A stretch of DNA of 64,000 nucleotides from Chitinophaga pinensis (lineage in GTDB: Bacteria; Bacteroidota; Bacteroidia; NS11-12g; UBA955): contig CAMDAF010000003.1 of the NCBI GenBank assembly GCA_945888525.1, forward strand, positions 62,001 through 126,000, in the 5' to 3' direction. The position numbers were made by a program, and so were the translations under genes. This document shows positions 1 to 64,000 of this stretch, piece after piece; within the stretch, counting starts at the first letter, position 1, and each line of letters starts with the position of its first letter. The notes below the pieces were generated by a model. The model was not told where the DNA came from, did no database searches, and saw only the letters and a program-made list of their open reading frames with translations.

Positions 1-746
1 CCCACGAATATTTTGCTGAAGTGCCTGAACTCAATGGAAAAACCTTGAAAAAGAAGCTTTGGCATTGGCTGACACAATGGGGAGTTAAACAAGCAAAGGT
101 TTGCATAACTGTGGGTGCAGAATTGGCCATTGAATTAGAGCGGGTTTATGGCAAACCCTTTGCCTGCGTGCGCAATGTAACAGACGCAAAGCCGCAAGAA
201 GCCGTGCAGGCCTTTGAGGGAAAAACCATTATTTACCAAGGCGCTCTCAATGAAGGACGAGAATTGGAATTGCTCATAGATGCCATGAAAGATTTGCCAG
301 AGTACCATTGCTTAGTGGTGGGTGAAGGCGATTTAAGTAAAGCACTTAGAAAACGTGCAGAAGGCTTTGGCAATATAGAATTTCTTGGTTTGTTAAGTCC
401 TGAGGAATTGAAAAGAATTACCCCGAAGTGCTTTGCAGGATACAATCTGTTAGATGCCAGTGGGAGCTTAAGTTATTACTATTCTTTGAGCAACAAATAC
501 TTCGATTACATACACGCCGCCCTGCCTTCAATTTCTTCTGAATTGCCCGAATACCTTAAGTTAAATGCCCAATGGGAATGTGGTGTTTGCCTTCCAAACA
601 GCAAAGAAGCCTTGGTGAATCTATTAAACTTTTGGAAAAATAACCCTTCAGAATATGCCAAATTAAAAGAAAATACTAAGTTTGCTGCCCAAGAGAACAA
701 CTGGACTCTTGAAAAAGAAACACTTAAAAATCTTTTAACATTCTGA
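1..746 (+). CDS. Glycosyltransferase, GT4-like, 5'-truncated by window edge
   Basis: The frame is open from the window edge (reading HEYFAEVPEL from base 3), so the GTG at base 21 is internal and the true start lies outside. What remains is about the C-terminal two thirds of a GT-B glycosyltransferase. A segment beginning IIYQGALNEGRELELL and a later VVGEGDLSKAL match the donor-nucleotide (Glycos_transf_1) half of family 4 enzymes. It probably transfers a sugar from a nucleotide donor to a surface glycan, acting in the cytoplasm or at the inner membrane. The substrate cannot be read from sequence. Its TGA stop overlaps the start of the next glycosyltransferase, so the two are translationally coupled. 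Confidence 0.8.
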   Translation, partial: HEYFAEVPELNGKTLKKKLWHWLTQWGVKQAKVCITVGAELAIELERVYGKPFACVRNVTDAKPQEAVQAFEGKTIIYQGALNEGRELELLIDAMKDLPEYHCLVVGEGDLSKALRKRAEGFGNIEFLGLLSPEELKRITPKCFAGYNLLDASGSLSYYYSLSNKYFDYIHAALPSISSELPEYLKLNAQWECGVCLPNSKEALVNLLNFWKNNPSEYAKLKENTKFAAQENNWTLEKETLKNLLTF

Positions 747-1864
747 AAAAGCACTTACATATCGTTGCCTTTGATGTACCATTCCCTGCTGATTATGGAG
801 GTGTTATAGATATTTATTATAAGATTAAAAGCCTTAAAGCAGTTGGTATTCAAATAACCTTGCACTGTTTTCAATACGGACGTGAAGAAGCGCCAGAATT
901 GGAAAAACTTTGCAAAAAGGTAATTTACTACAAGCGCAGCAAGTACCGAAATCCTTTTATAGGCAATGTGCCTTATATTGTCTTAACCCGAAACAATGAA
1001 GCGCTTTTAGAGAACCTGTGTAAAGACCAAGCACCCATTCTTTTTGAAGGCATGCACACCACTTTCTTTTTAAACCATAGCCGTTTAAAAGACCGAATTA
1101 AATTGGTGAGAAACCACAACATTGAGCACGACTACTACAAGAACCTTGAGTTGGTGGAGTCCAATTACTTTAAAAAATATTTCTTTCGCAACGAATCAGA
1201 CAACCTAAAACACTACGAAAAGATATTAAAACACGCCAGCAAGGTATTGGCCATTTCGCCTTCAGATAACCAGTACTTAAACAAGAAATACCACAATTCA
1301 ATGCTTGTGCCTGCCTTTCATGCACAAGACGGTGTTAGCAGCAGCAAAGGCACAGGTAAGTTTATTCTCTACCACGGAAACTTGGGTGTAGGTGAAAATA
1401 ATTTTGCTGCCTTGTACTTGGTCAACGACGTGTTTTCAAAACTCGATATTCCTTGTGTTATTGCCGGCAGTAACCCAAGTGATGAATTGAAAAAAGCGCT
1501 TGTAAAATACCCACACATCAAATTGGTGGACAATTGGAACAACGAACAAATAATGGATGCGGTGGCCAAAGCACAAATCAATGTTTTGCCAACCTTTCAA
1601 GGCACTGGAATAAAACTTAAACTCTTAAATGCCTTATACGCTGGACGCTATTGTTTGGTAAATACTCTAATGGTTAAAAACACCACCCTTGAGGTAGCCT
1701 GCATTATTTCTGAGAACGCCGAAGGCATGGTGCTCGATATTAAAAGATATTGGAAAACTCCATTTGGCGAGCGTGAAATTGAAGAGCGAAAAACCGTATT
1801 AGACAAGAGCATATTTAGCAATGATAAAAACGCTCAATTGATTGTGGAAATGCTCGGTTTTTAA
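743..1864 (+). CDS. Glycosyltransferase with apparent CTG start
   Basis: GT-B type glycosyltransferase of about 373 residues. In-frame translation upstream of the first conventional start (TTG at 860) reads LKKHLHIVAFDVPFPADYGG, a typical N-terminus for this family, and the frame is closed by TAA at 725-727. No ATG, GTG or TTG lies between that stop and 860, so the best start is CTG at 743, whose CTGA overlaps the upstream TGA; ATT at 740 is the alternative. Starting at 860 would delete 39 well-formed N-terminal residues. The C-terminal half (ILYHGNLGVGENNFAALYL, then GTGIKLKLLNAL) carries the donor-site fold. It probably acts with the upstream gene in surface glycan synthesis. Confidence 0.75.
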   Translation: MKKHLHIVAFDVPFPADYGGVIDIYYKIKSLKAVGIQITLHCFQYGREEAPELEKLCKKVIYYKRSKYRNPFIGNVPYIVLTRNNEALLENLCKDQAPILFEGMHTTFFLNHSRLKDRIKLVRNHNIEHDYYKNLELVESNYFKKYFFRNESDNLKHYEKILKHASKVLAISPSDNQYLNKKYHNSMLVPAFHAQDGVSSSKGTGKFILYHGNLGVGENNFAALYLVNDVFSKLDIPCVIAGSNPSDELKKALVKYPHIKLVDNWNNEQIMDAVAKAQINVLPTFQGTGIKLKLLNALYAGRYCLVNTLMVKNTTLEVACIISENAEGMVLDIKRYWKTPFGEREIEERKTVLDKSIFSNDKNAQLIVEMLGF

Positions 1865-1899
1865 ATCGGATAAATTGTGTGTAGTATTCGATTTAAGGC

Positions 1900-1931
1900 T
1901 TGGTAAACCATTCAAAAAATAATTACTTTTG
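1900..1931 (+). promoter_or_regulatory. Bacteroidota-type promoter of mutL
   Basis: TACTTTTG at 1924-1931 matches the -7 consensus TAnnTTTG. TTGG at 1900-1903 is a possible -33 element 20 bases upstream. The predicted leader to the mutL ATG is about 30 bases. Confidence 0.5.
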
Positions 1932-1968
1932 TATGCGTGCCTCTATCAGCACAAACAAACCTCATTAA

Positions 1969-3786
1969 ATGGATTGCATCAAACTTTTACCAGACAACAT
2001 AGCCAATCAGATTGCAGCTGGTGAAGTGGTGCAAAGACCCGCTTCGGTGGTTAAAGAACTTTTAGAAAACGCTCTGGATGCAGGTGCCACAGACATTAAA
2101 CTTATTGTTAAAGAAGGTGGCATTTTACTGATACAAACCTTAGATAATGGAGGCGGAATGAGTGTTACCGATTCCCGCATGTGTTGGGAACGGCATGCCA
2201 CTTCAAAGATTAGTGTTGCCGACGATTTGTTTCGTTTGAGAAGTTTTGGTTTTAGGGGTGAGGCCTTGGCATCAATTGCCGCTATTGCCCACGTTGAAAT
2301 GAAAACCAAACGCAAGGAGGATGAGCTCGGCACCTTGGTTAAAATTGAAGGCAGTAAAGTAACCGAGCAAAGTCCGGTAGCTTGCCACAACGGCACGCAA
2401 TTCTCCATTAAAAATTTATTTTACAATGTGCCCGCAAGGCGCAATTTTTTAAAAAGCATACCGGTAGAGCTGCGCCATATTATCGATGAATTTACCCGCG
2501 TGGCCATGCCCCATCCGCAGATTGCTTTTAGCATGGCCCACAACGACAAAGAGGTATTCGATTTAAAACCAGGCTCTGCCTCTCAACGCATCGCAGAACT
2601 CCTAAGCCGGAAAAACGATAAAGATTTCTTGTCGGTTGACGAAAGCCACGACCTGCTTGTGGTTAAAGGTTTTGTGGGCAAACCAGAAACCGCCAAAAAA
2701 ACCAGAGGCGAGCAGTTTTTATTCGTCAACAACCGTTTCATCAAAGACCATTATTTGAACCATGCCATTATGAATGCATACGATCAAATGATTGGAAAGG
2801 ACCAATTTCCTTTGTATGTTTTGTTTTTAGAAATAGAGCCAAGGCGCATTGATGTGAACATTCACCCCACCAAAACTGAAATAAAATTCGACGACGAGCG
2901 CGCCATTTATTCGCTTGTGAAATCTGCTGTGCGCAAGGCCTTAGGCCAATACACAGCCATGCCTGAAATTGAGTTTAGCGACCCTAATGTATTTAACCCT
3001 GTTGGCTTTACAAAACCTCAACATGCAGGCATGAACCTGTCTCAAAGTCCTGAGGTAAAGGTCGACCGCTCATACAATCCATTTAGCAGCAACAGCATGA
3101 ACATTCGCAATGTTCAAAGCAAGCAGTGGGCCGCCATGTTTGGCAATCCTTACCTCGATGAGCAGACACCACAAACCTTGCAAACTTCTGATAAATTTAT
3201 TCCTTTCGAGCAAAAGAAAAACAGAATAGATGACGCCTTTCAATTGCCCGATGGATTTATAGTAGCTAAAAAAGATCACCAATTAATATTGGTCGATCAG
3301 CGTGCTGCCCACGAACGCATCTTGTTTGAAAAGTACGTCCAAAACATCAACAACAGAAAAGCGCCGATACAACAATTGCTGTTTCCGCGCACCATCGAAT
3401 TGTCTAAACACGATTATGCATTGGCCCACGAAATAATGGAAGAGATGCGTGATATTGGCTTTGACGTGGCCGACTTTGGAACCAATTGTTTAATTATAAA
3501 CGGCGTGCCCGCAGAAACGGCCAAAGGCAGTGAAAAAGAACTACTTGAAGGCTTGTTGGAATATTTTAAACACCATGCCAATGAATTTGCCGGCGACAAA
3601 CGCAAAGCCTTGGCTTTAGCCTTGGCACAAAATGAAGCCATACTCAGAAGCAAAACCATGGGGCAAGAAGAATTAATAGGCTTGCTCGAGCGCTTATTTG
3701 CATGTGAAACACCCGGCAGCAGGCCCAACGGAAAACCTGTATTCATAGAATTAAACCAAGAAAAAATTGCACACCTTTTTAGGTAA
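1969..3786 (+). CDS. mutL: DNA mismatch repair protein MutL
   Basis: Matchmaker ATPase of methyl-independent mismatch repair, linking MutS recognition to strand incision. The GHKL ATPase lies at the N-terminus: ANQIAAGEVVQRPASVVKEL, then ENALDAGA with the Mg-binding Asn, DNGGG, and FRGEALASIAA. A transducer domain and a long variable linker (about residues 330-420) follow. The C-terminal dimerisation domain holds DQRAAHERILFE (residues 443-454), which is the endonuclease motif DQHA(x)2E(x)4E with Arg replacing His. The terminal CETPGSRPNGKP lacks the usual Cys-Pro-His pattern. Length (605) is normal. The rhomboid gene follows after 5 bases, suggesting an operon. Confidence 0.96.
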   Translation: MDCIKLLPDNIANQIAAGEVVQRPASVVKELLENALDAGATDIKLIVKEGGILLIQTLDNGGGMSVTDSRMCWERHATSKISVADDLFRLRSFGFRGEALASIAAIAHVEMKTKRKEDELGTLVKIEGSKVTEQSPVACHNGTQFSIKNLFYNVPARRNFLKSIPVELRHIIDEFTRVAMPHPQIAFSMAHNDKEVFDLKPGSASQRIAELLSRKNDKDFLSVDESHDLLVVKGFVGKPETAKKTRGEQFLFVNNRFIKDHYLNHAIMNAYDQMIGKDQFPLYVLFLEIEPRRIDVNIHPTKTEIKFDDERAIYSLVKSAVRKALGQYTAMPEIEFSDPNVFNPVGFTKPQHAGMNLSQSPEVKVDRSYNPFSSNSMNIRNVQSKQWAAMFGNPYLDEQTPQTLQTSDKFIPFEQKKNRIDDAFQLPDGFIVAKKDHQLILVDQRAAHERILFEKYVQNINNRKAPIQQLLFPRTIELSKHDYALAHEIMEEMRDIGFDVADFGTNCLIINGVPAETAKGSEKELLEGLLEYFKHHANEFAGDKRKALALALAQNEAILRSKTMGQEELIGLLERLFACETPGSRPNGKPVFIELNQEKIAHLFR

Positions 3787-3791
3787 TACAC

Positions 3792-4532
3792 ATGAATAGA
3801 ATTGAAATAACCCCAGTCATTAAACAAATACTCATCGCTTGCGTGGTTTTGTTTTTGGGCAGCTATCTTTTAGAATCAAGAAATGTATACGATTTGAATG
3901 GCTTATTGGCCATGCACTTCCCAAATTCACCATTGTTTAAGCCATGGCAAATTATCACCCACATGTTTATGCATGGTGGCATCGCCCATTTGGCGTTTAA
4001 CATGTTTGCTTTGGTGTCCATGGGTGTGATTATTGAAAAAGTAATGGGTGGTCAACGTTTTTTCAAATTGTACTTTTATTCAGGTTTGGGTGCCATTGCC
4101 TTGCACTTAGGCATACAGGTTTTTCAGGTATATAGCATAACAGGTTTGTGGTTTCCTAGCATGTCTGATATGGGCTTAAAAATTGATGGTGAACAAATCT
4201 TCTCTAACGGTTCAGTTATTACCAGCAAAGAAGACTTAAATAAATCGGGTGGTATTTATTTCCAAACTTTATTGGGTGCCAGTGGTGCCATATATGGTGT
4301 GGTAGTAGCCTTTGCCTTTTTGTTTCCCAACACCGAATTAATGTTGATGTTTATTCCCTATCCCATCAAAGCAAAGTATCTTGTGCCAGGCTTAATTGCC
4401 GTCGATTTAGTTTTTGGTATCAGCAATTTCAGTGGCGATTCAATTGCCCACTTTGCCCATATTGGTGGTGCCATTACTGGTTTAATCTTGGTATACTTCT
4501 GGCGCAAGAAGGACAGAAGTCATTTTTGGTAA
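3792..4532 (+). CDS. Rhomboid family intramembrane serine protease
   Basis: Polytopic inner-membrane protein of 246 residues with the rhomboid signature. HGGIAHLAFNMFAL supplies the conserved HxxxN helix, GASG contains the catalytic Ser164, and AHIGG contains the catalytic His223, so the Ser-His dyad is intact. Such enzymes cleave transmembrane segments within the bilayer. Between the His-rich helix and the Ser motif lies a loop of about 50 residues, longer than in minimal rhomboids. The gene starts 5 bases after mutL and is probably cotranscribed; the substrate is unknown. Confidence 0.92.
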   Translation: MNRIEITPVIKQILIACVVLFLGSYLLESRNVYDLNGLLAMHFPNSPLFKPWQIITHMFMHGGIAHLAFNMFALVSMGVIIEKVMGGQRFFKLYFYSGLGAIALHLGIQVFQVYSITGLWFPSMSDMGLKIDGEQIFSNGSVITSKEDLNKSGGIYFQTLLGASGAIYGVVVAFAFLFPNTELMLMFIPYPIKAKYLVPGLIAVDLVFGISNFSGDSIAHFAHIGGAITGLILVYFWRKKDRSHFW

Positions 4533-4554
4533 TACAAAAATGAATTTATAATGC

Positions 4555-4995
4555 TTAGCAATCCACCTTACCCACCCTGTTTTGGTGTCTTCCACCTTCA
4601 AACTCGGCGTTTAGGTAGGCGTCTACAATTTCTTTTGCGGTTTGCTCAGAAATAAAACGGGCAGGCAAACATAAAATATTGGCATTGTTGTGTTGACGGG
4701 CCAAAGCACCTAGCTCAGGCAACCAACACAAAGCTGCACGGATACCTTGGTGTTTGTTGGCGGTTAAACAAACCCCATTGCCACTACCGCAAATCAATAT
4801 GCCCAAAGAATTGGCATCACTAAGTACTGCATTGGCCACCGGATGGGCAACATCTGGATAGTCCATAGAATCGGTGTTGTGGGTACCGAAATCTTGCATC
4901 GAATAACCTTGCGCTTCAAGGTAAGATTTGATGCTTGCTTTAAGTTCTACACCAGCGTGGTCAGAACCGATTTGAATATTGATGGATTTATGCAT
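4555..4995 (-). CDS. rpiB: Ribose-5-phosphate isomerase B
   Basis: RpiB/LacAB-family sugar phosphate isomerase that interconverts ribose 5-phosphate and ribulose 5-phosphate in the non-oxidative pentose phosphate pathway. IGSDHAG near the N-terminus, DYPD in the middle, and ICGSGNGVCLTANK with the catalytic Cys are all present. I chose the ATG at 4995 (146 residues) because it places the IGSDHAG strand at the normal distance and overlaps the tatC stop by only 8 bases. The upstream ATG at 5022 would add nine Lys-rich residues inside tatC. Confidence 0.93.
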   Translation of the reverse strand: MHKSINIQIGSDHAGVELKASIKSYLEAQGYSMQDFGTHNTDSMDYPDVAHPVANAVLSDANSLGILICGSGNGVCLTANKHQGIRAALCWLPELGALARQHNNANILCLPARFISEQTAKEIVDAYLNAEFEGGRHQNRVGKVDC

Positions 4996-5821
4996 TTTCG
5001 ATTTCTTTTTGTTTTTCGACACGCTTTACAATTAGTATACCTAATTCGAAAAGCGAATACAATGGAACAGTTAAGGTAATTTGACTCACCACATCAGGAG
5101 GTGTGGCAATAGCAGCTACTATAAGGATAACCACAAATGAATGTTTGCGGTATTTCTTTAAAAATTCGGATGATATAATGCCAATTCTTGCCAAGAAATA
5201 CATCACTATTGGCAATTCGAAAATTAGGCCAGTGCCCAAGACTATTAAACTTAAAAATGATACGATGCTCGAAACCGTGTACTTGTTTTCAATCATCGGA
5301 CTTAATGTATAATTGCTTAAGAAATTAACTGAAATCGGGCACAACACAAAGTAGCCAAAACACACACCGGTCATAAATAAGAAGGTGGTATAAAATGTAA
5401 ATCCTCTGGTTTTGGCGCGTTCTTTAAGGGTTAAGGCTGGTCTTAAAAACTTCCACAATTGCCAAACCAAATAAGGCATAGAAAGTATGATTCCAGTAAG
5501 AAAGGCCAAGCGAAATGAAATCATAAACTGACCTGACATTTCCAAATTTACCAGTACAATGTCTAAGTTTTTGATGCAAAATTGGTTGTTGCCATATAGG
5601 TAATGTGACAAATCACATAAAAGTCGGTAAGAGATAAAATCATTTTTAAGTGGTCCTAAAATAACTTGATCAAAAATATACTCAATGTAAACAAAACCAA
5701 CAATGGTAAAAAGAGCTACTGATACCGCACTGCGAAACAAATGCTTGCGCAAGGTTTCGAGGTGGTCAAAAAATGACATTTCCTTATCTTCCGAATGGTC
5801 CTGCTCCTGGTCTAATGCCAT
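4988..5821 (-). CDS. tatC: Sec-independent protein translocase TatC
   Basis: Core subunit of the twin-arginine translocase, which recognises RR signal peptides and exports folded proteins across the inner membrane. The N-terminal MSFFDHLETLRKHLFRS is the conserved TatC cytoplasmic motif, followed by six predicted membrane helices. The middle segment MPYLVWQLWKFLRPAL is typical. The start is the ATG at 5821 (MALDQ); the longer frame to 5878 would run back into fabG and add an atypical hydrophobic tail. It sits between fabG and rpiB in a minus-strand group. No tatA gene is visible nearby. Confidence 0.94.
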   Translation of the reverse strand: MALDQEQDHSEDKEMSFFDHLETLRKHLFRSAVSVALFTIVGFVYIEYIFDQVILGPLKNDFISYRLLCDLSHYLYGNNQFCIKNLDIVLVNLEMSGQFMISFRLAFLTGIILSMPYLVWQLWKFLRPALTLKERAKTRGFTFYTTFLFMTGVCFGYFVLCPISVNFLSNYTLSPMIENKYTVSSIVSFLSLIVLGTGLIFELPIVMYFLARIGIISSEFLKKYRKHSFVVILIVAAIATPPDVVSQITLTVPLYSLFELGILIVKRVEKQKEIENA

Positions 5822-5856
5822 TGATGCGTATATTTTTTTAATTAAAATGTAAAGAC

Positions 5857-6600
5857 TTAAACCACCATGCCACCGCAAACGTTTATGGTTTGACCAGTAA
5901 TATAGGTACTCATATCAGAAGCTAAAAACAAACAAGCATTTGCAACATCATCGGTAGAACCACCGCGCTTCAACGGAATGGTGTCTATCCATTGCTTTTT
6001 AACTTCAGCATCTAAACTTGCAGTCATTTCGGTTTCAATAAAACCTGGAGCAATGGCATTGCAACGCACATTTCTACTGCCCAATTCTTTGGCCATCGAT
6101 TTGGTAAATCCTATCATACCAGCTTTAGAAGCTGCATAGTTGGATTGCCCGGCATTACCCGTTAATCCAACAATTGAAGACATATTGATGATACTTCCCG
6201 CTCTATTTTTTAAGAAGGTCTTTAAACACGCTTTGGTTAAGTTGAAGGTTGATTTCAAATTGGTGTTCATTACATCGTCCCATTGCTCTTCGGACATACG
6301 CATTAAGAGTGTGTCGCGGGTAATCCCCGCATTGTTAATCAAAACATCAATGCTGCCAAAATCAGCAACAACTTGATCGGCCAGTGCCATAGCCGCATTG
6401 TAATCGGCCGCATCGCTTTGATAGCCTTTAACCTTTACGCCATATTTAGCTGATAATTCTTCTTCGAAAGCTTTTGCTTTTTCAACAGAACTCGCAAAAG
6501 TAAAGGCTATGTTTGAACCATTTTTAGCAAATACTTCAGCAATTCCTTTGCCGATTCCTCTGCTTGCTCCTGTAATCAGTGATGTTTTTCCTATTAACAT
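5857..6600 (-). CDS. fabG: 3-oxoacyl-ACP reductase FabG
   Basis: Short-chain dehydrogenase that reduces 3-oxoacyl-ACP with NADPH in fatty-acid elongation. TGASRGIGKG is the Rossmann glycine motif, NNAG the structural motif, and SSIVG with YAASKAG supplies the catalytic Ser, Tyr and Lys. The C-terminal ITGQTINVCGGM is characteristic of FabG. The start is the ATG at 6600; a TTG two codons upstream is less likely. Length 247 is typical. Confidence 0.93.
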   Translation of the reverse strand: MLIGKTSLITGASRGIGKGIAEVFAKNGSNIAFTFASSVEKAKAFEEELSAKYGVKVKGYQSDAADYNAAMALADQVVADFGSIDVLINNAGITRDTLLMRMSEEQWDDVMNTNLKSTFNLTKACLKTFLKNRAGSIINMSSIVGLTGNAGQSNYAASKAGMIGFTKSMAKELGSRNVRCNAIAPGFIETEMTASLDAEVKKQWIDTIPLKRGGSTDDVANACLFLASDMSTYITGQTINVCGGMVV

Positions 6601-6676
6601 ATACAATTTGATGTAGGGGCGAAATTAAATAAAATTATTGGGTATTTGAAGGCAAAGTATCAGAGAATTACTTTTC

Positions 6677-7099
6677 TTATAAGACCAATTTCATGGCGAA
6701 ATGTCTAATACCTGCCTCGTCAAATTCTGGCCCATAGGCCACAAATCCATATTTTTCATAAAATGGAATGGCATGCATTTGCGCATGCATCATCACTTTT
6801 TCAGCGTAAGGCAAATCGGCCAATACTGCTTTCACCAAGGCCGCTCCTACCCCACTTTTTCTGTATTTGGCATCAACTGCAAAACGCTCCAACTTAATAA
6901 TACCTTGCTCTTTGAAACGCCAACGGGCAGTTCCACAGGCTTCCCCATCTACAGTTGCTAGAAAATGAGTGCACTTATGGTCATCATCGTCATACTCCTC
7001 ACTTGAATCGACTATTTGCTCTATTACAAAGACACGGCGTCTTACCTCAAATGCTTTTTCTAGATCTTCTTTATTTTTTATTTTATTTACACTAAGCAT
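6677..7099 (-). CDS. GNAT family N-acetyltransferase, YjcF-like
   Basis: A 140-residue acetyl-CoA-dependent acyltransferase. VRRRVFVIEQ at the N-terminus is typical of the ElaA/YjcF branch. The acetyl-CoA binding loop reads VDAKYRKSGVGAALV (motif A), and FYEKYGF is motif B. The physiological substrate is unknown. The start overlaps the end of the upstream HExxH membrane protein gene by 8 bases, so the two are probably cotranslated. Confidence 0.88.
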   Translation of the reverse strand: MLSVNKIKNKEDLEKAFEVRRRVFVIEQIVDSSEEYDDDDHKCTHFLATVDGEACGTARWRFKEQGIIKLERFAVDAKYRKSGVGAALVKAVLADLPYAEKVMMHAQMHAIPFYEKYGFVAYGPEFDEAGIRHFAMKLVL

Positions 7100-7460
7100 G
7101 TTTCTTGATTTTAAGTTTAAAGTATTTCCAATTGGAAAAATAGGGTCTATTTTTTAAATAGCCCATATTCCTTTCCTGCTCGTAGGCTTCCATTTCAAAA
7201 CTGATGTTTCGGTAAGCTATTTCATGTTTGAATTTACAACCAAACATACCAACCCAATATTCAATAAAATACCAAATATAAAATGGAAGTATCAGCAACT
7301 CGATTTGTTGTCTGTGGTGAATCTTTTCGTGGTTTTGAATCACTGTATTCTCGCTGGTCTTTTTGTTTCTATATATTACTACAGGCCAAAGGGCCATAGC
7401 CAATACATTTTTATTGTTAAAGGTGAGAATAGAAAGAAGGAATGAACTGACAATACGCAT
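7092..7460 (-). CDS. Small membrane protein with HExxH motif
   Basis: A 122-residue protein that I do not recognise as a named family. It carries NHEKIHHRQQIELL, an HExxH zinc-protease-like motif, directly followed by a strongly hydrophobic segment LLILPFYIWYFIEYWVGMFG. About 25 residues later comes SFEMEAYEQE, whose glutamates could complete a gluzincin-like site. I infer a possible membrane-bound metalloprotease fold, but activity is unproven. The ATG at 7460 overlaps the preceding gene's TGA as TGATG, and the end overlaps the GNAT gene, so the three are one transcription unit. Confidence 0.7.
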   Translation of the reverse strand: MRIVSSFLLSILTFNNKNVLAMALWPVVIYRNKKTSENTVIQNHEKIHHRQQIELLILPFYIWYFIEYWVGMFGCKFKHEIAYRNISFEMEAYEQERNMGYLKNRPYFSNWKYFKLKIKKHA

Positions 7461-8827
7461 CAACCATTGCCATTATTTTGTTCTGCTTCCTTGCGCTTGC
7501 GCTCTTCTTCCTCTCTGCGCTTGCGGCGCTCTTCGCGCTCTTTCTCTATCATCATTTGAAGCTTCTCTTCTTCAGTCAGTTCTTTTTCAGGTAAACCATT
7601 TTTAACGTTTAGCTCCATTTGTTTTTTCTGAATGGAGTCTTTCAAAATTAAAATCTGTTTTTTCAAACTGTCAGTCTCACTTTGGTGAGCAAGTTGATTG
7701 GCTTTTAGGAGCGTTATTTCATTTGTTGCACGGTCCAAAGCTTTTGTCAAATCTTTGGTCTCCATAAACAAACTGCTGTTCTCTTCATTTAAGACTTTAT
7801 TTGTCTTTTCTAAAGCATCCAAACTTACTTTTTGATTGCTCACCATGTTGGTTAAGTTGATTACAATATCACCGTCATTTCCTTTTTCAACCCCTGTTTT
7901 AAAATCATTCAGAGCTTTAATCTCCTCCTCCATTCCCATTACTTTTATTTGAAGGTCGTTGTTTTCTTCTTCCAAAACGGTCACCTTAGCCAACAAACGG
8001 TTTCTTAAATTATTGGCGGCAGTATCGCTGCCAGATTTTCCAAAGCCACCCGATTCACAAAGTTTCAGTTTGGTTTTGTAATCGTCAATATCCTTATCCC
8101 TTTTGTTGATTTGCTCTTTCAATTTTAAAATGATTTGGGTAAAAGCTTGCTCCTCACCTTTTGCATCTTTAATTTCAAAGTTTAACAATTCGGTTTTGTC
8201 TTCTCCTAAAACTTTTAAGAAATCAAACTTAACCTTACTATCTGCACCTACATATATACCAATCTTACCCTTGTTCAATTCAATATCGGTAAAGGTTTGA
8301 ACAAATTTACCATTGATGTATAGGTCGTATACTTTATCGTAGGTCTTTATCGTAATTTGATTTTCTGTTTTGGTAATGGCCGCAGTGGCTTTTTGCCATC
8401 CATCTCCGTTTGAATTTAAAGGAACTTGTTTGTCTTTATAAACGCGAACAATTCGGTATTGTTTCTTCTGGTTAATTTCCACCAACAAACCGCCACCAGT
8501 TTCCGAGTTGGCCATCAATAAAACACCTGCACTTTGTTTGCCATTGTCATGTTGAGCAAACACCAAACCTGCTTCTACTTGAAATGCAGTATATTCCTCA
8601 GACTTATTAGGGAATAAATAATACCCTGACTTTTTTGATTTACGGTACAATTCAAAAAAGCCATTTTGGGCAATAAAAAGATTGTCGGCATTAAATGTGC
8701 TGTTCCAATTTTTATCTGCTTGATCAAATTGATCGTTAAGCAATAATTTGGAAAAATCTTTATTGACCTCTTGAGCCTGCGCAAAAAATCCGCAACTAAG
8801 CACCCAAATTACAATTAATTTCTTCAT
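7460..8827 (-). CDS. Secreted protein: concanavalin-like N-domain plus coiled coil
   Basis: A 455-residue exported protein of unknown function. An N-terminal signal peptide (MKKLIVIWVLSCGFFAQAQ) is followed, to about residue 215, by a beta-rich domain resembling LamG or DUF1080 concanavalin folds (DKVYDLYINGKFV, GKIGIYVGADSKVKFD). A long coiled coil follows to about residue 430, ending in an Arg/Glu-rich tail (KEREERRKRREEEERKRKE). It may be a periplasmic structural or tethering protein; no catalytic motif is seen. I prefer the ATG at 8827 for a standard signal peptide; an ATG at 8842 would add five residues. Confidence 0.75.
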   Translation of the reverse strand: MKKLIVIWVLSCGFFAQAQEVNKDFSKLLLNDQFDQADKNWNSTFNADNLFIAQNGFFELYRKSKKSGYYLFPNKSEEYTAFQVEAGLVFAQHDNGKQSAGVLLMANSETGGGLLVEINQKKQYRIVRVYKDKQVPLNSNGDGWQKATAAITKTENQITIKTYDKVYDLYINGKFVQTFTDIELNKGKIGIYVGADSKVKFDFLKVLGEDKTELLNFEIKDAKGEEQAFTQIILKLKEQINKRDKDIDDYKTKLKLCESGGFGKSGSDTAANNLRNRLLAKVTVLEEENNDLQIKVMGMEEEIKALNDFKTGVEKGNDGDIVINLTNMVSNQKVSLDALEKTNKVLNEENSSLFMETKDLTKALDRATNEITLLKANQLAHQSETDSLKKQILILKDSIQKKQMELNVKNGLPEKELTEEEKLQMMIEKEREERRKRREEEERKRKEAEQNNGNG

Positions 8828-8850
8828 CTTTGCATTGGCCATTATAAAGG

Positions 8851-8858
8851 CAAAATTA
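8851..8858 (-). promoter_or_regulatory. -7 element upstream of coiled-coil protein operon
   Basis: TAATTTTG on the minus strand matches TAnnTTTG. Predicted transcription begins near 8846, giving a leader of about 4 bases to the ATG at 8842 or 19 bases to the ATG at 8827. Confidence 0.45.
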
Positions 8859-8873
8859 ATACAAATTACGTAA

Positions 8874-9866
8874 ATGAGACCTTGTTTTCAATATTTATTC
8901 CCATTACTCTGTGTTTTCCTATTAAATGCTTGTTCTAACGACCTTGACGTGCTGGGCAATTACGAAGAAAATGCCTCGGTATATTGCCTATTAGACCCAA
9001 ACCAAACATGGCAATTCATCAAAATAAACAAAGTTTTTGTTAATCCAAATGCCAAAGCCGGCGATGTGGCAAAAATTGCCGATTCTTTGTACTTTGATTC
9101 CATTAAACCTGAAATCGTAGAATTGGAAACAGGCAGACGCATTTCATTACAAAAGGCCAATATTGCGCTTAAAGACAGTGGATACTTTGCCAATTCTCCC
9201 AACTACATTTACGTTACAAACCAAAGAATTTACAATATCTATACATACCAGTTTGAAATGACCTTGCCCAAAACTGGCAAGAAGGTGCTTGCAAAAACCA
9301 ATATAGTAAACACCCCATTTGTTGCCTATCCTGTTTCGCCTGCCCAAAGAATTATCTCCATTCAGACCACAAGCTCGATTCAGATTCAATTTCAAGCACC
9401 CAAAAAAGGCAAAATATACGATGCCTACTTTCATTTTAATTACACCGAAATTGACAAATTTGATACCAGTAAAAAAACCGATAAAACCATCGCTTGGAAA
9501 ATATTGAGAAGCTACAGAAGCATTAGCGATTTAGGCAATGAATTTGTTTTTCAAAGGGTTTCAGGTATCATGTTTTACGACCAATTATTGGGCAATATTC
9601 CAGTAAATCCAAATGTAATGCGCAAATTTAAAACTTGCGCCTTTGAATTGGTAAGTGGCAATCTGGAACTTGACAATTATATTCAAGCATCGACACCTTC
9701 TATTGGAATTGTTCAAAAGCAAAGTGAATACACCAATGTGAGCAATGGCATAGGCATTTTTGCTTCACGAAATACATATTACATTGATGAGGTTTCCTTG
9801 TCTGAAACCACAAAAAATGTCATTGTTGGAACTGCAGATTACAAAGTCTTAGGCTTTGTAAAATAA
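8874..9866 (+). CDS. Lipoprotein of DUF4249-like type
   Basis: A 330-residue lipoprotein with lipobox LLNAC (Cys20), so probably acylated and surface- or periplasm-facing. The region after the lipobox (ENASVYCLLDPNQTWQFIKI, then PDSLYF-like and EIVELETGR) resembles DUF4249-type Bacteroidota lipoproteins, in which a short VYCLL strand opens a beta-rich domain. I recognise the style rather than a defined function; no catalytic residues are evident. It is divergent from the coiled-coil protein gene with only 46 bases between the two starts. Confidence 0.6.
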   Translation: MRPCFQYLFPLLCVFLLNACSNDLDVLGNYEENASVYCLLDPNQTWQFIKINKVFVNPNAKAGDVAKIADSLYFDSIKPEIVELETGRRISLQKANIALKDSGYFANSPNYIYVTNQRIYNIYTYQFEMTLPKTGKKVLAKTNIVNTPFVAYPVSPAQRIISIQTTSSIQIQFQAPKKGKIYDAYFHFNYTEIDKFDTSKKTDKTIAWKILRSYRSISDLGNEFVFQRVSGIMFYDQLLGNIPVNPNVMRKFKTCAFELVSGNLELDNYIQASTPSIGIVQKQSEYTNVSNGIGIFASRNTYYIDEVSLSETTKNVIVGTADYKVLGFVK

Positions 9867-9982
9867 CCCAGCACAATTGTTCATTCATCAGTCTTCCATT
9901 TTCGGATAAGAAGTATACTCACTGCGACTTTTTGACATATTTTGTGTCATAAATTTCTTCTCTAGCAGACAAAATATACATG

Positions 9983-10015
9983 TTTGTCAGTTTTTATGTT
10001 ATGGCACTAGGTTTG
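9983..10015 (+). promoter_or_regulatory. Candidate dnaK promoter
   Basis: TTTG at 9983-9986 and TAGGTTTG at 10008-10015 match the Bacteroidota -33 and -7 elements with 21 bases between. The leader to the dnaK ATG would be about 35 bases. I see no CIRCE inverted repeat. Confidence 0.55.
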
Positions 10016-10054
10016 AAAACAGAAAGGTATTACTGAACAGTAAATAAAATTTTT

Positions 10055-11968
10055 ATGAGCAAAATAATTGGAATAGATTTAGGTACAACCAACAGTTGCG
10101 TTTCTGTAATGGAAGGCAACGAGCCAGTTGTAATCGCGAACAGCGAAGGCAAACGCACAACACCATCTGTAGTGGGTTTTATGAAAGACGGTGAAAGAAA
10201 AATTGGTGATCCTGCAAAGCGTCAGGCCATTACCAACCCAAGAAACACCATTTTCTCAATTAAGAGATTTATGGGTAATTCATTCGACCAAGTAACGATG
10301 GAAGCTGGAAGGGTTCCATATGAGGTGGTTAAAGGCGACAACAACACGCCAAGGGTGAAAATTGACGACAGATTATACACCCCACAAGAAATCAGTGCTA
10401 TGATTCTTCAAAAAATGAAGAAAACAGCTGAAGACTATTTGGGAACTGAAGTTAAAGAAGCGGTTATCACAGTACCTGCCTATTTTAACGACGCACAAAG
10501 ACAAGCAACAAAAGAGGCTGGTGAAATTGCTGGATTAAACGTTCGCAGAATCATCAACGAACCTACTGCTGCTGCTTTGGCTTATGGCATGGATAAAAAG
10601 AATACTGAAATGAAAATTGTAGTGTTCGACTGCGGTGGTGGTACCCACGACGTTTCTGTATTGGAACTAGGTGATGGTGTATTCGAAGTAAAATCAACCG
10701 ATGGTGATACACACTTAGGCGGAGATGATTTTGACCAAGAAATTATTGATTGGTTGGTTCAAGAATTTAAAGACGAAAACGGTGGATTAGATTTAAGCAA
10801 AGACCCAATGGCACTTCAAAGATTGAAAGAATCTGCTGAAAAAGCAAAAATCGAATTGTCAAGCACCAATAATACCGAAATTAACTTGCCATACATTATG
10901 CCAGTTGACGGTATTCCTAAACACTTAGTGCGCACCTTAAGCAAAGCAAAATTTGAGCAATTGGTTGATTCATTGGTTCAAAGAACCATTGAGCCTTGCC
11001 GTTCAGCACTTAAAAATGCAGGTCTTAGCACAAGTGATATTGATGAAGTTATATTGGTTGGAGGTAGCACACGTATTCCTGCTGTGCAAGCCGCAGTAGA
11101 AAAATTCTTTGGCAAAGCACCAAACAAAGGTGTGAATCCAGATGAAGTGGTTGCTGTTGGAGCTGCCATTCAAGGTGGTGTGTTAACAGGAGAGGTTAAA
11201 GATGTCTTGTTGTTAGATGTAACGCCTTTAAGCTTGGGTATAGAAACTTACGGCGGTGTAATGACCAAATTGATTGAGTCTAATACCACCATCCCAACCA
11301 AGAAAAGCGAAACATTTAGTACGGCTGCCGACAACCAACCAAGTGTTCAATTACATGTATTGCAAGGTGAGCGCCCATTGGCTAAAGACAACCGAACCAT
11401 TGGTATGTTTAACTTGGATGGCATACCGCCTGCACAAAGAGGTGTTCCTCAAATTGAGGTAACATTTGACATTGATGCCAACGGTATCTTAAATGTAAGT
11501 GCTAAAGACAAAGGGACTGGAAAAGAACAAAAGATCAGAATTGAAAGTTCAAGCGGATTAAGCAAAGAAGAAATTGAAAAAATGAAGCAAGAAGCTGAGG
11601 CCAATGCTGAAAGCGATAAAAAAGCAAAAGAAGAAATTGAAAAATTAAATGCAGCTGATACCTTAGTGTTTACTTCAGAAAAAAACCTGAAAGAATACGG
11701 AGAGAAATTACCTGAAGACAAAAAGCAAACGATTGAAGAAGCTTTGGCGCAATTAAAGACTGCACACCAAAACAAAGATATTGCTGCTTGTGATACAGCC
11801 TCAGAAGCTTTAAACAAAGCATGGGAATCTGCTAGCCAAGACATCTATGCTGCACAACAAGAAGCTGGTCAAACAGCAGAAGGTACTCCAAACACCGAAG
11901 GCGCTAACAACACCAACAATGCCGGTGGCGCTGATGTTGAAGATGTGGCTTTCGAAGAAGTGAAATAA
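10055..11968 (+). CDS. dnaK: Chaperone protein DnaK (Hsp70)
   Basis: Cytoplasmic ATP-dependent chaperone of 637 residues. [11 protein letters not shown] opens the ATPase domain; the phosphate-2 loop reads [15 protein letters not shown] and the adenosine motif is [13 protein letters not shown]. The linker [15 protein letters not shown] is canonical, then the substrate-binding beta domain and helical lid follow. The tail ends in an acidic [11 protein letters not shown]. The GGGTHD variant (Phe to His) is something I believe is common in this phylum. The gene stands alone, without grpE or dnaJ adjacent, between its own promoter and a strong terminator. Confidence 0.98.
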
Positions 11969-11983
11969 GCTTTTTAAAAACCA

Positions 11984-12016
11984 TAAAAAAACCCTCTTAT
12001 TCAGAGGGTTTTTTTA
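11984..12016. terminator. Bidirectional intrinsic terminator after dnaK
   Basis: An 8-bp stem AACCCTCT (11990-11997) pairs with AGAGGGTT (12003-12010) around a 5-base loop. A-tracts on the left and a T-tract on the right let it serve both dnaK and the convergent alkaline phosphatase gene. Confidence 0.9.
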
Positions 12017-12083
12017 TGCGCATAATATTGCTGAGAAATGGGCCAGTGTTTTTGAGTTCTAATTATATCTTCTTTAGATACTT

Positions 12084-13148
12084 TTAGAATCCATACAGGC
12101 TTTTCATTTTCTTAAACACATCGGTATTTTCTATAGTTCCAGTGAACAATTCCGAACCAGGTCCATACGCATATATTGGAACCATTATGCCAGAATGATG
12201 GGTGCTTGAATAATGGTGTTCTATGGTCATTTTTTTTAAACTACCTGCATCTAATGATAAGCCGCCAGTTTCATGATCGGCTGTTACCAGCACCAAAGTA
12301 TTGCCATCCTTTTGCGCAAATTCAAGTGCAGCTCTAACTGCTTGGTCAAAATCGATAAGCTCAGATACCGTGTAGTTTAAATCATTTTCATGTCCACCCC
12401 AATCAATTTGACTGCCCTCAACCATTAAAAAGAATCCTTTCTTATTGGATGATAAAAACTCTATGCCTTGTGTGGTGGCTTGTTTTAACCAACTGCCACG
12501 TTCAGGACTTTTTGGTGCATCGATGCTGTCGTTGTAAAACCAGAAGTATTTTTGAATGGCACTTAAACCAATTAAATCTTTGCCAGTATGCACTGTATAA
12601 TTATCGGCCTTTAAGCGGCTCAAATCAAAATATGGTTTACCAGACCCCGCTACATAATCAATACCTTTTGCATAAAAATCATTGGCAATTTCTTTGTGCA
12701 TTTCACGGTTTTTTTGGTGTCCAAAAAATGCAGCTGGTGTTGCATGGGTAATGCTGCAAGTGGCTATCAGTCCTGTCGACAAACCATGGGCTTCAGACAT
12801 TTCTAATATTGTTGGCAATGCCATTGAATCCATGCTCAATCCAATTGCACCATTGTAGGTCTTTTCTCCTGTGCTGTAAGCTGTAGCTCCAGCTGCACTG
12901 TCTGTGATATAATTGTTCGCAGACGCTGTTTTCACCAAGCCTATATTTTTAAATAGCTCTAAAGCCAAGCCACCATTCATAAACGCAGCGGCCGAAATTT
13001 GAGCCAAACCCATTCCATCGCCAATAAGTAAAATAATGTTTAATGGTTTTTCTATTTTCTGAGCCATTACTTTAGCTCCCGCATGGCAATTGGAAAATAA
13101 GATGCAAATTGCTATTAAAAAACTTTGATACGAAAGCGATTTTCTCAT
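12084..13148 (-). CDS. Alkaline phosphatase
   Basis: Exported metal-dependent phosphomonoesterase of 354 residues. LLIGDGMG (about residue 41) supplies a metal-binding Asp, TDSAAGATA contains the nucleophile Ser84, and TADHETGG contains metal-ligating Asp and His residues. An N-terminal hydrophobic segment (SFLIAICILFSNCHAG) is a signal peptide; the Cys21 context (FSNC) is a poor lipobox, so lipidation is uncertain. It is shorter than E. coli PhoA and closer to the compact bacterial type. No TGTCA-type repeat is visible upstream despite one elsewhere in the window. Confidence 0.93.
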   Translation of the reverse strand: MRKSLSYQSFLIAICILFSNCHAGAKVMAQKIEKPLNIILLIGDGMGLAQISAAAFMNGGLALELFKNIGLVKTASANNYITDSAAGATAYSTGEKTYNGAIGLSMDSMALPTILEMSEAHGLSTGLIATCSITHATPAAFFGHQKNREMHKEIANDFYAKGIDYVAGSGKPYFDLSRLKADNYTVHTGKDLIGLSAIQKYFWFYNDSIDAPKSPERGSWLKQATTQGIEFLSSNKKGFFLMVEGSQIDWGGHENDLNYTVSELIDFDQAVRAALEFAQKDGNTLVLVTADHETGGLSLDAGSLKKMTIEHHYSSTHHSGIMVPIYAYGPGSELFTGTIENTDVFKKMKSLYGF

Positions 13149-13254
13149 CTTACAAATTTGAATAAATTTTTCGAACTTTAAGACTTTGTTTTTTCAATCA
13201 GCCTTAATTTTTCAACTTGCTATTTTAAAAAATTAGTTTTAAATTCGAGTAACT

Positions 13255-13602
13255 ATGAAAAATTGCCTTGAATGTGAAAAAACCATTAATGGTAGAAGTG
13301 ATAAGAAATTTTGCAACGATAGCTGTCGAAATTCATTCAACAATAGACAAAACACTGCGTCTAATATCTATGTTCGAAACGTCAATACATTGTTGCGTAA
13401 AAATAGAAAAATACTTCAAAACCTATTGCCCAAATCAGGGAAAACAAGCATCTCAGAAAAAACCTTAAAAGTATTGGGCTTCAACTTCGAATACTTTACC
13501 CATGTTTACGAAACAAAAAACGGCAATACCTATAAGTTTTGCTACGAATTTGGCTATCTAAACATCGACAAGGGGGTATTAATGTTGGTTAAGAAGTCTT
13601 AA
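13255..13602 (+). CDS. Small zinc-ribbon protein, conserved hypothetical
   Basis: A 115-residue protein with an N-terminal four-Cys zinc ribbon: CLEC at residues 4-7 and CNDSC about 13 residues later. The rest is basic, with a C-terminal part rich in Tyr and Phe (CYEFGYLNIDKGVLMLVKK). Proteins of this shape recur in Bacteroidota without assigned function; nucleic-acid binding is an inference from the ribbon and charge. Its 3' end overlaps the convergent amidotransferase gene by 14 bases. Confidence 0.75.
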   Translation: MKNCLECEKTINGRSDKKFCNDSCRNSFNNRQNTASNIYVRNVNTLLRKNRKILQNLLPKSGKTSISEKTLKVLGFNFEYFTHVYETKNGNTYKFCYEFGYLNIDKGVLMLVKKS

Positions 13603-14161
13603 TACCATCCAACCAATTCTTGAGCAAATCGAGTCCATGCTCGGTTAAAATAGCCTCTGGATGAAATTGCATACCAACAATTGGCCAATGAGTATGCTCA
13701 ATTCCCATACATTCATTGTCGATAGTTTGAGCGTTTTGTTGCAATTCAGTGTTTTCAATATTTTTTAAAACCAAACTGTGGTAACGGCAAACATTAAACC
13801 CATTTGGCAAATTTTTATATATACCCTCCCCGTTGTGTTGTATTCGAGAAACCTTGCCATGCATAGGTTCTAGGGCATGGGTCAATTGGGCTCCAAAAAA
13901 TTCACCTAAGGCTTGATGCCCAAGACAAATACCTAAGATTGGATAATTCTGATAAGTCGCTTCAATAATAGACATTAAATTTCCAGAGTCTTTAGGTCTA
14001 TTTGGGCCAGGAGAAATAACAATCTTATCAAAGTTTAATTTTGACAAATCAGAGACTTGTATCTCATCATTTTTAAACAATAAAATTTCTTCACCTAACT
14101 GAGCAAAATAGTCTGTTAGATTGTACGTAAATGAATCGTAGTTATCAATCAACAGAATCAT
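13589..14161 (-). CDS. Anthranilate/aminodeoxychorismate synthase glutamine amidotransferase
   Basis: Class I glutamine amidotransferase subunit of 190 residues that delivers ammonia to a chorismate-using partner, either TrpE (tryptophan) or PabB (folate). LIDNYDSFTYNL at the start, GICLGHQ with nucleophile Cys79, and MQFHPEAI with the catalytic His and Glu are all present. TrpG and PabA cannot be separated by sequence alone, and no trpE or pabB lies in the window, which leans towards a stand-alone pabA or dual-use protein. It follows purF after 29 bases. Confidence 0.9.
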   Translation of the reverse strand: MILLIDNYDSFTYNLTDYFAQLGEEILLFKNDEIQVSDLSKLNFDKIVISPGPNRPKDSGNLMSIIEATYQNYPILGICLGHQALGEFFGAQLTHALEPMHGKVSRIQHNGEGIYKNLPNGFNVCRYHSLVLKNIENTELQQNAQTIDNECMGIEHTHWPIVGMQFHPEAILTEHGLDLLKNWLDGIKTS

Positions 14162-14190
14162 AAGATTGTAATTAAAAACTCAAACCCTAA

Positions 14191-16083
14191 TTAATAGGCT
14201 CTGGCATTGTTTTTCTCCATGAAATAGATAAATGCCCTATTGGTAATTTTATTTCCACCAGGGGTCGGAAAATCACCAGTAAAATACCAATCGCCAGTAT
14301 TATCCGGGCAAGCAATATGCAAGTCTTCTACTGTTTGGAATATAATCTCAACTTCTGGTTCAAAATTCTCAGGGGTTACAATCTCCGCTATTTTTTTAGA
14401 GATCTGTTCTGTTGTGAAAAGCTTGTATAAGTCAATTACGCGGTTGACCATCTCTTCAGAAGGTTTGTGCATTTCTATTTTACACAACTCATAGGTTTCA
14501 TTTAACTTATGTTCGAGTTTGTTGTCTTTTAACAATTCCAATAAAGCCCTAAAAGCAACAAAGTCCTTCAATCTGCTCATGTCAATTCCATAACAATCTG
14601 GAAATAAAATCTGAGGAGCGCTCGAAACAACAATTATCTTTTTAGGCTTCAATCGGCCTAATATTTTTAAAATACTTGTCTTCAAAGTGGTGCCTCGAAC
14701 AATAGAATCATCAATAATAACTAGGGTATCTTGGTTAGGCTCAATGATGCCATAAGTCACATCGTAGGCGTGTCCAACAATGTCTTCTCTATCGGTATCA
14801 TTGGTAATAAAAGTCCTCATTTTGGCGTCTTTAACCAAAATTTTCTCCCTACGAATTCTATAGGTTAATATCTCTTGAATCCGCTCTTGGGTTAAATTAT
14901 CCTTCTCTGCCATCAAAACCTCAGAACGGTGAATCTTTAACCAATCATTGACACCATCGATCATTCCATAAAATGAAGTTGCGGCAGTATTAGGAATGTA
15001 AGCGAATACCGTGTTTTCTATATTGTAATTTAATTTTTCAAGAACTCTAGGTGCCAAAAGCTTTCCTAAATTTTTTCTTTCTTTATAGATATCCGCATCG
15101 TTGCCTCTTGAAAAATAAATGCGTTCAAAAGAACACGCTTTTAATGGTTTTGGGTCTAAGATTCTTGATTCCTTATAAGAACCATCTTTATTGATAATAA
15201 GAGCGCATCCTGGAGTTACCTCTTTGATTTCACTGTAAGGAATATTAAAGGCGGTCATTATGGCTGGACGTTCGCTTGCCACCACCAATAACTCATCATT
15301 GGCATACCAAAAACTCGGTCTTATTCCATTAGGATCACGCACAATAAATGAAGCACCGTGCCCAATCATTCCAACCATATTGTAACCTCCATCTGTGCGT
15401 TTAAAAGCATTTCTCAAAATATTTTCAACCGATAAATTGTCTTTTATTTTTTCGGTTATTTCAAAATTTGAATACCCTTCTTGCTTGTAAATTTTAAATA
15501 ATCTTTCATTTTCTTCATCCAAAAAATGCCCGATTTTTTCCAACATGGTAACGTTGTCACTGATCTCTTTTGGCTGTTGACCCAATTCAATAAGTTGGGT
15601 AAACAACTCATCCACATTGGTAAGGTTGTAGTTGCCGGCCAAAACCAAGTTTCTACACATCCAATTGTTTTGCCTTAAAAAAGGATGCAAGTTTTCTAGA
15701 CTATTGCCGCCATGCGTACCGTATCTTAAATGGCCCAACAACAATTCGCCTGCATACGGAAAATGTTCTTTCAAATACAAGCCATTTTTTAAATTGTCTT
15801 GATCCAATTCCGCTAAAGATGCATTCACATCTTCGAAAATATCTGCAACTGGATTCCTTGAATTTGAACGTTTACGGGCAATGTAACGTTGACCAAATTG
15901 TGGGTCTAATTTGATAACCCCGATTCCAGCTCCATCCTGACCCCTGTTAATTTGCTTTGCCATTAGCAATTGCAACTTTTTTAGGCCGTAAAATGGCGTT
16001 CCATATTTTTCGTTAAAATACTCTAGGGGTTTTAGAAGCCTTATGAATGCGACACCGCATTCGTGCTTTATGGCATCACTCAT
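14191..16083 (-). CDS. purF: Amidophosphoribosyltransferase, long Bacteroidota type
   Basis: First committed enzyme of purine synthesis (PRPP plus glutamine to phosphoribosylamine). An N-terminal class II glutamine amidotransferase domain begins at Cys9 after an 8-residue propeptide (MSDAIKHE|CGVAF). RGQDGAGIG and LGHLRYGTHGG are typical. The PRTase signature LVIIDDSIVRGTTLK lies near residue 440. At 630 residues it is well over the usual 470-510, with an extended C-terminal region found in a Bacteroidota paralogue group. A second, shorter PurF may exist elsewhere, and this one could have a specialised role. Confidence 0.85.
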   Translation of the reverse strand: MSDAIKHECGVAFIRLLKPLEYFNEKYGTPFYGLKKLQLLMAKQINRGQDGAGIGVIKLDPQFGQRYIARKRSNSRNPVADIFEDVNASLAELDQDNLKNGLYLKEHFPYAGELLLGHLRYGTHGGNSLENLHPFLRQNNWMCRNLVLAGNYNLTNVDELFTQLIELGQQPKEISDNVTMLEKIGHFLDEENERLFKIYKQEGYSNFEITEKIKDNLSVENILRNAFKRTDGGYNMVGMIGHGASFIVRDPNGIRPSFWYANDELLVVASERPAIMTAFNIPYSEIKEVTPGCALIINKDGSYKESRILDPKPLKACSFERIYFSRGNDADIYKERKNLGKLLAPRVLEKLNYNIENTVFAYIPNTAATSFYGMIDGVNDWLKIHRSEVLMAEKDNLTQERIQEILTYRIRREKILVKDAKMRTFITNDTDREDIVGHAYDVTYGIIEPNQDTLVIIDDSIVRGTTLKTSILKILGRLKPKKIIVVSSAPQILFPDCYGIDMSRLKDFVAFRALLELLKDNKLEHKLNETYELCKIEMHKPSEEMVNRVIDLYKLFTTEQISKKIAEIVTPENFEPEVEIIFQTVEDLHIACPDNTGDWYFTGDFPTPGGNKITNRAFIYFMEKNNARAY

Positions 16084-16099
16084 GATTTAAAATTGACGA

Positions 16100-16107
16100 C
16101 AAAGTTA
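16100..16107 (-). promoter_or_regulatory. -7 element of purF
   Basis: TAACTTTG on the minus strand fits TAnnTTTG, with TTTA 17 bases upstream as a weak -33. The leader to the purF ATG at 16083 would be about 13 bases. Confidence 0.5.
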
Positions 16108-16287
16108 CGAAATTTAATCCTTATTAAAGGTTAATTTAACACAAGAAATTGAGAAAAAAGTAAGCTTAAATTAAAAACACTTTTATAACAAGCCAACATT
16201 CTTGCCAACTCCATAGTAGCATAACCCTGTCGCAATCCTGAGGCATCTCTGAAAGTTTTAATGTCACTTTAGGTACTGATACTAGAG

Positions 16288-16340
16288 CCTGTTAAGACAA
16301 TAATTCCTCCCCTCAACTTTACCACAACAGGAGGATTATT
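16288..16340. repeat. Overlapping inverted repeats after the GT2 gene
   Basis: CCTGTT (16288-16293) pairs with AACAGG (16326-16331), and AATAATTCCTCC (16299-16310) pairs with GGAGGATTATT (16330-16340, one bulge). The two right arms overlap, so the hairpins exclude each other. They sit at the 3' end of the GT2 gene with no T-tract. The remaining 16108-16287 shows no gene or clear element. Confidence 0.4.
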
Positions 16341-17358
16341 TCATCCCTAACCCTGAAAATGTTTTGACTTTGCGTTTAAAATGGGCCCATACTATGCTTC
16401 CTTTATAAACTTCTTCGCCAAAATAAGCTTGATTGCCATCGTGGACCACGCGCTTGGTTTTCCAATATTTATACTTAAGAATAAAATGCCTATGGGCTGA
16501 AACGATGGCTTTGAAGTCGCCCCATTTTCCTTGCATTAAAAACCTTAAAGCAGCAATATGATCCAAAATAATTCTAAACGCTATCACGGAAAAAACTTTA
16601 TTGCTTGGTAAGTTTTTAAGCAATAGTATTAAGCCATTTCTGAAGTTGTAATATGTTTTTCTAGGATTTGTTTTTTGCAAAGTGCCGCCACCTAAGTGGT
16701 AAACAATGCTATCAGGGCATATCCATATTTCATGACCAGCATTTTGTAGGCGCCAACACAAATCAATTTCTTCCATATGCGCAAAGAAGTCTTCGTCAAG
16801 ACCCCCTAACTTATGGTATAATTCTGCATCAATAAACAAGGCAGCTCCGCTAGCCCAAAAGACTTTTTTATTGTCGTTATATTGGTTTTGGTCTTTTTCT
16901 AAATGATCAAAAATTCTACCGCGACAAAAAGGAAAACCAAATCTGTCTATATAGCCTCCAGAGGCGCCGGCGTATTCGAATGTATCGTTTTGCTGCAAAG
17001 CCAAGAGTTTGGGCTGTATGGCTGCGATAGATGGATTTGATTCCATTAAATTCACCATTGGTTCTATCCAGTTTGGATCCACTTCAACATCGCTGTTTAA
17101 CAAGACATAATAATCAGCGTTTACTTGCTTTAATGCCCGGTTATAACCGCCGGTAAAACCATAGTTTTTCTCTAATAATATAATTTTAACCAGCGGATAA
17201 TTGTCTTTAACAAATTGAACAGAGTCATCAGAAGAAGCATTATCTGCAATAATAATTTCAGTGTTTGGGTAACTTGTTTTACAAACAGATGGCAAGAATT
17301 TCTCAAGAAACTCTCTGGTATTAAAATTTAATATGACAACAGCTACCTTCTTTGACAT
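16336..17358 (-). CDS. Glycosyltransferase family 2 (rhamnosyl-type)
   Basis: GT-A fold glycosyltransferase of 340 residues. VAVVILNFNTREFLEKFLPS opens the nucleotide-binding domain, and LLNSDVEVDPNW contains the DxD-like metal site. The later ASGAALFIDAELYHKLGG and FFAHMEEIDLCWRLQNAG (ED motif) are typical of the WbbL/rhamnosyltransferase-like branch. It acts in the cytoplasm on a lipid-linked glycan acceptor. The start abuts the preceding gene's stop by one base. Nearby rfbA/rfbB would provide a dTDP-sugar donor precursor. Confidence 0.9.
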   Translation of the reverse strand: MSKKVAVVILNFNTREFLEKFLPSVCKTSYPNTEIIIADNASSDDSVQFVKDNYPLVKIILLEKNYGFTGGYNRALKQVNADYYVLLNSDVEVDPNWIEPMVNLMESNPSIAAIQPKLLALQQNDTFEYAGASGGYIDRFGFPFCRGRIFDHLEKDQNQYNDNKKVFWASGAALFIDAELYHKLGGLDEDFFAHMEEIDLCWRLQNAGHEIWICPDSIVYHLGGGTLQKTNPRKTYYNFRNGLILLLKNLPSNKVFSVIAFRIILDHIAALRFLMQGKWGDFKAIVSAHRHFILKYKYWKTKRVVHDGNQAYFGEEVYKGSIVWAHFKRKVKTFSGLGMK

Positions 17359-17750
17359 TATTCTTGTTCTGGATTTTCAGGTGCCTTTGTAAGTTCATAA
17401 GGAACAAAAATAAATTGTGCACCATTGCTGCTTACCAAAAAAATGCAGCACTGCACCAAAGGATCCTTATAGGCAGTTTTAAACTTCTCAACGTTTTTAG
17501 GTAGTATTATATTTTTGGAAACCAAATCCTCCAATGTACTTGCTTGTATCGTAAAATTGGTACCCAATTCATCGCGGTCTAAAATAACCTCACCCAATTT
17601 AACATCTTCTTGGTGTGCAATAAAAATAGGATACTTGCTATAGCCTTCATTGATAATATCTTCACTTACTTCCTTTATTGAATCCTTGTACAAATTCAAA
17701 TCAAGTCTCAAAGTGTTGAGATAAGAACGGAGCATATCTTCTGTCATCAT
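17358..17750 (-). CDS. Conserved hypothetical protein
   Basis: A 130-residue soluble protein without signal peptide or transmembrane segment. It has an N-terminal helix (RSYLNTLRLDLNLYKDSIKE), a segment SKYPIFIAHQEDVKLGE, and a predicted C-terminal beta sheet. I have the impression it is widespread in Bacteroidota, but I know no function. I place the start at ATG 17750 (MMTED; ATG at 17747 is equivalent) because a -7 box lies at 17759-17766. The frame extension to 17798 would include that promoter. Confidence 0.75.
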   Translation of the reverse strand: MMTEDMLRSYLNTLRLDLNLYKDSIKEVSEDIINEGYSKYPIFIAHQEDVKLGEVILDRDELGTNFTIQASTLEDLVSKNIILPKNVEKFKTAYKDPLVQCCIFLVSSNGAQFIFVPYELTKAPENPEQE

Positions 17751-17758
17751 AATCTTTG

Positions 17759-17766
17759 CAAAAGTA
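17759..17766 (-). promoter_or_regulatory. -7 element 8 bases before a start codon
   Basis: TACTTTTG on the minus strand, ending 8 bases before ATG 17750. Transcription would begin about 2-5 bases before the start codon, so the mRNA is near-leaderless. Confidence 0.45.
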
Positions 17767-17878
17767 AGAATTTCTAGGCGCTTAGTCAACCAATTCAAAA
17801 AGCTTCACCCAAGTCACTTAAATTTACGTACTTGGGATTCAATTTTTCTAAAAATTAAAAAATGCCTATAATTGAAAG

Positions 17879-19189
17879 GTGGATCAAAGACGTTTTTGGA
17901 TATTGCTTATTTCGCTTCATTTATTATTTATGGGCAAACAACTGTTTTGGAGCAACAGCATATTGCAAGACAGCAAAGAGTATTTGTTTGCGGCAGAAAA
18001 CCTTTTACAGCATCAAACATTATATTCTTGGAATTTGAACCATGCCTTTAACGCCGATTGGTTAAGCAAGAGACCCATTTTATATCCCTTAATTCTTGCT
18101 CTATTTAAAACCATTAGCTTCGGATCAAATTTCGTTTTTTTACTCCTGGTATACCTCAGCCAAAATGCTGCCAGCCTTTTTAGCTTTTCCCTTTGTGTGA
18201 AAATTTTAAATTACCTCAAAATTAGAATCAATTGGAAGCATGCAAGTATTTTTATACTTTTTAGCTTGTCTCAGCTTATTTATAGCAATACCATCATGAG
18301 TGAAACGTATTTGCAGTTGTGTTTGTGTGCCTTGGTGTATATTCAAATTTGTAAACCAAGCAATTTTAATTGGTCGCTTATTTCTGCCTTAATCTTAGTA
18401 TGTGGATTAGCACTAAAGCCTGTGTTAATGCCCTTTGCTTATGCTTATCCATTTATCTGTTTATTGAGATTTTTACCAAAATTTGACCTTAAATATTTCT
18501 TCCCTAGTTTGCTTCCCCTTGTCTTTATTTTTATAACTATAAGCTGGAACCAATCAAGAACTGGATACAAACAATATTCATCAATTAGCACCATCAACTT
18601 ACTGCACTACAACACCTACACCATGTTGATGTATAAATATGGCGAGCATAAGGCTGATTCAATGGTTGATGAGATCCATTTTAAAGGCAATTTACTTCGT
18701 TCTTACCCGGCCAAACAAGAATACATTAACAAATCGTGTAGTTTGCTTATTACAGAGAATCTAGGAACCTATGTATTTCTTCACCTCCGTGGAATGGCGT
18801 TTTGCGTCTTAGATCCAGGTCGCTTCGACTTAAGCCAATTTTTTGGACTTAGCCATGGCAAAAATTTACTTTATGAAACAAATAAAGACAATGCCGCAAG
18901 GCGGATTTTCGATTCAATTTTAAATCCCTTGGGAATTCTGTTGGTCATACTTTTTGTATTCAATTTGTTTAAACTAATATTGATTTTGAAGTTTTTATCT
19001 GATAAAAAGCTTGGGTTATTCATTAGATTAACTCTGTTTTGCTTTCCTCTATACACCGTATTCTTAACCGGCCCCATAGGAGCCAGCAGGTTCTTCATGC
19101 CTATCATTCCACTCGTGTTTGTAATGGTTTTAAGCCTTAATAATTGGCGGCTATTAAAAAGAAGAGAAGGAGATAGTAAAACTATCTAG
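17879..19189 (+). CDS. Multi-spanning membrane protein, GT-C glycosyltransferase-like
   Basis: A 436-residue protein with about ten predicted membrane helices. After the first helix comes LQDSKEYLFAAENLLQ, whose Asp in the first periplasmic loop matches the catalytic position of GT39/ArnT-like enzymes that use lipid-linked sugars. No further signature is secure, so a glycosyltransferase role is an inference. The GTG at 17879 is used because TGA lies in frame at 17873-17875. Its end overlaps the convergent phosphatase gene by 8 bases. The location beside the polysaccharide block fits a role in glycan assembly. Confidence 0.7.
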   Translation: MDQRRFWILLISLHLLFMGKQLFWSNSILQDSKEYLFAAENLLQHQTLYSWNLNHAFNADWLSKRPILYPLILALFKTISFGSNFVFLLLVYLSQNAASLFSFSLCVKILNYLKIRINWKHASIFILFSLSQLIYSNTIMSETYLQLCLCALVYIQICKPSNFNWSLISALILVCGLALKPVLMPFAYAYPFICLLRFLPKFDLKYFFPSLLPLVFIFITISWNQSRTGYKQYSSISTINLLHYNTYTMLMYKYGEHKADSMVDEIHFKGNLLRSYPAKQEYINKSCSLLITENLGTYVFLHLRGMAFCVLDPGRFDLSQFFGLSHGKNLLYETNKDNAARRIFDSILNPLGILLVILFVFNLFKLILILKFLSDKKLGLFIRLTLFCFPLYTVFLTGPIGASRFFMPIIPLVFVMVLSLNNWRLLKRREGDSKTI

Positions 19190-19913
19190 CATTCTCAACT
19201 TTGTTGAAATCAATCTGAGAAAACAGCTTAGAGCCCAATACTTCCTTAACAACTTTAAGATGATTTATGCTATGAGCATCAGTGCCCAGAAAATGGTAGT
19301 GCCCATTTTTGATTAACCATTGTGAAAACTTTTTTGCCATGGGCGAATAATATGAGGCCAAGGACATCAGATTGATCTGGAACTTAACGCCAATATCTAA
19401 AATTCTCTCAGCTTCTTCGTAGTCATCTTGCAAATAAATATAGCGTTCTGGATGGGCCAAAACTGGCATATAACCGGCAGTTTTTACTTCAAATAACAAC
19501 TGGTTAAAAAAGACTGGTTTATTCATAAATGAAGTCTCAACCAGCACATGGTTGCTATGGAAAGTTAAAACATCTCCTTTTGATTTTATAAGTTCATAAA
19601 ACACTTCATCCATATAATATTCTGCCGCAAAATCAATTTTTAAATTCAAATGATTCTCGGCTAATGCCAATTCTAACTGATTTTTTTTATCTTCTATGAC
19701 CGCTCTATTATTCGGATAATAGTCGCTCATAATATGCGGCGTTGCGATAATTCTTTCAAAGCCTAGGTCTATAAAACTCTTGGCCATATCAAGCGAATAC
19801 TCAATGTTCTTAGATCCATCATCTATGCCAAACAAGATATGGTTGTGCATGTCCCATTTTAATGGCATATGGTCCAACTTACTTGTTCCAAAGAGATGGT
19901 CTAAAAAGCCCAT
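19182..19913 (-). CDS. CpsB/YwqE-type PHP tyrosine-protein phosphatase
   Basis: Metal-dependent phosphatase of the PHP superfamily that dephosphorylates bacterial tyrosine kinases. DMHNHILFGIDDGS provides the first metal-binding HxH, IIATPHI another His, VLAHPERY a third, and GTDAHS the terminal Asp-x-His. It overlaps the Wzc-like kinase stop by one base (shared at 19913). This coupling strongly suggests it acts on the Tyr-rich tail of that kinase, controlling polysaccharide chain length. Length 243 is typical. Confidence 0.92.
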   Translation of the reverse strand: MGFLDHLFGTSKLDHMPLKWDMHNHILFGIDDGSKNIEYSLDMAKSFIDLGFERIIATPHIMSDYYPNNRAVIEDKKNQLELALAENHLNLKIDFAAEYYMDEVFYELIKSKGDVLTFHSNHVLVETSFMNKPVFFNQLLFEVKTAGYMPVLAHPERYIYLQDDYEEAERILDIGVKFQINLMSLASYYSPMAKKFSQWLIKNGHYHFLGTDAHSINHLKVVKEVLGSKLFSQIDFNKVENAR

Positions 19914-22309
19914 TATTTCTTTTTAAAGGGATTAAATTTGTGCCACCACTTTGAATGGTCTCTGTCTTCTTCGTAATAGCCATAGCCATAACCATAGCCA
20001 TAACCATATTTATTGCCGTAGGTATTCTGTCTGTTTACATCATTTATAACCACTGAGAGATTGTTGTAGTTCTTACTATTATAAAGTAAATTTATATTGT
20101 CTATTACAGCTTCTTTCGAATAACCAGAGCGCACAACATAAATCGACAAGTCGCAGCGCTTAAAAACAGTACTTGCATCTGTAACCAAGCCAATTGGAGG
20201 GTTATCAGCCATAATCACATCATATTCTAAAAACAATTGATCAATTAACTCATCAAATTCACTTTTTAAAAGCAATTCATTAGGGTTTGGTGGAATTGGT
20301 CCCGCCGGAATAAAATGCAAGTTATCTAAAGTCGACGTCCTAACAGCATCCTTCCATGAATTCATTCCAGACAAAATAGAACTCATTCCAATGTTGTTGT
20401 CGATATTAAAACCTACGTGAATTTTTGGTTTACGCATATCCAAGTCCAATATGATTACCTTTTTGCCTGTTAAGGCCAATATAGCTGCATAGTTGATGGC
20501 AAAAAATGTTTTTCCTTCTCCACTAATTGTTGACGTTACCCCAATTATTTGCTTCGCTTTCTTAGGCAGCATGAAATCAGAATTCGTTCTAATCGAACGC
20601 AATGATTCGCTAATAGATGACTTAGGATTTTTATCCACCACCAAGGTAGAAGCAGTCATTTTCTTGTTATAGGTTGGAATTGAGCCTAAGATTGGAGCCC
20701 TCAAAATATTTTCAATTTGCTGTTGGCTGTATATAGCATTCATCAATAAATATTTGATTACAATGAACATTGTAACAGGAAGTATTCCAATCAATAAAAA
20801 CATTAACCAAATCTTTTTTCTATTAGGTGAAATTGGTGTTTCACTAGCATACGCGTCTGATAAAATTGTAAATTCAGGAACAGTACCAGCCTTTGAAATC
20901 TGAAATTCAATTTGTTTTTGAATTAAATCTAAATAATATTTTTCATACAAGGAATTAAAACGTTTAAGTCTGTTTAACTCTGTTTCTTTATCTGGCAATC
21001 CAGCAAATTGAGCGCTCATCTTTGAAATCTGCGCATTAATATCAACCGTCTGCTCAGAAAATACTTTTTTAGACTCATTGATATAGCTAAGAAGCTGCGA
21101 CTTAACAATTGAAATCTCCAATTCCAATTTTCTAAATGGAAGTGTAACTTCTTTATTTGAAATCTTCAACATTTCTCTTTGTTTGTAGAGGTCATTTAAT
21201 TTGCTTATACCATCCGCAACTTGAAGAGCAGGAGTGCCAAACACTAGAGGAATTATATTGTCTTTGCTTGCATCTGATTGAATAAAGGCTAAAATATCAG
21301 AATAGTTTTTAGCCCCTCGTTCTAACTCTTCTTTTGCCTTTTCAAGCGCTTCAACTTGCTTAACAATTTCACTCAGCTCAGTATTTGGAGAAACAGAGCC
21401 ATTTTGTTTCACAAAAGTTTCTAAGTCATTTTCATAAGACTCCAATTTTCCTGCTGTCGCCTCTATTTGAGTCTGGATAAAGAGCAAAGTTTGCTCTTGA
21501 GATTTCTGCTTTTTATCTAATGATTGTCTTAAATAAACGGTGTCGTAGGCATTAACTATATCGATGGCTTTTGCTCTGCTGAAATCATTGAAAGCAATTG
21601 CCAAGGTTCTCGCTTCAACACTGCTGGCAACAACGGTCAAATTATTGAGCAAATAGGACAAAAGCGCATTGTGGCTGTTGATTCTAAAAATGAACTCCTT
21701 TCCTTCAATATCCAGATCTTGCACATTAGACCATTGCAGAGTAAATTTAAAAGGTCCGTTTTCAATCGGTTCGCCAATTTTATAGATTTTAGACTTCTTT
21801 TTATCTCCGTTTTTCTGGTTTAAACTAAACTCATATTTACTCACGAATACAACAGAAAAGTCCATGTCGTATTGAGTATATTTTGGGTCAGAAAACACTT
21901 GGACTTTAAATGGTGATGACTTATAAATTTCTGTCGTTAAAATATTTCCTTCGGCATAATAAGAAACATTTAAGTCCATTGAATTTAATATTTCTTGAGC
22001 AACCCTTTGTGAACGAATAAGTTCAATTTCTCCATCAAGATTTTCAGTCTGCATGGATTGAAGGTTAGAAAAACCCGCATTACTGGCTTCTTTTTGAACC
22101 TCTAATCTAATGGATGAACTTGCTTGATACAAGGGCTTGCTATACTTTAAATAGTAATGCGCACCAAGGCTAGATAAAAAAATAGAAATTGGAATCCAAG
22201 CCCAATATTTTTTTAGAATTAGAATTAATTTTTCACTTGAAAAACCAGCCACTTCAGATTGAACAACCCTGTTGACAATATGCCCGCTTTCTGATTCGAA
22301 ATCATTCAT
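19913..22309 (-). CDS. Wzc-like polysaccharide co-polymerase and tyrosine autokinase
   Basis: Inner-membrane protein of 798 residues that controls capsule or exopolysaccharide length and export. An N-terminal membrane helix (about residues 36-55) is followed by a Wzz domain and a long periplasmic coiled coil. A second helix (WLMFLLIGILPVTMFIVI) precedes the cytoplasmic BY-kinase. Walker A is TSTISGEGKTFFAINYA near residue 590, Walker A' is VIILDLDMRKP, and Walker B is DVIMADNPP. The C-terminus has a tyrosine cluster (YGYGYGYGYGYYEE) that is the autophosphorylation site. It acts with the phosphatase downstream and the Wza-like gene upstream. Confidence 0.94.
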   Translation of the reverse strand: MNDFESESGHIVNRVVQSEVAGFSSEKLILILKKYWAWIPISIFLSSLGAHYYLKYSKPLYQASSSIRLEVQKEASNAGFSNLQSMQTENLDGEIELIRSQRVAQEILNSMDLNVSYYAEGNILTTEIYKSSPFKVQVFSDPKYTQYDMDFSVVFVSKYEFSLNQKNGDKKKSKIYKIGEPIENGPFKFTLQWSNVQDLDIEGKEFIFRINSHNALLSYLLNNLTVVASSVEARTLAIAFNDFSRAKAIDIVNAYDTVYLRQSLDKKQKSQEQTLLFIQTQIEATAGKLESYENDLETFVKQNGSVSPNTELSEIVKQVEALEKAKEELERGAKNYSDILAFIQSDASKDNIIPLVFGTPALQVADGISKLNDLYKQREMLKISNKEVTLPFRKLELEISIVKSQLLSYINESKKVFSEQTVDINAQISKMSAQFAGLPDKETELNRLKRFNSLYEKYYLDLIQKQIEFQISKAGTVPEFTILSDAYASETPISPNRKKIWLMFLLIGILPVTMFIVIKYLLMNAIYSQQQIENILRAPILGSIPTYNKKMTASTLVVDKNPKSSISESLRSIRTNSDFMLPKKAKQIIGVTSTISGEGKTFFAINYAAILALTGKKVIILDLDMRKPKIHVGFNIDNNIGMSSILSGMNSWKDAVRTSTLDNLHFIPAGPIPPNPNELLLKSEFDELIDQLFLEYDVIMADNPPIGLVTDASTVFKRCDLSIYVVRSGYSKEAVIDNINLLYNSKNYNNLSVVINDVNRQNTYGNKYGYGYGYGYGYYEEDRDHSKWWHKFNPFKKK
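19973..20010 (-). repeat. Hexanucleotide tandem repeat encoding Gly-Tyr cluster
   Basis: Units of CCATAG and CCATAA (plus-strand reading) repeat several times in the Tyr-rich tail of the Wzc-like kinase. Each unit encodes Gly-Tyr on the minus strand, so slippage would change the number of tyrosines without shifting frame. Confidence 0.75.
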
Positions 22310-22312
22310 AGT

Positions 22313-23092
22313 TTATTTTGTGAAATTATTTATTAATAAAGCCAAAGTTGCTAATATTTGTACAAAATTGAAAATATACATATTGTCCCGCACGGCCTCA
22401 GATCCTGGTCTTCTAACAGTCTCAATGTAAATGATGTCGTCAGGACGCAAGTTTACTATGGAATTTTTCATGTCAGCTATAGTTCTCAAATTTACCATTG
22501 TAACCTCAGGGTTTTTTAAATCTCCGCGAATGATTCGAATATTATAACCCTTAGACTTTTCATCCAAACCACCATACATTGCTATCGCTTCTAGAAGACT
22601 CATATTGCTGTTAAATGCCAATATCTTACCTCCCATACCGCCAAAAATCATGATTTTTTTATTTATTACTTTTGAAATAACATAAGCTCCGTTGTAATAC
22701 GTTTCATATTTCAATGACAACAAGCTATCCAATTGTGAAGTTTTAAATCCAACAACAGGAATTTTCCCTATTAGAGGGAACAAACACATACCTGACTCTA
22801 ATACTTCATAGGTAGGTTTATCATTTGCCGCAATATTACCATCCCCAAAAGACTTGGCTGATAGCAAATTTCCGCCCGGATCTATAATCGATTCTCCTTG
22901 ATTGGTGTATATTGAATATTGTATTTTATCGCCAACTTTAATTGGATTTTCTACCACCGCCTTTTCATAAGCTGATTTCCAATTCATATCGGTAGGCTCA
23001 GCTTTAAAAATAATGTTAGAGGTATAAGATTTACAACTTTGAAGCAGTAAACCAAAGACTAAAACAATAAAAAGATATTTGCTATTTTTCAT
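22313..23092 (-). CDS. Wza-like polysaccharide export lipoprotein
   Basis: Outer-membrane polysaccharide secretin of 259 residues. The lipobox LLLQSC (Cys20) marks it as a lipoprotein. [18 protein letters not shown] is the Poly_export domain, followed by an SLBB-type segment ([19 protein letters not shown], then IRIIRGDL). A final hydrophobic helix ([17 protein letters not shown]) resembles the amphipathic helix that forms the Wza outer-membrane pore. It ends 4 bases before the kinase and overlaps rfbA by 11 bases. Confidence 0.92.
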
Positions 23093-23951
23093 TTTTAATT
23101 AATCCTAATAAATATGTTCCGTAACCACTTTTTGTTAAGGGTTCTGCGACCTTTCTTAGTTGCTCATCATTTATAAATTTCATTCTCCATGCAACTTCTT
23201 CGATACTTCCTATTTTTAAACCTTGTCTTTCTTCAATAACTTGAACAAATTGGCCTGCTTGCATTAAACTGTGAAAGGTTCCGGTATCTAACCAAGCAGT
23301 TCCTCTTTCCAATATACCTACTTTCAATTGGCCTTTTTCCAAATACACTTTGTTGACGTCCGTTATCTCATATTCACCACGCGGTGATGGCTTTAAGTTT
23401 TCTGCAATTTCGACTACTTGGTTGTCGTAAAAATACAAACCAGGTACAGCGTAATTTGATTTAGGATGCAATGGTTTTTCCTCAATGCTTATAGCTACAT
23501 TGTTTTCGTCAAACTCAACCACACCATAGCGCTCAGGGTCGCTTACGTGGTAAGCATATATTACTCCACCTTCTGGGTCATTATTGCTTTGTAGCAACCT
23601 TTGCAAAGAAGCTCCAAAGAAAATATTGTCGCCCAATATCAATGCTACTTTATCTTTTCCTATAAATTCTTTTCCTATAACAAATGCTTGCGCCAATCCG
23701 TTTGGCACCGCTTGCTCTGCATATGAAAATTGACATCCCAATTGTGAACCATCGCCCAATAATTTTTGAAAATGAGGTAAATCATGTGGGGTGGAAATAA
23801 TTAATATTTCTTTAATACCAGCCATCATCAAAATAGACAATGGGTAATAAACCATTGGCTTATCATATACCGGCATCATTTGCTTGCTAACGGCTAAAGT
23901 TAATGGGTGCAAACGGGTGCCGCTTCCTCCTGCTAATATTATTCCTTTCAT
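23082..23951 (-). CDS. rfbA: Glucose-1-phosphate thymidylyltransferase
   Basis: Catalyses dTTP plus glucose 1-phosphate to dTDP-glucose, the first step to dTDP-rhamnose and related sugars. [16 protein letters not shown] is the nucleotide-binding signature, [18 protein letters not shown] is typical of RmlA, and LGDNIFFG contains the catalytic Asp. Length 289 is normal. It overlaps rfbB by 4 bases. rfbC and rfbD, needed for rhamnose, are not in the window. Confidence 0.96.
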
Positions 23952-25006
23952 GATCTATTTGAATACATATTTTGATAATAACTTTGGTAAGCGCCGCTGG
24001 TAACATGGTTCAACCATTCTTGATTTGCCAAATACCATAACACTGTCTTTTCTAATCCTTGTTCAAAGGTAACTGATGGGTTCCAATTTAATTCGCCCAT
24101 TAATTTTGAAGAGTCAATGGCATATCTAAAATCATGGCCAGCACGGTCTGTTACATACGTAATTAATTGTTCTGATTCGCCTTCAGTTCTTCCCAGTTTA
24201 GAGTCCATCAAACGGCATAAAAACTTAACCAAATCAATGTTCTTCCATTCGTTGTTTCCACCAATATTGTAGGTATCTCCAATTTTACCTTTATGAAAAA
24301 TAACATCTATGGCTGCAGCATGGTCTTCCACAAACAACCAATCGCGCACATTCTCACCTTTGCCATATACAGGCAATGGTTTCTTCTGCATAATGTTATT
24401 TATCATCAACGGAATTAACTTTTCAGGGAAGTGATGAGAGCCATAGTTGTTGCTGCAATTCGATATCTTAACTGGCATTCCATAAGTATGCTGATAAGCG
24501 CGAACAAAATGGTCTGAAGATGCTTTAGATGCTGAATATGGGGAATTCGGGTCGTAAGGCGTTGTTTCTAAAAACTTGCCTTCATCACCTAGTTGTCCAT
24601 ATACTTCGTCGGTACTAACATGGTAAAACAATTTACCCTCATAGTTTCCTTTCCAAATACCTTTGGCCGCATTCAATAAATTAACAGTTCCAACAACATT
24701 GGTCATCACAAAATCCATAGGACTGTGAATTGACCTGTCGACATGTGATTCTGCAGCCAAATGTATCACACCATCAAATTGATGGGTTTCAAATAAATTT
24801 TTTATAAATTCTGTATCTATAATATCTCCTTTAACAAACGTATAATTTGCACTGTTTTCAATATCTCTAAGATTTTCCAAATTACCTGCATATGTCAATT
24901 TATCTAAATTGATAATTTGATAATTTGAATACAATTTCACAAAACGTCTTACAACGTGCGAACCTATAAATCCTGCACCACCGGTAATTAATATTTTTTT
25001 ACTCAT
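23948..25006 (-). CDS. rfbB: dTDP-glucose 4,6-dehydratase
   Basis: Extended short-chain dehydrogenase that converts dTDP-glucose to dTDP-4-keto-6-deoxyglucose. [14 protein letters not shown] binds [15 protein letters not shown] carries the catalytic Thr-Asp-Glu; [15 protein letters not shown] supplies Tyr and Lys. Length 352 matches RmlB. It directly follows the FKBP gene (one shared base) and overlaps rfbA by 4 bases. Together they feed 6-deoxysugar donors to the local glycosyltransferases. Confidence 0.96.
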
Positions 25007-25854
25007 TACTTTAAGTCTGATAAAAACATGTCAAAAATAATTGTTGCATTTTCTGGTATCACACCCGGATAACCTTGTGCGCCATAGGCCAAAGCTGGAG
25101 GAATTATAACCCTTACTTTCATGCCCTTATTCATCCTAGGCAGCATTTCTTGCCAGCCTTTAATCATACCAGCCCCTGTAACCGGAACGTTTATAGGCTC
25201 AAAACGGTCAAAATTGCCGTCGAATTTTGTGCCATCCATCAAATAACCAGCATAATATATTGACGCTGTTTGATTCAATTGTGCCTTAAGTTTTGGATTG
25301 CCTTTGTCTATTACGATATACTTTAAGCCTGAAGACAATTTCACTGTGTCTTTTCCTTTTCCAGAAAAAGGTTTGTAGGCAATTGGTTTTTGTACGTTTA
25401 CCAATTCAACGTCAAATATTAAAGTTGAATTCGGTGGAATATCGCCCATATCTTGTGTGCCATATCCTAAAGAAGCAGGAATTATTAAAGTGGCTTTTTC
25501 TCCTTTTCTTAAAATTCCAAAACCCTCGTCCCAACCGGCAATTACTTCGCCTTGACCAAGTGTAAAAGAAAATGTTTGGTTTCTATCCCGAGAGCTATCA
25601 AACTTTTTTCCATTTAACAAAGTGCCCGTGTAGTGCGCTTCCACCCTATCACCTTTAACTGCCATTATACCCTGAGGGTTTCTTTGTGTGATAACATACC
25701 TTAAACCTGTTTTGGTTGTAACTGTATCATTTCTAATTTCAACTTGGTCGCTGATTGCCTTTGTCTTAGTAATTGGTTTTTGAGAAACCATACTTGCAAG
25801 TACAATTAAAACGGAGAAAGCGGAAAAGCTAATAATGATTGATTTTAATTTCAT
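25006..25854 (-). CDS. Exported FKBP-type peptidyl-prolyl isomerase, two FKBP domains
   Basis: Periplasmic prolyl isomerase of 282 residues. An N-terminal signal segment (SIIISFSAFSVLIVLASMVS) is followed by an FKBP domain containing GDRVEAHYTGTLLNGKKFDS, FTLGQGEVIAGWDEGF and IPPNSTLIFDVELV. A second domain includes YYAGYLMDGTKFDGNFD, GMIKGWQEMLPRMNKG and IPENATIIFD. Both look complete, so two catalytic sites are possible. It overlaps rfbB by one base yet is unrelated to sugar synthesis; more likely it belongs with the neighbouring FKBP and nrnA genes. Confidence 0.92.
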   Translation of the reverse strand: MKLKSIIISFSAFSVLIVLASMVSQKPITKTKAISDQVEIRNDTVTTKTGLRYVITQRNPQGIMAVKGDRVEAHYTGTLLNGKKFDSSRDRNQTFSFTLGQGEVIAGWDEGFGILRKGEKATLIIPASLGYGTQDMGDIPPNSTLIFDVELVNVQKPIAYKPFSGKGKDTVKLSSGLKYIVIDKGNPKLKAQLNQTASIYYAGYLMDGTKFDGNFDRFEPINVPVTGAGMIKGWQEMLPRMNKGMKVRVIIPPALAYGAQGYPGVIPENATIIFDMFLSDLK

Positions 25855-25859
25855 ATAAA

Positions 25860-26723
25860 TTATTTGACGTTCAATATATTAAGTTCGTAAACAAGGGTTG
25901 AATAAGGAGGAATCATAGCCTCTACACCTTTGGCTCCAAATGCCAAGTCGTAAGGCAATATAAAGGTGGCTTTATCGCCATCCTTCATTTTAATTAACAT
26001 CTCATACATCCCTATTGGTTGGAATTGGGTTCTACTTACCTTCACGGTTTGAGCTTGTCCAGCAGTGTAAGAATTATAAAATTCAGTGCCGTCCATTAAC
26101 TTTCCAATAAAGTGAAATTTAACAACCGAGCCTTCAATAATCTGCTTGGCTGTATCGGCTCCCTTCTGATGGAACTGCATACGAATGCCTGTTAAGGTAT
26201 CCAATTTTACGACAAGGCTGCTTTTACGAACATATTTGTTAATATTGACAATCTCTTCATTCCAGCGTTCTAATTTTTCTACATTTATTAAGCTATCCAC
26301 TTGGAATTTTGTTAAAAATCTATCCATTTTAATGGTGAATTTTAAATCCGTTCCTGGCTTTATGTATATTGGCAATTCTTCCCCTCTCGTTTTTAAATAA
26401 AATGAATCAGCACTGATTAAAAATTGAGCACTGTCGCCCTCTGCCATAATTGAAAAAGCTTCCATAATATCTCCACCTTTATGGGTGAATTGTGTCAGCA
26501 TAATTCTATCAGGTGTTTTTCCAAAAATAGAATGAACCACAGAATCCTCAGAATTCTCAATGCTGTAATAACATTGTAAATACTGACCTAAATTAGGGAG
26601 ATTTTGCTTTGTGCTGCGCTTCAAATACTTAAATCGTAAACCAGATTCAGTTTTGGAAAAATTGTTACAAGACGCAAAAAACAATGCGGCAATAAGTAGT
26701 AAAAAAATATTCTTTTTATCCAT
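25860..26723 (-). CDS. FKBP-type isomerase lipoprotein, GldI-like
   Basis: Lipoprotein of 287 residues with lipobox FFASC (Cys19). The N-terminal half looks like a degenerate FKBP domain; the C-terminal half has VVKFHFIGKLMDGTEFYNS and IPPYSTLVYELNILNVK, a near-normal FKBP. In gliding Bacteroidota the FKBP lipoprotein GldI is, as I recall, found beside an NrnA-type gene, as here. That makes a GldI-like role plausible, but it is an inference from context. It overlaps the DHH phosphoesterase gene by 8 bases. Confidence 0.8.
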   Translation of the reverse strand: MDKKNIFLLLIAALFFASCNNFSKTESGLRFKYLKRSTKQNLPNLGQYLQCYYSIENSEDSVVHSIFGKTPDRIMLTQFTHKGGDIMEAFSIMAEGDSAQFLISADSFYLKTRGEELPIYIKPGTDLKFTIKMDRFLTKFQVDSLINVEKLERWNEEIVNINKYVRKSSLVVKLDTLTGIRMQFHQKGADTAKQIIEGSVVKFHFIGKLMDGTEFYNSYTAGQAQTVKVSRTQFQPIGMYEMLIKMKDGDKATFILPYDLAFGAKGVEAMIPPYSTLVYELNILNVK

Positions 26724-27735
26724 TCAATTGTCCTTTATATAATTTCAATGCTGTTTTAAATTGATCAGCGGTTTCTTCTAGAGAAACAAAGCTACTTCCT
26801 CCTGCTGCATGAAAATGACCCCCGCCATTAAAGTGCTGCATAGCAAATACATTTGCAGCAAAGTCACCTTTACTCCTAAAACTCATTTTTACTATTTTGG
26901 TACGGTCAATAATCAATACGGCAAATTTAATGCCTTCTATACTCAATCCATAATTTACCAAACCTTCTGTATCGCCCGTTACCACGCCATACTTTTTAAG
27001 CTCCTCCTTGGTTATTGTAATCAAAGCCGTGTTATATTCGTGCAGTACTTCTAATTTCTCGCTAATTGCATAACCAATAAACCTTACCCTCGATTCAGTA
27101 AAACTGTCGTACACACGATCGAAAATCTCCTCGTGTTTAATCCCTTTGTCCATCAAACTTGCAGAGATTCGCATGGTTTCACTGCTGCAACTTCCAAACC
27201 TAAACGAGCCAGTATCTGTAACTATTCCTGTGTACAAACAAGCTGCTGCATCTTTGTCAATCTTATGGTCTAAACCATTGGCATGTATAAAACGGTAAAC
27301 AAGTTCGCAGGTTGAGCTGGCCGTATCATCCCAAAAAGTATAATCCTCAAACCCTTGCGGAAATTGATGGTGATCGATTAATATCTTTTTTGCATTGCTG
27401 TCAGCAACCACATCGCCATATTCATTAATCCTCGACAAATGATTAAAATCTAAGCAAAAAATAAAATCAGCTTCATGAGTCAAAGCTTTGGCATGTGTAG
27501 GGTTGTGCTCGTATACTATGGTTTGTTCATCGCCTTTCATCCATTTTAAAAACGAGGCATAATCTGTCGGAGATATTACGGTGGCATCGTACCCAATTGA
27601 CTCAAGAAATAATTTTAAACCCAAACTCGAACCCATTGCATCTGCATCCGGCTTGTGGTGGGTGGTGATAACAATTTTAGGATCTTGAACGGATGCAATT
27701 GCCTTGAGTATTTCTGTAGCTGAATGTAATACCAT
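26716..27735 (-). CDS. DHH family phosphoesterase, NrnA-like
   Basis: Bifunctional oligoribonuclease/pAp phosphatase family, 339 residues. HHKPDADAMGSSLGL holds the first metal ligands, FIFCLDFNHLSR another Asp, and ILIDHHQ the DHH motif. The DHHA1 domain ends in GGGHFHAAGGSS. It probably degrades short RNA or dinucleotides such as pGpG, or recycles pAp, in the cytoplasm. An upstream CATCTTTG is a one-mismatch -7 box. It leads a set with the FKBP genes and perhaps the polysaccharide block. Confidence 0.92.
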   Translation of the reverse strand: MVLHSATEILKAIASVQDPKIVITTHHKPDADAMGSSLGLKLFLESIGYDATVISPTDYASFLKWMKGDEQTIVYEHNPTHAKALTHEADFIFCLDFNHLSRINEYGDVVADSNAKKILIDHHQFPQGFEDYTFWDDTASSTCELVYRFIHANGLDHKIDKDAAACLYTGIVTDTGSFRFGSCSSETMRISASLMDKGIKHEEIFDRVYDSFTESRVRFIGYAISEKLEVLHEYNTALITITKEELKKYGVVTGDTEGLVNYGLSIEGIKFAVLIIDRTKIVKMSFRSKGDFAANVFAMQHFNGGGHFHAAGGSSFVSLEETADQFKTALKLYKGQLNG

Positions 27736-27864
27736 TTTGATTGAGCTACAAAGATGCTTAAATTATGGGATTATACACCAAAAGTTTTCGCCTATATGGT
27801 GCCAATTCTTCGATAAACAGTTCTTTCTGTCCTAAATTTAATTCAGTTTTAGAGGCAAAAATCT

Positions 27865-28890
27865 CTACTTTATTCTAGAAAATTCAAATTTTGGATACCC
27901 TTTATCCCCTTTATTGTTGTAAAAATCAAGAAAGCGAAGTTTGTAATAATTGCCATCAGTGTCTTTGACAATATAGGTAATTTTGGAATTAACTGTATAA
28001 TTTCCTGCTGCTCCAAAGGCATGCGATTTCCAATCGTATCCAATAGCATTCCAATCGGCAGAAAAAAGATAATTGGGGATAGAAGCACCAGTAATTTTAT
28101 CAAAATTATTGGATGAGTCTCTTGCTACCATAACTTTATTAGAGTTACTTAATACACCAGAAACCCTATATGGGAAGGGCTCATTTCCAGGCAATATGTC
28201 ATAGAAAAAATGATTGTAACGCGTAAATACCAAGTCCCATCCATTCTTATCGGGTTCTATATTTTCTATAATGCTTCCCGTATTTTTAAAACTATAATAC
28301 GTAAAATTTCTTGTCTTATCTTTAGGGATTACCAAAGTATCCCCAGAGGTTTCTGAATAATTGGTTATACGGACAAAAAAAGCAGTATCGTTTACATTTA
28401 ACACCTGTAGTTTTTTGTACTTTCTTACCCCGGTTTCATAGCTCAATTCAATCACATATATTCCTGGCAAATAGTCTGGCGCCGCTGATTTATATGTACG
28501 CCAATCGCCTATAGCCGAGTTATTTACCTTGCCTTCTGGAGCATCTCTTAACTCTTTATTGGTTTTGTAATAATTTGAATCACTGGCCAATTTTTCGGTT
28601 AATCCATAAACACCAATTTTTCTAGCTTTTATAAGATTTCCATTGTTTAAAAAAATACCATAACCCGCATCAGTTGTCTCAAAGCGAATATCCCAATCCC
28701 CTGACTGCTTTTCTTGAAAGGAATTGGTACTGATATCCAAATACATATCCTTTTCATAGTCTGTCCCCAAGAAAACATTGCTAATTGTAGAATTGCCAGT
28801 AGGCAAAATTATTGCATCTTCTTTCTTAAAGCAGCCACTCAGAAAAACCAGCAAGGAAATCAATATGAATGAAAATTGTTTCAATTTCAT
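27865..28890 (-). CDS. HmuY-like heme-binding lipoprotein
   Basis: Lipoprotein of 341 residues with lipobox FLSGC (Cys20). The core resembles HmuY: SGDWDIRFETTDAGYGIFLN near the N-terminus and, near the end, GWDLVFTRYNHFFYDI, YRVSGVLSNSNKVMVA and AIGYDWKSHAFG. His residues in RYNHFF and WKSHAF are candidate heme ligands. Its start overlaps the TonB receptor stop by 4 bases, an organisation like hmuY/hmuR, so it likely passes heme or another tetrapyrrole to that receptor. It is a clear paralogue of the type IX-secreted protein upstream. Confidence 0.8.
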   Translation of the reverse strand: MKLKQFSFILISLLVFLSGCFKKEDAIILPTGNSTISNVFLGTDYEKDMYLDISTNSFQEKQSGDWDIRFETTDAGYGIFLNNGNLIKARKIGVYGLTEKLASDSNYYKTNKELRDAPEGKVNNSAIGDWRTYKSAAPDYLPGIYVIELSYETGVRKYKKLQVLNVNDTAFFVRITNYSETSGDTLVIPKDKTRNFTYYSFKNTGSIIENIEPDKNGWDLVFTRYNHFFYDILPGNEPFPYRVSGVLSNSNKVMVARDSSNNFDKITGASIPNYLFSADWNAIGYDWKSHAFGAAGNYTVNSKITYIVKDTDGNYYKLRFLDFYNNKGDKGYPKFEFSRIK

Positions 28891-30905
28891 AGTTTATAGT
28901 TTAGTTGAAGGAACAAAGAACGACCAACAGATACTGGCATGGTATTGCTGCCTGCATTGTGGAAAGAACTTGAAATATTGGTGGCCCTTATTGTTGTGAC
29001 ATTGAGAATATTCTTACAACCAAAAGTCAAGTTTAATTTGTATTTAAACATTGGCTTACTGACCGTAAAATCTAAAATATGATAGGATTCAGAATATGTA
29101 CTTACAATATTTCTAAGATTGTCTAATGCATAGCCAAAAGTTCTTCCGTTGTATTTATGAAAAACCGAAAATGTTGTGGTTTTCAATTTCCCTTTTTTGA
29201 GGGTGTATGAGGTTTGTACCCTCAATTCAGGCGAATACATATACCTGCCCTTGCCAACTACTTTAAAAGCATTGTTGTATATTCCAGTGTAAGAACCTCC
29301 AAGAACCATACGCAAGCCTTTCCATGTAGAACTAATGTTAAAATTACTGCCAATGGATTTAAAACGATCAATATTTTTATACGTATACTCAATGTTGACA
29401 GCATTGGTAGATACCAAAGCAATTTGATTGAAAATCTGATTGTAAAAATAACTGTTGTCTAAGTAGAAAACCATTTTTTTGATTTTCAATTTATACTTGA
29501 GTGCTGCATTGTGGTTATTGGACATCTCAGATTTTAAATCTGGATTTCCTATAATGTTGTGGTTGTAATCCACAAAGTAGAGGTACAATTCTTTCAAGCT
29601 TGGGGCTCTAAAACCTCTACCATAGGCGTAACGAATGGTAAGATTTTTTGCGCCAGACCACATTAATTGTATAGAAGGAATAAAGGGGGCCGCATACCTT
29701 GTATTGTATGTCGTCCTAAAACCAGGTTTAATATTTAATGATTTTATCGGCTTAATTTCTGCACATGCAAACAGCGCATAATCATCCATTCTACCTCTAT
29801 CTGCTTCAATTTTAGTTCCAAATGCGCTGTTAAAATTAACATCGTATCCTATTTGATAGGCAAACTTATCCTTTTGAGAATTGCTGTAGGTACCTCTGCT
29901 CATAAAGTTCATAAACGAGGTAGAGCTATTGGCATCCGGACTAGGCACGATGTCTAAGTTATTTGAAGATTGCGTTAGATCCTTCCTGTATGTAATTTTA
30001 TCTCTTTGATAAAAACTAAAAGAGCTTAGCACATTCCAAAAAGATTTTTTATTTATTTTCCGTTCTAAATTTAGTGAGGTAATGCTTCGATTGGTCAAAT
30101 AATACTCATCATAAGCATACGCTTCTAAGTGGTTTATTATGGGTAAGCCGCGGTTTTCTATTTTTTCACTAAACAAATCCGTTTTGAAACGGATCTTTAA
30201 ATTTCCTGTTTGTTTTGTGATGCTAAAATTGCCAAATACCTGCTGTTTTGGTTTCCAAAACATTACCCTTGAATTTGGATCTAAGGCATAACCACCGAAG
30301 AAATTTCGGTTAATGCTTGCACCGAAATCAATGTCATTAACCTTTACGACAGCACCTGCACCCACATTGGTTTGTTTAATGCTTTCATAATAAGCATTTG
30401 CAAAAGCGGTCATCGGCTTTGTCGAATCCAGCATAATGCGTTTGGAAATCAAATTGATAACACCCCCAAGTGCATCTGTGCCATAAATTACAGAAAGTGG
30501 CCCTTCGATTATTTCTACTCGGTCAATATTGTTAAGATTTAATTGACCCAAATCAATATTGCCATTTTCACGGCCATTTATAGGAATTCCATCCAATAAT
30601 ATTTTTACATTTTGACCACTTATACCTTGTAAACTGATCGACGAGCCTAATAGATTATCGTTTCCAATTCGAATATTATTCTCTTTAGATAACAGATCTT
30701 TTAAATTAAAAGCCCCTTGTCTTTCTATGCTCGCGGCTGTAATAATGCGTACATTGTGGACTGTGTTAGATGCTGTGCTGGGTTTAATATTGCCAGTTGT
30801 AACTATAAACTTATTTATTTCGGTGGTATCTTCATATTGAGCAATAGCAATACTCTGAACGAGCATTGCTATTGAAAATACGATATGACGAATACCAAAT
30901 GTCAA
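28887..30905 (-). CDS. TonB-dependent receptor, HmuR-like (heme)
   Basis: Outer-membrane receptor of 672 residues. A signal peptide (MTFGIRHIVFSIAMLVQSIA) precedes a plug domain (LQGISGQNVKILLDGIPING, VEIIEGPLSVIYGTDALGG), then a 22-strand barrel. FRAP (432-435) and NPDL (454-457) lie 22 residues apart with His449 between them; P. gingivalis HmuR has YRAP and NPDL at the same spacing with a heme-binding His between. The start is TTG at 30905, directly after the in-frame TAG of the preceding gene; the next Met (residue 14) would destroy the signal peptide. Confidence 0.88.
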   Translation of the reverse strand: MTFGIRHIVFSIAMLVQSIAIAQYEDTTEINKFIVTTGNIKPSTASNTVHNVRIITAASIERQGAFNLKDLLSKENNIRIGNDNLLGSSISLQGISGQNVKILLDGIPINGRENGNIDLGQLNLNNIDRVEIIEGPLSVIYGTDALGGVINLISKRIMLDSTKPMTAFANAYYESIKQTNVGAGAVVKVNDIDFGASINRNFFGGYALDPNSRVMFWKPKQQVFGNFSITKQTGNLKIRFKTDLFSEKIENRGLPIINHLEAYAYDEYYLTNRSITSLNLERKINKKSFWNVLSSFSFYQRDKITYRKDLTQSSNNLDIVPSPDANSSTSFMNFMSRGTYSNSQKDKFAYQIGYDVNFNSAFGTKIEADRGRMDDYALFACAEIKPIKSLNIKPGFRTTYNTRYAAPFIPSIQLMWSGAKNLTIRYAYGRGFRAPSLKELYLYFVDYNHNIIGNPDLKSEMSNNHNAALKYKLKIKKMVFYLDNSYFYNQIFNQIALVSTNAVNIEYTYKNIDRFKSIGSNFNISSTWKGLRMVLGGSYTGIYNNAFKVVGKGRYMYSPELRVQTSYTLKKGKLKTTTFSVFHKYNGRTFGYALDNLRNIVSTYSESYHILDFTVSKPMFKYKLNLTFGCKNILNVTTIRATNISSSFHNAGSNTMPVSVGRSLFLQLNYKL

Positions 30906-32207
30906 CTATTCTTTAACTAATGTTTTCTTAAGCAAACCAGCTTCTGTTTGGATCAATACGATATAAATTCCAGCGCTCAAATTAGAAGCATCAACGAAAT
31001 TTTCTTTGGTGTTAAGAAGCATTTGACCTTGTAAATTCATGATTGAAATAGACTCAATTGCAAGGTCTGCACTGATTCTCACAATTCCATTAGATGGGTT
31101 CGGATACAAGCTTACTGACTCAATAACATCGCTTGATTCAAGCCCTAGAGTTGCTTGGTAAAAATTAAAAGTTGTTTTTGATTTTGACCCACCAGCATAA
31201 GACTTCATGGTAACTTTGTATGTTTGTGTATCACGGGTGCTTATAAAATAAACAAAGGTGTCTGTAACCGCAAAAGCAGTTCCAGTAAATGTTTTCCAAT
31301 CAGATCCAATTGCAGAAATGCTTGGGTTTATTTTGGCGGTTTTATTTGCCAACCAAACCTCGTTGCATTTTTTACCTAGATTTTTCGCAACTTTAGTCGC
31401 TGAATTGCCTAATACGCCAGTTACTGAATATGGAACTTTGCTGCCATTAAACTCAATCATTGCTTTGTATTTGGTCCACAACAAATCCCATTGGTCAGAA
31501 TCAGGCTCTCTGTCTAATAGTTGTTTGGTCAGTACATTGTAATAAACAAACATGCGTTTTGGATAATTCTTTTTACTCACTTTTAAATACACAGAATCTG
31601 TATTGTCAATGTTGGATATAATGATGTGCCAAGTGGTATCCCATGAAAGTTCTTTAACATTAATTTTTTTATACCAATTAGCAGATTTGTTGTACAATAC
31701 ATAAACATTGCCATTGCTTTCAATATTTTTATTGTTTTGATTATAGGTTCCCCAAATGAAGTTGAAAGGACCTGCTTTTGGATAGCCGCTGGTGAAAGCG
31801 CTTAAATTCCAAGTACTATCAGAATCTAACAATTCAGGCAATGAACCCAAACCTGTAGTATCAGCATTTCTCCAATTGCTAACATTTGCACCATTCAATT
31901 TAACCAACTTTGTTCCGGTGGTACCTGCTTGAGGATTTTCACCTAATACAGAGTTCACACGGATTGCAGCTCCATTAGCTGGATTGTATGGAAAGTTGCT
32001 TGCTTGCACTGAAATGGCCAAATGCCAATTGTTGTTTACAGAAGAAGAAACAACACCATTGCCGGTGGTATTTGCCTTTTTTAAACTGTAAAAAACATCC
32101 GTTCCAGAACCGGGTCCCATACTAACGCTATCGTTAGCCGGACAATTTTGCGCGTAAATACTTGGTAAACTGATACTTAATACAGCTAATAAGAATATTT
32201 TTTTCAT
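30906..32207 (-). CDS. HmuY-like protein with type IX sorting domain
   Basis: Secreted protein of 433 residues. A signal peptide (IFLLAVLSISLPSIYAQN) is followed by a HmuY-like region: QWDLLWTKYKAMIEFNGSK, YSVTGVLGNSATKVAKN and AIGSDWKTFTG align with the lipoprotein at 27865. The C-terminal 70 residues (SLYPNPSNGIVRIS, ISIMNLQGQMLL, LSAGIYIVLIQT) are a type A CTD for the type IX secretion system. It would be exported and anchored or released as a hemophore. The candidate heme His residues of its paralogue are missing here (Lys/Ala and Thr/Phe instead), so ligand chemistry may differ. Confidence 0.82.
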   Translation of the reverse strand: MKKIFLLAVLSISLPSIYAQNCPANDSVSMGPGSGTDVFYSLKKANTTGNGVVSSSVNNNWHLAISVQASNFPYNPANGAAIRVNSVLGENPQAGTTGTKLVKLNGANVSNWRNADTTGLGSLPELLDSDSTWNLSAFTSGYPKAGPFNFIWGTYNQNNKNIESNGNVYVLYNKSANWYKKINVKELSWDTTWHIIISNIDNTDSVYLKVSKKNYPKRMFVYYNVLTKQLLDREPDSDQWDLLWTKYKAMIEFNGSKVPYSVTGVLGNSATKVAKNLGKKCNEVWLANKTAKINPSISAIGSDWKTFTGTAFAVTDTFVYFISTRDTQTYKVTMKSYAGGSKSKTTFNFYQATLGLESSDVIESVSLYPNPSNGIVRISADLAIESISIMNLQGQMLLNTKENFVDASNLSAGIYIVLIQTEAGLLKKTLVKE

Positions 32208-32234
32208 TTTTTATGACTGATAATTTTGTTGCCG

Positions 32235-32242
32235 CAAATTTA
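32235..32242 (-). promoter_or_regulatory. -7 element of heme-uptake operon
   Basis: TAAATTTG on the minus strand fits TAnnTTTG, with predicted transcription start near 32228 and a leader of about 20 bases. No good -33 TTTG is seen, which suits an activator-dependent promoter; the tandem-repeat element at 32276-32297 is centred near -58. Confidence 0.5.
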
Positions 32243-32275
32243 CTTAATTATTGGTGTACACTGCTATAAATTTAG

Positions 32276-32297
32276 ATTATGACAGTATTTTGACATT
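32276..32297 (-). promoter_or_regulatory. Pho-box-like tandem repeat (copy 1)
   Basis: Read on the minus strand it contains ATGTCAA-AATA-CTGTCAT, two TGTCA half-sites 11 bp apart, close to the PhoB-type consensus CTGTCAT-N4-CTGTCAT. Direct repeats of this period are what OmpR/PhoB-family dimers bind. A second copy with one mismatch is at 34433-34454. It lies upstream of the heme operon promoter and just after the response regulator gene. Confidence 0.5.
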
Positions 32298-32302
32298 GGT
32301 AT

Positions 32303-33004
32303 TTATTCTTTGCTTTCAAATATGTATCCTACGCCTCTAATAGCATTAAAAAATTTAGGGTTTTTTGGGTCAATTTCAAAATACTTTCGAAACGATAAAA
32401 TAAAATTGTCAATGGTTCTTGTAGAAGGATAAACCGAATAACCCCAAACGGTTTGGAGTATCTTTTCTCTGCTCACAACTTCGTTCTTATGGTCTATCAA
32501 AAGTTTTAACAAAAGAACTTCTTTCTTGGTTAAGTTAAACGCTCCATTAAGACCTCTTGCTTCATGTTTTTCAAAATTGATGTGGTTGCCGCCAAAATCA
32601 AATTCTCTTAAGCCCAAATTTGATGAAACAGCATTAGCGCCCTTTCGATTCATTAAATTGTTGATGCGCAACTGCAATTCCTCCAAATTGAAAGGTTTGG
32701 TTAAGTAATCATCCGCTCCCTTTTTCAATCCCGCAATTCGGTCTTCAACTCTATTTTTGGCGCTTAAAAACAAAATCGGCACTTCTTGGTTTTTCAACCT
32801 TATGTTTTCGCAAACATTTAGCCCGTCGATACCTGGAATCATTATATCCAAAATGACCAAGTCAAATTGCTGATCTTTAAATTTCGAAACTGCACTTGTT
32901 CCATCTTTAACTCCAATAACTTTGTGGCCATCCATTTCTAGATTTAATTTCAGTAAATCGTGAAGACTGGATTCATCTTCAACCAGTAAAATTCTTTTGC
33001 TCAT
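32303..33004 (-). CDS. OmpR/PhoB-family response regulator
   Basis: Cytoplasmic transcription regulator of 233 residues. The receiver has acidic residues Glu9-Asp10, phospho-acceptor Asp53 (VILDIMIPG), LFLSAK, and the conserved Lys in DDYLTKPF. The C-terminal winged helix (LTKKEVLLLKLLIDHKNEVV, TVWGYSVYPSTRTIDNFILS, IRGVGYIFE) is OmpR-type. The ATG at 33004 gives a canonical MSKRILLVEDE; the longer frame to 33064 would overlap the kinase. It lies 7 bases after its sensor kinase. It probably binds the TGTCA repeats nearby, which is an inference. Confidence 0.92.
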   Translation of the reverse strand: MSKRILLVEDESSLHDLLKLNLEMDGHKVIGVKDGTSAVSKFKDQQFDLVILDIMIPGIDGLNVCENIRLKNQEVPILFLSAKNRVEDRIAGLKKGADDYLTKPFNLEELQLRINNLMNRKGANAVSSNLGLREFDFGGNHINFEKHEARGLNGAFNLTKKEVLLLKLLIDHKNEVVSREKILQTVWGYSVYPSTRTIDNFILSFRKYFEIDPKNPKFFNAIRGVGYIFESKE

Positions 33005-33011
33005 ATTGGTG

Positions 33012-34151
33012 TTATTTAAAAGTGATATAAAAAGTTGTGCCACGAGGCATATTTGCCTCTGCACGGATGTTTGCCTTATGTGATTTTAAAATTTGTTTGA
33101 CAAGAAATAGCCCCAATCCTGTGCCCTTATTTTCCCTGGTATTCTCGTCTCCTACCCTATAAAACTTCATAAAAATAGATTTGTACTCTTTTGAGTCAAT
33201 TCCTTGGCCATTGTCAGAAATAGCAACATTTAATTGTCCATTTTCATAGATATAACTTACTGCAATCAATGAATTGCTTCCTGCGTATTTAACAGCATTT
33301 TGAAACAGATTACTAAAAACCAATTTTAAAGAAATTTCATCTCCTAATATGCGCGTTTCTTGTTCATGGAAAATAAATTGGCCTGTAAAATTTGGTTGGC
33401 ATAAAACCAAATCTGCAGTCTTGTGAATCAATTCTGTCAAGTCTATCACCGACATGTTGTAATTGTAACTTTTGCCATCAATTCTGGTGGCTAACAATAC
33501 ATTATCCAACAATTCATTTAGTCGGTCTGAGTTGTTGACTATTTGCTGTATTAAAGTTCCTTGAATTTCAGCATCAATTTTTCTATGCTGCAGGGTTTGA
33601 GAACTTAACTTGATTGCAGTTAATGGCGTCTTCAATTCATGGGTTACAGACAATAAAAAATTGTTCTGCATTTTGTTTAGATTCAACAAGGACTCTAATT
33701 TTCCGAACACCCATACCACGCCTGAAATGACTAAAATGGTAAAGAATATAACTTCTGAATAAAAGGCCCTTTGTTTCTTAAGAAAGGTTTTTTGGATGGC
33801 TTTAAATTCTTCAGGAGCTATGTCAATTTTTAAGAGATTGTATAAATTACCATTGCTATCAACAATGGATAAACTGGTTTTTATATTATATTCGTTATTT
33901 AAGCTTTTGTGTAATGAATTAATTTCCTTTACATGCTTTTTGTAAATGGCATATGGTGATATGGCCTCATTACCCTGGAGTTTATCTATATATTCATTAA
34001 CTTGATTGTGAATGACAAAAGAATTTAACTTCAAATTGTTGGATTCTAATTTGTACTCCTTTTCTGTATAATTAATGAATGAATACAACCACCATCCGAA
34101 AACCGCAATGATGTATACAATTACAAAAACAAGAAATAGTCTTAACTTCAA
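33012..34151 (-). CDS. Sensor histidine kinase
   Basis: Membrane sensor kinase of about 379 residues. Two membrane helices (LFLVFVIVYIIAVFGWWLYS near the N-terminus, and VIFFTILVISGVVWVFG) flank a periplasmic sensor of about 110 residues of no recognised type. The H-box is SVTHELKTPLTAIKLS, the N-box LVFSNLFQNAVKYA, then ISDNGQGID and GTGLGLFLVKQI. The start is probably TTG at 34151 because a -7 box lies at 34175-34182 and no ATG is near; a TTG at 34193 lies upstream of that box. It pairs with the adjacent response regulator. Confidence 0.9.
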   Translation of the reverse strand: MKLRLFLVFVIVYIIAVFGWWLYSFINYTEKEYKLESNNLKLNSFVIHNQVNEYIDKLQGNEAISPYAIYKKHVKEINSLHKSLNNEYNIKTSLSIVDSNGNLYNLLKIDIAPEEFKAIQKTFLKKQRAFYSEVIFFTILVISGVVWVFGKLESLLNLNKMQNNFLLSVTHELKTPLTAIKLSSQTLQHRKIDAEIQGTLIQQIVNNSDRLNELLDNVLLATRIDGKSYNYNMSVIDLTELIHKTADLVLCQPNFTGQFIFHEQETRILGDEISLKLVFSNLFQNAVKYAGSNSLIAVSYIYENGQLNVAISDNGQGIDSKEYKSIFMKFYRVGDENTRENKGTGLGLFLVKQILKSHKANIRAEANMPRGTTFYITFK

Positions 34152-34159
34152 AATCAGAT

Positions 34160-34182
34160 TATATTTGTGCGCTGCAAAATTA
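34160..34182. promoter_or_regulatory. Face-to-face divergent -7 boxes
   Basis: TATATTTG at 34160-34167 on the plus strand serves the cytochrome b5-like gene. TAATTTTG at 34175-34182 on the minus strand serves the histidine kinase. Only 7 bases separate them, so two polymerases could not bind together. Confidence 0.5.
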
Positions 34183-34202
34183 AGGCATTTCAAACTTCTC
34201 AG

Positions 34203-34433
34203 ATGGAAACAAAATACACATTACAACAATTAGCACTAAGAAATGGGCAAGACAAACCAGAAATTTGGGTGGCCTATTTGGGCAAAATTTACGACGTTAC
34301 AGAAAGTCGACTTTGGCGCAATGGCAAGCATTACGAGCACTGGGCGGGGCAAGATTTAAGTGCAGAGCTTAAAGATGCACCCCATACTGAAACCGTATTC
34401 CAGAAATTTAAGCAGGTGGGTATTTTAATCTAA
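34203..34433 (+). CDS. Small cytochrome b5-like heme-binding protein
   Basis: A 76-residue cytoplasmic protein matching the cytochrome b5 heme/steroid-binding fold: YTLQQLALRNGQDKPEIWVA, YLGKIYDVTESRLWRNGKHY and HWAGQDLSAELKDAPH. In Bacteroidota this compact class (as in MAPR-type steroid-binding domains) often lacks one axial His; here His residues in HYEHWAGQDL and DAPH are the likely ligands. The start is ATG 34203, downstream of the -7 box at 34160-34167. It shares its promoter region with the kinase, which suggests coupling to heme supply, but this is inference. Confidence 0.82.
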   Translation: METKYTLQQLALRNGQDKPEIWVAYLGKIYDVTESRLWRNGKHYEHWAGQDLSAELKDAPHTETVFQKFKQVGILI

Positions 34434-34454
34434 TTATGACAGTATTTTTACATT
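34433..34454 (-). promoter_or_regulatory. Pho-box-like tandem repeat (copy 2)
   Basis: A 22-bp match to the element at 32276-32297 with one mismatch, giving half-sites TGTAA and TGTCA 11 bp apart on the minus strand. It begins within the stop codon of the b5-like gene, between convergent genes, so it is not in an obvious promoter. Confidence 0.4.
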
Positions 34455-34471
34455 AAAACATCTGCAAAAGA

Positions 34472-34500
34472 AAACGGGTTCCAATTGGAACCCGTTTTTT
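34472..34500. terminator. Bidirectional intrinsic terminator
   Basis: A perfect 11-bp stem: AAACGGGTTCC (34472-34482) pairs with GGAACCCGTTT (34487-34497) around AATT, with A-tract on the left and T-tract on the right. It separates the b5-like gene from the convergent ald gene. Confidence 0.92.
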
Positions 34501-34540
34501 ATTGTCATTTCTAAAAGAAATGCATGTAGGAAATTGTCAA

Positions 34541-35653
34541 TTATAATACTTGCTCTACTGGAGTATATGGCAAGTTGAAAGCTTCTGATACACCTTTGTA
34601 TACCACTTTGCCTGCAACAACATTCAAACCAAGCAATAATTCAGCATTTTGTTTGCATGCTTCTTTCCATCCTTTGTTTGCCAATTGAATTGCATACGGA
34701 AGCGTTGCGTTGGTTAATGCAAGTGTTGATGTACAAGGAACTGCACCTGGCATGTTGGCCACACAATAATGAATGATTTCGTCAATTACATAAGTAGGCT
34801 CAGCATGGGTAGTTGCTTTAGTGGTTTCAAAACATCCACCTTGGTCAACTGCAACGTCTACCAATACTGCACCTTTTTTCATCAGCTTTAACATGTCTCT
34901 AGTGATCAAGTGTGGCGCCTTAGCACCTGGAATCAAAACACCACCAATAACCAAATCGGCCGTTTTAATTGCTTGTCTGATATTGTAACCATTGCTATAC
35001 AAAGTTTGCACATTTGCTGGCATAATGTCGTCCAATTGTCTTAATCTTGGAATAGAAATATCCATAATGGTAACATGAGCCCCGAGTCCAGCCGCCATTT
35101 TAGCCGCTTGAGTACCTACAATTCCGCCACCCAATACAAGAACATCCGCAGGTTTAACACCTGGTACGCCGCCTAAAAGAATGCCGCGGCCACCCATTGG
35201 TTTTTCTAAATATTTAGCACCCTCTTGAATACTCATTCTACCTGCAACCTCACTCATTGGAACCAATAAAGGCAATGAACGGTCTGCTTTTTCAACAGTT
35301 TCATAAGCCAAGCATACAGCTCCGCTTTCAATCATGGCATTGGTTAAAGGTTGGTGAGAAGCAAAGTGGAAATAAGTAAACAACAATTGATCTTTCTTAA
35401 TCAATTTGTATTCGCTTTCAATTGGTTCTTTAACTTTAACAATCATATCAGCAATTGCATATACTTCTTCGATTGTTGACATTAACTGGGCTCCTGCCTC
35501 AATGTATTCCTCATTTGTAAAAGCACTTCCTTCGCCTGCAGCACTTTGCACATACACTGTATGTCCATGTCTTACAAATTCACTAACACCTGCTGGGGTA
35601 ACCGCAACACGGTTTTCGTTGTTTTTAATTTCTTTTGGAACTCCTATGATCAT
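34541..35653 (-). CDS. ald: Alanine dehydrogenase
   Basis: NAD-dependent L-alanine dehydrogenase of 370 residues, interconverting alanine with pyruvate and ammonium. [20 protein letters not shown] carries the substrate-binding Arg and Lys region; the Rossmann motif is [40 protein letters not shown] and [15 protein letters not shown] are characteristic. Length is normal. It is divergent from pntAA, a protein of the same AlaDh/PNT superfamily. A -7 box TATTTTTG is at 35682-35689 on the minus strand. Confidence 0.95.
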
Positions 35654-35681
35654 ATTCTTATGTATTTTAAAAAAAGTTGTG

Positions 35682-35689
35682 CAAAAATA
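35682..35689 (-). promoter_or_regulatory. -7 element of ald
   Basis: TATTTTTG on the minus strand fits TAnnTTTG, with a predicted leader of about 24 bases to the ald ATG at 35653. Confidence 0.45.
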
Positions 35690-35805
35690 GTTAATTCCAT
35701 TTGTATAGAAAAAAAATGTTTAAAATCGAGGTTTTTAAAAGGTGTTTTATCGATGGTAAATATTGCGTAACACAACAATAAGATACACATATTCAAAAAA
35801 AATAT

Positions 35806-35813
35806 TACATTTG
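35806..35813 (+). promoter_or_regulatory. -7 element of pntAA, near-leaderless
   Basis: TACATTTG fits TAnnTTTG and ends 7 bases before the ATG at 35821, so transcription should start within about 4 bases of the start codon. Confidence 0.5.
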
Positions 35814-35820
35814 CCGCTAA

Positions 35821-36921
35821 ATGATCATTGGAACTGTAAAAGAGACCAAAGCCTCTGAAAATCGCGTCGCTTTGAGCCCCGAAGTAGTAAAAAACCTAAT
35901 TAAACAAGGATTTGAATGTTGCATCGAATCAGGTGCAGGTGTTGCTTCAAATTTCTCAGATGCAGCCTACGAAACTGCAGGCGCAAAAATCATACAAACA
36001 GCTAAAGAGGTATGCAATCAAGCTGATATTTTGGTAAAAGTAAATGCCCCATCAATTGAGGAGATTGCAAATCTCAAGGAGGGCTCTGCATTGTTATCCT
36101 TTATTTACCATTTAAATAATGCAGATTTAATTTCCCAGTTAAATGCCAAGAAAGTAACTGTATTTTCAATGGATGCTATACCGCGTATTTCACGTGCTCA
36201 AAGCATGGACGCTTTAAGTTCTCAAGCAAATCTCGCAGGTTATAAAGCTGTTATACTTGGTGCTCAGCATTCGGCTAGAATATTCCCAATGCTAATGACG
36301 GCGGCAGGAACCATTACGCCTTCTAAAGTTTTAATCTTTGGCGCAGGCGTTGCTGGTTTGCAAGCCATTGGTACAGCGAAACGTTTGGGCGCTGTGGTCG
36401 AAGTTACTGATATCAGACCTGAAACGAAAGAACAAGTTGAATCTTTAGGTGGTAAATTCATCAGTTTCGATACGGGTGAAGTAAAAATCGAAGGTGGATA
36501 CGTAAAAGAAACAAGTGAAGATACTCTAAAAAAACAAAGAGAAATATTAGGCAAACATTTAGCTGCGGCAGATATTGCAATCACCACTGCCTTAATACCA
36601 GGCAAAAAAGCCCCAATATTAATTACTGAAGACATGGTTAAAACCATGAAATTAGGAAGTGTTATTGTTGATATGGCTGTAGAACAAGGTGGAAACTGCG
36701 AGATAAGTGAAGCTGGAAAAGTGGTAGTTAAACATGGGGTTAAAATTGTAGGTGAGGTTAATTTACCTTCACAATTGGCTCAAAATGCAAGCGAAAGTTA
36801 TTCAAAAAATATTTACGCATTCTTAACCCACCTGGCCAATAAAGATGGTTTTAAATGGGAAATGGAAGAAGAAATAACCAAAGGAACCCTGATTTGCAAA
36901 GAAGGAAACTTACTTAAATAA
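35821..36921 (+). CDS. pntAA: NAD(P) transhydrogenase alpha subunit, part 1
   Basis: The NAD(H)-binding dI component of proton-translocating transhydrogenase, 366 residues, which drives hydride transfer from NADH to NADP+. MIIGTVKETKASENRVALSP opens an AlaDh/PNT N-domain; IFGAGVAGLQAIGTAKRLGA is the NAD-binding motif. It ends before any membrane segment, in keeping with a split alpha subunit. pntAB follows 19 bases later and pntB overlaps that, so all three form one operon. Confidence 0.95.
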   Translation: MIIGTVKETKASENRVALSPEVVKNLIKQGFECCIESGAGVASNFSDAAYETAGAKIIQTAKEVCNQADILVKVNAPSIEEIANLKEGSALLSFIYHLNNADLISQLNAKKVTVFSMDAIPRISRAQSMDALSSQANLAGYKAVILGAQHSARIFPMLMTAAGTITPSKVLIFGAGVAGLQAIGTAKRLGAVVEVTDIRPETKEQVESLGGKFISFDTGEVKIEGGYVKETSEDTLKKQREILGKHLAAADIAITTALIPGKKAPILITEDMVKTMKLGSVIVDMAVEQGGNCEISEAGKVVVKHGVKIVGEVNLPSQLAQNASESYSKNIYAFLTHLANKDGFKWEMEEEITKGTLICKEGNLLK

Positions 36922-36940
36922 ACAATACGAATAATTTATA

Positions 36941-37246
36941 ATGGAAGCCATATTAACCTTTATCTCCAACAATCAATTAATGATCTATATGGTCGTTCTT
37001 ATGATTTTTGTTGGAATTGAATTGATCGAAAAAGTACCGTCCGTACTACATACCCCATTAATGAGTGGCGCCAATGCAATCCATGGGGTTGTAATTATAG
37101 GCGCTATTATTATAATGGGACAAGCTGAAAGCATATTTGCAATTGTACTTGGTTTTATAGCCGTTGTGCTTGGAACGCTAAATGTTGTTGGTGGTTTTGT
37201 TGTTACCGATAGAATGTTGGACATGTTTAAAAAGAAAAAGAAATGA
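36941..37246 (+). CDS. pntAB: NAD(P) transhydrogenase alpha subunit, part 2
   Basis: A 101-residue membrane piece of the transhydrogenase dII proton channel, with three predicted helices (MIYMVVLMIFVGIELIEKVP; AIHGVVIIGAIIIMGQAES; FAIVLGFIAVVLGTLNVVGG). The end GFVVTDRMLDMFKKK is typical of PntAB. It overlaps pntB by 4 bases, giving coupled translation of the membrane subunits. Confidence 0.94.
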   Translation: MEAILTFISNNQLMIYMVVLMIFVGIELIEKVPSVLHTPLMSGANAIHGVVIIGAIIIMGQAESIFAIVLGFIAVVLGTLNVVGGFVVTDRMLDMFKKKKK

Positions 37247-38649
37247 AACAGTCAATTTTAGATATAATATACATGATTGGTGCTGTGGGTTTCATTTTCG
37301 GCATTAAAATGTTGGGCAATCCTGAAAAAGCTAAAAAAGGAAATCTTATCGCAGCCTTTGGTATGGGCTTGGCAATTTTTGGTACTATATTTTTATACGA
37401 GCACAATGGCAAACCGCTAAATAATTACCTTTGGATATTCGGTGGCCTAATTGTTGGGACAGTAATAGGAACAATGATGGCAAAAAAAGTCAAAATGACC
37501 GGAATGCCTCAAATGGTATCTTTCTTCAACGGTATGGGTGGTGCTTGTGCAGCTCTAATCTCCTTGGTGGAATTTAATCATTTATCACATGAAGGAGATT
37601 TCACTCAAGCTCCTGTATTAAAATTAATCATCATTTTCCTAGGTCTTATAATCGGTTCTATTTCATTTGCAGGTAGCATGATTGCCTTTGGAAAATTGGA
37701 TGAAAAAATAAAAGATAAAACACTTCCACTTCAACAAGTCATAAATATTGGTTTAATGGTTGTGCTATTAGGCATAGCATTTGCCGCTTCATTCGGCGTA
37801 ATTTCAAACCCAATGGTTCTTTATTTATTATTGGTTTTGTCATTAATATATGGCGTGCTATTCGTAATGCCAATTGGTGGTGCTGATATGCCAGTGGTAA
37901 TATCTTTGTTAAACTCATTCACAGGAGTAGCTGCAGCAATGGGTGGTTTCTTATACGACAACAAGGTAATGTTGTTTGGCGGTATCCTAGTTGGTAGCGC
38001 TGGTACATTGTTAACGGTTGTAATGTGTAAAGCCATGAACAGATCTTTAACCAATGTTCTGATTGGTAATTTTGGTGGCGGATCTGCAGCAGCAGGTGAA
38101 GGCAAAGAAATAACAGGAAGTGTTAAAGAAATTAGCAAAACAGACGCTGCTGTTTTAATGAAGTACAGCAAGAAAGTGGTTATAGTACCTGGTTATGGAT
38201 TGGCTGTTGCACAAGCTCAGCACGTTTGTCATGAACTTGAACAAGTATTAGAAGAGGAAGGCGTTGAGGTAAAATATGCCATTCACCCAGTAGCTGGTCG
38301 TATGCCCGGCCACATGAACGTGTTACTTGCAGAAAGCAATGTTAGCTACGATAAGTTAATTGAAATGGACGACATCAACCCAGAATTTAAAACAACCGAT
38401 GTTGTGCTTATTGTTGGTGCTAATGATGTTGTTAATCCTGCAGCTAAAAACGATCCTAGCTCTCCTATATATGGTATGCCAATTTTAGAAGTAGAAGACG
38501 CTGCCCATACCATTGTTATGAAACGCAGTATGAAAGCTGGATATGCTGGTATTGAAAATGAACTTTTCTACAGCAATAAAAATAGCATGTTGTTTGGTGA
38601 TGCTAAAAAGACCTTAACCGATTTGGTTACTGAACTTAAAAGTTTGTAA
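37243..38649 (+). CDS. pntB: NAD(P) transhydrogenase beta subunit
   Basis: A 468-residue membrane subunit containing the rest of the dII proton channel (about eight helices, residues 1-270) and the C-terminal NADP(H)-binding dIII domain. The dIII motifs VVIVPGYGLAVAQAQHVCHE, HPVAGRMPGHMNVLLAE and VVLIVGANDVVNPAAK are intact. With pntAA and pntAB it makes NADPH at the expense of proton motive force. A long terminator follows directly. Confidence 0.96.
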   Translation: MKQSILDIIYMIGAVGFIFGIKMLGNPEKAKKGNLIAAFGMGLAIFGTIFLYEHNGKPLNNYLWIFGGLIVGTVIGTMMAKKVKMTGMPQMVSFFNGMGGACAALISLVEFNHLSHEGDFTQAPVLKLIIIFLGLIIGSISFAGSMIAFGKLDEKIKDKTLPLQQVINIGLMVVLLGIAFAASFGVISNPMVLYLLLVLSLIYGVLFVMPIGGADMPVVISLLNSFTGVAAAMGGFLYDNKVMLFGGILVGSAGTLLTVVMCKAMNRSLTNVLIGNFGGGSAAAGEGKEITGSVKEISKTDAAVLMKYSKKVVIVPGYGLAVAQAQHVCHELEQVLEEEGVEVKYAIHPVAGRMPGHMNVLLAESNVSYDKLIEMDDINPEFKTTDVVLIVGANDVVNPAAKNDPSSPIYGMPILEVEDAAHTIVMKRSMKAGYAGIENELFYSNKNSMLFGDAKKTLTDLVTELKSL

Positions 38650-38660
38650 CATTTAAAATA

Positions 38661-38706
38661 GCAATAAAAAAAGGCCGATACGAACGTATTGGCCTTTTTT
38701 TATTGC
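38661..38706. terminator. Bidirectional intrinsic terminator after pntB
   Basis: GCAATAAAAAAAGGCC (38661-38676) pairs perfectly with its complement at 38691-38706. The inner ATACG and CGTAT extend the stem after one G-T pair. A and T tracts on either side make it work for pntB and for the convergent M1 peptidase gene. Confidence 0.9.
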
Positions 38707-38739
38707 TAATGGCTTAATCCATTAAACAAAAATGCATTA

Positions 38740-40362
38740 TTATTCGCGCTCTATACGCAACAAGTAATTCGCCTCAATAAAAGCATATAAATCAAAGCGG
38801 GTATCTAATTCTAGAACAACAGATTTGTCTGATACAACAACATTAATTGTTTGCCCATTGGGCAATTTAATGTTTAATGGAATGTTTAAATCCTTTACAT
38901 CTGACTCTAAACGCATGCTATAAATGATCTTGCCATTTTTTAATACAGTTTGTTTAATTTCCAATTCAGGTATAGAACTTTTATATAAATATTGATTGAA
39001 AAATAGATCCCAATTATAAGATGTTTTGGAATTGAAATATTGAACAATCTCTTCCGTACTTACAATCTTGTGAAAGTACACTGTATTCATTTCCTTTAAA
39101 CAAGCAAACCATAAAGAATCGTTGTTTAGAATGTTGCGCATGGTATGCAGCATCCATGTGCCTTTATAATAAATATCACTATCGGTTCTGCCATGGTAAA
39201 AAACACCTCTTGGTCCTTGCATTGGATATTTAGATACAATCTTTTTTTTCTGTTCACTAAGATATTCAATGGCTCTTGTTTTATCTACCCGATATTCCAT
39301 GTATAAAGCTTCTGCGTATGTCGTAAAGCTCTCATGTAACCACATATCAGCAGCATCAGATGCCGTAATGCTGTTGCCAAACCATTCGTGGCCACTCTCA
39401 TGTATGACAATGAAATCAAATCCAAAAACATTGTTCTTGTAATTGTTTCCATAAGCGATACAACTTTGATGTTCCATTCCCCAATAAGGTGTCTCTACCA
39501 ATTTGTATGAATCATCTTTAAAAGGATATTGACCAAAGAAATGCTCAAATGCATCCAACATGCCGTGAACTTGCAAAAAATGCCTTTCTGCTGAAGCTTT
39601 ATTGTAGTCTAAAACATAGTATGAAAGCGGAACTACATTTACACCTGAAAATGTATCTTTTATATTGATGTAATGCCCAACGTTGATGCTAATATTGTAA
39701 TTGTTAATTGGGTTAACGACTCTCCAATGAAAAGCTTTGTAAGCACTGTCAATTAATTTTTCTTCAATTAATTTACCATTGGAAACACCCGTGAGGTCAT
39801 TCGGTACAATTAGTGTAATGTCTGCCCCTTCAGCCTCATCGCTCCAATGGTCTTTGCAAGGCAGCCAAGCGGATGCTCCCAGACCTTCACAGGCCAAGCC
39901 AACCCAATCATACCCATTATTGTCTTTACGCCATACAAAGCCTCCATCCCAAGGGGCAAGTTTAGCTTCTAAAGGTTTCCCTGAAAAATAAAGCAGCAAA
40001 TTATGACTTGAATTTTTGAGTAAACCGCCTGGAAAATCAAACAACACGATATTGCCTTTTCGCTTAAATGCAATTGGCTTGCCCAAATACTCAGCGCTAT
40101 CAAGGTTCATAGATTTCGCATAATCCAATTGAATTTTTGTTGAGGCTTCCAACATTTTAAACTCAATGGCATTACTTCCTGAAATAAATTTTTCAGTCGG
40201 TTTTATTTTTACCTCTATGTCATAATGTATAACATCAAAGCAAGAGCGCTCAAAGACCAATTTTCCAATGTCTTTCCTTTTCGCTTGGGCTTGAAGGAAT
40301 AATACATTCCCAAATAGCGAAACTAGAAATAAAATTAAAATAAAATGAGTGGGTGAACGCAT
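38740..40362 (-). CDS. M1 family metallopeptidase
   Basis: Exported zinc aminopeptidase of 540 residues. A signal peptide (THFILILFLVSLFGNVLFLQ) precedes the M1 N-domain; GMEHQSCIAYG replaces the usual GxMEN, HESGHEWFG is the HExxH zinc site, and ADMWLHESFTTYAEALY supplies the third ligand Glu. It stops shortly after the catalytic domain, so it is shorter than ERAP or PepN-type members. The ATG at 40362 gives a good signal peptide; a TTG at 40368 precedes it. It probably digests peptides in the periplasm. Confidence 0.9.
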   Translation of the reverse strand: MRSPTHFILILFLVSLFGNVLFLQAQAKRKDIGKLVFERSCFDVIHYDIEVKIKPTEKFISGSNAIEFKMLEASTKIQLDYAKSMNLDSAEYLGKPIAFKRKGNIVLFDFPGGLLKNSSHNLLLYFSGKPLEAKLAPWDGGFVWRKDNNGYDWVGLACEGLGASAWLPCKDHWSDEAEGADITLIVPNDLTGVSNGKLIEEKLIDSAYKAFHWRVVNPINNYNISINVGHYINIKDTFSGVNVVPLSYYVLDYNKASAERHFLQVHGMLDAFEHFFGQYPFKDDSYKLVETPYWGMEHQSCIAYGNNYKNNVFGFDFIVIHESGHEWFGNSITASDAADMWLHESFTTYAEALYMEYRVDKTRAIEYLSEQKKKIVSKYPMQGPRGVFYHGRTDSDIYYKGTWMLHTMRNILNNDSLWFACLKEMNTVYFHKIVSTEEIVQYFNSKTSYNWDLFFNQYLYKSSIPELEIKQTVLKNGKIIYSMRLESDVKDLNIPLNIKLPNGQTINVVVSDKSVVLELDTRFDLYAFIEANYLLRIERE

Positions 40363-40427
40363 CGTCAAAAACTTGTATTACAATAATACAACTATTGCAT
40401 GTTTAAAAAAACTGCAGGATCAAACAT

Positions 40428-41759
40428 CTAAACCAAGGTTACGATACCTATTTCAGGTCTGATACCCAATCTGCCAGGATATCCCAAATAACCGAAGCCT
40501 CTATTTACATAAATATACTGTTCTCCGTCTTGGTACAAGCCAGCCCATTGTTTGTACATATATTTAATCGGACTCCATTTGAATCCTGCGGTTTCTATTC
40601 CAAATTGAGCGCCGTGTGTATGGCCGGAAAAAGTTAAATTAATATCAGGATATTTCTTAAGAACCTGTGCTTCCCAATGGCTAGGGTCGTGAGAAAGCAA
40701 AAGTTTGACAGGCATTTCTTCAGTTCCATCATAGGCTTCAGATAAAACACCATAGCGCGCAAAACGGCCCTTAGCTCCATAATTCTCAACACCAATTAAA
40801 GCAATTTTATCAGTGCCACGTTCTAATATTCTATTCTCATTCATCAACAAATCCCAACCCATTCTTTTATGAATCTGAATTAATTGTTCTAAGTTGGCCA
40901 ATTGCATTGGTGACATATGCGATTTATTTGAATGCGCATGGTTGCCTATACCCATAATATCGCGGTCAGGCCACTGGTGGTAATCGCCATAATCGTGGTT
41001 ACCCAATATACTAAACACGCCCATTGGTGCTTTTACACGGCTGAATATTTCAATGTAACTTTCGTTCATCTCGTCCGACAAACTGTTGACCAAATCGCCT
41101 GTAAAGAAAATAATATCAGGTTTTTCTTGCATCAACATTGCAACACCTCTTTCAACGGCTTTTTTATCCCAAAAACTGCCCGAATGTATGTCGCTTAAAT
41201 GCCCAATTTTTAAACCTTTGAACCCTGTAGGTAAATTCTTTAATGAAACATCCTTTCTATGTATTTTATAATCGTGCGCACCCTTAACAATTCCATAGCC
41301 CAAACCAGAAAACGTTAACAAGCCAATGCCTGCGCTGACTTGCGAAATAAAGGTTTTTCTTGACACCAAATTGGCTCCACCTTTTTCCTCTGGTGTTGCA
41401 ATTTGTGGCGCAAAAAGAGAAGTGAGCTTATGAAAAATTCTATACAAATCTTCCATCAACAATGGAATAATCATGAATATTTTTGCAAAAAATAATGCGG
41501 CAAAAAATCCTGTTACAAAAACATAAATAAAGCGTGGTGCATGCACTAAGATTCCTCCCATGGCCAGCAGTGCCAGGATATAAAATGAAATATTAACTAC
41601 CCAATAGGCAATACGTATTCCTTTTTTAAAACCTTGACTTGAATCAGTTGTTAAAGTTTTAACTGCTTGGTAGGCATAAAAATCAAAAATCAAAATAAAT
41701 ACCACCATGAAAAATATGCGGAGCATAATGGGGATAAGTGAGGTCACAGATTGAAACAT
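40428..41759 (-). CDS. Membrane-anchored metallophosphoesterase
   Basis: Protein of 443 residues with four predicted N-terminal membrane helices (residues 1-120) and a cytoplasmic or periplasmic calcineurin-like domain. IGHLSDIHSGSFWD, FFTGDLVNS, LGNHDYGDYHQWP, LLSHDPSHW and FSGHTHGAQFG are the five metal-binding blocks. YkuE/LpxH-like enzymes of this type cleave phosphodiester or pyrophosphate bonds; the substrate here is unknown. It starts 3 bases after the S41 peptidase and belongs to the same operon. Confidence 0.9.
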   Translation of the reverse strand: MFQSVTSLIPIMLRIFFMVVFILIFDFYAYQAVKTLTTDSSQGFKKGIRIAYWVVNISFYILALLAMGGILVHAPRFIYVFVTGFFAALFFAKIFMIIPLLMEDLYRIFHKLTSLFAPQIATPEEKGGANLVSRKTFISQVSAGIGLLTFSGLGYGIVKGAHDYKIHRKDVSLKNLPTGFKGLKIGHLSDIHSGSFWDKKAVERGVAMLMQEKPDIIFFTGDLVNSLSDEMNESYIEIFSRVKAPMGVFSILGNHDYGDYHQWPDRDIMGIGNHAHSNKSHMSPMQLANLEQLIQIHKRMGWDLLMNENRILERGTDKIALIGVENYGAKGRFARYGVLSEAYDGTEEMPVKLLLSHDPSHWEAQVLKKYPDINLTFSGHTHGAQFGIETAGFKWSPIKYMYKQWAGLYQDGEQYIYVNRGFGYLGYPGRLGIRPEIGIVTLV

Positions 41760-41762
41760 AAA

Positions 41763-43409
41763 TTAATAATCAAACCTACGCATTTTCTTATTGTTTATAT
41801 TTAGGATCTGAGAATATTTCTTTAAAACCTCAATAGTTTTCGAGAAAACACCTTCTTCACGGTTTATAATTCTAGATCGACCTTTTTCGCCAAACAATCG
41901 GTACGCCAGGGCTGCTTTTAAATGCTTGCGTATAATGTCGGCGGTTTTGCTTGAATACTTTAACCCGCGCAAATAAGGAATTTTTTTGGCCACTGCTATA
42001 AAACGAACCACATCTGCTTGTGAGATACTGAACTCATTTTGAAACACTATTTCATCATTTAAAAACTTAGTCTCATCCTTTAAAATTTCAGACATAAAGT
42101 CCAATACATAAATGTCAAATATTCGACTATAAAACAAGCCTGGCATGAGCATTTCTATTTCTGTACTATCTGGAATGGTGTCTCGCAACACAACATCAGG
42201 CCTTATGCCACCTCCAGAAGTCAACAAACGGCCATTCTTGCTGAAAAACTCCTTTTTAATTGTAGAATCTAAATTGGGATTTAGAGTATCTTTACTCTGA
42301 TCACGCACATATATTTCATTCCTGTATTTCTCTATATCCTTTGTGTATGCCTTTTGAATACTTCTTCCACTTGGTGTGTAGTATCTTGCAATGGTTAAGC
42401 GCAACATGGCTCCATCAGACAATCTAAATGGTTCTTGAACCAAGCCCTTACCAAATGAACGGTTACCTATAATTACCGCTCGGTCGTTGTCTTGCAAAGC
42501 GCCTGCTAAAATCTCACTGGCAGAAGCGGTGTTGTGGTTAATCAACAATACCAATTTTCCATCTTTAAATCCCCCATTGCCATCAGCTCGGTAATAATTT
42601 CTATTTCTGTGGTAACCAAAGGTGTATGAAATCACTTCATCCTTTTGCAAGAATTCATTAGCAATTGCAGAAGCTTCACTCAATAGGCCTCCTCCATTGT
42701 TGCGAAGATCTAAAATCAAATCTTTCATTCCTGCAGCCTTTAATGCATTCATAGATTTTAAAAACTCAGAATGTGTATTGCTGCTAAAACGTTCAAGCCT
42801 TATATAGCCAAGCGATTTGTTAACCATGTAAAAAACTTCTGAACTGTTCATTACAATTTGCTCTCGTGGAACCGCAAAGTCTAAATATTGGTTCTTACTT
42901 CGGCGGTATACTTTTATGCTTAATTTACTTCTACCATCCCCTTGGATGGCCTCTTGTATCTCGGTGCTGCTCATTGAATCTGTTAGCTTCACTTTCCCTG
43001 CAAACAACAAACGGTCGCCGGCCATTATTCCAGCTTTTTGCGCTGGTCCACCCTCACTGGTGTTAAACACAAATAAAGTATCGCTAAATTGAATATACTC
43101 TATGCCCAATCCCAAATAATTGCCTCGAATCTGGCGGTTGTTAATCTCGCTTAATTGTGCAGGAATATAGGCACTGTGGGGGTCGAGCTGAGAGAGCAAA
43201 TAATCAATGGCATTTTCCTCTAGTAAATCAATCCTTGTGCTGTCAACATAATCTTGATTAATGATATCAAATATTTGAGAAAATTTGTCCTTTTTCTCTT
43301 TATTGATATTCATCCCACAGAATAAACCAATGGCCAAAACCAAAGCTAAAATCAAAGGACTTAAAGCTCGGCTTTTTGAATTTTGAATTTCTGGCCTTTC
43401 AGTTGACAT
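41763..43409 (-). CDS. S41 family C-terminal processing peptidase
   Basis: CtpA/Prc-type protease of 548 residues with an N-terminal membrane anchor (LSPLILALVLAIGLFCGMNI). A PDZ domain (GLGIEYIQFSDTLFVF, GPAQKAGIMAGDRLLFAG) binds substrate C-termini. The catalytic Ser is in NTASASEILAGAL and the Lys in RSFGKGLVQE. A C-terminal region of about 180 residues is unassigned. It lies 7 bases after the YicC gene and just before the metallophosphoesterase. Confidence 0.93.
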   Translation of the reverse strand: MSTERPEIQNSKSRALSPLILALVLAIGLFCGMNINKEKKDKFSQIFDIINQDYVDSTRIDLLEENAIDYLLSQLDPHSAYIPAQLSEINNRQIRGNYLGLGIEYIQFSDTLFVFNTSEGGPAQKAGIMAGDRLLFAGKVKLTDSMSSTEIQEAIQGDGRSKLSIKVYRRSKNQYLDFAVPREQIVMNSSEVFYMVNKSLGYIRLERFSSNTHSEFLKSMNALKAAGMKDLILDLRNNGGGLLSEASAIANEFLQKDEVISYTFGYHRNRNYYRADGNGGFKDGKLVLLINHNTASASEILAGALQDNDRAVIIGNRSFGKGLVQEPFRLSDGAMLRLTIARYYTPSGRSIQKAYTKDIEKYRNEIYVRDQSKDTLNPNLDSTIKKEFFSKNGRLLTSGGGIRPDVVLRDTIPDSTEIEMLMPGLFYSRIFDIYVLDFMSEILKDETKFLNDEIVFQNEFSISQADVVRFIAVAKKIPYLRGLKYSSKTADIIRKHLKAALAYRLFGEKGRSRIINREEGVFSKTIEVLKKYSQILNINNKKMRRFDY

Positions 43410-43416
43410 CGAATAA

Positions 43417-44301
43417 TTATAATACGTTGAGCAATTGCTCTTTGATTTTTTCTAACTCTTCTTTCATCAAAACAACTGCCTGCTGAATTGGAAAATAATA
43501 CGCCTTACTTCCCATGGTATTGATTTCCCTTCCCATTTCTTGGGCAATAAAATTAAGCTTTTTACCATTGGCGTCTTTTTCCAAACATTCGATAAAGAAA
43601 TCCAAGTGGTGGTATAATCTGCTTTTCTCTTCGGCAATATCGTATTTCTCTAAATAATAAATGATTTCTTGTTCAAAACGATTTTGATCAACACTTACAT
43701 CCTCTTTATTATCGTTCAGAGACTGCAACAATTTTCCTTTGATGCTTTCCCTTCTGGGTACTTCCTCTTTTTCAACCGTTTTTACATAGTTGCGAATTTT
43801 GTCTACGCATGCAATTAAATACAATCCTATTGTCTTGCCTTCTTGCAATCTGAAAGCATCAAAACGTTCAAAAGCTTCGTCGACACTCGATTTCACCATC
43901 ATCCAATCTTCCTCGGTTGACACATTCTCTTCATATTTAATCACATCAGGGAATGCAATAATGGTATTCATCAAATCATTGCTTTGAATATTCAATTCGG
44001 ATGCTAATGTCTGAATCTTTTCATAAAAGGATTTGGCTAATGGCAAATTCAAACTTAAATTGTCATTTAAAGAAGTCCCATTCTTTTTCTCCGCTACAAT
44101 ATGAACCGAAACTGAACCTCTATTAATTTTGTTGCTTAGCACTTGTCTAAGCTCAATATCTTTGTCTTTAAAAGATTTTGGTAAACGAAGATTTAAGTCA
44201 AAAAATTTATTGTTTAATGATTTAATTTCCGTCTTAAGTTTCCATTGTTCATTTTCGATTTCGTATGAACCGAAACCCGTCATGCTTTTGATTTGTACCA
44301 T
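43417..44301 (-). CDS. YicC/YloC family endoribonuclease
   Basis: Protein of 294 residues with the family signature IKSMTGFGSYE at the N-terminus and ANGKKLNFIAQEMGREINTM near the C-terminus, followed by a helical C-terminal domain. YicC proteins are described as metal-dependent ribonucleases acting on small RNAs. The ATG at 44301 is used to match the usual N-terminus; it overlaps the upstream transporter by 22 bases. Confidence 0.92.
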   Translation of the reverse strand: MVQIKSMTGFGSYEIENEQWKLKTEIKSLNNKFFDLNLRLPKSFKDKDIELRQVLSNKINRGSVSVHIVAEKKNGTSLNDNLSLNLPLAKSFYEKIQTLASELNIQSNDLMNTIIAFPDVIKYEENVSTEEDWMMVKSSVDEAFERFDAFRLQEGKTIGLYLIACVDKIRNYVKTVEKEEVPRRESIKGKLLQSLNDNKEDVSVDQNRFEQEIIYYLEKYDIAEEKSRLYHHLDFFIECLEKDANGKKLNFIAQEMGREINTMGSKAYYFPIQQAVVLMKEELEKIKEQLLNVL

Positions 44302-45179
44302 TGTATTTTTGTTGATGTGATGAATACGCCTGCAAAAATCAACATAATTGCCAATATTTTGTGCATGCTAAGTTCATCTTTTTTAAGTAACACCGCTATA
44401 ATGGCGGCTAGTATAGGTTGTAAATAAATATATGCCCCAACCAATGCTGGTCCGGCTTTTACAATCGCGTAGGCATTTAATAGATACGTAACGAAGGTGG
44501 TAAATACAATAATGAATAATACCTCGATTATTATCTTTGCATCCATCAATGCAAATTTTGCTTCGCTTAATTCGCCTATTCCAAATGGAAAAACCAATAT
44601 TGCCCCTATTAAAAAGGTGTACTTTGATACAGTCAAGGTATGGTAATGAACCAATAACTTTTTTACTAAAACCAAATACGCGGCATATGAAATGGCATTG
44701 AATACAATTAAAATATCGCCCGGCAAAGTTTCACCTGAAAAACTGAATGTTCGTCCAGCCATTAAAATCAAACAACCAACACTGGCCAATAAAACCCCAA
44801 ACAACTGTGCTAACAACAATTTCTGTTTATTGATCACAACATTTAATATCAATACGAAAATGGGTGTTGCCAACATTAAGACTGCACCATTAATTGGTGT
44901 GGTAATCTCTAGTCCTTTAAAAAACATCAACATATTGGCTGCTACGCCAAAGACACTGCATGCAAATATTCTTAGCCCGTGTGCTTTCCAATCTATCTTT
45001 TCACTTTTAATGGCCAGCGAGGCAATCAAAAATAAAAATGCAGCACCAGATACCCTGAGTACAATAAATCCAAATCCTTGCAAGTAAAAAGGCATGATAT
45101 CCTTTACCAAACTAAAGGTTATAGCATAGATAAATGACACGGTGAAAAGTGCAAAGTGAACGCTGGAATTTTTATTCAA
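44280..45179 (-). CDS. EamA/DMT superfamily transporter
   Basis: Inner-membrane transporter of 299 residues with about ten helices arranged as two EamA repeats. The first repeat is followed by a short loop (LAIKSEKIDW), the second by LKKDELSMHKILAI. Members export amino acids, nucleobases or other metabolites; the substrate cannot be predicted. It sits 11 bases after the SDR gene. Confidence 0.9.
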   Translation of the reverse strand: MNKNSSVHFALFTVSFIYAITFSLVKDIMPFYLQGFGFIVLRVSGAAFLFLIASLAIKSEKIDWKAHGLRIFACSVFGVAANMLMFFKGLEITTPINGAVLMLATPIFVLILNVVINKQKLLLAQLFGVLLASVGCLILMAGRTFSFSGETLPGDILIVFNAISYAAYLVLVKKLLVHYHTLTVSKYTFLIGAILVFPFGIGELSEAKFALMDAKIIIEVLFIIVFTTFVTYLLNAYAIVKAGPALVGAYIYLQPILAAIIAVLLKKDELSMHKILAIMLIFAGVFITSTKIQWYKSKA

Positions 45180-45190
45180 GATGTAAGTTT

Positions 45191-45955
45191 CTAAGCCTTT
45201 CTATTTATAACGCCAGCCATTGGTTGAGCCGTTGGCATAATGGTCATTTCATTGATGTTTACATGTTCTGGTCTATTGAGCATAAACCAAACACCTTCTG
45301 CAACATCCTCGGCAATTAAATTTTCAAATCCTTTGTAAACAGTTGCAGCTCTTTCGGCATCGCCTTCAAAACGAACCAATGAAAACTCAGTCTCCACAGC
45401 GCCAGGATGTATTGCAGATACCTTAATTGGATATTTGCTTAAATCCAAACGCATGCTTCTGTTTAAAGCATCAACAGCGTGTTTGGTTGCACAGTAGACA
45501 TTGCCATTGGCATACACTTCTTTTCCAGCTATACTGCCAACATTTACAATATGACCTTTGCCCTGTTTAATCATTAATGGAACCAGGTATTTTGTTACAT
45601 ACAATAGACCTTTAATATTTGTGTCAATCATGGTGTCCCAATGGTTAAGATCTCCGTCTTCAATAGAGGATAAACCCATGGCCAAACCAGCATTGTTTAT
45701 TAAAACACTTATTTGGTTCCAAGGACTTTCCAAAGAATTCACAAAGGCTTCAACCTCATTCCTATTACGCACATCAAAAACCGCAACCTTACAAGGAACC
45801 TGGTACTTAGATTCAATTTCACTTTTCACCTGCTCTAATCGTTCTTCTCTGCGGCCACTAAGTATTAATCCATAACCATTTTTGGCCAAAATCATGGCAC
45901 AGGCTTTTCCGATGCCTGAACTTGCTCCCGTTATCAACGCATATTCGGTATTCAT
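45191..45955 (-). CDS. SDR family oxidoreductase, YdfG-like
   Basis: NAD(P)-dependent short-chain dehydrogenase of 254 residues. TGASSGIGKA is the cofactor motif, NNAG is present, and VGSIAGKEVYANGNVYCATK contributes Ser, Tyr and Lys. The C-terminal PEHVNINEMTIMPTAQ is characteristic of the YdfG/3-hydroxy acid dehydrogenase branch (serine or malonic semialdehyde). It is the first gene of a five-gene minus-strand run ending at 40428. Confidence 0.9.
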   Translation of the reverse strand: MNTEYALITGASSGIGKACAMILAKNGYGLILSGRREERLEQVKSEIESKYQVPCKVAVFDVRNRNEVEAFVNSLESPWNQISVLINNAGLAMGLSSIEDGDLNHWDTMIDTNIKGLLYVTKYLVPLMIKQGKGHIVNVGSIAGKEVYANGNVYCATKHAVDALNRSMRLDLSKYPIKVSAIHPGAVETEFSLVRFEGDAERAATVYKGFENLIAEDVAEGVWFMLNRPEHVNINEMTIMPTAQPMAGVINRKA

Positions 45956-45965
45956 AAATTAAATG

Positions 45966-45973
45966 CAAAAATA
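45966..45973 (-). promoter_or_regulatory. -7 element of the SDR-EamA-YicC-S41 run
   Basis: TATTTTTG on the minus strand, ending 10 bases before ATG 45955; the predicted leader is about 4-7 bases. Confidence 0.45.
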
Positions 45974-46029
45974 GGTAAATCTTTTTGGGGGCTAGAGGCA
46001 AATTTATTGTATTATCGTGGAGAGAAAAC

Positions 46030-46956
46030 ATGAATCCGGAATTGTATATCCTTGGATCTAGCAGCGCTACCCCAACAAGAGAGCGCCACCCGAGTGCACA
46101 AATATTAAAAATTGAAAGTGAGAAAATCCTAATAGATTGTGGGGAAGGCACACAATCTCAAATGATAAAATTTGGCATAAGGCATACGGGCATAAACACC
46201 ATTTGCATAAGCCATTTACACGGTGACCACTATTTTGGATTGATTGGATTAATTTCAACCATGAGTTTAATGGGAAGAGCCCAAAGTCTAACTTTAATTG
46301 GTCCTCCAGGACTCAAACAAATTATAGAACTCCAAATAGAACAAGGTGGCATGTCTCTAAGATTTGAATTGATTTTCATAGACACAAGAATGGATACGTC
46401 TGAAAAAATTTACGAATCTGATGTTTTCGAAATCAAGACATTTCCATTAAAACACCGAATTCATTGCACTGGATTTGTTATTACGGAAAAGAAAAAAGAA
46501 CGCAATTTGAATATTGAATGTGCTAAAGAATTTAACGTCCCTATAAGTGCATATAAAGAAATTAAATTAGGCGCAAATTTTACCAATGAAAACGGCCAAA
46601 TCATCGGCAATGAGATATTAACGTTTGACCCTCCTGCACCCAAAACATTCGCATACTGCTCCGACACAATTTTCGATCCCAGTATTGTAGAATTTATTAA
46701 AGATTGCACTTTGCTGTACCACGAAGCTACTTATATGAAAAACATGGAAGACCGGGCAGAATTATACTTTCATAGTACGGCCGAACAAGCGGCTAAAATA
46801 GCTAAGCTTGCAAATGCAGGACATTTAGTCATTGGTCATTTTTCTTCCCGCTACGAGCACCTTGGACCTCTGTTGGAAGAGGCTAAATCGGTTTTTTCTA
46901 AAACGTCTTTGGCAATTGAGGGCGAAAAGCACAATGTCAAAATCCACAACAATTAA
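46030..46956 (+). CDS. rnz: Ribonuclease Z
   Basis: Metallo-beta-lactamase-fold tRNA 3' endonuclease of 308 residues. LGSSSATPTRERHPSAQIL opens the fold and HLHGDHYFGL is the main zinc motif. PLKHRIHCTGFVI contributes another His, AYCSDTIFDPSIV the bridging Asp, and IGHFSSRYEH the C-terminal His. It removes 3' trailers from tRNA precursors. The ATG at 46030 is chosen over an upstream in-frame start at 45985, which would add atypical residues. No TAnnTTTG box is evident directly upstream. Confidence 0.93.
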   Translation: MNPELYILGSSSATPTRERHPSAQILKIESEKILIDCGEGTQSQMIKFGIRHTGINTICISHLHGDHYFGLIGLISTMSLMGRAQSLTLIGPPGLKQIIELQIEQGGMSLRFELIFIDTRMDTSEKIYESDVFEIKTFPLKHRIHCTGFVITEKKKERNLNIECAKEFNVPISAYKEIKLGANFTNENGQIIGNEILTFDPPAPKTFAYCSDTIFDPSIVEFIKDCTLLYHEATYMKNMEDRAELYFHSTAEQAAKIAKLANAGHLVIGHFSSRYEHLGPLLEEAKSVFSKTSLAIEGEKHNVKIHNN

Positions 46957-46997
46957 ATTCAAATAAGAGTCTCTTTGGCGCTTGGCTAAAATAGTAG

Positions 46998-47005
46998 TAA
47001 TTTTG
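46998..47005 (+). promoter_or_regulatory. -7 element upstream of DUF6913-like/dapA
   Basis: TAATTTTG fits TAnnTTTG and lies 17 bases before the TTG start at 47023. Confidence 0.45.
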
Positions 47006-47022
47006 ACTTTTCTTTTAAAACC

Positions 47023-47541
47023 TTGAAACCTGCAGCACTCATCAAAAAATCTAAGCAGTTAAAAATTGCAAGAAGCGTTATGCCTTATGAACAGGTACAA
47101 AGCGTGCTGTTAATTTGGGATGCCAGCCAAAGCAGAACTGACATCGAAGAATTAAAAATATTTGGTCATGAGCTGCGTAAAAGTGGCAAAAACATCACTT
47201 TCTTAAGTTTTCATCCCATCAAAAAACTAAGTGCAGATATGCAACCTAATGAGCTGCATAAACTTTGTTGCAAATCAGATTTTAATTTTTTCGGGGTGCC
47301 TAAAAGCAAAAATTTAAAAGACCTGTTAAACCAACCATTCGATCTTTTTATAAATGCTTGTCTTACTGAAAATAATTTTTTAAAGACCATTGCAACCTTC
47401 ACAAAATCAAAATTTAGAATCGGTCCATATCTCGACCAAAAGGATACAAATTTTTACGAATTATTGATTAAACCCAATGGGGCAAACCCTTGCGAAAACT
47501 ACCTGATTGAAACAGGTCGTTACTTGCGTAAAATTATATAA
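47023..47541 (+). CDS. DUF6913-like conserved hypothetical
   Basis: A 172-residue soluble protein with a basic N-terminus and a segment VLLIWDASQSRTDIEELKIF that resembles a Rossmann-like strand-helix. Further on are ITFLSFHPIKK, SDFNFFGVPK and FDLFINACLTENN. It resembles the DUF6913 proteins of Bacteroidota that precede dapA; function unknown. TTG at 47023 is the only plausible start after the promoter. dapA follows after 6 bases, so they are cotranscribed. Confidence 0.7.
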   Translation: MKPAALIKKSKQLKIARSVMPYEQVQSVLLIWDASQSRTDIEELKIFGHELRKSGKNITFLSFHPIKKLSADMQPNELHKLCCKSDFNFFGVPKSKNLKDLLNQPFDLFINACLTENNFLKTIATFTKSKFRIGPYLDQKDTNFYELLIKPNGANPCENYLIETGRYLRKII

Positions 47542-47547
47542 TAAAAC

Positions 47548-48432
47548 ATGGCACATTCAATTTCACAACAATTCAAAGGCACCGGCGTTGCACTTGTAAC
47601 TCCATTCAATACCGACTACAGCATTAACTTTGAAGCTTTAAAGAAACTTGTCAGACATCAGATAGATGGAGGCACCAATTACTTGGTTATTTTAGGAACA
47701 ACGGGCGAAAGCACCACGGTAAACAAGGCTGAAAAACAGGCAATCTTAGATTGTATTAGAACTGAAAACAATGGAAAATTACCTTTGGTACTTGGCGTTG
47801 GAGGAAACAATACTTTAGAAGTTGCTGAAACACTTAAAAATCAAGATTTCGATGGAATATCTGCGGTACTAAGTGTTAGTCCGTATTACAACAAACCAAA
47901 TCAAAAAGGCATAGTGCAACACTACAAATACCTTGCAGATGCTTCTCCTTTGCCTATTATACTTTATAATGTGCCAGGTAGAACTGGCAGCAATGTTGGT
48001 GTTGAAGCAACCTTAGAATTGGCAGAGCATCAAAATATTTTAGGCACCAAAGAAGCCAGTGGAAATTTTTCACAGTGCATGGAAATCATCAAACACAAAC
48101 CAGCTAATTTTTCTGTTATCAGTGGTGATGATGCTTTTACCCTTCCTTTTATCTCAATGGGTATGGATGGAGTTATCAGTGTAATTGCAAATGCCTATCC
48201 TAAAGAATTTAGCACCTTAATTCAATTGGCTTTGGAAAGTAAATTTGAAGCTGCACGTGAATTGCACTACAAATTACTTGATTCAATGAATGTGATTTTT
48301 GCTGATGGTAGCCCAGGTGGGATAAAAGTGATTCTTAAAGCGCTAAATATTTGCGATACCACTGTGCGCATGCCTTTGCATGATGTGAGCGACAGCGTGC
48401 GTCAGCAATTGCTGAATGCGATGTTGAAATAA
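47548..48432 (+). CDS. dapA: 4-hydroxy-tetrahydrodipicolinate synthase
   Basis: Condenses pyruvate with aspartate semialdehyde in the lysine/diaminopimelate pathway. GTGVALVTPFN and LGTTGES (pyruvate-binding Thr pair) are at the N-terminal side, ILYNVPGRTGS contains the catalytic Tyr, and GTKEASG the Schiff-base Lys. Length 294 is typical. The strong terminator at 48456-48487 follows. Confidence 0.95.
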   Translation: MAHSISQQFKGTGVALVTPFNTDYSINFEALKKLVRHQIDGGTNYLVILGTTGESTTVNKAEKQAILDCIRTENNGKLPLVLGVGGNNTLEVAETLKNQDFDGISAVLSVSPYYNKPNQKGIVQHYKYLADASPLPIILYNVPGRTGSNVGVEATLELAEHQNILGTKEASGNFSQCMEIIKHKPANFSVISGDDAFTLPFISMGMDGVISVIANAYPKEFSTLIQLALESKFEAARELHYKLLDSMNVIFADGSPGGIKVILKALNICDTTVRMPLHDVSDSVRQQLLNAMLK

Positions 48433-48455
48433 GCTTTTAAAAAAACTCTTTACAT

Positions 48456-48487
48456 AAAAAATGCCCAGACTGGTCTGGGCATTTTTT
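48456..48487. terminator. Bidirectional intrinsic terminator
   Basis: ATGCCCAGAC (48461-48470) pairs with GTCTGGGCAT (48473-48482) around TG, flanked by A and T tracts. It ends dapA on the plus strand and the small ORF at 48491 on the minus strand. Confidence 0.92.
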
Positions 48488-48490
48488 GTA

Positions 48491-48583
48491 TCATATATTT
48501 ATTTTACCAAAAATTGTAAATACATACGCGCCTAAAATTCCACAAACCAGCGCTAATAGGGCGTTTAAAACTGTTTTTTTCAT
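48491..48583 (-). CDS. 30-residue membrane micro-protein
   Basis: ATG at 48583 to TGA at 48491 encodes 30 residues: a short basic start MKKTVLNALL, a single hydrophobic helix ALVCGILGAYVFTIFG and a KINI tail. It begins 4 bases after the stop of the DUF1573 gene and ends 4 bases before a terminator stem, so it fits neatly inside that transcript. It is far shorter than typical gene callers accept. Function unknown; a membrane or assembly subunit is conceivable. Confidence 0.55.
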   Translation of the reverse strand: MKKTVLNALLALVCGILGAYVFTIFGKINI

Positions 48584-48587
48584 GAAT

Positions 48588-49679
48588 CTATGTGGTGATA
48601 TCTATTACTATTTTTATTCTAATTTCAGGATTGTTGGGGTCGTTGGTATACACCGTAATATACTTTGTATGCGAAGCAATAGATTGGTTTACGGTGTCAA
48701 TGGTTAGTACCAACTGTAAGCTTTCGCCGGCTTCTAAAATCTGTTTTGCAATTTTATAAGTAATACATGAGCAATTTGGTAAAATAGAATGCAATTTTAA
48801 TGGCGATTTACCTGTGTTGCTGATGTTAATGGTGTATGAAAACTTTTCTCCCGCTGTATGCTTTCCCAAATCAATTAGGCCCCTCGGGTCCATTTTAACT
48901 GCAGGTGCATTCTTCAATTCCTTTTTGCTCAACTTAGAAAAATCCTCTTTTAAATTGGCATGAACATGAAGGATCTTTGTTGATCCATTTGGATCGTCTG
49001 TTATCAAACCAAACCGTCTTCTTATTTCTCCGTAAGGACCCAATTTACTTGCATCCACGGTAATTGTAATAACAATCGAATCGTTCGGATCAATTATACT
49101 ATCGCCAATATTTACAGAAATATATTCGGGGGTTTCAACCTCGTAAATGCGAATTGGGTAGCCCATATAGTTAAAGGCTTTGTATTTAAATACCCGCTTT
49201 TCTGTGTTTAATAAAGTATTCAACTCCGCCATGGTGGTCGTAAAGGCTAAATTGGAATACGTTGTTGAATAATCACTCGGTCTGTTGGCCAAATTTGCTT
49301 CTGGTATAACATAACCGGTAATCATCAAGCTTTGAAACAAATCGGTGTTGTTGTTAAAATACACAAAAACATTTTTATGAAATTCACCCCCTCTTCCACG
49401 TGTACCATATATGGCTTTAACATATCCTGTATCACCTGGTTGAATGGTATCTTTTACATATTCAGGTGTGGTACAACCACAACTGGTTTCAACTTTAGAA
49501 ATCCAAATGGGTTTATTGCTGATGTTTCTAAAACTAAAAACAGCAATTGCATTTTCACTTTCTTCTTTTACATTGCCAAATTCATAGAGAAGTTTTTTAA
49601 ACTTAACCGTCGTATTAATCTGCGCAATTAACATAGACTGCAAACCCATTAAAAGCAAAACAAGGCCAATTTTTCTCAT
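48588..49679 (-). CDS. DUF1573 domain protein, exported
   Basis: Exported protein of 363 residues with signal peptide ([17 protein letters not shown]). An N-terminal DUF1573 immunoglobulin-like domain includes [20 protein letters not shown] and [12 protein letters not shown]; a second such domain at the C-terminus includes [20 protein letters not shown] and [12 protein letters not shown]. The paired CxC motifs may bind metal or form disulfides. The family's molecular role is not known. I use ATG 49679; ATG 49703 would add an odd prefix before the signal peptide. Confidence 0.85.
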
Positions 49680-49757
49680 ATTTATTATTCCTTCAAATTT
49701 CATACAAATTTTAACCTTAAGAGCAATAATTTTTTCAAAAGGTTGCTTATTCCTGAA

Positions 49758-49765
49758 TATCTTTG
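49758..49765 (+). promoter_or_regulatory. -7 element of ruvB, near-leaderless
   Basis: TATCTTTG fits TAnnTTTG and ends 7 bases before ATG 49773, so the mRNA should start within a few bases of the start codon. Confidence 0.5.
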
Positions 49766-49772
49766 CAAAACA

Positions 49773-50798
49773 ATGCTGAATAAAAACCTCGATGCGGATG
49801 CTGACAAATTAAGTCAAACTGACAGAGACATAGAAAAAGTGTTGCGCCCTGCTCAATTCGATGACTTTGCAGGACAAGACAAAATCTTGGACAATTTAAA
49901 AGTCTTTGTAAGAGCAGCTGTCCAACGTGGAGAAGCGCTCGACCATGTTTTGTTGCACGGACCTCCTGGCCTTGGCAAAACCACCTTGGCAAACATTATT
50001 GCCAACGAATTGCAAAGCAACATTAAAATCACCAGTGGACCGGTACTCGAAAAACCAGGTGATTTGGCTGGTTTGCTCACCAACTTAGAGGAAGGCGATG
50101 TCTTGTTTATTGATGAAATACACCGCTTAAGTCCGGTAGTTGAAGAGTATTTATATTCAGCTATGGAAGACTATAAGATTGACATCGTATTAGACAGTGG
50201 TCCAAGCGCTCGATCGGTTCAAATTAGTTTGGCTCCATTTACCCTAGTAGGTGCCACCACGCGTTCAGGATTATTAACCTCTCCACTGCGCGCAAGGTTT
50301 GGAATTACAAACAGACTAGAGTATTACAACACCGACCTTTTAGCGAAAATAGTTACCCGTTCTGCGGGCATTGTTAAAGTTCCAATTGCAAATGAAGCGG
50401 CTTACGAAATTGCAAGACGAAGCAGAGGAACCCCAAGGATTGCAAATGCTTTGTTAAGAAGAACCCGCGATTTCGCTCAAATCAAAGGCAATGGCGAAAT
50501 TACTATAGAAATAGCCAAATATGCCTTAGAAGCTCTAAATGTTGATGCCAATGGGCTTGACGAAATGGATAACCGCATTTTAAGCACGATAATCGACAAA
50601 TTCAAAGGTGGGCCAGTTGGAATCAGTACCATTGCAACAGCAGTAGGTGAAGAAGCTGGAACTATAGAAGAAGTGTATGAACCTTTCTTAATTCAAGAGG
50701 GGTACTTAATGAGGACGGCTAGAGGAAGAGAAGCTACAGAATTAGCCTTCAAACATCTTGGTAGACTTCCTTTCAGCAAAGGACACGAATTGTTCTAA
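49773..50798 (+). CDS. ruvB: Holliday junction DNA helicase RuvB
   Basis: AAA+ motor of branch migration, 341 residues. [19 protein letters not shown] is the N-terminal motif, [18 protein letters not shown] the Walker [20 protein letters not shown] the Walker B, and [18 protein letters not shown] sensor 1 and the Arg finger. The winged-helix end ([16 protein letters not shown]) contacts DNA. The start is ATG 49773; an upstream in-frame ATG-like extension to 49743 would include the promoter. Its stop overlaps the convergent nucleosidase gene by 4 bases. No ruvA or ruvC is adjacent. Confidence 0.97.
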
Positions 50799-51346
50799 AA
50801 GTACTGAGATTTAAATTTCTCAAAAGAAATTCTACAATTCTCAACCCAATGGCTGTGGTCTCCATCATCTGAAACCCATTTGTAGGCTGAAAATTTTACA
50901 CCAAACTTTCTACAAGCCTTTGCCATGGCATAGCATTCCATATCAAATACAGAATTTGATTTTATACCCTGTAAATATTCCTTCGAATATTTCTCAGCTT
51001 GCTTTTGGTCGTAAAAATAATCCGTTGAAAAACATGAAAAAGTCGAAACACCATCAATTTCAATAAACGGTTCTGCGGGTTCAAATGGCGATAGTCCATA
51101 ACCGCAAATTGGTCTGGCATCAATATCCTGATAAACCTTTCCTATTTTTAATATCTCGCCATACTGGTGGTTCAATGATCCGCATGAACCAATATTGATT
51201 ATCTCGGTAAATCCTTTTTGAATACACTCAAAAACACCCATGGCAGCATTCACTTTTCCTACCCCACAAATTACCACAGGAATGCCATTTACAGCTTCAG
51301 CATGGTTTAATTCTTCTCCAACTGCAACCAGAAATACTTTACTCAT
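50795..51346 (-). CDS. Short nucleoside phosphorylase/nucleosidase family protein
   Basis: MTA/SAH nucleosidase-like protein of 183 residues, shorter than MtnN (about 230). [20 protein letters not shown] and [12 protein letters not shown] match the PNP/UDP core, and KWVSDDGD contains the Asp equivalent to the catalytic one. N-terminal strands appear trimmed. It overlaps apt by 8 bases. If it yields adenine from MTA or SAH, apt would recycle it to AMP, so the pair makes a coherent salvage step; futalosine hydrolase is another option. Confidence 0.8.
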
Positions 51347-51824
51347 ACTCGATAATGCTTTTAACTGAGGTGTCTGAATTTAAAAATTTCAAGTTGATTA
51401 GCACCAATTTATCTGTTACGGTATATCCAGCATTCGAGGCCAATTGCTCTGCTGCATTCATGGTTCCGCCTGTGGCTAAAACATCATCTACAATAACTGC
51501 GTTTCCTTGGCCAGGTTTGATTTCCAAGGTATCAGTACCGTATTCTAATTGATAGTCTAAAGCTATTTTAGGTGGTGGTAATTTTCCTTTTTTTCGGCAT
51601 AAAACCAAGCCGCCACCATAGTGCATTGATAAGGCCGAGGCAAAAATAAATCCTCTAGATTCAATGCCAATCCAATAATCTGGAATCGCTACCTTTTCAC
51701 CCATCAAAATTATTGCTTCTTTAAAATGCTTTGATTTTAATAAGTGGCTAATGTCTTTAAAATTTACACCTGGAATTGGGAAATCTGCGACATCAACTAT
51801 TTCATTTTTTATGTTCTCTAGCAT
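51339..51824 (-). CDS. apt: Adenine phosphoribosyltransferase
   Basis: Purine salvage enzyme converting adenine and PRPP to AMP. A 161-residue type I PRTase: FPIPGVNFKDISHLL is the adenine-binding hood, GIESRGFIFASAL follows, and VIVDDVLATGGTM is the PRPP motif. Its ATG immediately follows the waaA stop and it overlaps the nucleosidase gene, so all are on one transcript. Confidence 0.95.
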   Translation of the reverse strand: MLENIKNEIVDVADFPIPGVNFKDISHLLKSKHFKEAIILMGEKVAIPDYWIGIESRGFIFASALSMHYGGGLVLCRKKGKLPPPKIALDYQLEYGTDTLEIKPGQGNAVIVDDVLATGGTMNAAEQLASNAGYTVTDKLVLINLKFLNSDTSVKSIIEYE

Positions 51825-53060
51825 TTAATTAATATCTATATTTTCAATTGCCTTTAAAACCATCTCAGTTGCTCCTGAATTTTCGTTTATAAAGCTTTTG
51901 CAAGCCATTGTATATGACTGAGCTTCCCTGCTTTCTATAAAGTATAAAAGTGCATTTTCAAAATCAGCTAAGTCGCGCACTTGTTTGGCCACCCCAGCGG
52001 CTAATGCCATTGCAGCTTCCGGGTATTTCTCGGTATTCGGACCAAATACAACAGGAACTCCATAAGCCAATGCTTCTAAAATATTATGCAAACCCTTGCC
52101 AAAAGCACCGCCGATAAATGCCATATCTGCATACAAATAAGCTGAAGCCAAATGACCAATGGTATTCAACACCATTACATTGGATTCTGCCATTTCATTT
52201 TCCGTGTACAACTGGGGATGGTAATCATAAAATCTATTTACAATATCAGCTATATGTCCGTCTGATACATCATGAGGAACAATTAAAAACTTGTATTTAT
52301 GATTGTGATTCTTTTGGTAAAACGCATGAATTATGCGTTCTTCTTCTGGCCAGCTGCTCCCTAAAATAATCAACTGCCTATCCCCTTTGAACTGTCCAAT
52401 TTTTTGATTGGTCTGAGCCATACTTGACAGCTGTTTTACCCTGTCATATCGAGTATCTCCCGATAAAAATACATTATTCAAACCTTTAGCCTTCAGCAAT
52501 TCTAAGGTGTTTTTGTCTTGAACAAATATGCCTGAATATTGAGGAAGTAGTCTAAATAAAAACTTACCTAAGTTCGAAAATAGAAATTGTTTTTTCCGAA
52601 AAACAGCTGATATTAAAAACACAGGAATCTTCTGTTTAAAAAGGGCTTTCAAATAAAAATACCAGATTTCGTATTTAACAAAAATAGCCACATCAGCCTG
52701 TAAATAATTAATTGTTTTTTTAGCAGCCCTAGGACTATCTAAAGGCAAATACATGACAAGATCAGCCAATGGATAATTTTGCCTTTGTTGGTATCCTGAA
52801 GGCGAAAAAAAAGTAAGCACTATGCTGTTGTTAGCATTCTTGCTTTTTAATGCTTCCATCAAAGGTCTTGCTTGTTCAAATTCGCCCAAACTGGCACAGT
52901 GAAACCAAAATCTTAGGCCATTTTTTTCTAGAGGTACGCTCGGAATACTTTGTAATTGCGCCTCTAAAAATTGTTTGGTTTTCCCTTTCTTTATGAAAGT
53001 ATTTACCACTGGAATTAAGCATTTAAGAATAGACAATATGAAACGGTAAACAAAAGACAT
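51825..53060 (-). CDS. waaA: 3-deoxy-D-manno-octulosonic acid transferase
   Basis: Inner-membrane Kdo transferase of lipid A assembly, 411 residues (GT30). An N-terminal membrane segment precedes FWFHCASLGEFEQARPLMEA and VLTFFSPSGYQ. The C-terminal half has IILGSSWPEEE, DMAFIGGAFGKGLHNILEAL and VVFGPNTEKYPEA, which bind CMP-Kdo. Its presence means the organism builds Kdo-containing lipopolysaccharide. Confidence 0.95.
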   Translation of the reverse strand: MSFVYRFILSILKCLIPVVNTFIKKGKTKQFLEAQLQSIPSVPLEKNGLRFWFHCASLGEFEQARPLMEALKSKNANNSIVLTFFSPSGYQQRQNYPLADLVMYLPLDSPRAAKKTINYLQADVAIFVKYEIWYFYLKALFKQKIPVFLISAVFRKKQFLFSNLGKFLFRLLPQYSGIFVQDKNTLELLKAKGLNNVFLSGDTRYDRVKQLSSMAQTNQKIGQFKGDRQLIILGSSWPEEERIIHAFYQKNHNHKYKFLIVPHDVSDGHIADIVNRFYDYHPQLYTENEMAESNVMVLNTIGHLASAYLYADMAFIGGAFGKGLHNILEALAYGVPVVFGPNTEKYPEAAMALAAGVAKQVRDLADFENALLYFIESREAQSYTMACKSFINENSGATEMVLKAIENIDIN

Positions 53061-53062
53061 AT

Positions 53063-53854
53063 TTATTCGAAGAACCGCTCCTCTTCACCTTTTTTATTTC
53101 CTGCTTGTCTTCCTGAAAGAGAAATCATAATGCCAATCTTAAGTCCTAAAAGCATGTCGTTGCGCAATTCTGTATCTGCTTTTCGGGTATCATAGTTATA
53201 AGACCGTCTGTTTTTTGTGAACCCATTTAACAATTCCATACCAGCATAAAAGTTCATTCTGCCTTTTGGATCTATGCGCTGATAACCAACAAATCCGCGA
53301 AGCATTAAACCATTGGTTAAACGGTCGTAACCTTTATAATAATTGTTTTCTAATTGAGGCAACACTGTTCTTTGGAAGGTGAATTTAAGCTTGTGTTGCA
53401 TAAACCCTAAACCTCCTGTTATTAAAAGCCCAGAATTGCGCTCAAAACTTCCCAATGGAATTATTTTACCAAAATCAATATGCCAATTATAGCCCCTTTC
53501 ATACATCCTAACATCTGCATAGGTTCCTGTATTGTCAATCAACAATCCCCCATTGCCAATCATAGAATCTAAAATACCACTTTCTTTTACCTGCCCTGAA
53601 AATATTGTATTTACACCCCCTTGCACTTGAAAGTTTTTTCCAAATTTATATGCCAGCGTAAAACCAACTGAATTACTTCCACCAAATCGTTTGCTTAAGA
53701 GCCCTATTGGTGCTTGCCTTCCGTAATTCATGCACAAAAGCACAGTGTTTCGGTAATTAGAATGTTTCGATGAGGCAACTGAAGCTGTATCTGCAGAAAA
53801 TACCCACATTGGGCAAAAAAATAAACAAATGATTACGGCTCTAAAATTGTACAC
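53063..53854 (-). CDS. Putative outer-membrane beta-barrel protein
   Basis: About 263 residues with a signal peptide (VIICLFFCPMWVFSADT) and alternating beta strands such as SVGFTLAYKFGKNFQVQGG, NSGLLITGGLGFMQHKLKF and LMLRGFVGYQRI, consistent with an 8- to 12-strand barrel. It has no known function; genes like this often accompany waaA in Bacteroidota. The start is uncertain. GTG 53854 fits a -7 box at 53859-53866 and leaderless initiation, whereas a TTG at 53887 lies upstream of that box. Confidence 0.7.
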   Translation of the reverse strand: MYNFRAVIICLFFCPMWVFSADTASVASSKHSNYRNTVLLCMNYGRQAPIGLLSKRFGGSNSVGFTLAYKFGKNFQVQGGVNTIFSGQVKESGILDSMIGNGGLLIDNTGTYADVRMYERGYNWHIDFGKIIPLGSFERNSGLLITGGLGFMQHKLKFTFQRTVLPQLENNYYKGYDRLTNGLMLRGFVGYQRIDPKGRMNFYAGMELLNGFTKNRRSYNYDTRKADTELRNDMLLGLKIGIMISLSGRQAGNKKGEEERFFE

Positions 53855-53858
53855 ATTG

Positions 53859-53866
53859 CAAATATA
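53859..53866 (-). promoter_or_regulatory. -7 element of the barrel/waaA/apt operon
   Basis: TATATTTG on the minus strand, only 4 bases before GTG 53854, so transcription would start at or near the start codon. Confidence 0.45.
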
Positions 53867-53903
53867 CAAAAAAACAATCTCAGTCAATAAGCCCTATTAA
53901 GAA

Positions 53904-54329
53904 CTAAGCCAATTGACCGTTTACATAAACAGAATAGCTAACATTTGAACCGTATTCTAAAGCTTTAGAAACAGAACAGTACTTTGTAAATGAAAGCTCT
54001 GCGGCGCGCTTTGCTTTGTCTAGATCAACTGTTCCTTGGATCAAAAACTTTACTTCGATGTCTTTATATACTGAATGGTCTTCAACCTTTATGCTGTCAC
54101 TTTCTACCTCAACTTGAAAATCTTGAATATCTTGTCTTTGTTTTTTCAAAATAGAAATAATATCAATGGCGCTGCAACCACCTATTGAAACCAATAACAA
54201 TTGCATTGGACGCATACCTTTGTGTTGCCCTCCAATACTTTCTGATCCATCCATCAATAACGTATTGTTGGTGTCATTTGTGGCCTCCATTAAAAAGTCG
54301 TCGTTAATGCGTTTAATGTTTATTTTCAT
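53904..54329 (-). CDS. OsmC family peroxiredoxin-like protein
   Basis: A 141-residue cytoplasmic protein of the OsmC/Ohr superfamily. The N-terminal beta layer is followed by GGCSAIDIISILKKQR and FTKYCSVSKALEYG, each with a conserved Cys forming the thiol pair that reduces organic hydroperoxides. Motif spacing places it with the YhfA-like OsmC branch rather than Ohr. It is monocistronic in appearance; a weak near-consensus box precedes it. Confidence 0.9.
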   Translation of the reverse strand: MKINIKRINDDFLMEATNDTNNTLLMDGSESIGGQHKGMRPMQLLLVSIGGCSAIDIISILKKQRQDIQDFQVEVESDSIKVEDHSVYKDIEVKFLIQGTVDLDKAKRAAELSFTKYCSVSKALEYGSNVSYSVYVNGQLA

Positions 54330-54444
54330 AAGCTATTGTAATGATTCAAAATAAGTTTAAAATCTCCATTTTCAAGTGTAAAATATCACAAATAAAAACA
54401 TTATACCAAGATTACCTATTCTAAGATAAAGTTGGGTAACTCCT

Positions 54445-54467
54445 CATGGGGTGGAAAACACCCCATG
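54445..54467 (-). terminator. Hairpin after the ABC exporter gene
   Basis: CATGGGGTG (54445-54453) pairs with CACCCCATG (54459-54467) around a 5-base loop. On the minus strand it lies 17 bases after the exporter stop but has no T-tract, so it may stabilise the 3' end rather than terminate. Confidence 0.5.
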
Positions 54468-54483
54468 AACAATTATCTAATTA

Positions 54484-56292
54484 TTAAGAATGGGTACTGT
54501 GCAATTTGTAATAATAACCTTGTTTAGAAAGCAATTCCTGATGGTGTCCTCTTTCAACAATGCGGCCCTTGTCCATTACTATTATTTCATCTGCATCCTG
54601 AATGGTGCTGAGCCTATGCGCAATTACCAAAGTGGTTCTTCCCTGACGCAAACGGTCGAGTGCTTGTTGAACCAATTTTTCACTTTCATTATCCAAGGCA
54701 GAAGTTGCTTCATCCAAAATTAATATTGGCGGATTTCTTAACAAAGCCCTAGCAATTGCCAATCTCTGTCTTTGACCACCGCTTAACTTACTTCCACGCT
54801 CACCAATTACAGTTTCAAATCCATGCTCTGTAGCCATTATAAATTCGTAGGCATTTGCCAACTTTGCTGCTTCTTCAACTTCCTGCATGGTATGGCCAGT
54901 TTGACCAAATAAAATATTGTTGCTAATACTGTCGTTGAACAATATTGCCTCTTGGGTCACAATACCCATAAGCGAGCGCAAATCATCAATTTTGTAGTCG
55001 CGTATATCAACGCCATCAATTTCTATAGCACCTTCTGCAACATCATAAAAGCGGGGCAACAGATCAGCCAAGGTACTCTTTCCGCTTCCACTCGATCCCA
55101 CCAATGCTACTTTTTTGTTTTTAGGTATTTCGAAAGAAACGGCATCCAAAACATTTTCATTTTTGTAAGCAAAAGAAATGTTTTTATAAGATACACCCGT
55201 TTTTAACTCTGAAATTGGCACTGGATTAATCTTTTCGATAATTTTTATATCGGTGTTCAATATCTCTTCATAGCGGTCCATACCTGCCGCACCCCTTTGA
55301 ACCATTGGAAAGGCTTGAGACAATTGTTTGAATGGCGGAATAACTTGACTGAAAATAGCAAAATAAGCCAAGAATGCTGATCCAGCTATTTCACCATTAA
55401 ACACCATGTTACCGCCAAACCACAGCAATACACCTGCTACAAAAATGGCCAAAGTTTCTGATATTGGCGAGGCCATATCCCCTCGGTGGTTCACTTTAAT
55501 GTTTGCGCTTGTAGAGTTGTCGTTTAAATTTTTAAACTTCGACCTAAATACCTGCTCAACCACAAAGGCTTTTATAATTCGAATGCCTCCTAATGATTCT
55601 TCTAAAAAGGACAAAACAGTACTTTGTTCCTCTTGGTTGCGCTTCGATTTACGCCTTAATGATTTTCCCAACAATGCAATTGAACCGGCAGCCAAAGGCA
55701 ATAACATTATAACATACAATGTGAGTGTTGGACTCATGTAGACCAAAGTCCCAATATAGAAAACAATACTTACTGGCTCTTTAAATATCGCTTCCAATGA
55801 AGCCATCAAACTCCATTCAACTTCTTTCACATCATTGCTCATCCGTGAAATAATATCGCCCTTACGCTCATCACTAAAATATGAAATAGGTAAATCTAAA
55901 ATCTTGTCGTAAACCCGTTTGCGAATATCTTGAATGACCCGGTTTCTGAGTATCACCAAATAATACAAAGCCATATACCGGGCTATGTTTTTTATCACTG
56001 TAGCAACAACCAAACTGATGCAAATTAAAAATAATGCCTCGCGCTTATTGTCTTGCACAAATTCGGTCATCCATTGAATAAAATCGCTGTAAAGTGAATT
56101 AAAATCGCTGCCTCCAGTTGACTTCTGTCTAAATGCATCCTTGTTGTTGTTGAACATAAAATCGAGCAAGGGCATGAGCAAGGCAAGGGAGAAAAGTCCT
56201 GCTAAAATCTGAATCAAATTAAACAGCATATTAAGTGCCGCAAGCCCTTTAAAAGGAACTATCAGTCTTATCATGCGCAACATGGCTTTCAT
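54484..56292 (-). CDS. MsbA-like ABC transporter, ATP-binding/permease
   Basis: Half-size type IV ABC exporter of 602 residues. Six helices occupy about residues 1-330; LGGIRIIKAFVVE is a typical coupling region. The nucleotide-binding domain has Walker A VALVGSSGSGKSTL, Q-loop VTQEAILFND, signature KLSGGQRQRLAIARALL, Walker B ILILDEATSAL and H-loop VIAHRLSTI. It most likely flips lipid A, LPS or another lipid across the inner membrane, but substrate is inferred from family only. Confidence 0.92.
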   Translation of the reverse strand: MKAMLRMIRLIVPFKGLAALNMLFNLIQILAGLFSLALLMPLLDFMFNNNKDAFRQKSTGGSDFNSLYSDFIQWMTEFVQDNKREALFLICISLVVATVIKNIARYMALYYLVILRNRVIQDIRKRVYDKILDLPISYFSDERKGDIISRMSNDVKEVEWSLMASLEAIFKEPVSIVFYIGTLVYMSPTLTLYVIMLLPLAAGSIALLGKSLRRKSKRNQEEQSTVLSFLEESLGGIRIIKAFVVEQVFRSKFKNLNDNSTSANIKVNHRGDMASPISETLAIFVAGVLLWFGGNMVFNGEIAGSAFLAYFAIFSQVIPPFKQLSQAFPMVQRGAAGMDRYEEILNTDIKIIEKINPVPISELKTGVSYKNISFAYKNENVLDAVSFEIPKNKKVALVGSSGSGKSTLADLLPRFYDVAEGAIEIDGVDIRDYKIDDLRSLMGIVTQEAILFNDSISNNILFGQTGHTMQEVEEAAKLANAYEFIMATEHGFETVIGERGSKLSGGQRQRLAIARALLRNPPILILDEATSALDNESEKLVQQALDRLRQGRTTLVIAHRLSTIQDADEIIVMDKGRIVERGHHQELLSKQGYYYKLHSTHS

Positions 56293-56384
56293 AAGGGCAA
56301 AGTAAAGCTATTTTTAACGGAAGTCAAATACAAATTGTGGCATGAAATGACATTTGGACATCCGATAAAATCCTCTAAGTTGAC

Positions 56385-57452
56385 TTACAAATTCAACAAA
56401 TCCGCGAATTCCTTATTCAAATACAACTTTTCCCTTCCAGATGATTTCTCTAACAACAAGCCCATTTTCACTAGGTGGTTTAGGTAGGTATAAGCAGTTT
56501 GTCGATGGCAGCCCATCTTCTCACAAATCATCTTAGGTTTAATGTAAGGCTTATAAAATAGAACATCCAGAAGTTCATATGCAGGCAAAATATAATCGGT
56601 ATACTTCTCTAATTGGTCTTTGAATTTCTTGCGCAATTGAACATAAAGTTTAGTTTTCTCCAATAAAAGAACAACAGCTTCCTCAAGCTTTTGGATGATA
56701 AATACCATCCACTTTTCAAAACTTTGATTGATCATTACGTCTCTTAACAAGGAATTATAGGTCTCCTTTTCTTTGAACAAGATAAACGAAATAGGAATGC
56801 AATTATACAGTAAGCCGAGCTCTCTAAAAAATAGTTTAGTGAGGATTCTGGCAGAGTGTCCATTCATTTGTAAATAGGGCGCCAAGGCTCGAAATTGATA
56901 ATGTATCAAAGCCAAACTCTGCAAACTGCTTGTTTTCTTCAATTGCTTAAGGGCCTTATCTAAATCAAGCCTTAAATATTGAATCAAACTGGGGTTATTT
57001 GGGGTTGTATACAAACACAAATTTGTAAAATAACTTTGAATACGTACTTCCTTTTTTTCTCTAAACATTTCAGAATGTCTTTTTGAGAAATGCAAAAACT
57101 CAGGAGCCAAATTGTTTACACTCAGAGATTCAATCTCATCTTTCCATTCTAAAGATTTCAAAATTAGTATGGCATTTTTTTCATTTAGGCTATTCTCGGA
57201 TGAATATGCCTCCAATAAACGCAGCACAGAAATTGAAACACCTTCAAGGTCAAATGAATACTTGCTGTCTACCAATTCAATTAATTGAAAAAAATTAAGA
57301 ATGCCATTGTTTGATTGAGCATCCACATATCCGTTTAAATGATAAATTGATTTCCAACACGACTCTGAAATACCATGTAGCTCTGAAAGACTTAATATTT
57401 TTAATTCATTAAGTGGTTTTAACTGGTTATGCGGTAATTGACTGTTTATCAA
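56385..57452 (-). CDS. Fic-family pseudo-enzyme with C-terminal winged helix
   Basis: A 355-residue protein laid out like class II Fic proteins. The N-domain has the inhibitory motif SFDLEG (66-71), an exact (S/T)xxxE(G/N). The Fic core reads IHYQFRALAPYLQMNGHSAR, where the catalytic loop HPFxDGNGRxxR has become A191-PYLQM-NG-H-SA-R: the catalytic His is Ala, Asp/Glu is Gln, Gly is Met and the first Arg is His. AMPylation should be impossible. The C-terminal winged helix (MICEKMGCHRQTAYTYLNHL, then GLLLEKSSGREKLYL) suggests DNA binding. Start TTG 57452; TAA closes the frame 13 bases upstream. It is divergent from glnN. Confidence 0.8.
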   Translation of the reverse strand: MINSQLPHNQLKPLNELKILSLSELHGISESCWKSIYHLNGYVDAQSNNGILNFFQLIELVDSKYSFDLEGVSISVLRLLEAYSSENSLNEKNAILILKSLEWKDEIESLSVNNLAPEFLHFSKRHSEMFREKKEVRIQSYFTNLCLYTTPNNPSLIQYLRLDLDKALKQLKKTSSLQSLALIHYQFRALAPYLQMNGHSARILTKLFFRELGLLYNCIPISFILFKEKETYNSLLRDVMINQSFEKWMVFIIQKLEEAVVLLLEKTKLYVQLRKKFKDQLEKYTDYILPAYELLDVLFYKPYIKPKMICEKMGCHRQTAYTYLNHLVKMGLLLEKSSGREKLYLNKEFADLLNL

Positions 57453-57456
57453 TTTT

Positions 57457-57485
57457 ATGTCGAATTATCTTACAATTTTCGACAT
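57457..57485. promoter_or_regulatory. Inverted-repeat operator candidate
   Basis: ATGTCGAA (57457-57464) and TTCGACAT (57478-57485) form perfect 8-bp arms whose centres are 21 bp apart, two helical turns. It lies 5 bases upstream of the Fic-like gene's start, in the shared region with glnN. The spacing suits a dimeric winged-helix regulator. No -7 box is evident for the Fic-like gene itself. Confidence 0.5.
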
Positions 57486-57556
57486 TTTTATTCAATTTAT
57501 TAAATTTTATTTAAATAATTAATGATTTCAATCAATTAAAATCTCCTCGAATAACT

Positions 57557-57564
57557 TAATTTTG
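57557..57564 (+). promoter_or_regulatory. -7 element of glnN
   Basis: TAATTTTG fits TAnnTTTG; the leader to ATG 57583 would be about 14 bases. TCGAAT at 57547-57552 repeats the half-site sequence of the operator candidate upstream. Confidence 0.55.
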
Positions 57565-57582
57565 CAGTCAAATTTATCAAGA

Positions 57583-59754
57583 ATGTCTTCAACATCAAGC
57601 AAGAATTTAATTCAAGAAAAACCACCCCACAAACAAATGAAACAGATATCAGAGTACTTCGGAAAAAGTGTTTTCGGTCCAAAAGCAATGGCCGAATTCG
57701 TTAGCAAAGAAGCCATCAAGGCTGTAAATGAATCAAGAAATACAGGAAAGCAAATGGACCGTAAAATGGCAGACCAGATTGCAGAAGGTATGAAAAATTG
57801 GGCCATCGAAAAAGGTGCCACCCACTACACACACTGGTTCCAACCATTGCGTGGTTCTACTGCAGAAAAACACGATGCATTCTTCGATCCAACAGGAATA
57901 GATACAGGCATTGAAGTGTTTACAGGAAAATCATTGGTGCAACAAGAACCAGATGCATCAAGTTTTCCTAATGGTGGCATTAGAAATACATTTGAAGCTA
58001 GAGGTTATAGCGTTTGGGATCCTTCATCTCCTGCTTTTATTATGGAAAAAGCCAGCGGTAAAACCTTGTGTATTCCAACAATTTTTGTTGCCTACACTGG
58101 CGAAGCACTCGACTACAAAGCACCTTTGATAAAATCAACTAATTTCTTAACCAAAAACACAACTGCTGTTTGCCAATATTTTGACGCTAATGTTAAAAAC
58201 ACAAAAGTTTCCCTGGGTATCGAACAAGAATATTTCTTAGTTGATGAGGAACTATACCACCAAAGGCCTGATTTGGTTTTTGCTGGAAGAACTCTAGTTG
58301 GTAACATGCCTGCCAAAGGCCAACAATTAGAAGACCATTATTTTGGTAGCATTCCAGAGAGGGTCTACAACTATATGACCGACTTTGAAAAAGAAGCTTT
58401 AAAATTAGGCATACCTCTTAAGACTAGGCACAATGAAGTAGCGCCTGGTCAGTACGAATGTGCGCCTATGTTTGAAGAAGCAGATATAGCCATTGACCAC
58501 AACTCTTTGCTTATGGATGTTATGCAATCGGTTGCCAGCAGGCATAAATTAAAAGTTATTTGGCATGAGAAACCATTCAAAGGTGTTAATGGTTCTGGTA
58601 AACACAACAACTGGTCTCTTATTACCGACACAGGCGTTAACCTTCTTTCTCCAGGACATAGCCCCATTGATAACCTGCAATTTTTAACCTTCTTTATCAA
58701 TACCATTAAAGCGGTTCACGACCATGCTGATTTGTTAAGAGCCAGTATTGCAACTGCAGCCAACGACCATAGATTAGGGGCTAACGAAGCGCCTCCTGCT
58801 ATTATGTCCGTTTTTATTGGTAGTACGCTAAGCGAAGTGTTAAATCAATTCCAAGCAATTAAAACACCGGTTATAACCGGCAAAGTGAATGAAAAGACCA
58901 TCAGTGTGTACCGAATTCCTGAAATACTTTTAGACAACACCGACCGCAACCGTACGTCTCCATTTGCTTTCACAGGAAATAAGTTTGAGTTCAGAGCTGT
59001 TGGTTCAAGCGACCATTGTGCAAATGCTATTATTGTTTTAAACACCATCGTTGGCAACCAATTGGCCGAATTTAAAAAAGAAGTAGACGCTTTAATTAAA
59101 AAGAAAACCAATAAACTTCTTGCCATCGAACAAGTTTTAAAATCGTACGTTAAAGCCACGAAAAAAATCATTTTTGAAGGCAATGGCTATGGTGATGAAT
59201 GGGTAAAAGAGGCTACAAAAAGAGGTCTAAGCAACATCAAAACCACACCTTATGCATTGGATGCCTACAGCACCAAAGCAAGTAAAGATCTGTTTGTAAA
59301 AAACAACATCTTTACCATTAAAGAACTTGAAGCACGCACTGAAATTAAATTTGAAAACTACCTGTTAAAAATCCAAATTGAAGGCAGAATCTTAGGCGAA
59401 TTGGTTAAAAATTATGTTATTCCTTCTGCGGTTGAATACCAAAAGAAATTAATTGATACCATTGAAGGGCTTAACAGAATTGGACAAACCAAAGCAGAAA
59501 ACAAAGGCTTGTATACCTTGGCTAAAGAAATTTCTTACAACGTTAATGCGATTTGGGAAAACAACAACAAAATGGTTGATGAAAGAATCAAAGCCAATCG
59601 ATTAACGCATGCCGATAAAAAAGCAAAAGCTTATTGCGACAAAGTAAAACCTTATTTTGACAGCATCCGCGAAAGCGCAGACAAACTTGAAGAGCTAATC
59701 GACAACGATGCTTGGAAACTGCCTAAATACCGCGATTTGTTGTTCTTGAAATAA
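57583..59754 (+). CDS. glnN: Glutamine synthetase type III
   Basis: ATP-dependent ammonium assimilation enzyme of 723 residues, the large GSIII class. FGPKAMAEFVS and THYTHWFQPLRGSTAEKHDA are GSIII-specific. SLGIEQEYFLVD and EVAPGQYECAPMFEEADIA hold metal ligands; WHEKPFKGVNGSGKHNNWS is the ATP/glutamate region and SIATAANDHRLGANEAPPA follows. I place the start at ATG 57583, because a TTG at 57562 lies inside the -7 box. It is divergent from a Fic-like winged-helix gene that may regulate it, and ends at a strong terminator. Confidence 0.96.
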   Translation: MSSTSSKNLIQEKPPHKQMKQISEYFGKSVFGPKAMAEFVSKEAIKAVNESRNTGKQMDRKMADQIAEGMKNWAIEKGATHYTHWFQPLRGSTAEKHDAFFDPTGIDTGIEVFTGKSLVQQEPDASSFPNGGIRNTFEARGYSVWDPSSPAFIMEKASGKTLCIPTIFVAYTGEALDYKAPLIKSTNFLTKNTTAVCQYFDANVKNTKVSLGIEQEYFLVDEELYHQRPDLVFAGRTLVGNMPAKGQQLEDHYFGSIPERVYNYMTDFEKEALKLGIPLKTRHNEVAPGQYECAPMFEEADIAIDHNSLLMDVMQSVASRHKLKVIWHEKPFKGVNGSGKHNNWSLITDTGVNLLSPGHSPIDNLQFLTFFINTIKAVHDHADLLRASIATAANDHRLGANEAPPAIMSVFIGSTLSEVLNQFQAIKTPVITGKVNEKTISVYRIPEILLDNTDRNRTSPFAFTGNKFEFRAVGSSDHCANAIIVLNTIVGNQLAEFKKEVDALIKKKTNKLLAIEQVLKSYVKATKKIIFEGNGYGDEWVKEATKRGLSNIKTTPYALDAYSTKASKDLFVKNNIFTIKELEARTEIKFENYLLKIQIEGRILGELVKNYVIPSAVEYQKKLIDTIEGLNRIGQTKAENKGLYTLAKEISYNVNAIWENNNKMVDERIKANRLTHADKKAKAYCDKVKPYFDSIRESADKLEELIDNDAWKLPKYRDLLFLK

Positions 59755-59772
59755 GAAGCTTAACTCTCCTAT

Positions 59773-59811
59773 AAAAGTCCCATCTGGAAACAGATGGGAC
59801 TTTTGTTTTTT
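59773..59811 (+). terminator. Intrinsic terminator of glnN
   Basis: AAAAGTCCCATCTG (59773-59786) pairs with CAGATGGGACTTTT (59791-59804) around a GAAA tetraloop, followed by a T-tract. Confidence 0.93.
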
Positions 59812-59865
59812 TACAGCAATTTTCAAGTTTAATTAAAAAAACAAAACGAATATCGTCTGATTTCA

Positions 59866-59873
59866 TATATTTG
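59866..59873 (+). promoter_or_regulatory. -7 element 8 bases before a start codon
   Basis: TATATTTG fits TAnnTTTG and ends 8 bases before ATG 59882. The transcript of the membrane glycosyltransferase should be near-leaderless. Confidence 0.5.
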
Positions 59874-59881
59874 AATCGTTC

Positions 59882-61288
59882 ATGCGCATCAAGGCAATCA
59901 ATATTTACGCTTCTATTTTTCTTGCTCTAGGCATGGCTTGCGTCTATGGCATTTTACACTATTTATACGGCGTATTTACCCAGCCTTATTTTTGGGATGA
60001 ACTCGGTGTCTACAGCCGCTCGTCTATGTACCTTAGCGAATACGGCCTTAGCCTTTTGCCCGATTCCGTTCCAGATGAATTATCGCGCGGCCATCCGCTT
60101 TTATGCCCTCTTTATTTTGCCTGCGCATTTAAACTTTTAGGCTGCAATCCTCTTACCGCTCACATTGCGGCGGCTGTATTAAATGCCATTGGCTTCTTTT
60201 TGGTATTCGCAATATTGCTAAAAAACACAAAACCCTTTGTTGCAGCAGCCGCCACTTTGGCTATTTTTGTTCAAGCGTTGTTTCTATCCCAGTCGGTCCT
60301 TATTCTGCCTGAAATGCCCCTTATGGTGTTAACGCTTGCTGCCGTATATTTTTATATAAATGACAAGATTTGGCTGACTGCAATATTCATTATTCTCGCA
60401 CTTCAAATAAAGGAATCTGCCCTGGTTCTGCCATTTGCTTTTTTAGTTTCCGAATCACTGAAACAAAGAAAAATATTTACAAAAAACAACCTTTACCTAT
60501 TTGTATTTCCTGTCCTAAGCTTTTTAATATTTATAGGCATTCAAAAAATCCAAAGGGGTTATTTCTTTTACCCGCTTCATACATCCCTAGCCTCATCGGA
60601 TCCATACTACCTCAATGAACGCTGGCAAAATTTTAAACTATTTTTTCTTTACCAACAAGGGCATATTTATTTTGTCATTGCCTTGGCTTCGATACTTTTA
60701 TTGAATCTGATTTTAAAGTTTAAAAGCATACCAAATCTGTTAAAAAACAAAATGAGCATTTATCCCATTATTGTAATAGGAAGTATTGCTTTTTTGGTTT
60801 TAAATTACTTTCTAAGTAGGTATACGCTTTACTTCTTTATCTTCTTATACATTGCCTTCTTTCTCCTTGTATTTAATCTGCTAAAAGAGAAACAGAATCT
60901 TGCCTATTTAATCGCTTTGGCACTAGCTGTTTTAGGAATTATGAATTGGAACACAGACGAAGATTACACCGACATTGACTTTTCGTATAGCCAACACATA
61001 CAGTCTGTTCAATTGTCAATCGATGAACTAAACACCGACTCATTTACCAATAAAACAATAGGCATGGACTTCCCGGTTTCTGCCGTGTATTGGAATTCAA
61101 ACAATGGTTTTAAATTAAAAGGGAACCATAAAATGTGCCCGCTGTACGACTCAGCATGCTCTAAAGACTTTGTTCTTTTAAGCCACCCAGGCAACATGGC
61201 CGACACCACAAAATTTAATGCGTCTTACACCTTTTACAAAGAGCTTCGCAAAGGATATGCTTATTGTAGAATATATAAAAAGAAGTAG
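59882..61288 (+). CDS. GT39/ArnT-like membrane glycosyltransferase
   Basis: Polytopic membrane protein of 468 residues with about ten to twelve helices. After the first helix, QPYFWDELGVYSRSSMYL and DELSRGHPLLCPLYF match the GT-C pattern, in which the loop Asp-Glu is catalytic and RGHPLL corresponds to the RxPL-type motif. A C-terminal soluble region of about 110 residues follows. It likely transfers a sugar from a polyprenyl carrier to lipid A, glycan or protein on the periplasmic side. It is similar in type to the membrane protein at 17879. Confidence 0.75.
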   Translation: MRIKAINIYASIFLALGMACVYGILHYLYGVFTQPYFWDELGVYSRSSMYLSEYGLSLLPDSVPDELSRGHPLLCPLYFACAFKLLGCNPLTAHIAAAVLNAIGFFLVFAILLKNTKPFVAAAATLAIFVQALFLSQSVLILPEMPLMVLTLAAVYFYINDKIWLTAIFIILALQIKESALVLPFAFLVSESLKQRKIFTKNNLYLFVFPVLSFLIFIGIQKIQRGYFFYPLHTSLASSDPYYLNERWQNFKLFFLYQQGHIYFVIALASILLLNLILKFKSIPNLLKNKMSIYPIIVIGSIAFLVLNYFLSRYTLYFFIFLYIAFFLLVFNLLKEKQNLAYLIALALAVLGIMNWNTDEDYTDIDFSYSQHIQSVQLSIDELNTDSFTNKTIGMDFPVSAVYWNSNNGFKLKGNHKMCPLYDSACSKDFVLLSHPGNMADTTKFNASYTFYKELRKGYAYCRIYKKK

Positions 61289-61316
61289 TTAACGCTCAAT
61301 TAGAAGTCGTTTAAAT

Positions 61317-62336
61317 TTAACTGGTCTTGCGTTTGCGGCCTTTGTCAAAAACCAAACGGCCAAAGTTCTTGCCTTTTCGCAATTCCTTTTGCTCATCTTC
61401 CGGCAATAAAGCTATATGTGTGCACTCTTCGCTGCAACAATTGTGTGTTTTCTCTTTGCACTTATCGCATTGGATAAACAACAAATTACAAGCCACATTG
61501 GCACAGTTGGTATGGGTATCAGATAAGTCTCCACATTGATGACATTTCGAAATGATTTCATTGGAAATGCTCTCGCCCAAACGCTCATCAAATACAAAAT
61601 TCTTTCCATGAAACTTGTTTTTTAATCCTTTATCCTTAACCTGGTTGGCATAATGAATAATGCCGCCTTCTAACTGATAAACCTCTTTAAATCCTCTGTA
61701 CAACATGTAAGCACTTGCCTTCTCGCAACGAATACCTCCAGTGCAATACATAACCACTGGTTTGTCTTTTTGGTCTTTTAGCATTTCTGCTACCTGAGGC
61801 AATTGTTCTCTAAAATTAACAACGTCGGGAAGTATCGCATTTTCAAAATGACCCACTTCACTTTCATAGTGGTTGCGCATGTCAACTATAATCACATCGT
61901 CTCTATCGGTAACTTCATTGAACTCCTCAGCTTTTAAATGTTTGCCAATTTTTGTGACATCAAAATTTGGATCATCTATTCCATCAGCTACAATCTTGCG
62001 ACGCACCTTGATGGCTAGTTTAAAAAATGATTTTCCATCATCGTCAATTGCAATGTTCAAACGGTTGCCCGCTAGGAAATCTATGCTTTCTAAATGGGCT
62101 TTTAATGCATCTAAATTTTCAGTTGGTACAGAAAATTGGGCATTGATGCCTTCATCTGCAACATAAATTCTACCGAGAACACCCAGCTCATTCCACCTCA
62201 AATACAATGCATCTCTAAAGGCCTTTGGATCTTTAATATGGTGGTACTTGTAAAAGGAAATAGTGGTTCTTAAAAGACCGCTTTCTTTGATCTTTTGCTT
62301 TAATACTTCCGCGTTTATCTTATTGTGTAATACCAC
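61317..62336 (-). CDS. trhO: tRNA uridine(34) hydroxylase TrhO (rhodanese family)
   Basis: YceA-type protein of 339 residues that introduces ho5U at tRNA position 34. An acylphosphatase-like N-domain (LGRIYVADEGINAQFSVP) precedes a rhodanese domain with DMRNHYESEVGHFENA and MYCTGGIRCEKASAYML, containing the active Cys. The C-terminal zinc-binding region (CHQCGDLSDTHTNC, then CDKCKEKTHNCCSEEC) is rich in Cys. Start GTG 62336 lies 4 bases after a -7 box, implying leaderless transcription. Confidence 0.93.
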   Translation of the reverse strand: MVLHNKINAEVLKQKIKESGLLRTTISFYKYHHIKDPKAFRDALYLRWNELGVLGRIYVADEGINAQFSVPTENLDALKAHLESIDFLAGNRLNIAIDDDGKSFFKLAIKVRRKIVADGIDDPNFDVTKIGKHLKAEEFNEVTDRDDVIIVDMRNHYESEVGHFENAILPDVVNFREQLPQVAEMLKDQKDKPVVMYCTGGIRCEKASAYMLYRGFKEVYQLEGGIIHYANQVKDKGLKNKFHGKNFVFDERLGESISNEIISKCHQCGDLSDTHTNCANVACNLLFIQCDKCKEKTHNCCSEECTHIALLPEDEQKELRKGKNFGRLVFDKGRKRKTS

Positions 62337-62340
62337 CTTG

Positions 62341-62348
62341 CAAAACTA
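62341..62348 (-). promoter_or_regulatory. -7 element of trhO, leaderless
   Basis: TAGTTTTG on the minus strand ends 4 bases before GTG 62336, so the transcript should begin at about the start codon. Confidence 0.5.
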
Positions 62349-62401
62349 ATATCCAGTAGGCACTTGTTAAATATGACTTACGTCAGTCTTATTGACGAAA
62401 A

Positions 62402-63073
62402 CTATTTTTTCTTGCTTAAATCAATCATTTCTACACCGACATGTTCAGCGGCATTGAATACAAAAACCTTGTCATCCATCACTGCATTTGGTGTTTGAGA
62501 AGTAACAGTGTAGGTTTGCTTATTGCCCGCTTTAAATGACACCTTTAGATTTTGAACTGTTTTAGCGGTTTTATCAACTTCTAAGTTCATCAAGAAATAT
62601 GGCTTGTTCTTATCTGTTGGTGTTAACTTAATTTTTTCAATATCAGCAGTACCTTTTTTAGTTGTGCCATCGCTTGCATATAAAAAACCTTTTTCCCAGA
62701 CTGTAAATATTTTGGAAGGGTTTAAACCAGAACTAGAATTAGGATTGTAATTGTCCTTGATGCATTCATTGGTCTCTTTGGTGTAAGTCCAAATGGTCTT
62801 GCCATCGCAAAAAATTTCTTGTCCGCCAAAAATCAATTTGAAACTGTTGCCTTTAGAATACAAAGTACCCTTTTCAGTTTTGCTCTTAGCTTTTGTATCA
62901 GCAGGCTCATTCAACATGGTGAACTCAGCTTTCAAAGTCTTGTATCCTTTGTACTTTTTAGAAACTTCTTTTAATAGTTTATTGACTGCCTTGTCTTTCT
63001 CAACATTTGCTGGAACGAAGGCTAAACTAGCCAAAGCAATTAAAAAGACAGATATTATGCCTGATTTATTCAT
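62402..63073 (-). CDS. lolA: Outer-membrane lipoprotein carrier LolA-like
   Basis: Periplasmic protein of 223 residues that ferries lipoproteins from LolCDE to the outer membrane. A signal peptide (GIISVFLIALASLAFVPA) is followed by the LolA/LolB half-barrel: YKTLKAEFTMLNEPADTKAK, EKGTLYSKGNSFKLIF, FCDGKTIWTYTKETNE, and a late IEKIKLTPTDKN. The ATG at 63073 is used; a frame extension to 63115 would include the -7 box at 63103-63110. It follows ftsK as in many Bacteroidota. Confidence 0.88.
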   Translation of the reverse strand: MNKSGIISVFLIALASLAFVPANVEKDKAVNKLLKEVSKKYKGYKTLKAEFTMLNEPADTKAKSKTEKGTLYSKGNSFKLIFGGQEIFCDGKTIWTYTKETNECIKDNYNPNSSSGLNPSKIFTVWEKGFLYASDGTTKKGTADIEKIKLTPTDKNKPYFLMNLEVDKTAKTVQNLKVSFKAGNKQTYTVTSQTPNAVMDDKVFVFNAAEHVGVEMIDLSKKK

Positions 63074-63102
63074 TAGATACTGTAGGTTAAATTTAAAGGG
63101 TG

Positions 63103-63110
63103 CAAAAATA
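63103..63110 (-). promoter_or_regulatory. -7 element of lolA
   Basis: TATTTTTG on the minus strand fits TAnnTTTG, with a leader of about 27 bases to ATG 63073. Confidence 0.45.
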
Positions 63111-63115
63111 ATCAA

Positions 63116-64000
63116 TTATTTGTTATAAAGATTATCCAAAAAGCGTTCCAAAGAACTTTCATCTGGAATCAGGACTTTACGGGCCTTTGCGCCTTCGAAT
63201 GGACCAACAATTCCCGCCTGTTCCATCTGATCCACCAATCTTCCAGCTCTATTATAACCCAATTTTAATTTTCTTTGGATTAAAGAGGTGCTGCCTTGTT
63301 GGGTCATTACAACCAACCTTGCAGCATCTTCAAACAGCGCATCACGCTCGTTAGGATCAAAGTCGTCCCTCGATCCATCATCATCTGCACCTTTGAACTC
63401 CGGCAAAATCATTGCACTCGAATAGCCGCGTTGGTTGCCTATAAATTCTGTAATTCTTTCCACCTCAGGGGTGTCAACAAACGGACATTGCAAACGGATT
63501 AGGTCATTGCCCGTGCTGTAGAGCATATCTCCTTTACCTATTAACTGATCCGCTCCATTGCTGTCTAAGATGGTACGTGAATCAATTTTAGAAGTTACCC
63601 TGAAGGCCAAACGTGCAGGGAAGTTGGCTTTAATGGTACCAGTGATAATATTTACCGATGGTCTTTGTGTGGCCAATATAACGTGTATGCCAACCGCTCT
63701 TGCCAATTGAGCCAAACGGGCAATTGGGGTTTCCACTTCTCTTCCCGCAGTCATCATCAAGTCGGCAACCTCGTCTATCACCACAACAATGTAAGGCAAG
63801 AATCTATGTCCTTCCGTTGGCAACAGCTTACGTTCTCTAAACTTGGTATTGTATTCAATGATGTTTCTCTTTCCTGCACCTTTGAGCAATTCATATCGCT
63901 CATCCATTTCCATACACAATGAATTCAAGGTGTTGGTCACCAATTTGGTGTCGGTTATGATTGCATCGCCATCGCCTGGCAATTTGGCCAAATAATGGCG
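63116..64000 (-). CDS. ftsK: DNA translocase FtsK, C-terminal part, truncated by window edge
   Basis: The frame is open to the window edge (reading RHYLAKLPGDGDA), so the N-terminal membrane region and Walker A lie beyond it. What remains is the RecA-like motor from about the Walker B side: YIVVVIDEVADLMM, HVILATQRPSVNIITGTIKA, and SRTILDSNGADQLIGKGDML. The C-terminal gamma winged helix, which reads KOPS sequences, ends the protein (QRKLKLGYNRAGRLVDQMEQ, then IVGPFEGAKARKVLI). FtsK couples chromosome segregation with division and activates XerCD. Confidence 0.96.
   Translation of the reverse strand, partial: RHYLAKLPGDGDAIITDTKLVTNTLNSLCMEMDERYELLKGAGKRNIIEYNTKFRERKLLPTEGHRFLPYIVVVIDEVADLMMTAGREVETPIARLAQLARAVGIHVILATQRPSVNIITGTIKANFPARLAFRVTSKIDSRTILDSNGADQLIGKGDMLYSTGNDLIRLQCPFVDTPEVERITEFIGNQRGYSSAMILPEFKGADDDGSRDDFDPNERDALFEDAARLVVMTQQGSTSLIQRKLKLGYNRAGRLVDQMEQAGIVGPFEGAKARKVLIPDESSLERFLDNLYNK

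Follow-up and report, generated by a model that had tools for sequence, protein, structure and literature searches.

In the present study, we found that the gene divergent from glnN in the window (the whole stretch of 64,000 nucleotides analysed here) encodes a SoFic-type Fic protein whose catalytic loop has been destroyed, and that this protein quite probably serves as a dedicated regulator for both its own gene and glnN, the latter being probably activated (Table 1). Autoregulation by a Fic-HTH protein is an already known mode of action; the new element would be a regulator that is catalytically dead, conserved throughout a genus and paired with glnN. In a limited search of the literature, we found neither a dead-Fic transcription factor nor a dead Fic-HTH protein linked to metabolism, and neither a regulator of glutamine synthetase in Bacteroidota nor a glnN regulator of this type.

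Table 1. Features of the fic-glnN locus, with positions in the window
Feature	Position	Strand	Remarks
Catalytically dead SoFic-type Fic protein with C-terminal winged helix	56385..57452	-	355 aa, TTG start
KYT-linker and winged helix	56388..56606	-	codons 283-355; recognition helix CHRQTAYTYL
Destroyed Fic loop APYLQMNGHSAR	56847..56882	-	codons 191-202
Inhibitory-helix motif (S-F-D-L-E), retained	57243..57257	-	codons 66-70
Putative operator, inverted repeat ATGTCGAA-N13-TTCGACAT	57457..57485	.	overlaps presumed fic promoter
Predicted glnN -7 box TAATTTTG	57557..57564	+	matches Bacteroidota TAnnTTTG consensus; 86 bp from operator centre
glnN, type III glutamine synthetase	57583..59754	+	likely ATG start 57583

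The first-pass annotation had described a Fic-like protein with a winged helix, and the searches bear this out. The open reading frame matched SoFic-like_C (PF21248) at 1.8e-15, the NCBIfam SoFic model at an E value of 7.8e-36 (123.8 bits), the PADLOC SoFic model at 2.3e-34 and, in the sequence search, the SoFic chains of PDB at about 1e-24. The two Pfam families that the annotation had named fared worse: PF02661 was marginal (E 0.087, below the cut-off), as expected because the Fic loop is destroyed, and PF13784 gave no match in the Pfam search. A single-protein scan of the genome contigs gave no match. It is the PF21248, NCBIfam and PDB matches that establish, from sequence, membership of the SoFic family by descent. 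The SoFic-like fold was confirmed by modelling: the predicted AlphaFold2 structure (16 window/locus sequences) had a pLDDT of 87.5 and a pTM of 0.88, and a Foldseek search with it ranked SoFic structures first (TM 0.78-0.84). Like SoFic (SO_4266; PDB 3eqx/3zcn/3zec), the protein consists of N-terminal helices with the inhibitory motif, a Fic core and a SoFic-like_C winged helix, and the recognition helix KRQTA is common to the two; unlike SoFic, it has a dead loop. SoFic (EcSofic) is an active, toxic AMPylase and an anti-phage system (PMC12249575). The present protein scores far under the curated NCBIfam cut-off of 550 bits and, with its dead loop, falls outside the active AMPylase toxins of that system.

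Alignment of the canonical H-P-F-x-D-G-N-G-R-x-x-R with A191-P-Y-L-Q195-M196-N197-G198-H199-S-A201-R202 of the window agrees with the earlier description of the loop, in which His (now Ala191), Asp/Glu, Gly and Arg were said to be altered. The His, the Asp, the Gly and the first Arg are gone, together with a further Gly, while NG and the last Arg (Arg202) stay; the pattern HxFx(D/E)GNGRxxR is absent, and AMPylation by this protein is not expected. The inhibitory motif is exact, as had been reported, with SFDLEG at residues 66-71 fitting [S/T]xxxE[G/N]. Glu/Asp70 and Arg202 are kept in all 11 members of the main group, more plausibly as a structural lock than as part of an inhibitory helix that senses ATP or an adenylylated partner, the role proposed earlier. 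Judged from the alignment, the ATP pocket has its phosphate-binding Gly (position 196) and first Arg (199) replaced by freely varying, non-conserved residues, and the other five of the 16 members (group 2, L041-L045) have also lost Arg202 and the flap, yet they retain both the operator and the pairing with glnN. The proposal is thus not upheld, and the nucleotide pocket in its old form is an unlikely sensor. The AlphaFold2 model of one group 2 member still had a TM of 0.77-0.79 to SoFic. The winged helix with its linker is the most conserved part of the protein across the genus and holds 17 of the 23 invariant columns of the alignment. R78 and E81 were considered as clade-specific residues and rejected, since they are also present in some intact RQTA-type SoFic proteins.

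Our survey covered 17 genomes of the genus, which consists of uncultured Bacteroidota, 108 genomes of the order and 395 sampled genomes of the phylum. A dead homologue was found in 16 of the 17 genus genomes; the assembly of the 17th (G011) lacks glnN too and is therefore uninformative on the pairing. The loop His is lost in all 16 homologues, the conservation that the first-pass annotation had asked about, and it is kept in all 29 best matches extracted from the phylum genomes. Of the 108 order genomes, only those of this genus have the dead form. In a tree with 34 intact relatives, which has long branches, the dead proteins form one side of a branch with support of 100/100; judged from this tree, the dead clade is monophyletic, with a single origin. 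Decay in one strain is excluded by such a clade common to 16 genomes. The dN/dS ratio was about 0.04-0.09 for the three closest species and 0.09 in the dead Fic region (one computable comparison), in both cases with dS near saturation, and the gene, its Fic region included, is by this measure under strong purifying selection. The loss of the catalytic loop, and in group 2 of the flap as well, could be expected of a decaying defence gene, that is, a pseudogene in progress, but the intact open reading frame in 16 species, the low dN/dS, the near-invariant winged helix and the conserved operator already refute this reading, to which we assign almost no probability.

Wherever glnN, the main gene of nitrogen assimilation, was assembled in the genus (16 genomes), the dead fic gene is divergent from it. 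An ABC-transporter neighbour is also syntenic in the 11 main-group genomes; group 2 has different neighbours otherwise, and there only the fic-glnN pair persists. In the closest outgroup (G022), glnN directly adjoins the ABC gene, without fic and without the operator. The position beside glnN, which the annotation had suggested following across Bacteroidota, is thus constant in these 16 genomes.

The fic-glnN intergenic region contains a conserved inverted repeat, (A/G)TGTCGAA-N13-TTCGACAT, at the presumed promoter of the fic gene in the 16 genomes. In the main group, no more than 5-7 bp separate this candidate operator from the start codon of fic. Eleven genomes match 12-14 of the 14 half-site positions; group 2 keeps one half-site, but the other has degenerated (8-13 of 14), which makes for a weaker predicted operator. 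In a sequence-model scan, it was the top or near-top site in almost every genus genome and was absent from 14 glnN loci of other genera without the fic gene. Because each genus genome has one strong site, those on contig C63 of the window's own genome (G000) excepted, the dead Fic protein does not appear to be a global nitrogen regulator. An operator-like site at G000 C8:32950 (13/14), before a lipoprotein/peptide-transporter gene, is not conserved in relatives and was attributed to chance, and weaker matches in G012 C54 and G000 C24 lie inside open reading frames.

In 15 of the 16 genomes, the operator centre and the predicted glnN -7 box are 84-87 bp apart, and in the remaining one the gap is shorter by one helical turn (75 bp); the boxes are consensus matches to TAnnTTTG and thus predicted promoter elements. 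The intervals that flank this segment, up to the fic start (5-26) and up to the glnN ATG (19-85), are variable, and the spacer is close to random in sequence, with an identity of 0.39 as against 0.34 after shuffling. Control of the glnN promoter would require just such a fixed, helix-phased spacing. The ATG is a likelier start of glnN than the TTG at 57562, because that TTG falls inside the -7 box. On the other side, the fic-side half-site TTTCGACA overlaps the would-be fic -7 element, and autorepression would be the simplest reading of this arrangement. The suggestion that the fold has been repurposed as a regulator beside glnN is well supported by the loop loss and pairing in 16 of 16 genomes, the conserved operator, its spacing and the conservation of the winged helix.

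In other Bacteroidota families, this repeat is found ahead of intact SoFic-type genes: among those whose recognition helix is xRQTAxxYL, 15 of 19 have it, against none of 15 with other recognition helices. It stands before lone SoFic genes without glnN. Because intact RQTA-type SoFic genes carry the repeat, sequence-specific DNA binding and autoregulation look ancestral, and in the glnN lineage AMPylation seems to have been discarded and the transcription-factor role kept. Three alphaproteobacterial SoFic genes (L188, L189 and L190; helix AKRQAA) have TGTCGAT-N13-ATCGACA upstream with the same spacing, and the operator thus extends across phyla. In another family, operators flank intact SoFic genes on both sides (L098:1419-1451 and 2620-2654; L100:1424-1460 and 2599-2633; L107:1426-1459 and 2618-2654), which would point to looping or to the regulation of an adjacent transcript. 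Several intact SoFic genes (L098, L100, L102, L103, L104 and L109) have a second, weaker operator upstream, 40 bp (about four helical turns) away from the main one. Upstream of the SoFic gene of G012 (L097; helix SRTTLTDYM) are TGTCCA/TGGACA inverted repeats, a possible variant operator.

CccR of Yersinia pseudotuberculosis is a proven Fic-HTH autorepressor, which binds an inverted repeat at its own promoter (PMC9755527). It shares with the present protein a Fic domain, a C-terminal HTH and such a repeat, which in our case is a prediction. However, the CccR operator, AGATAATCAT-N26-ATGATAATCT, differs in sequence and spacing, and CccR is catalytically active, secreted and without a metabolic link. 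CbFic2 of Coxiella burnetii (PDB 8cil) is a class II Fic whose C-terminal wHTH binds DNA (PMC10628234); unlike the present protein, it is an active (de)AMPylase on histone H3 with no specific operator known, and its structural similarity is lower (TM about 0.6). For SoFic itself, DNA binding was stated as not shown as of 2023 (PMC10628234); SoFic dimerises via helix alpha-1, and its C-terminal domain moves when ATP is bound (PMC12249575).

The most probable reading is that a SoFic-type AMPylase became a dedicated transcription factor. The dead protein would presumably dimerise via helix alpha-1, like SoFic and CccR, the two winged helices of the dimer would occupy the inverted repeat, and this binding would block the fic promoter. 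The bound protein would sit about 97 bp ahead of the glnN start, always on one face of the helix, and from there would control glnN, most likely by activating it. We regard binding of the operator by the protein as very likely and control of glnN as probable, and the effect on glnN is somewhat more likely to be activation than repression. As the SoFic architecture is kept, the protein could couple a signal in its body to the winged helices, and the dead Fic body would serve as a scaffold for dimerisation and signal coupling. The signal would presumably reflect nitrogen status, with GlnN itself or a metabolite as candidates. It is even conceivable, although we hold it as a tentative and rather doubtful idea, that the AMPylase has turned into a sensor of nitrogen status, in which the dead body reads GlnN or a metabolite in the old pocket, shifts the winged helices on the operator and so sets glnN expression.

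The protein might instead control its own gene alone, as in the AMPylase ancestors, with glnN as a passive neighbour. An operator that abuts the fic start and recurs before lone SoFic genes would fit, but the pairing persists in 16 of 16 genomes while other neighbours change, and the spacing to the glnN -7 box is held as the fic side varies; we therefore consider this quite unlikely. In Bacillus, feedback-inhibited, glutamine-loaded glutamine synthetase acts on GlnR and TnrA, small DNA-binding regulators that are encoded with, or control, glutamine synthetase; their MerR-type fold is unrelated to the dead Fic protein, and the analogy is only functional. This precedent of glutamine synthetase binding a regulator, the tight pairing and the selection still acting on the dead Fic domain would all agree with a dead Fic body that binds GlnN and regulates it post-translationally, DNA binding being secondary or a read-out. 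Against this, GlnN remains 84-98% identical, whereas the Fic body changes quickly and has 28-44% identity between the groups, and we regard the explanation as unlikely.

An antidote role, in which the dead homologue heterodimerises with an intact SoFic toxin or represses it, seems very unlikely. SoFic is a dimeric toxin (PMC12249575), and on contig C63 the operator recurs ahead of a SoFic-like open reading frame, but this contig is only 3 kb long and cut inside the gene, the SoFic of G012 has a different recognition helix, no intact RQTA-type SoFic was found in the other genus genomes at the thresholds used, and the partner gene is glnN, not SoFic. The C63 copies (L147:2805-2932) lie before an open reading frame that begins at 2934 and is cut by the contig end; this second SoFic-like frame is a possible target of cross-talk.

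With a dedicated regulator of fic and glnN, an immune toxin would have been domesticated into a transcription factor that serves central metabolism, and Bacteroidota would have a candidate regulator of their glutamine synthetase. The family offers an intermediate series, from active SoFic through dead forms with the lock kept to dead forms without flap and loop, along which the operator can be traced throughout. Models for defence annotation match this non-enzymatic regulator (PADLOC SoFic, 2.3e-34), and surveys may thus wrongly count it as an anti-phage system. If the nitrogen-status sensor is real, it would be a kind of nitrogen regulator not described before. Furthermore, a DNA operator is now predicted for SoFic proteins generally, which makes SoFic regulation testable.
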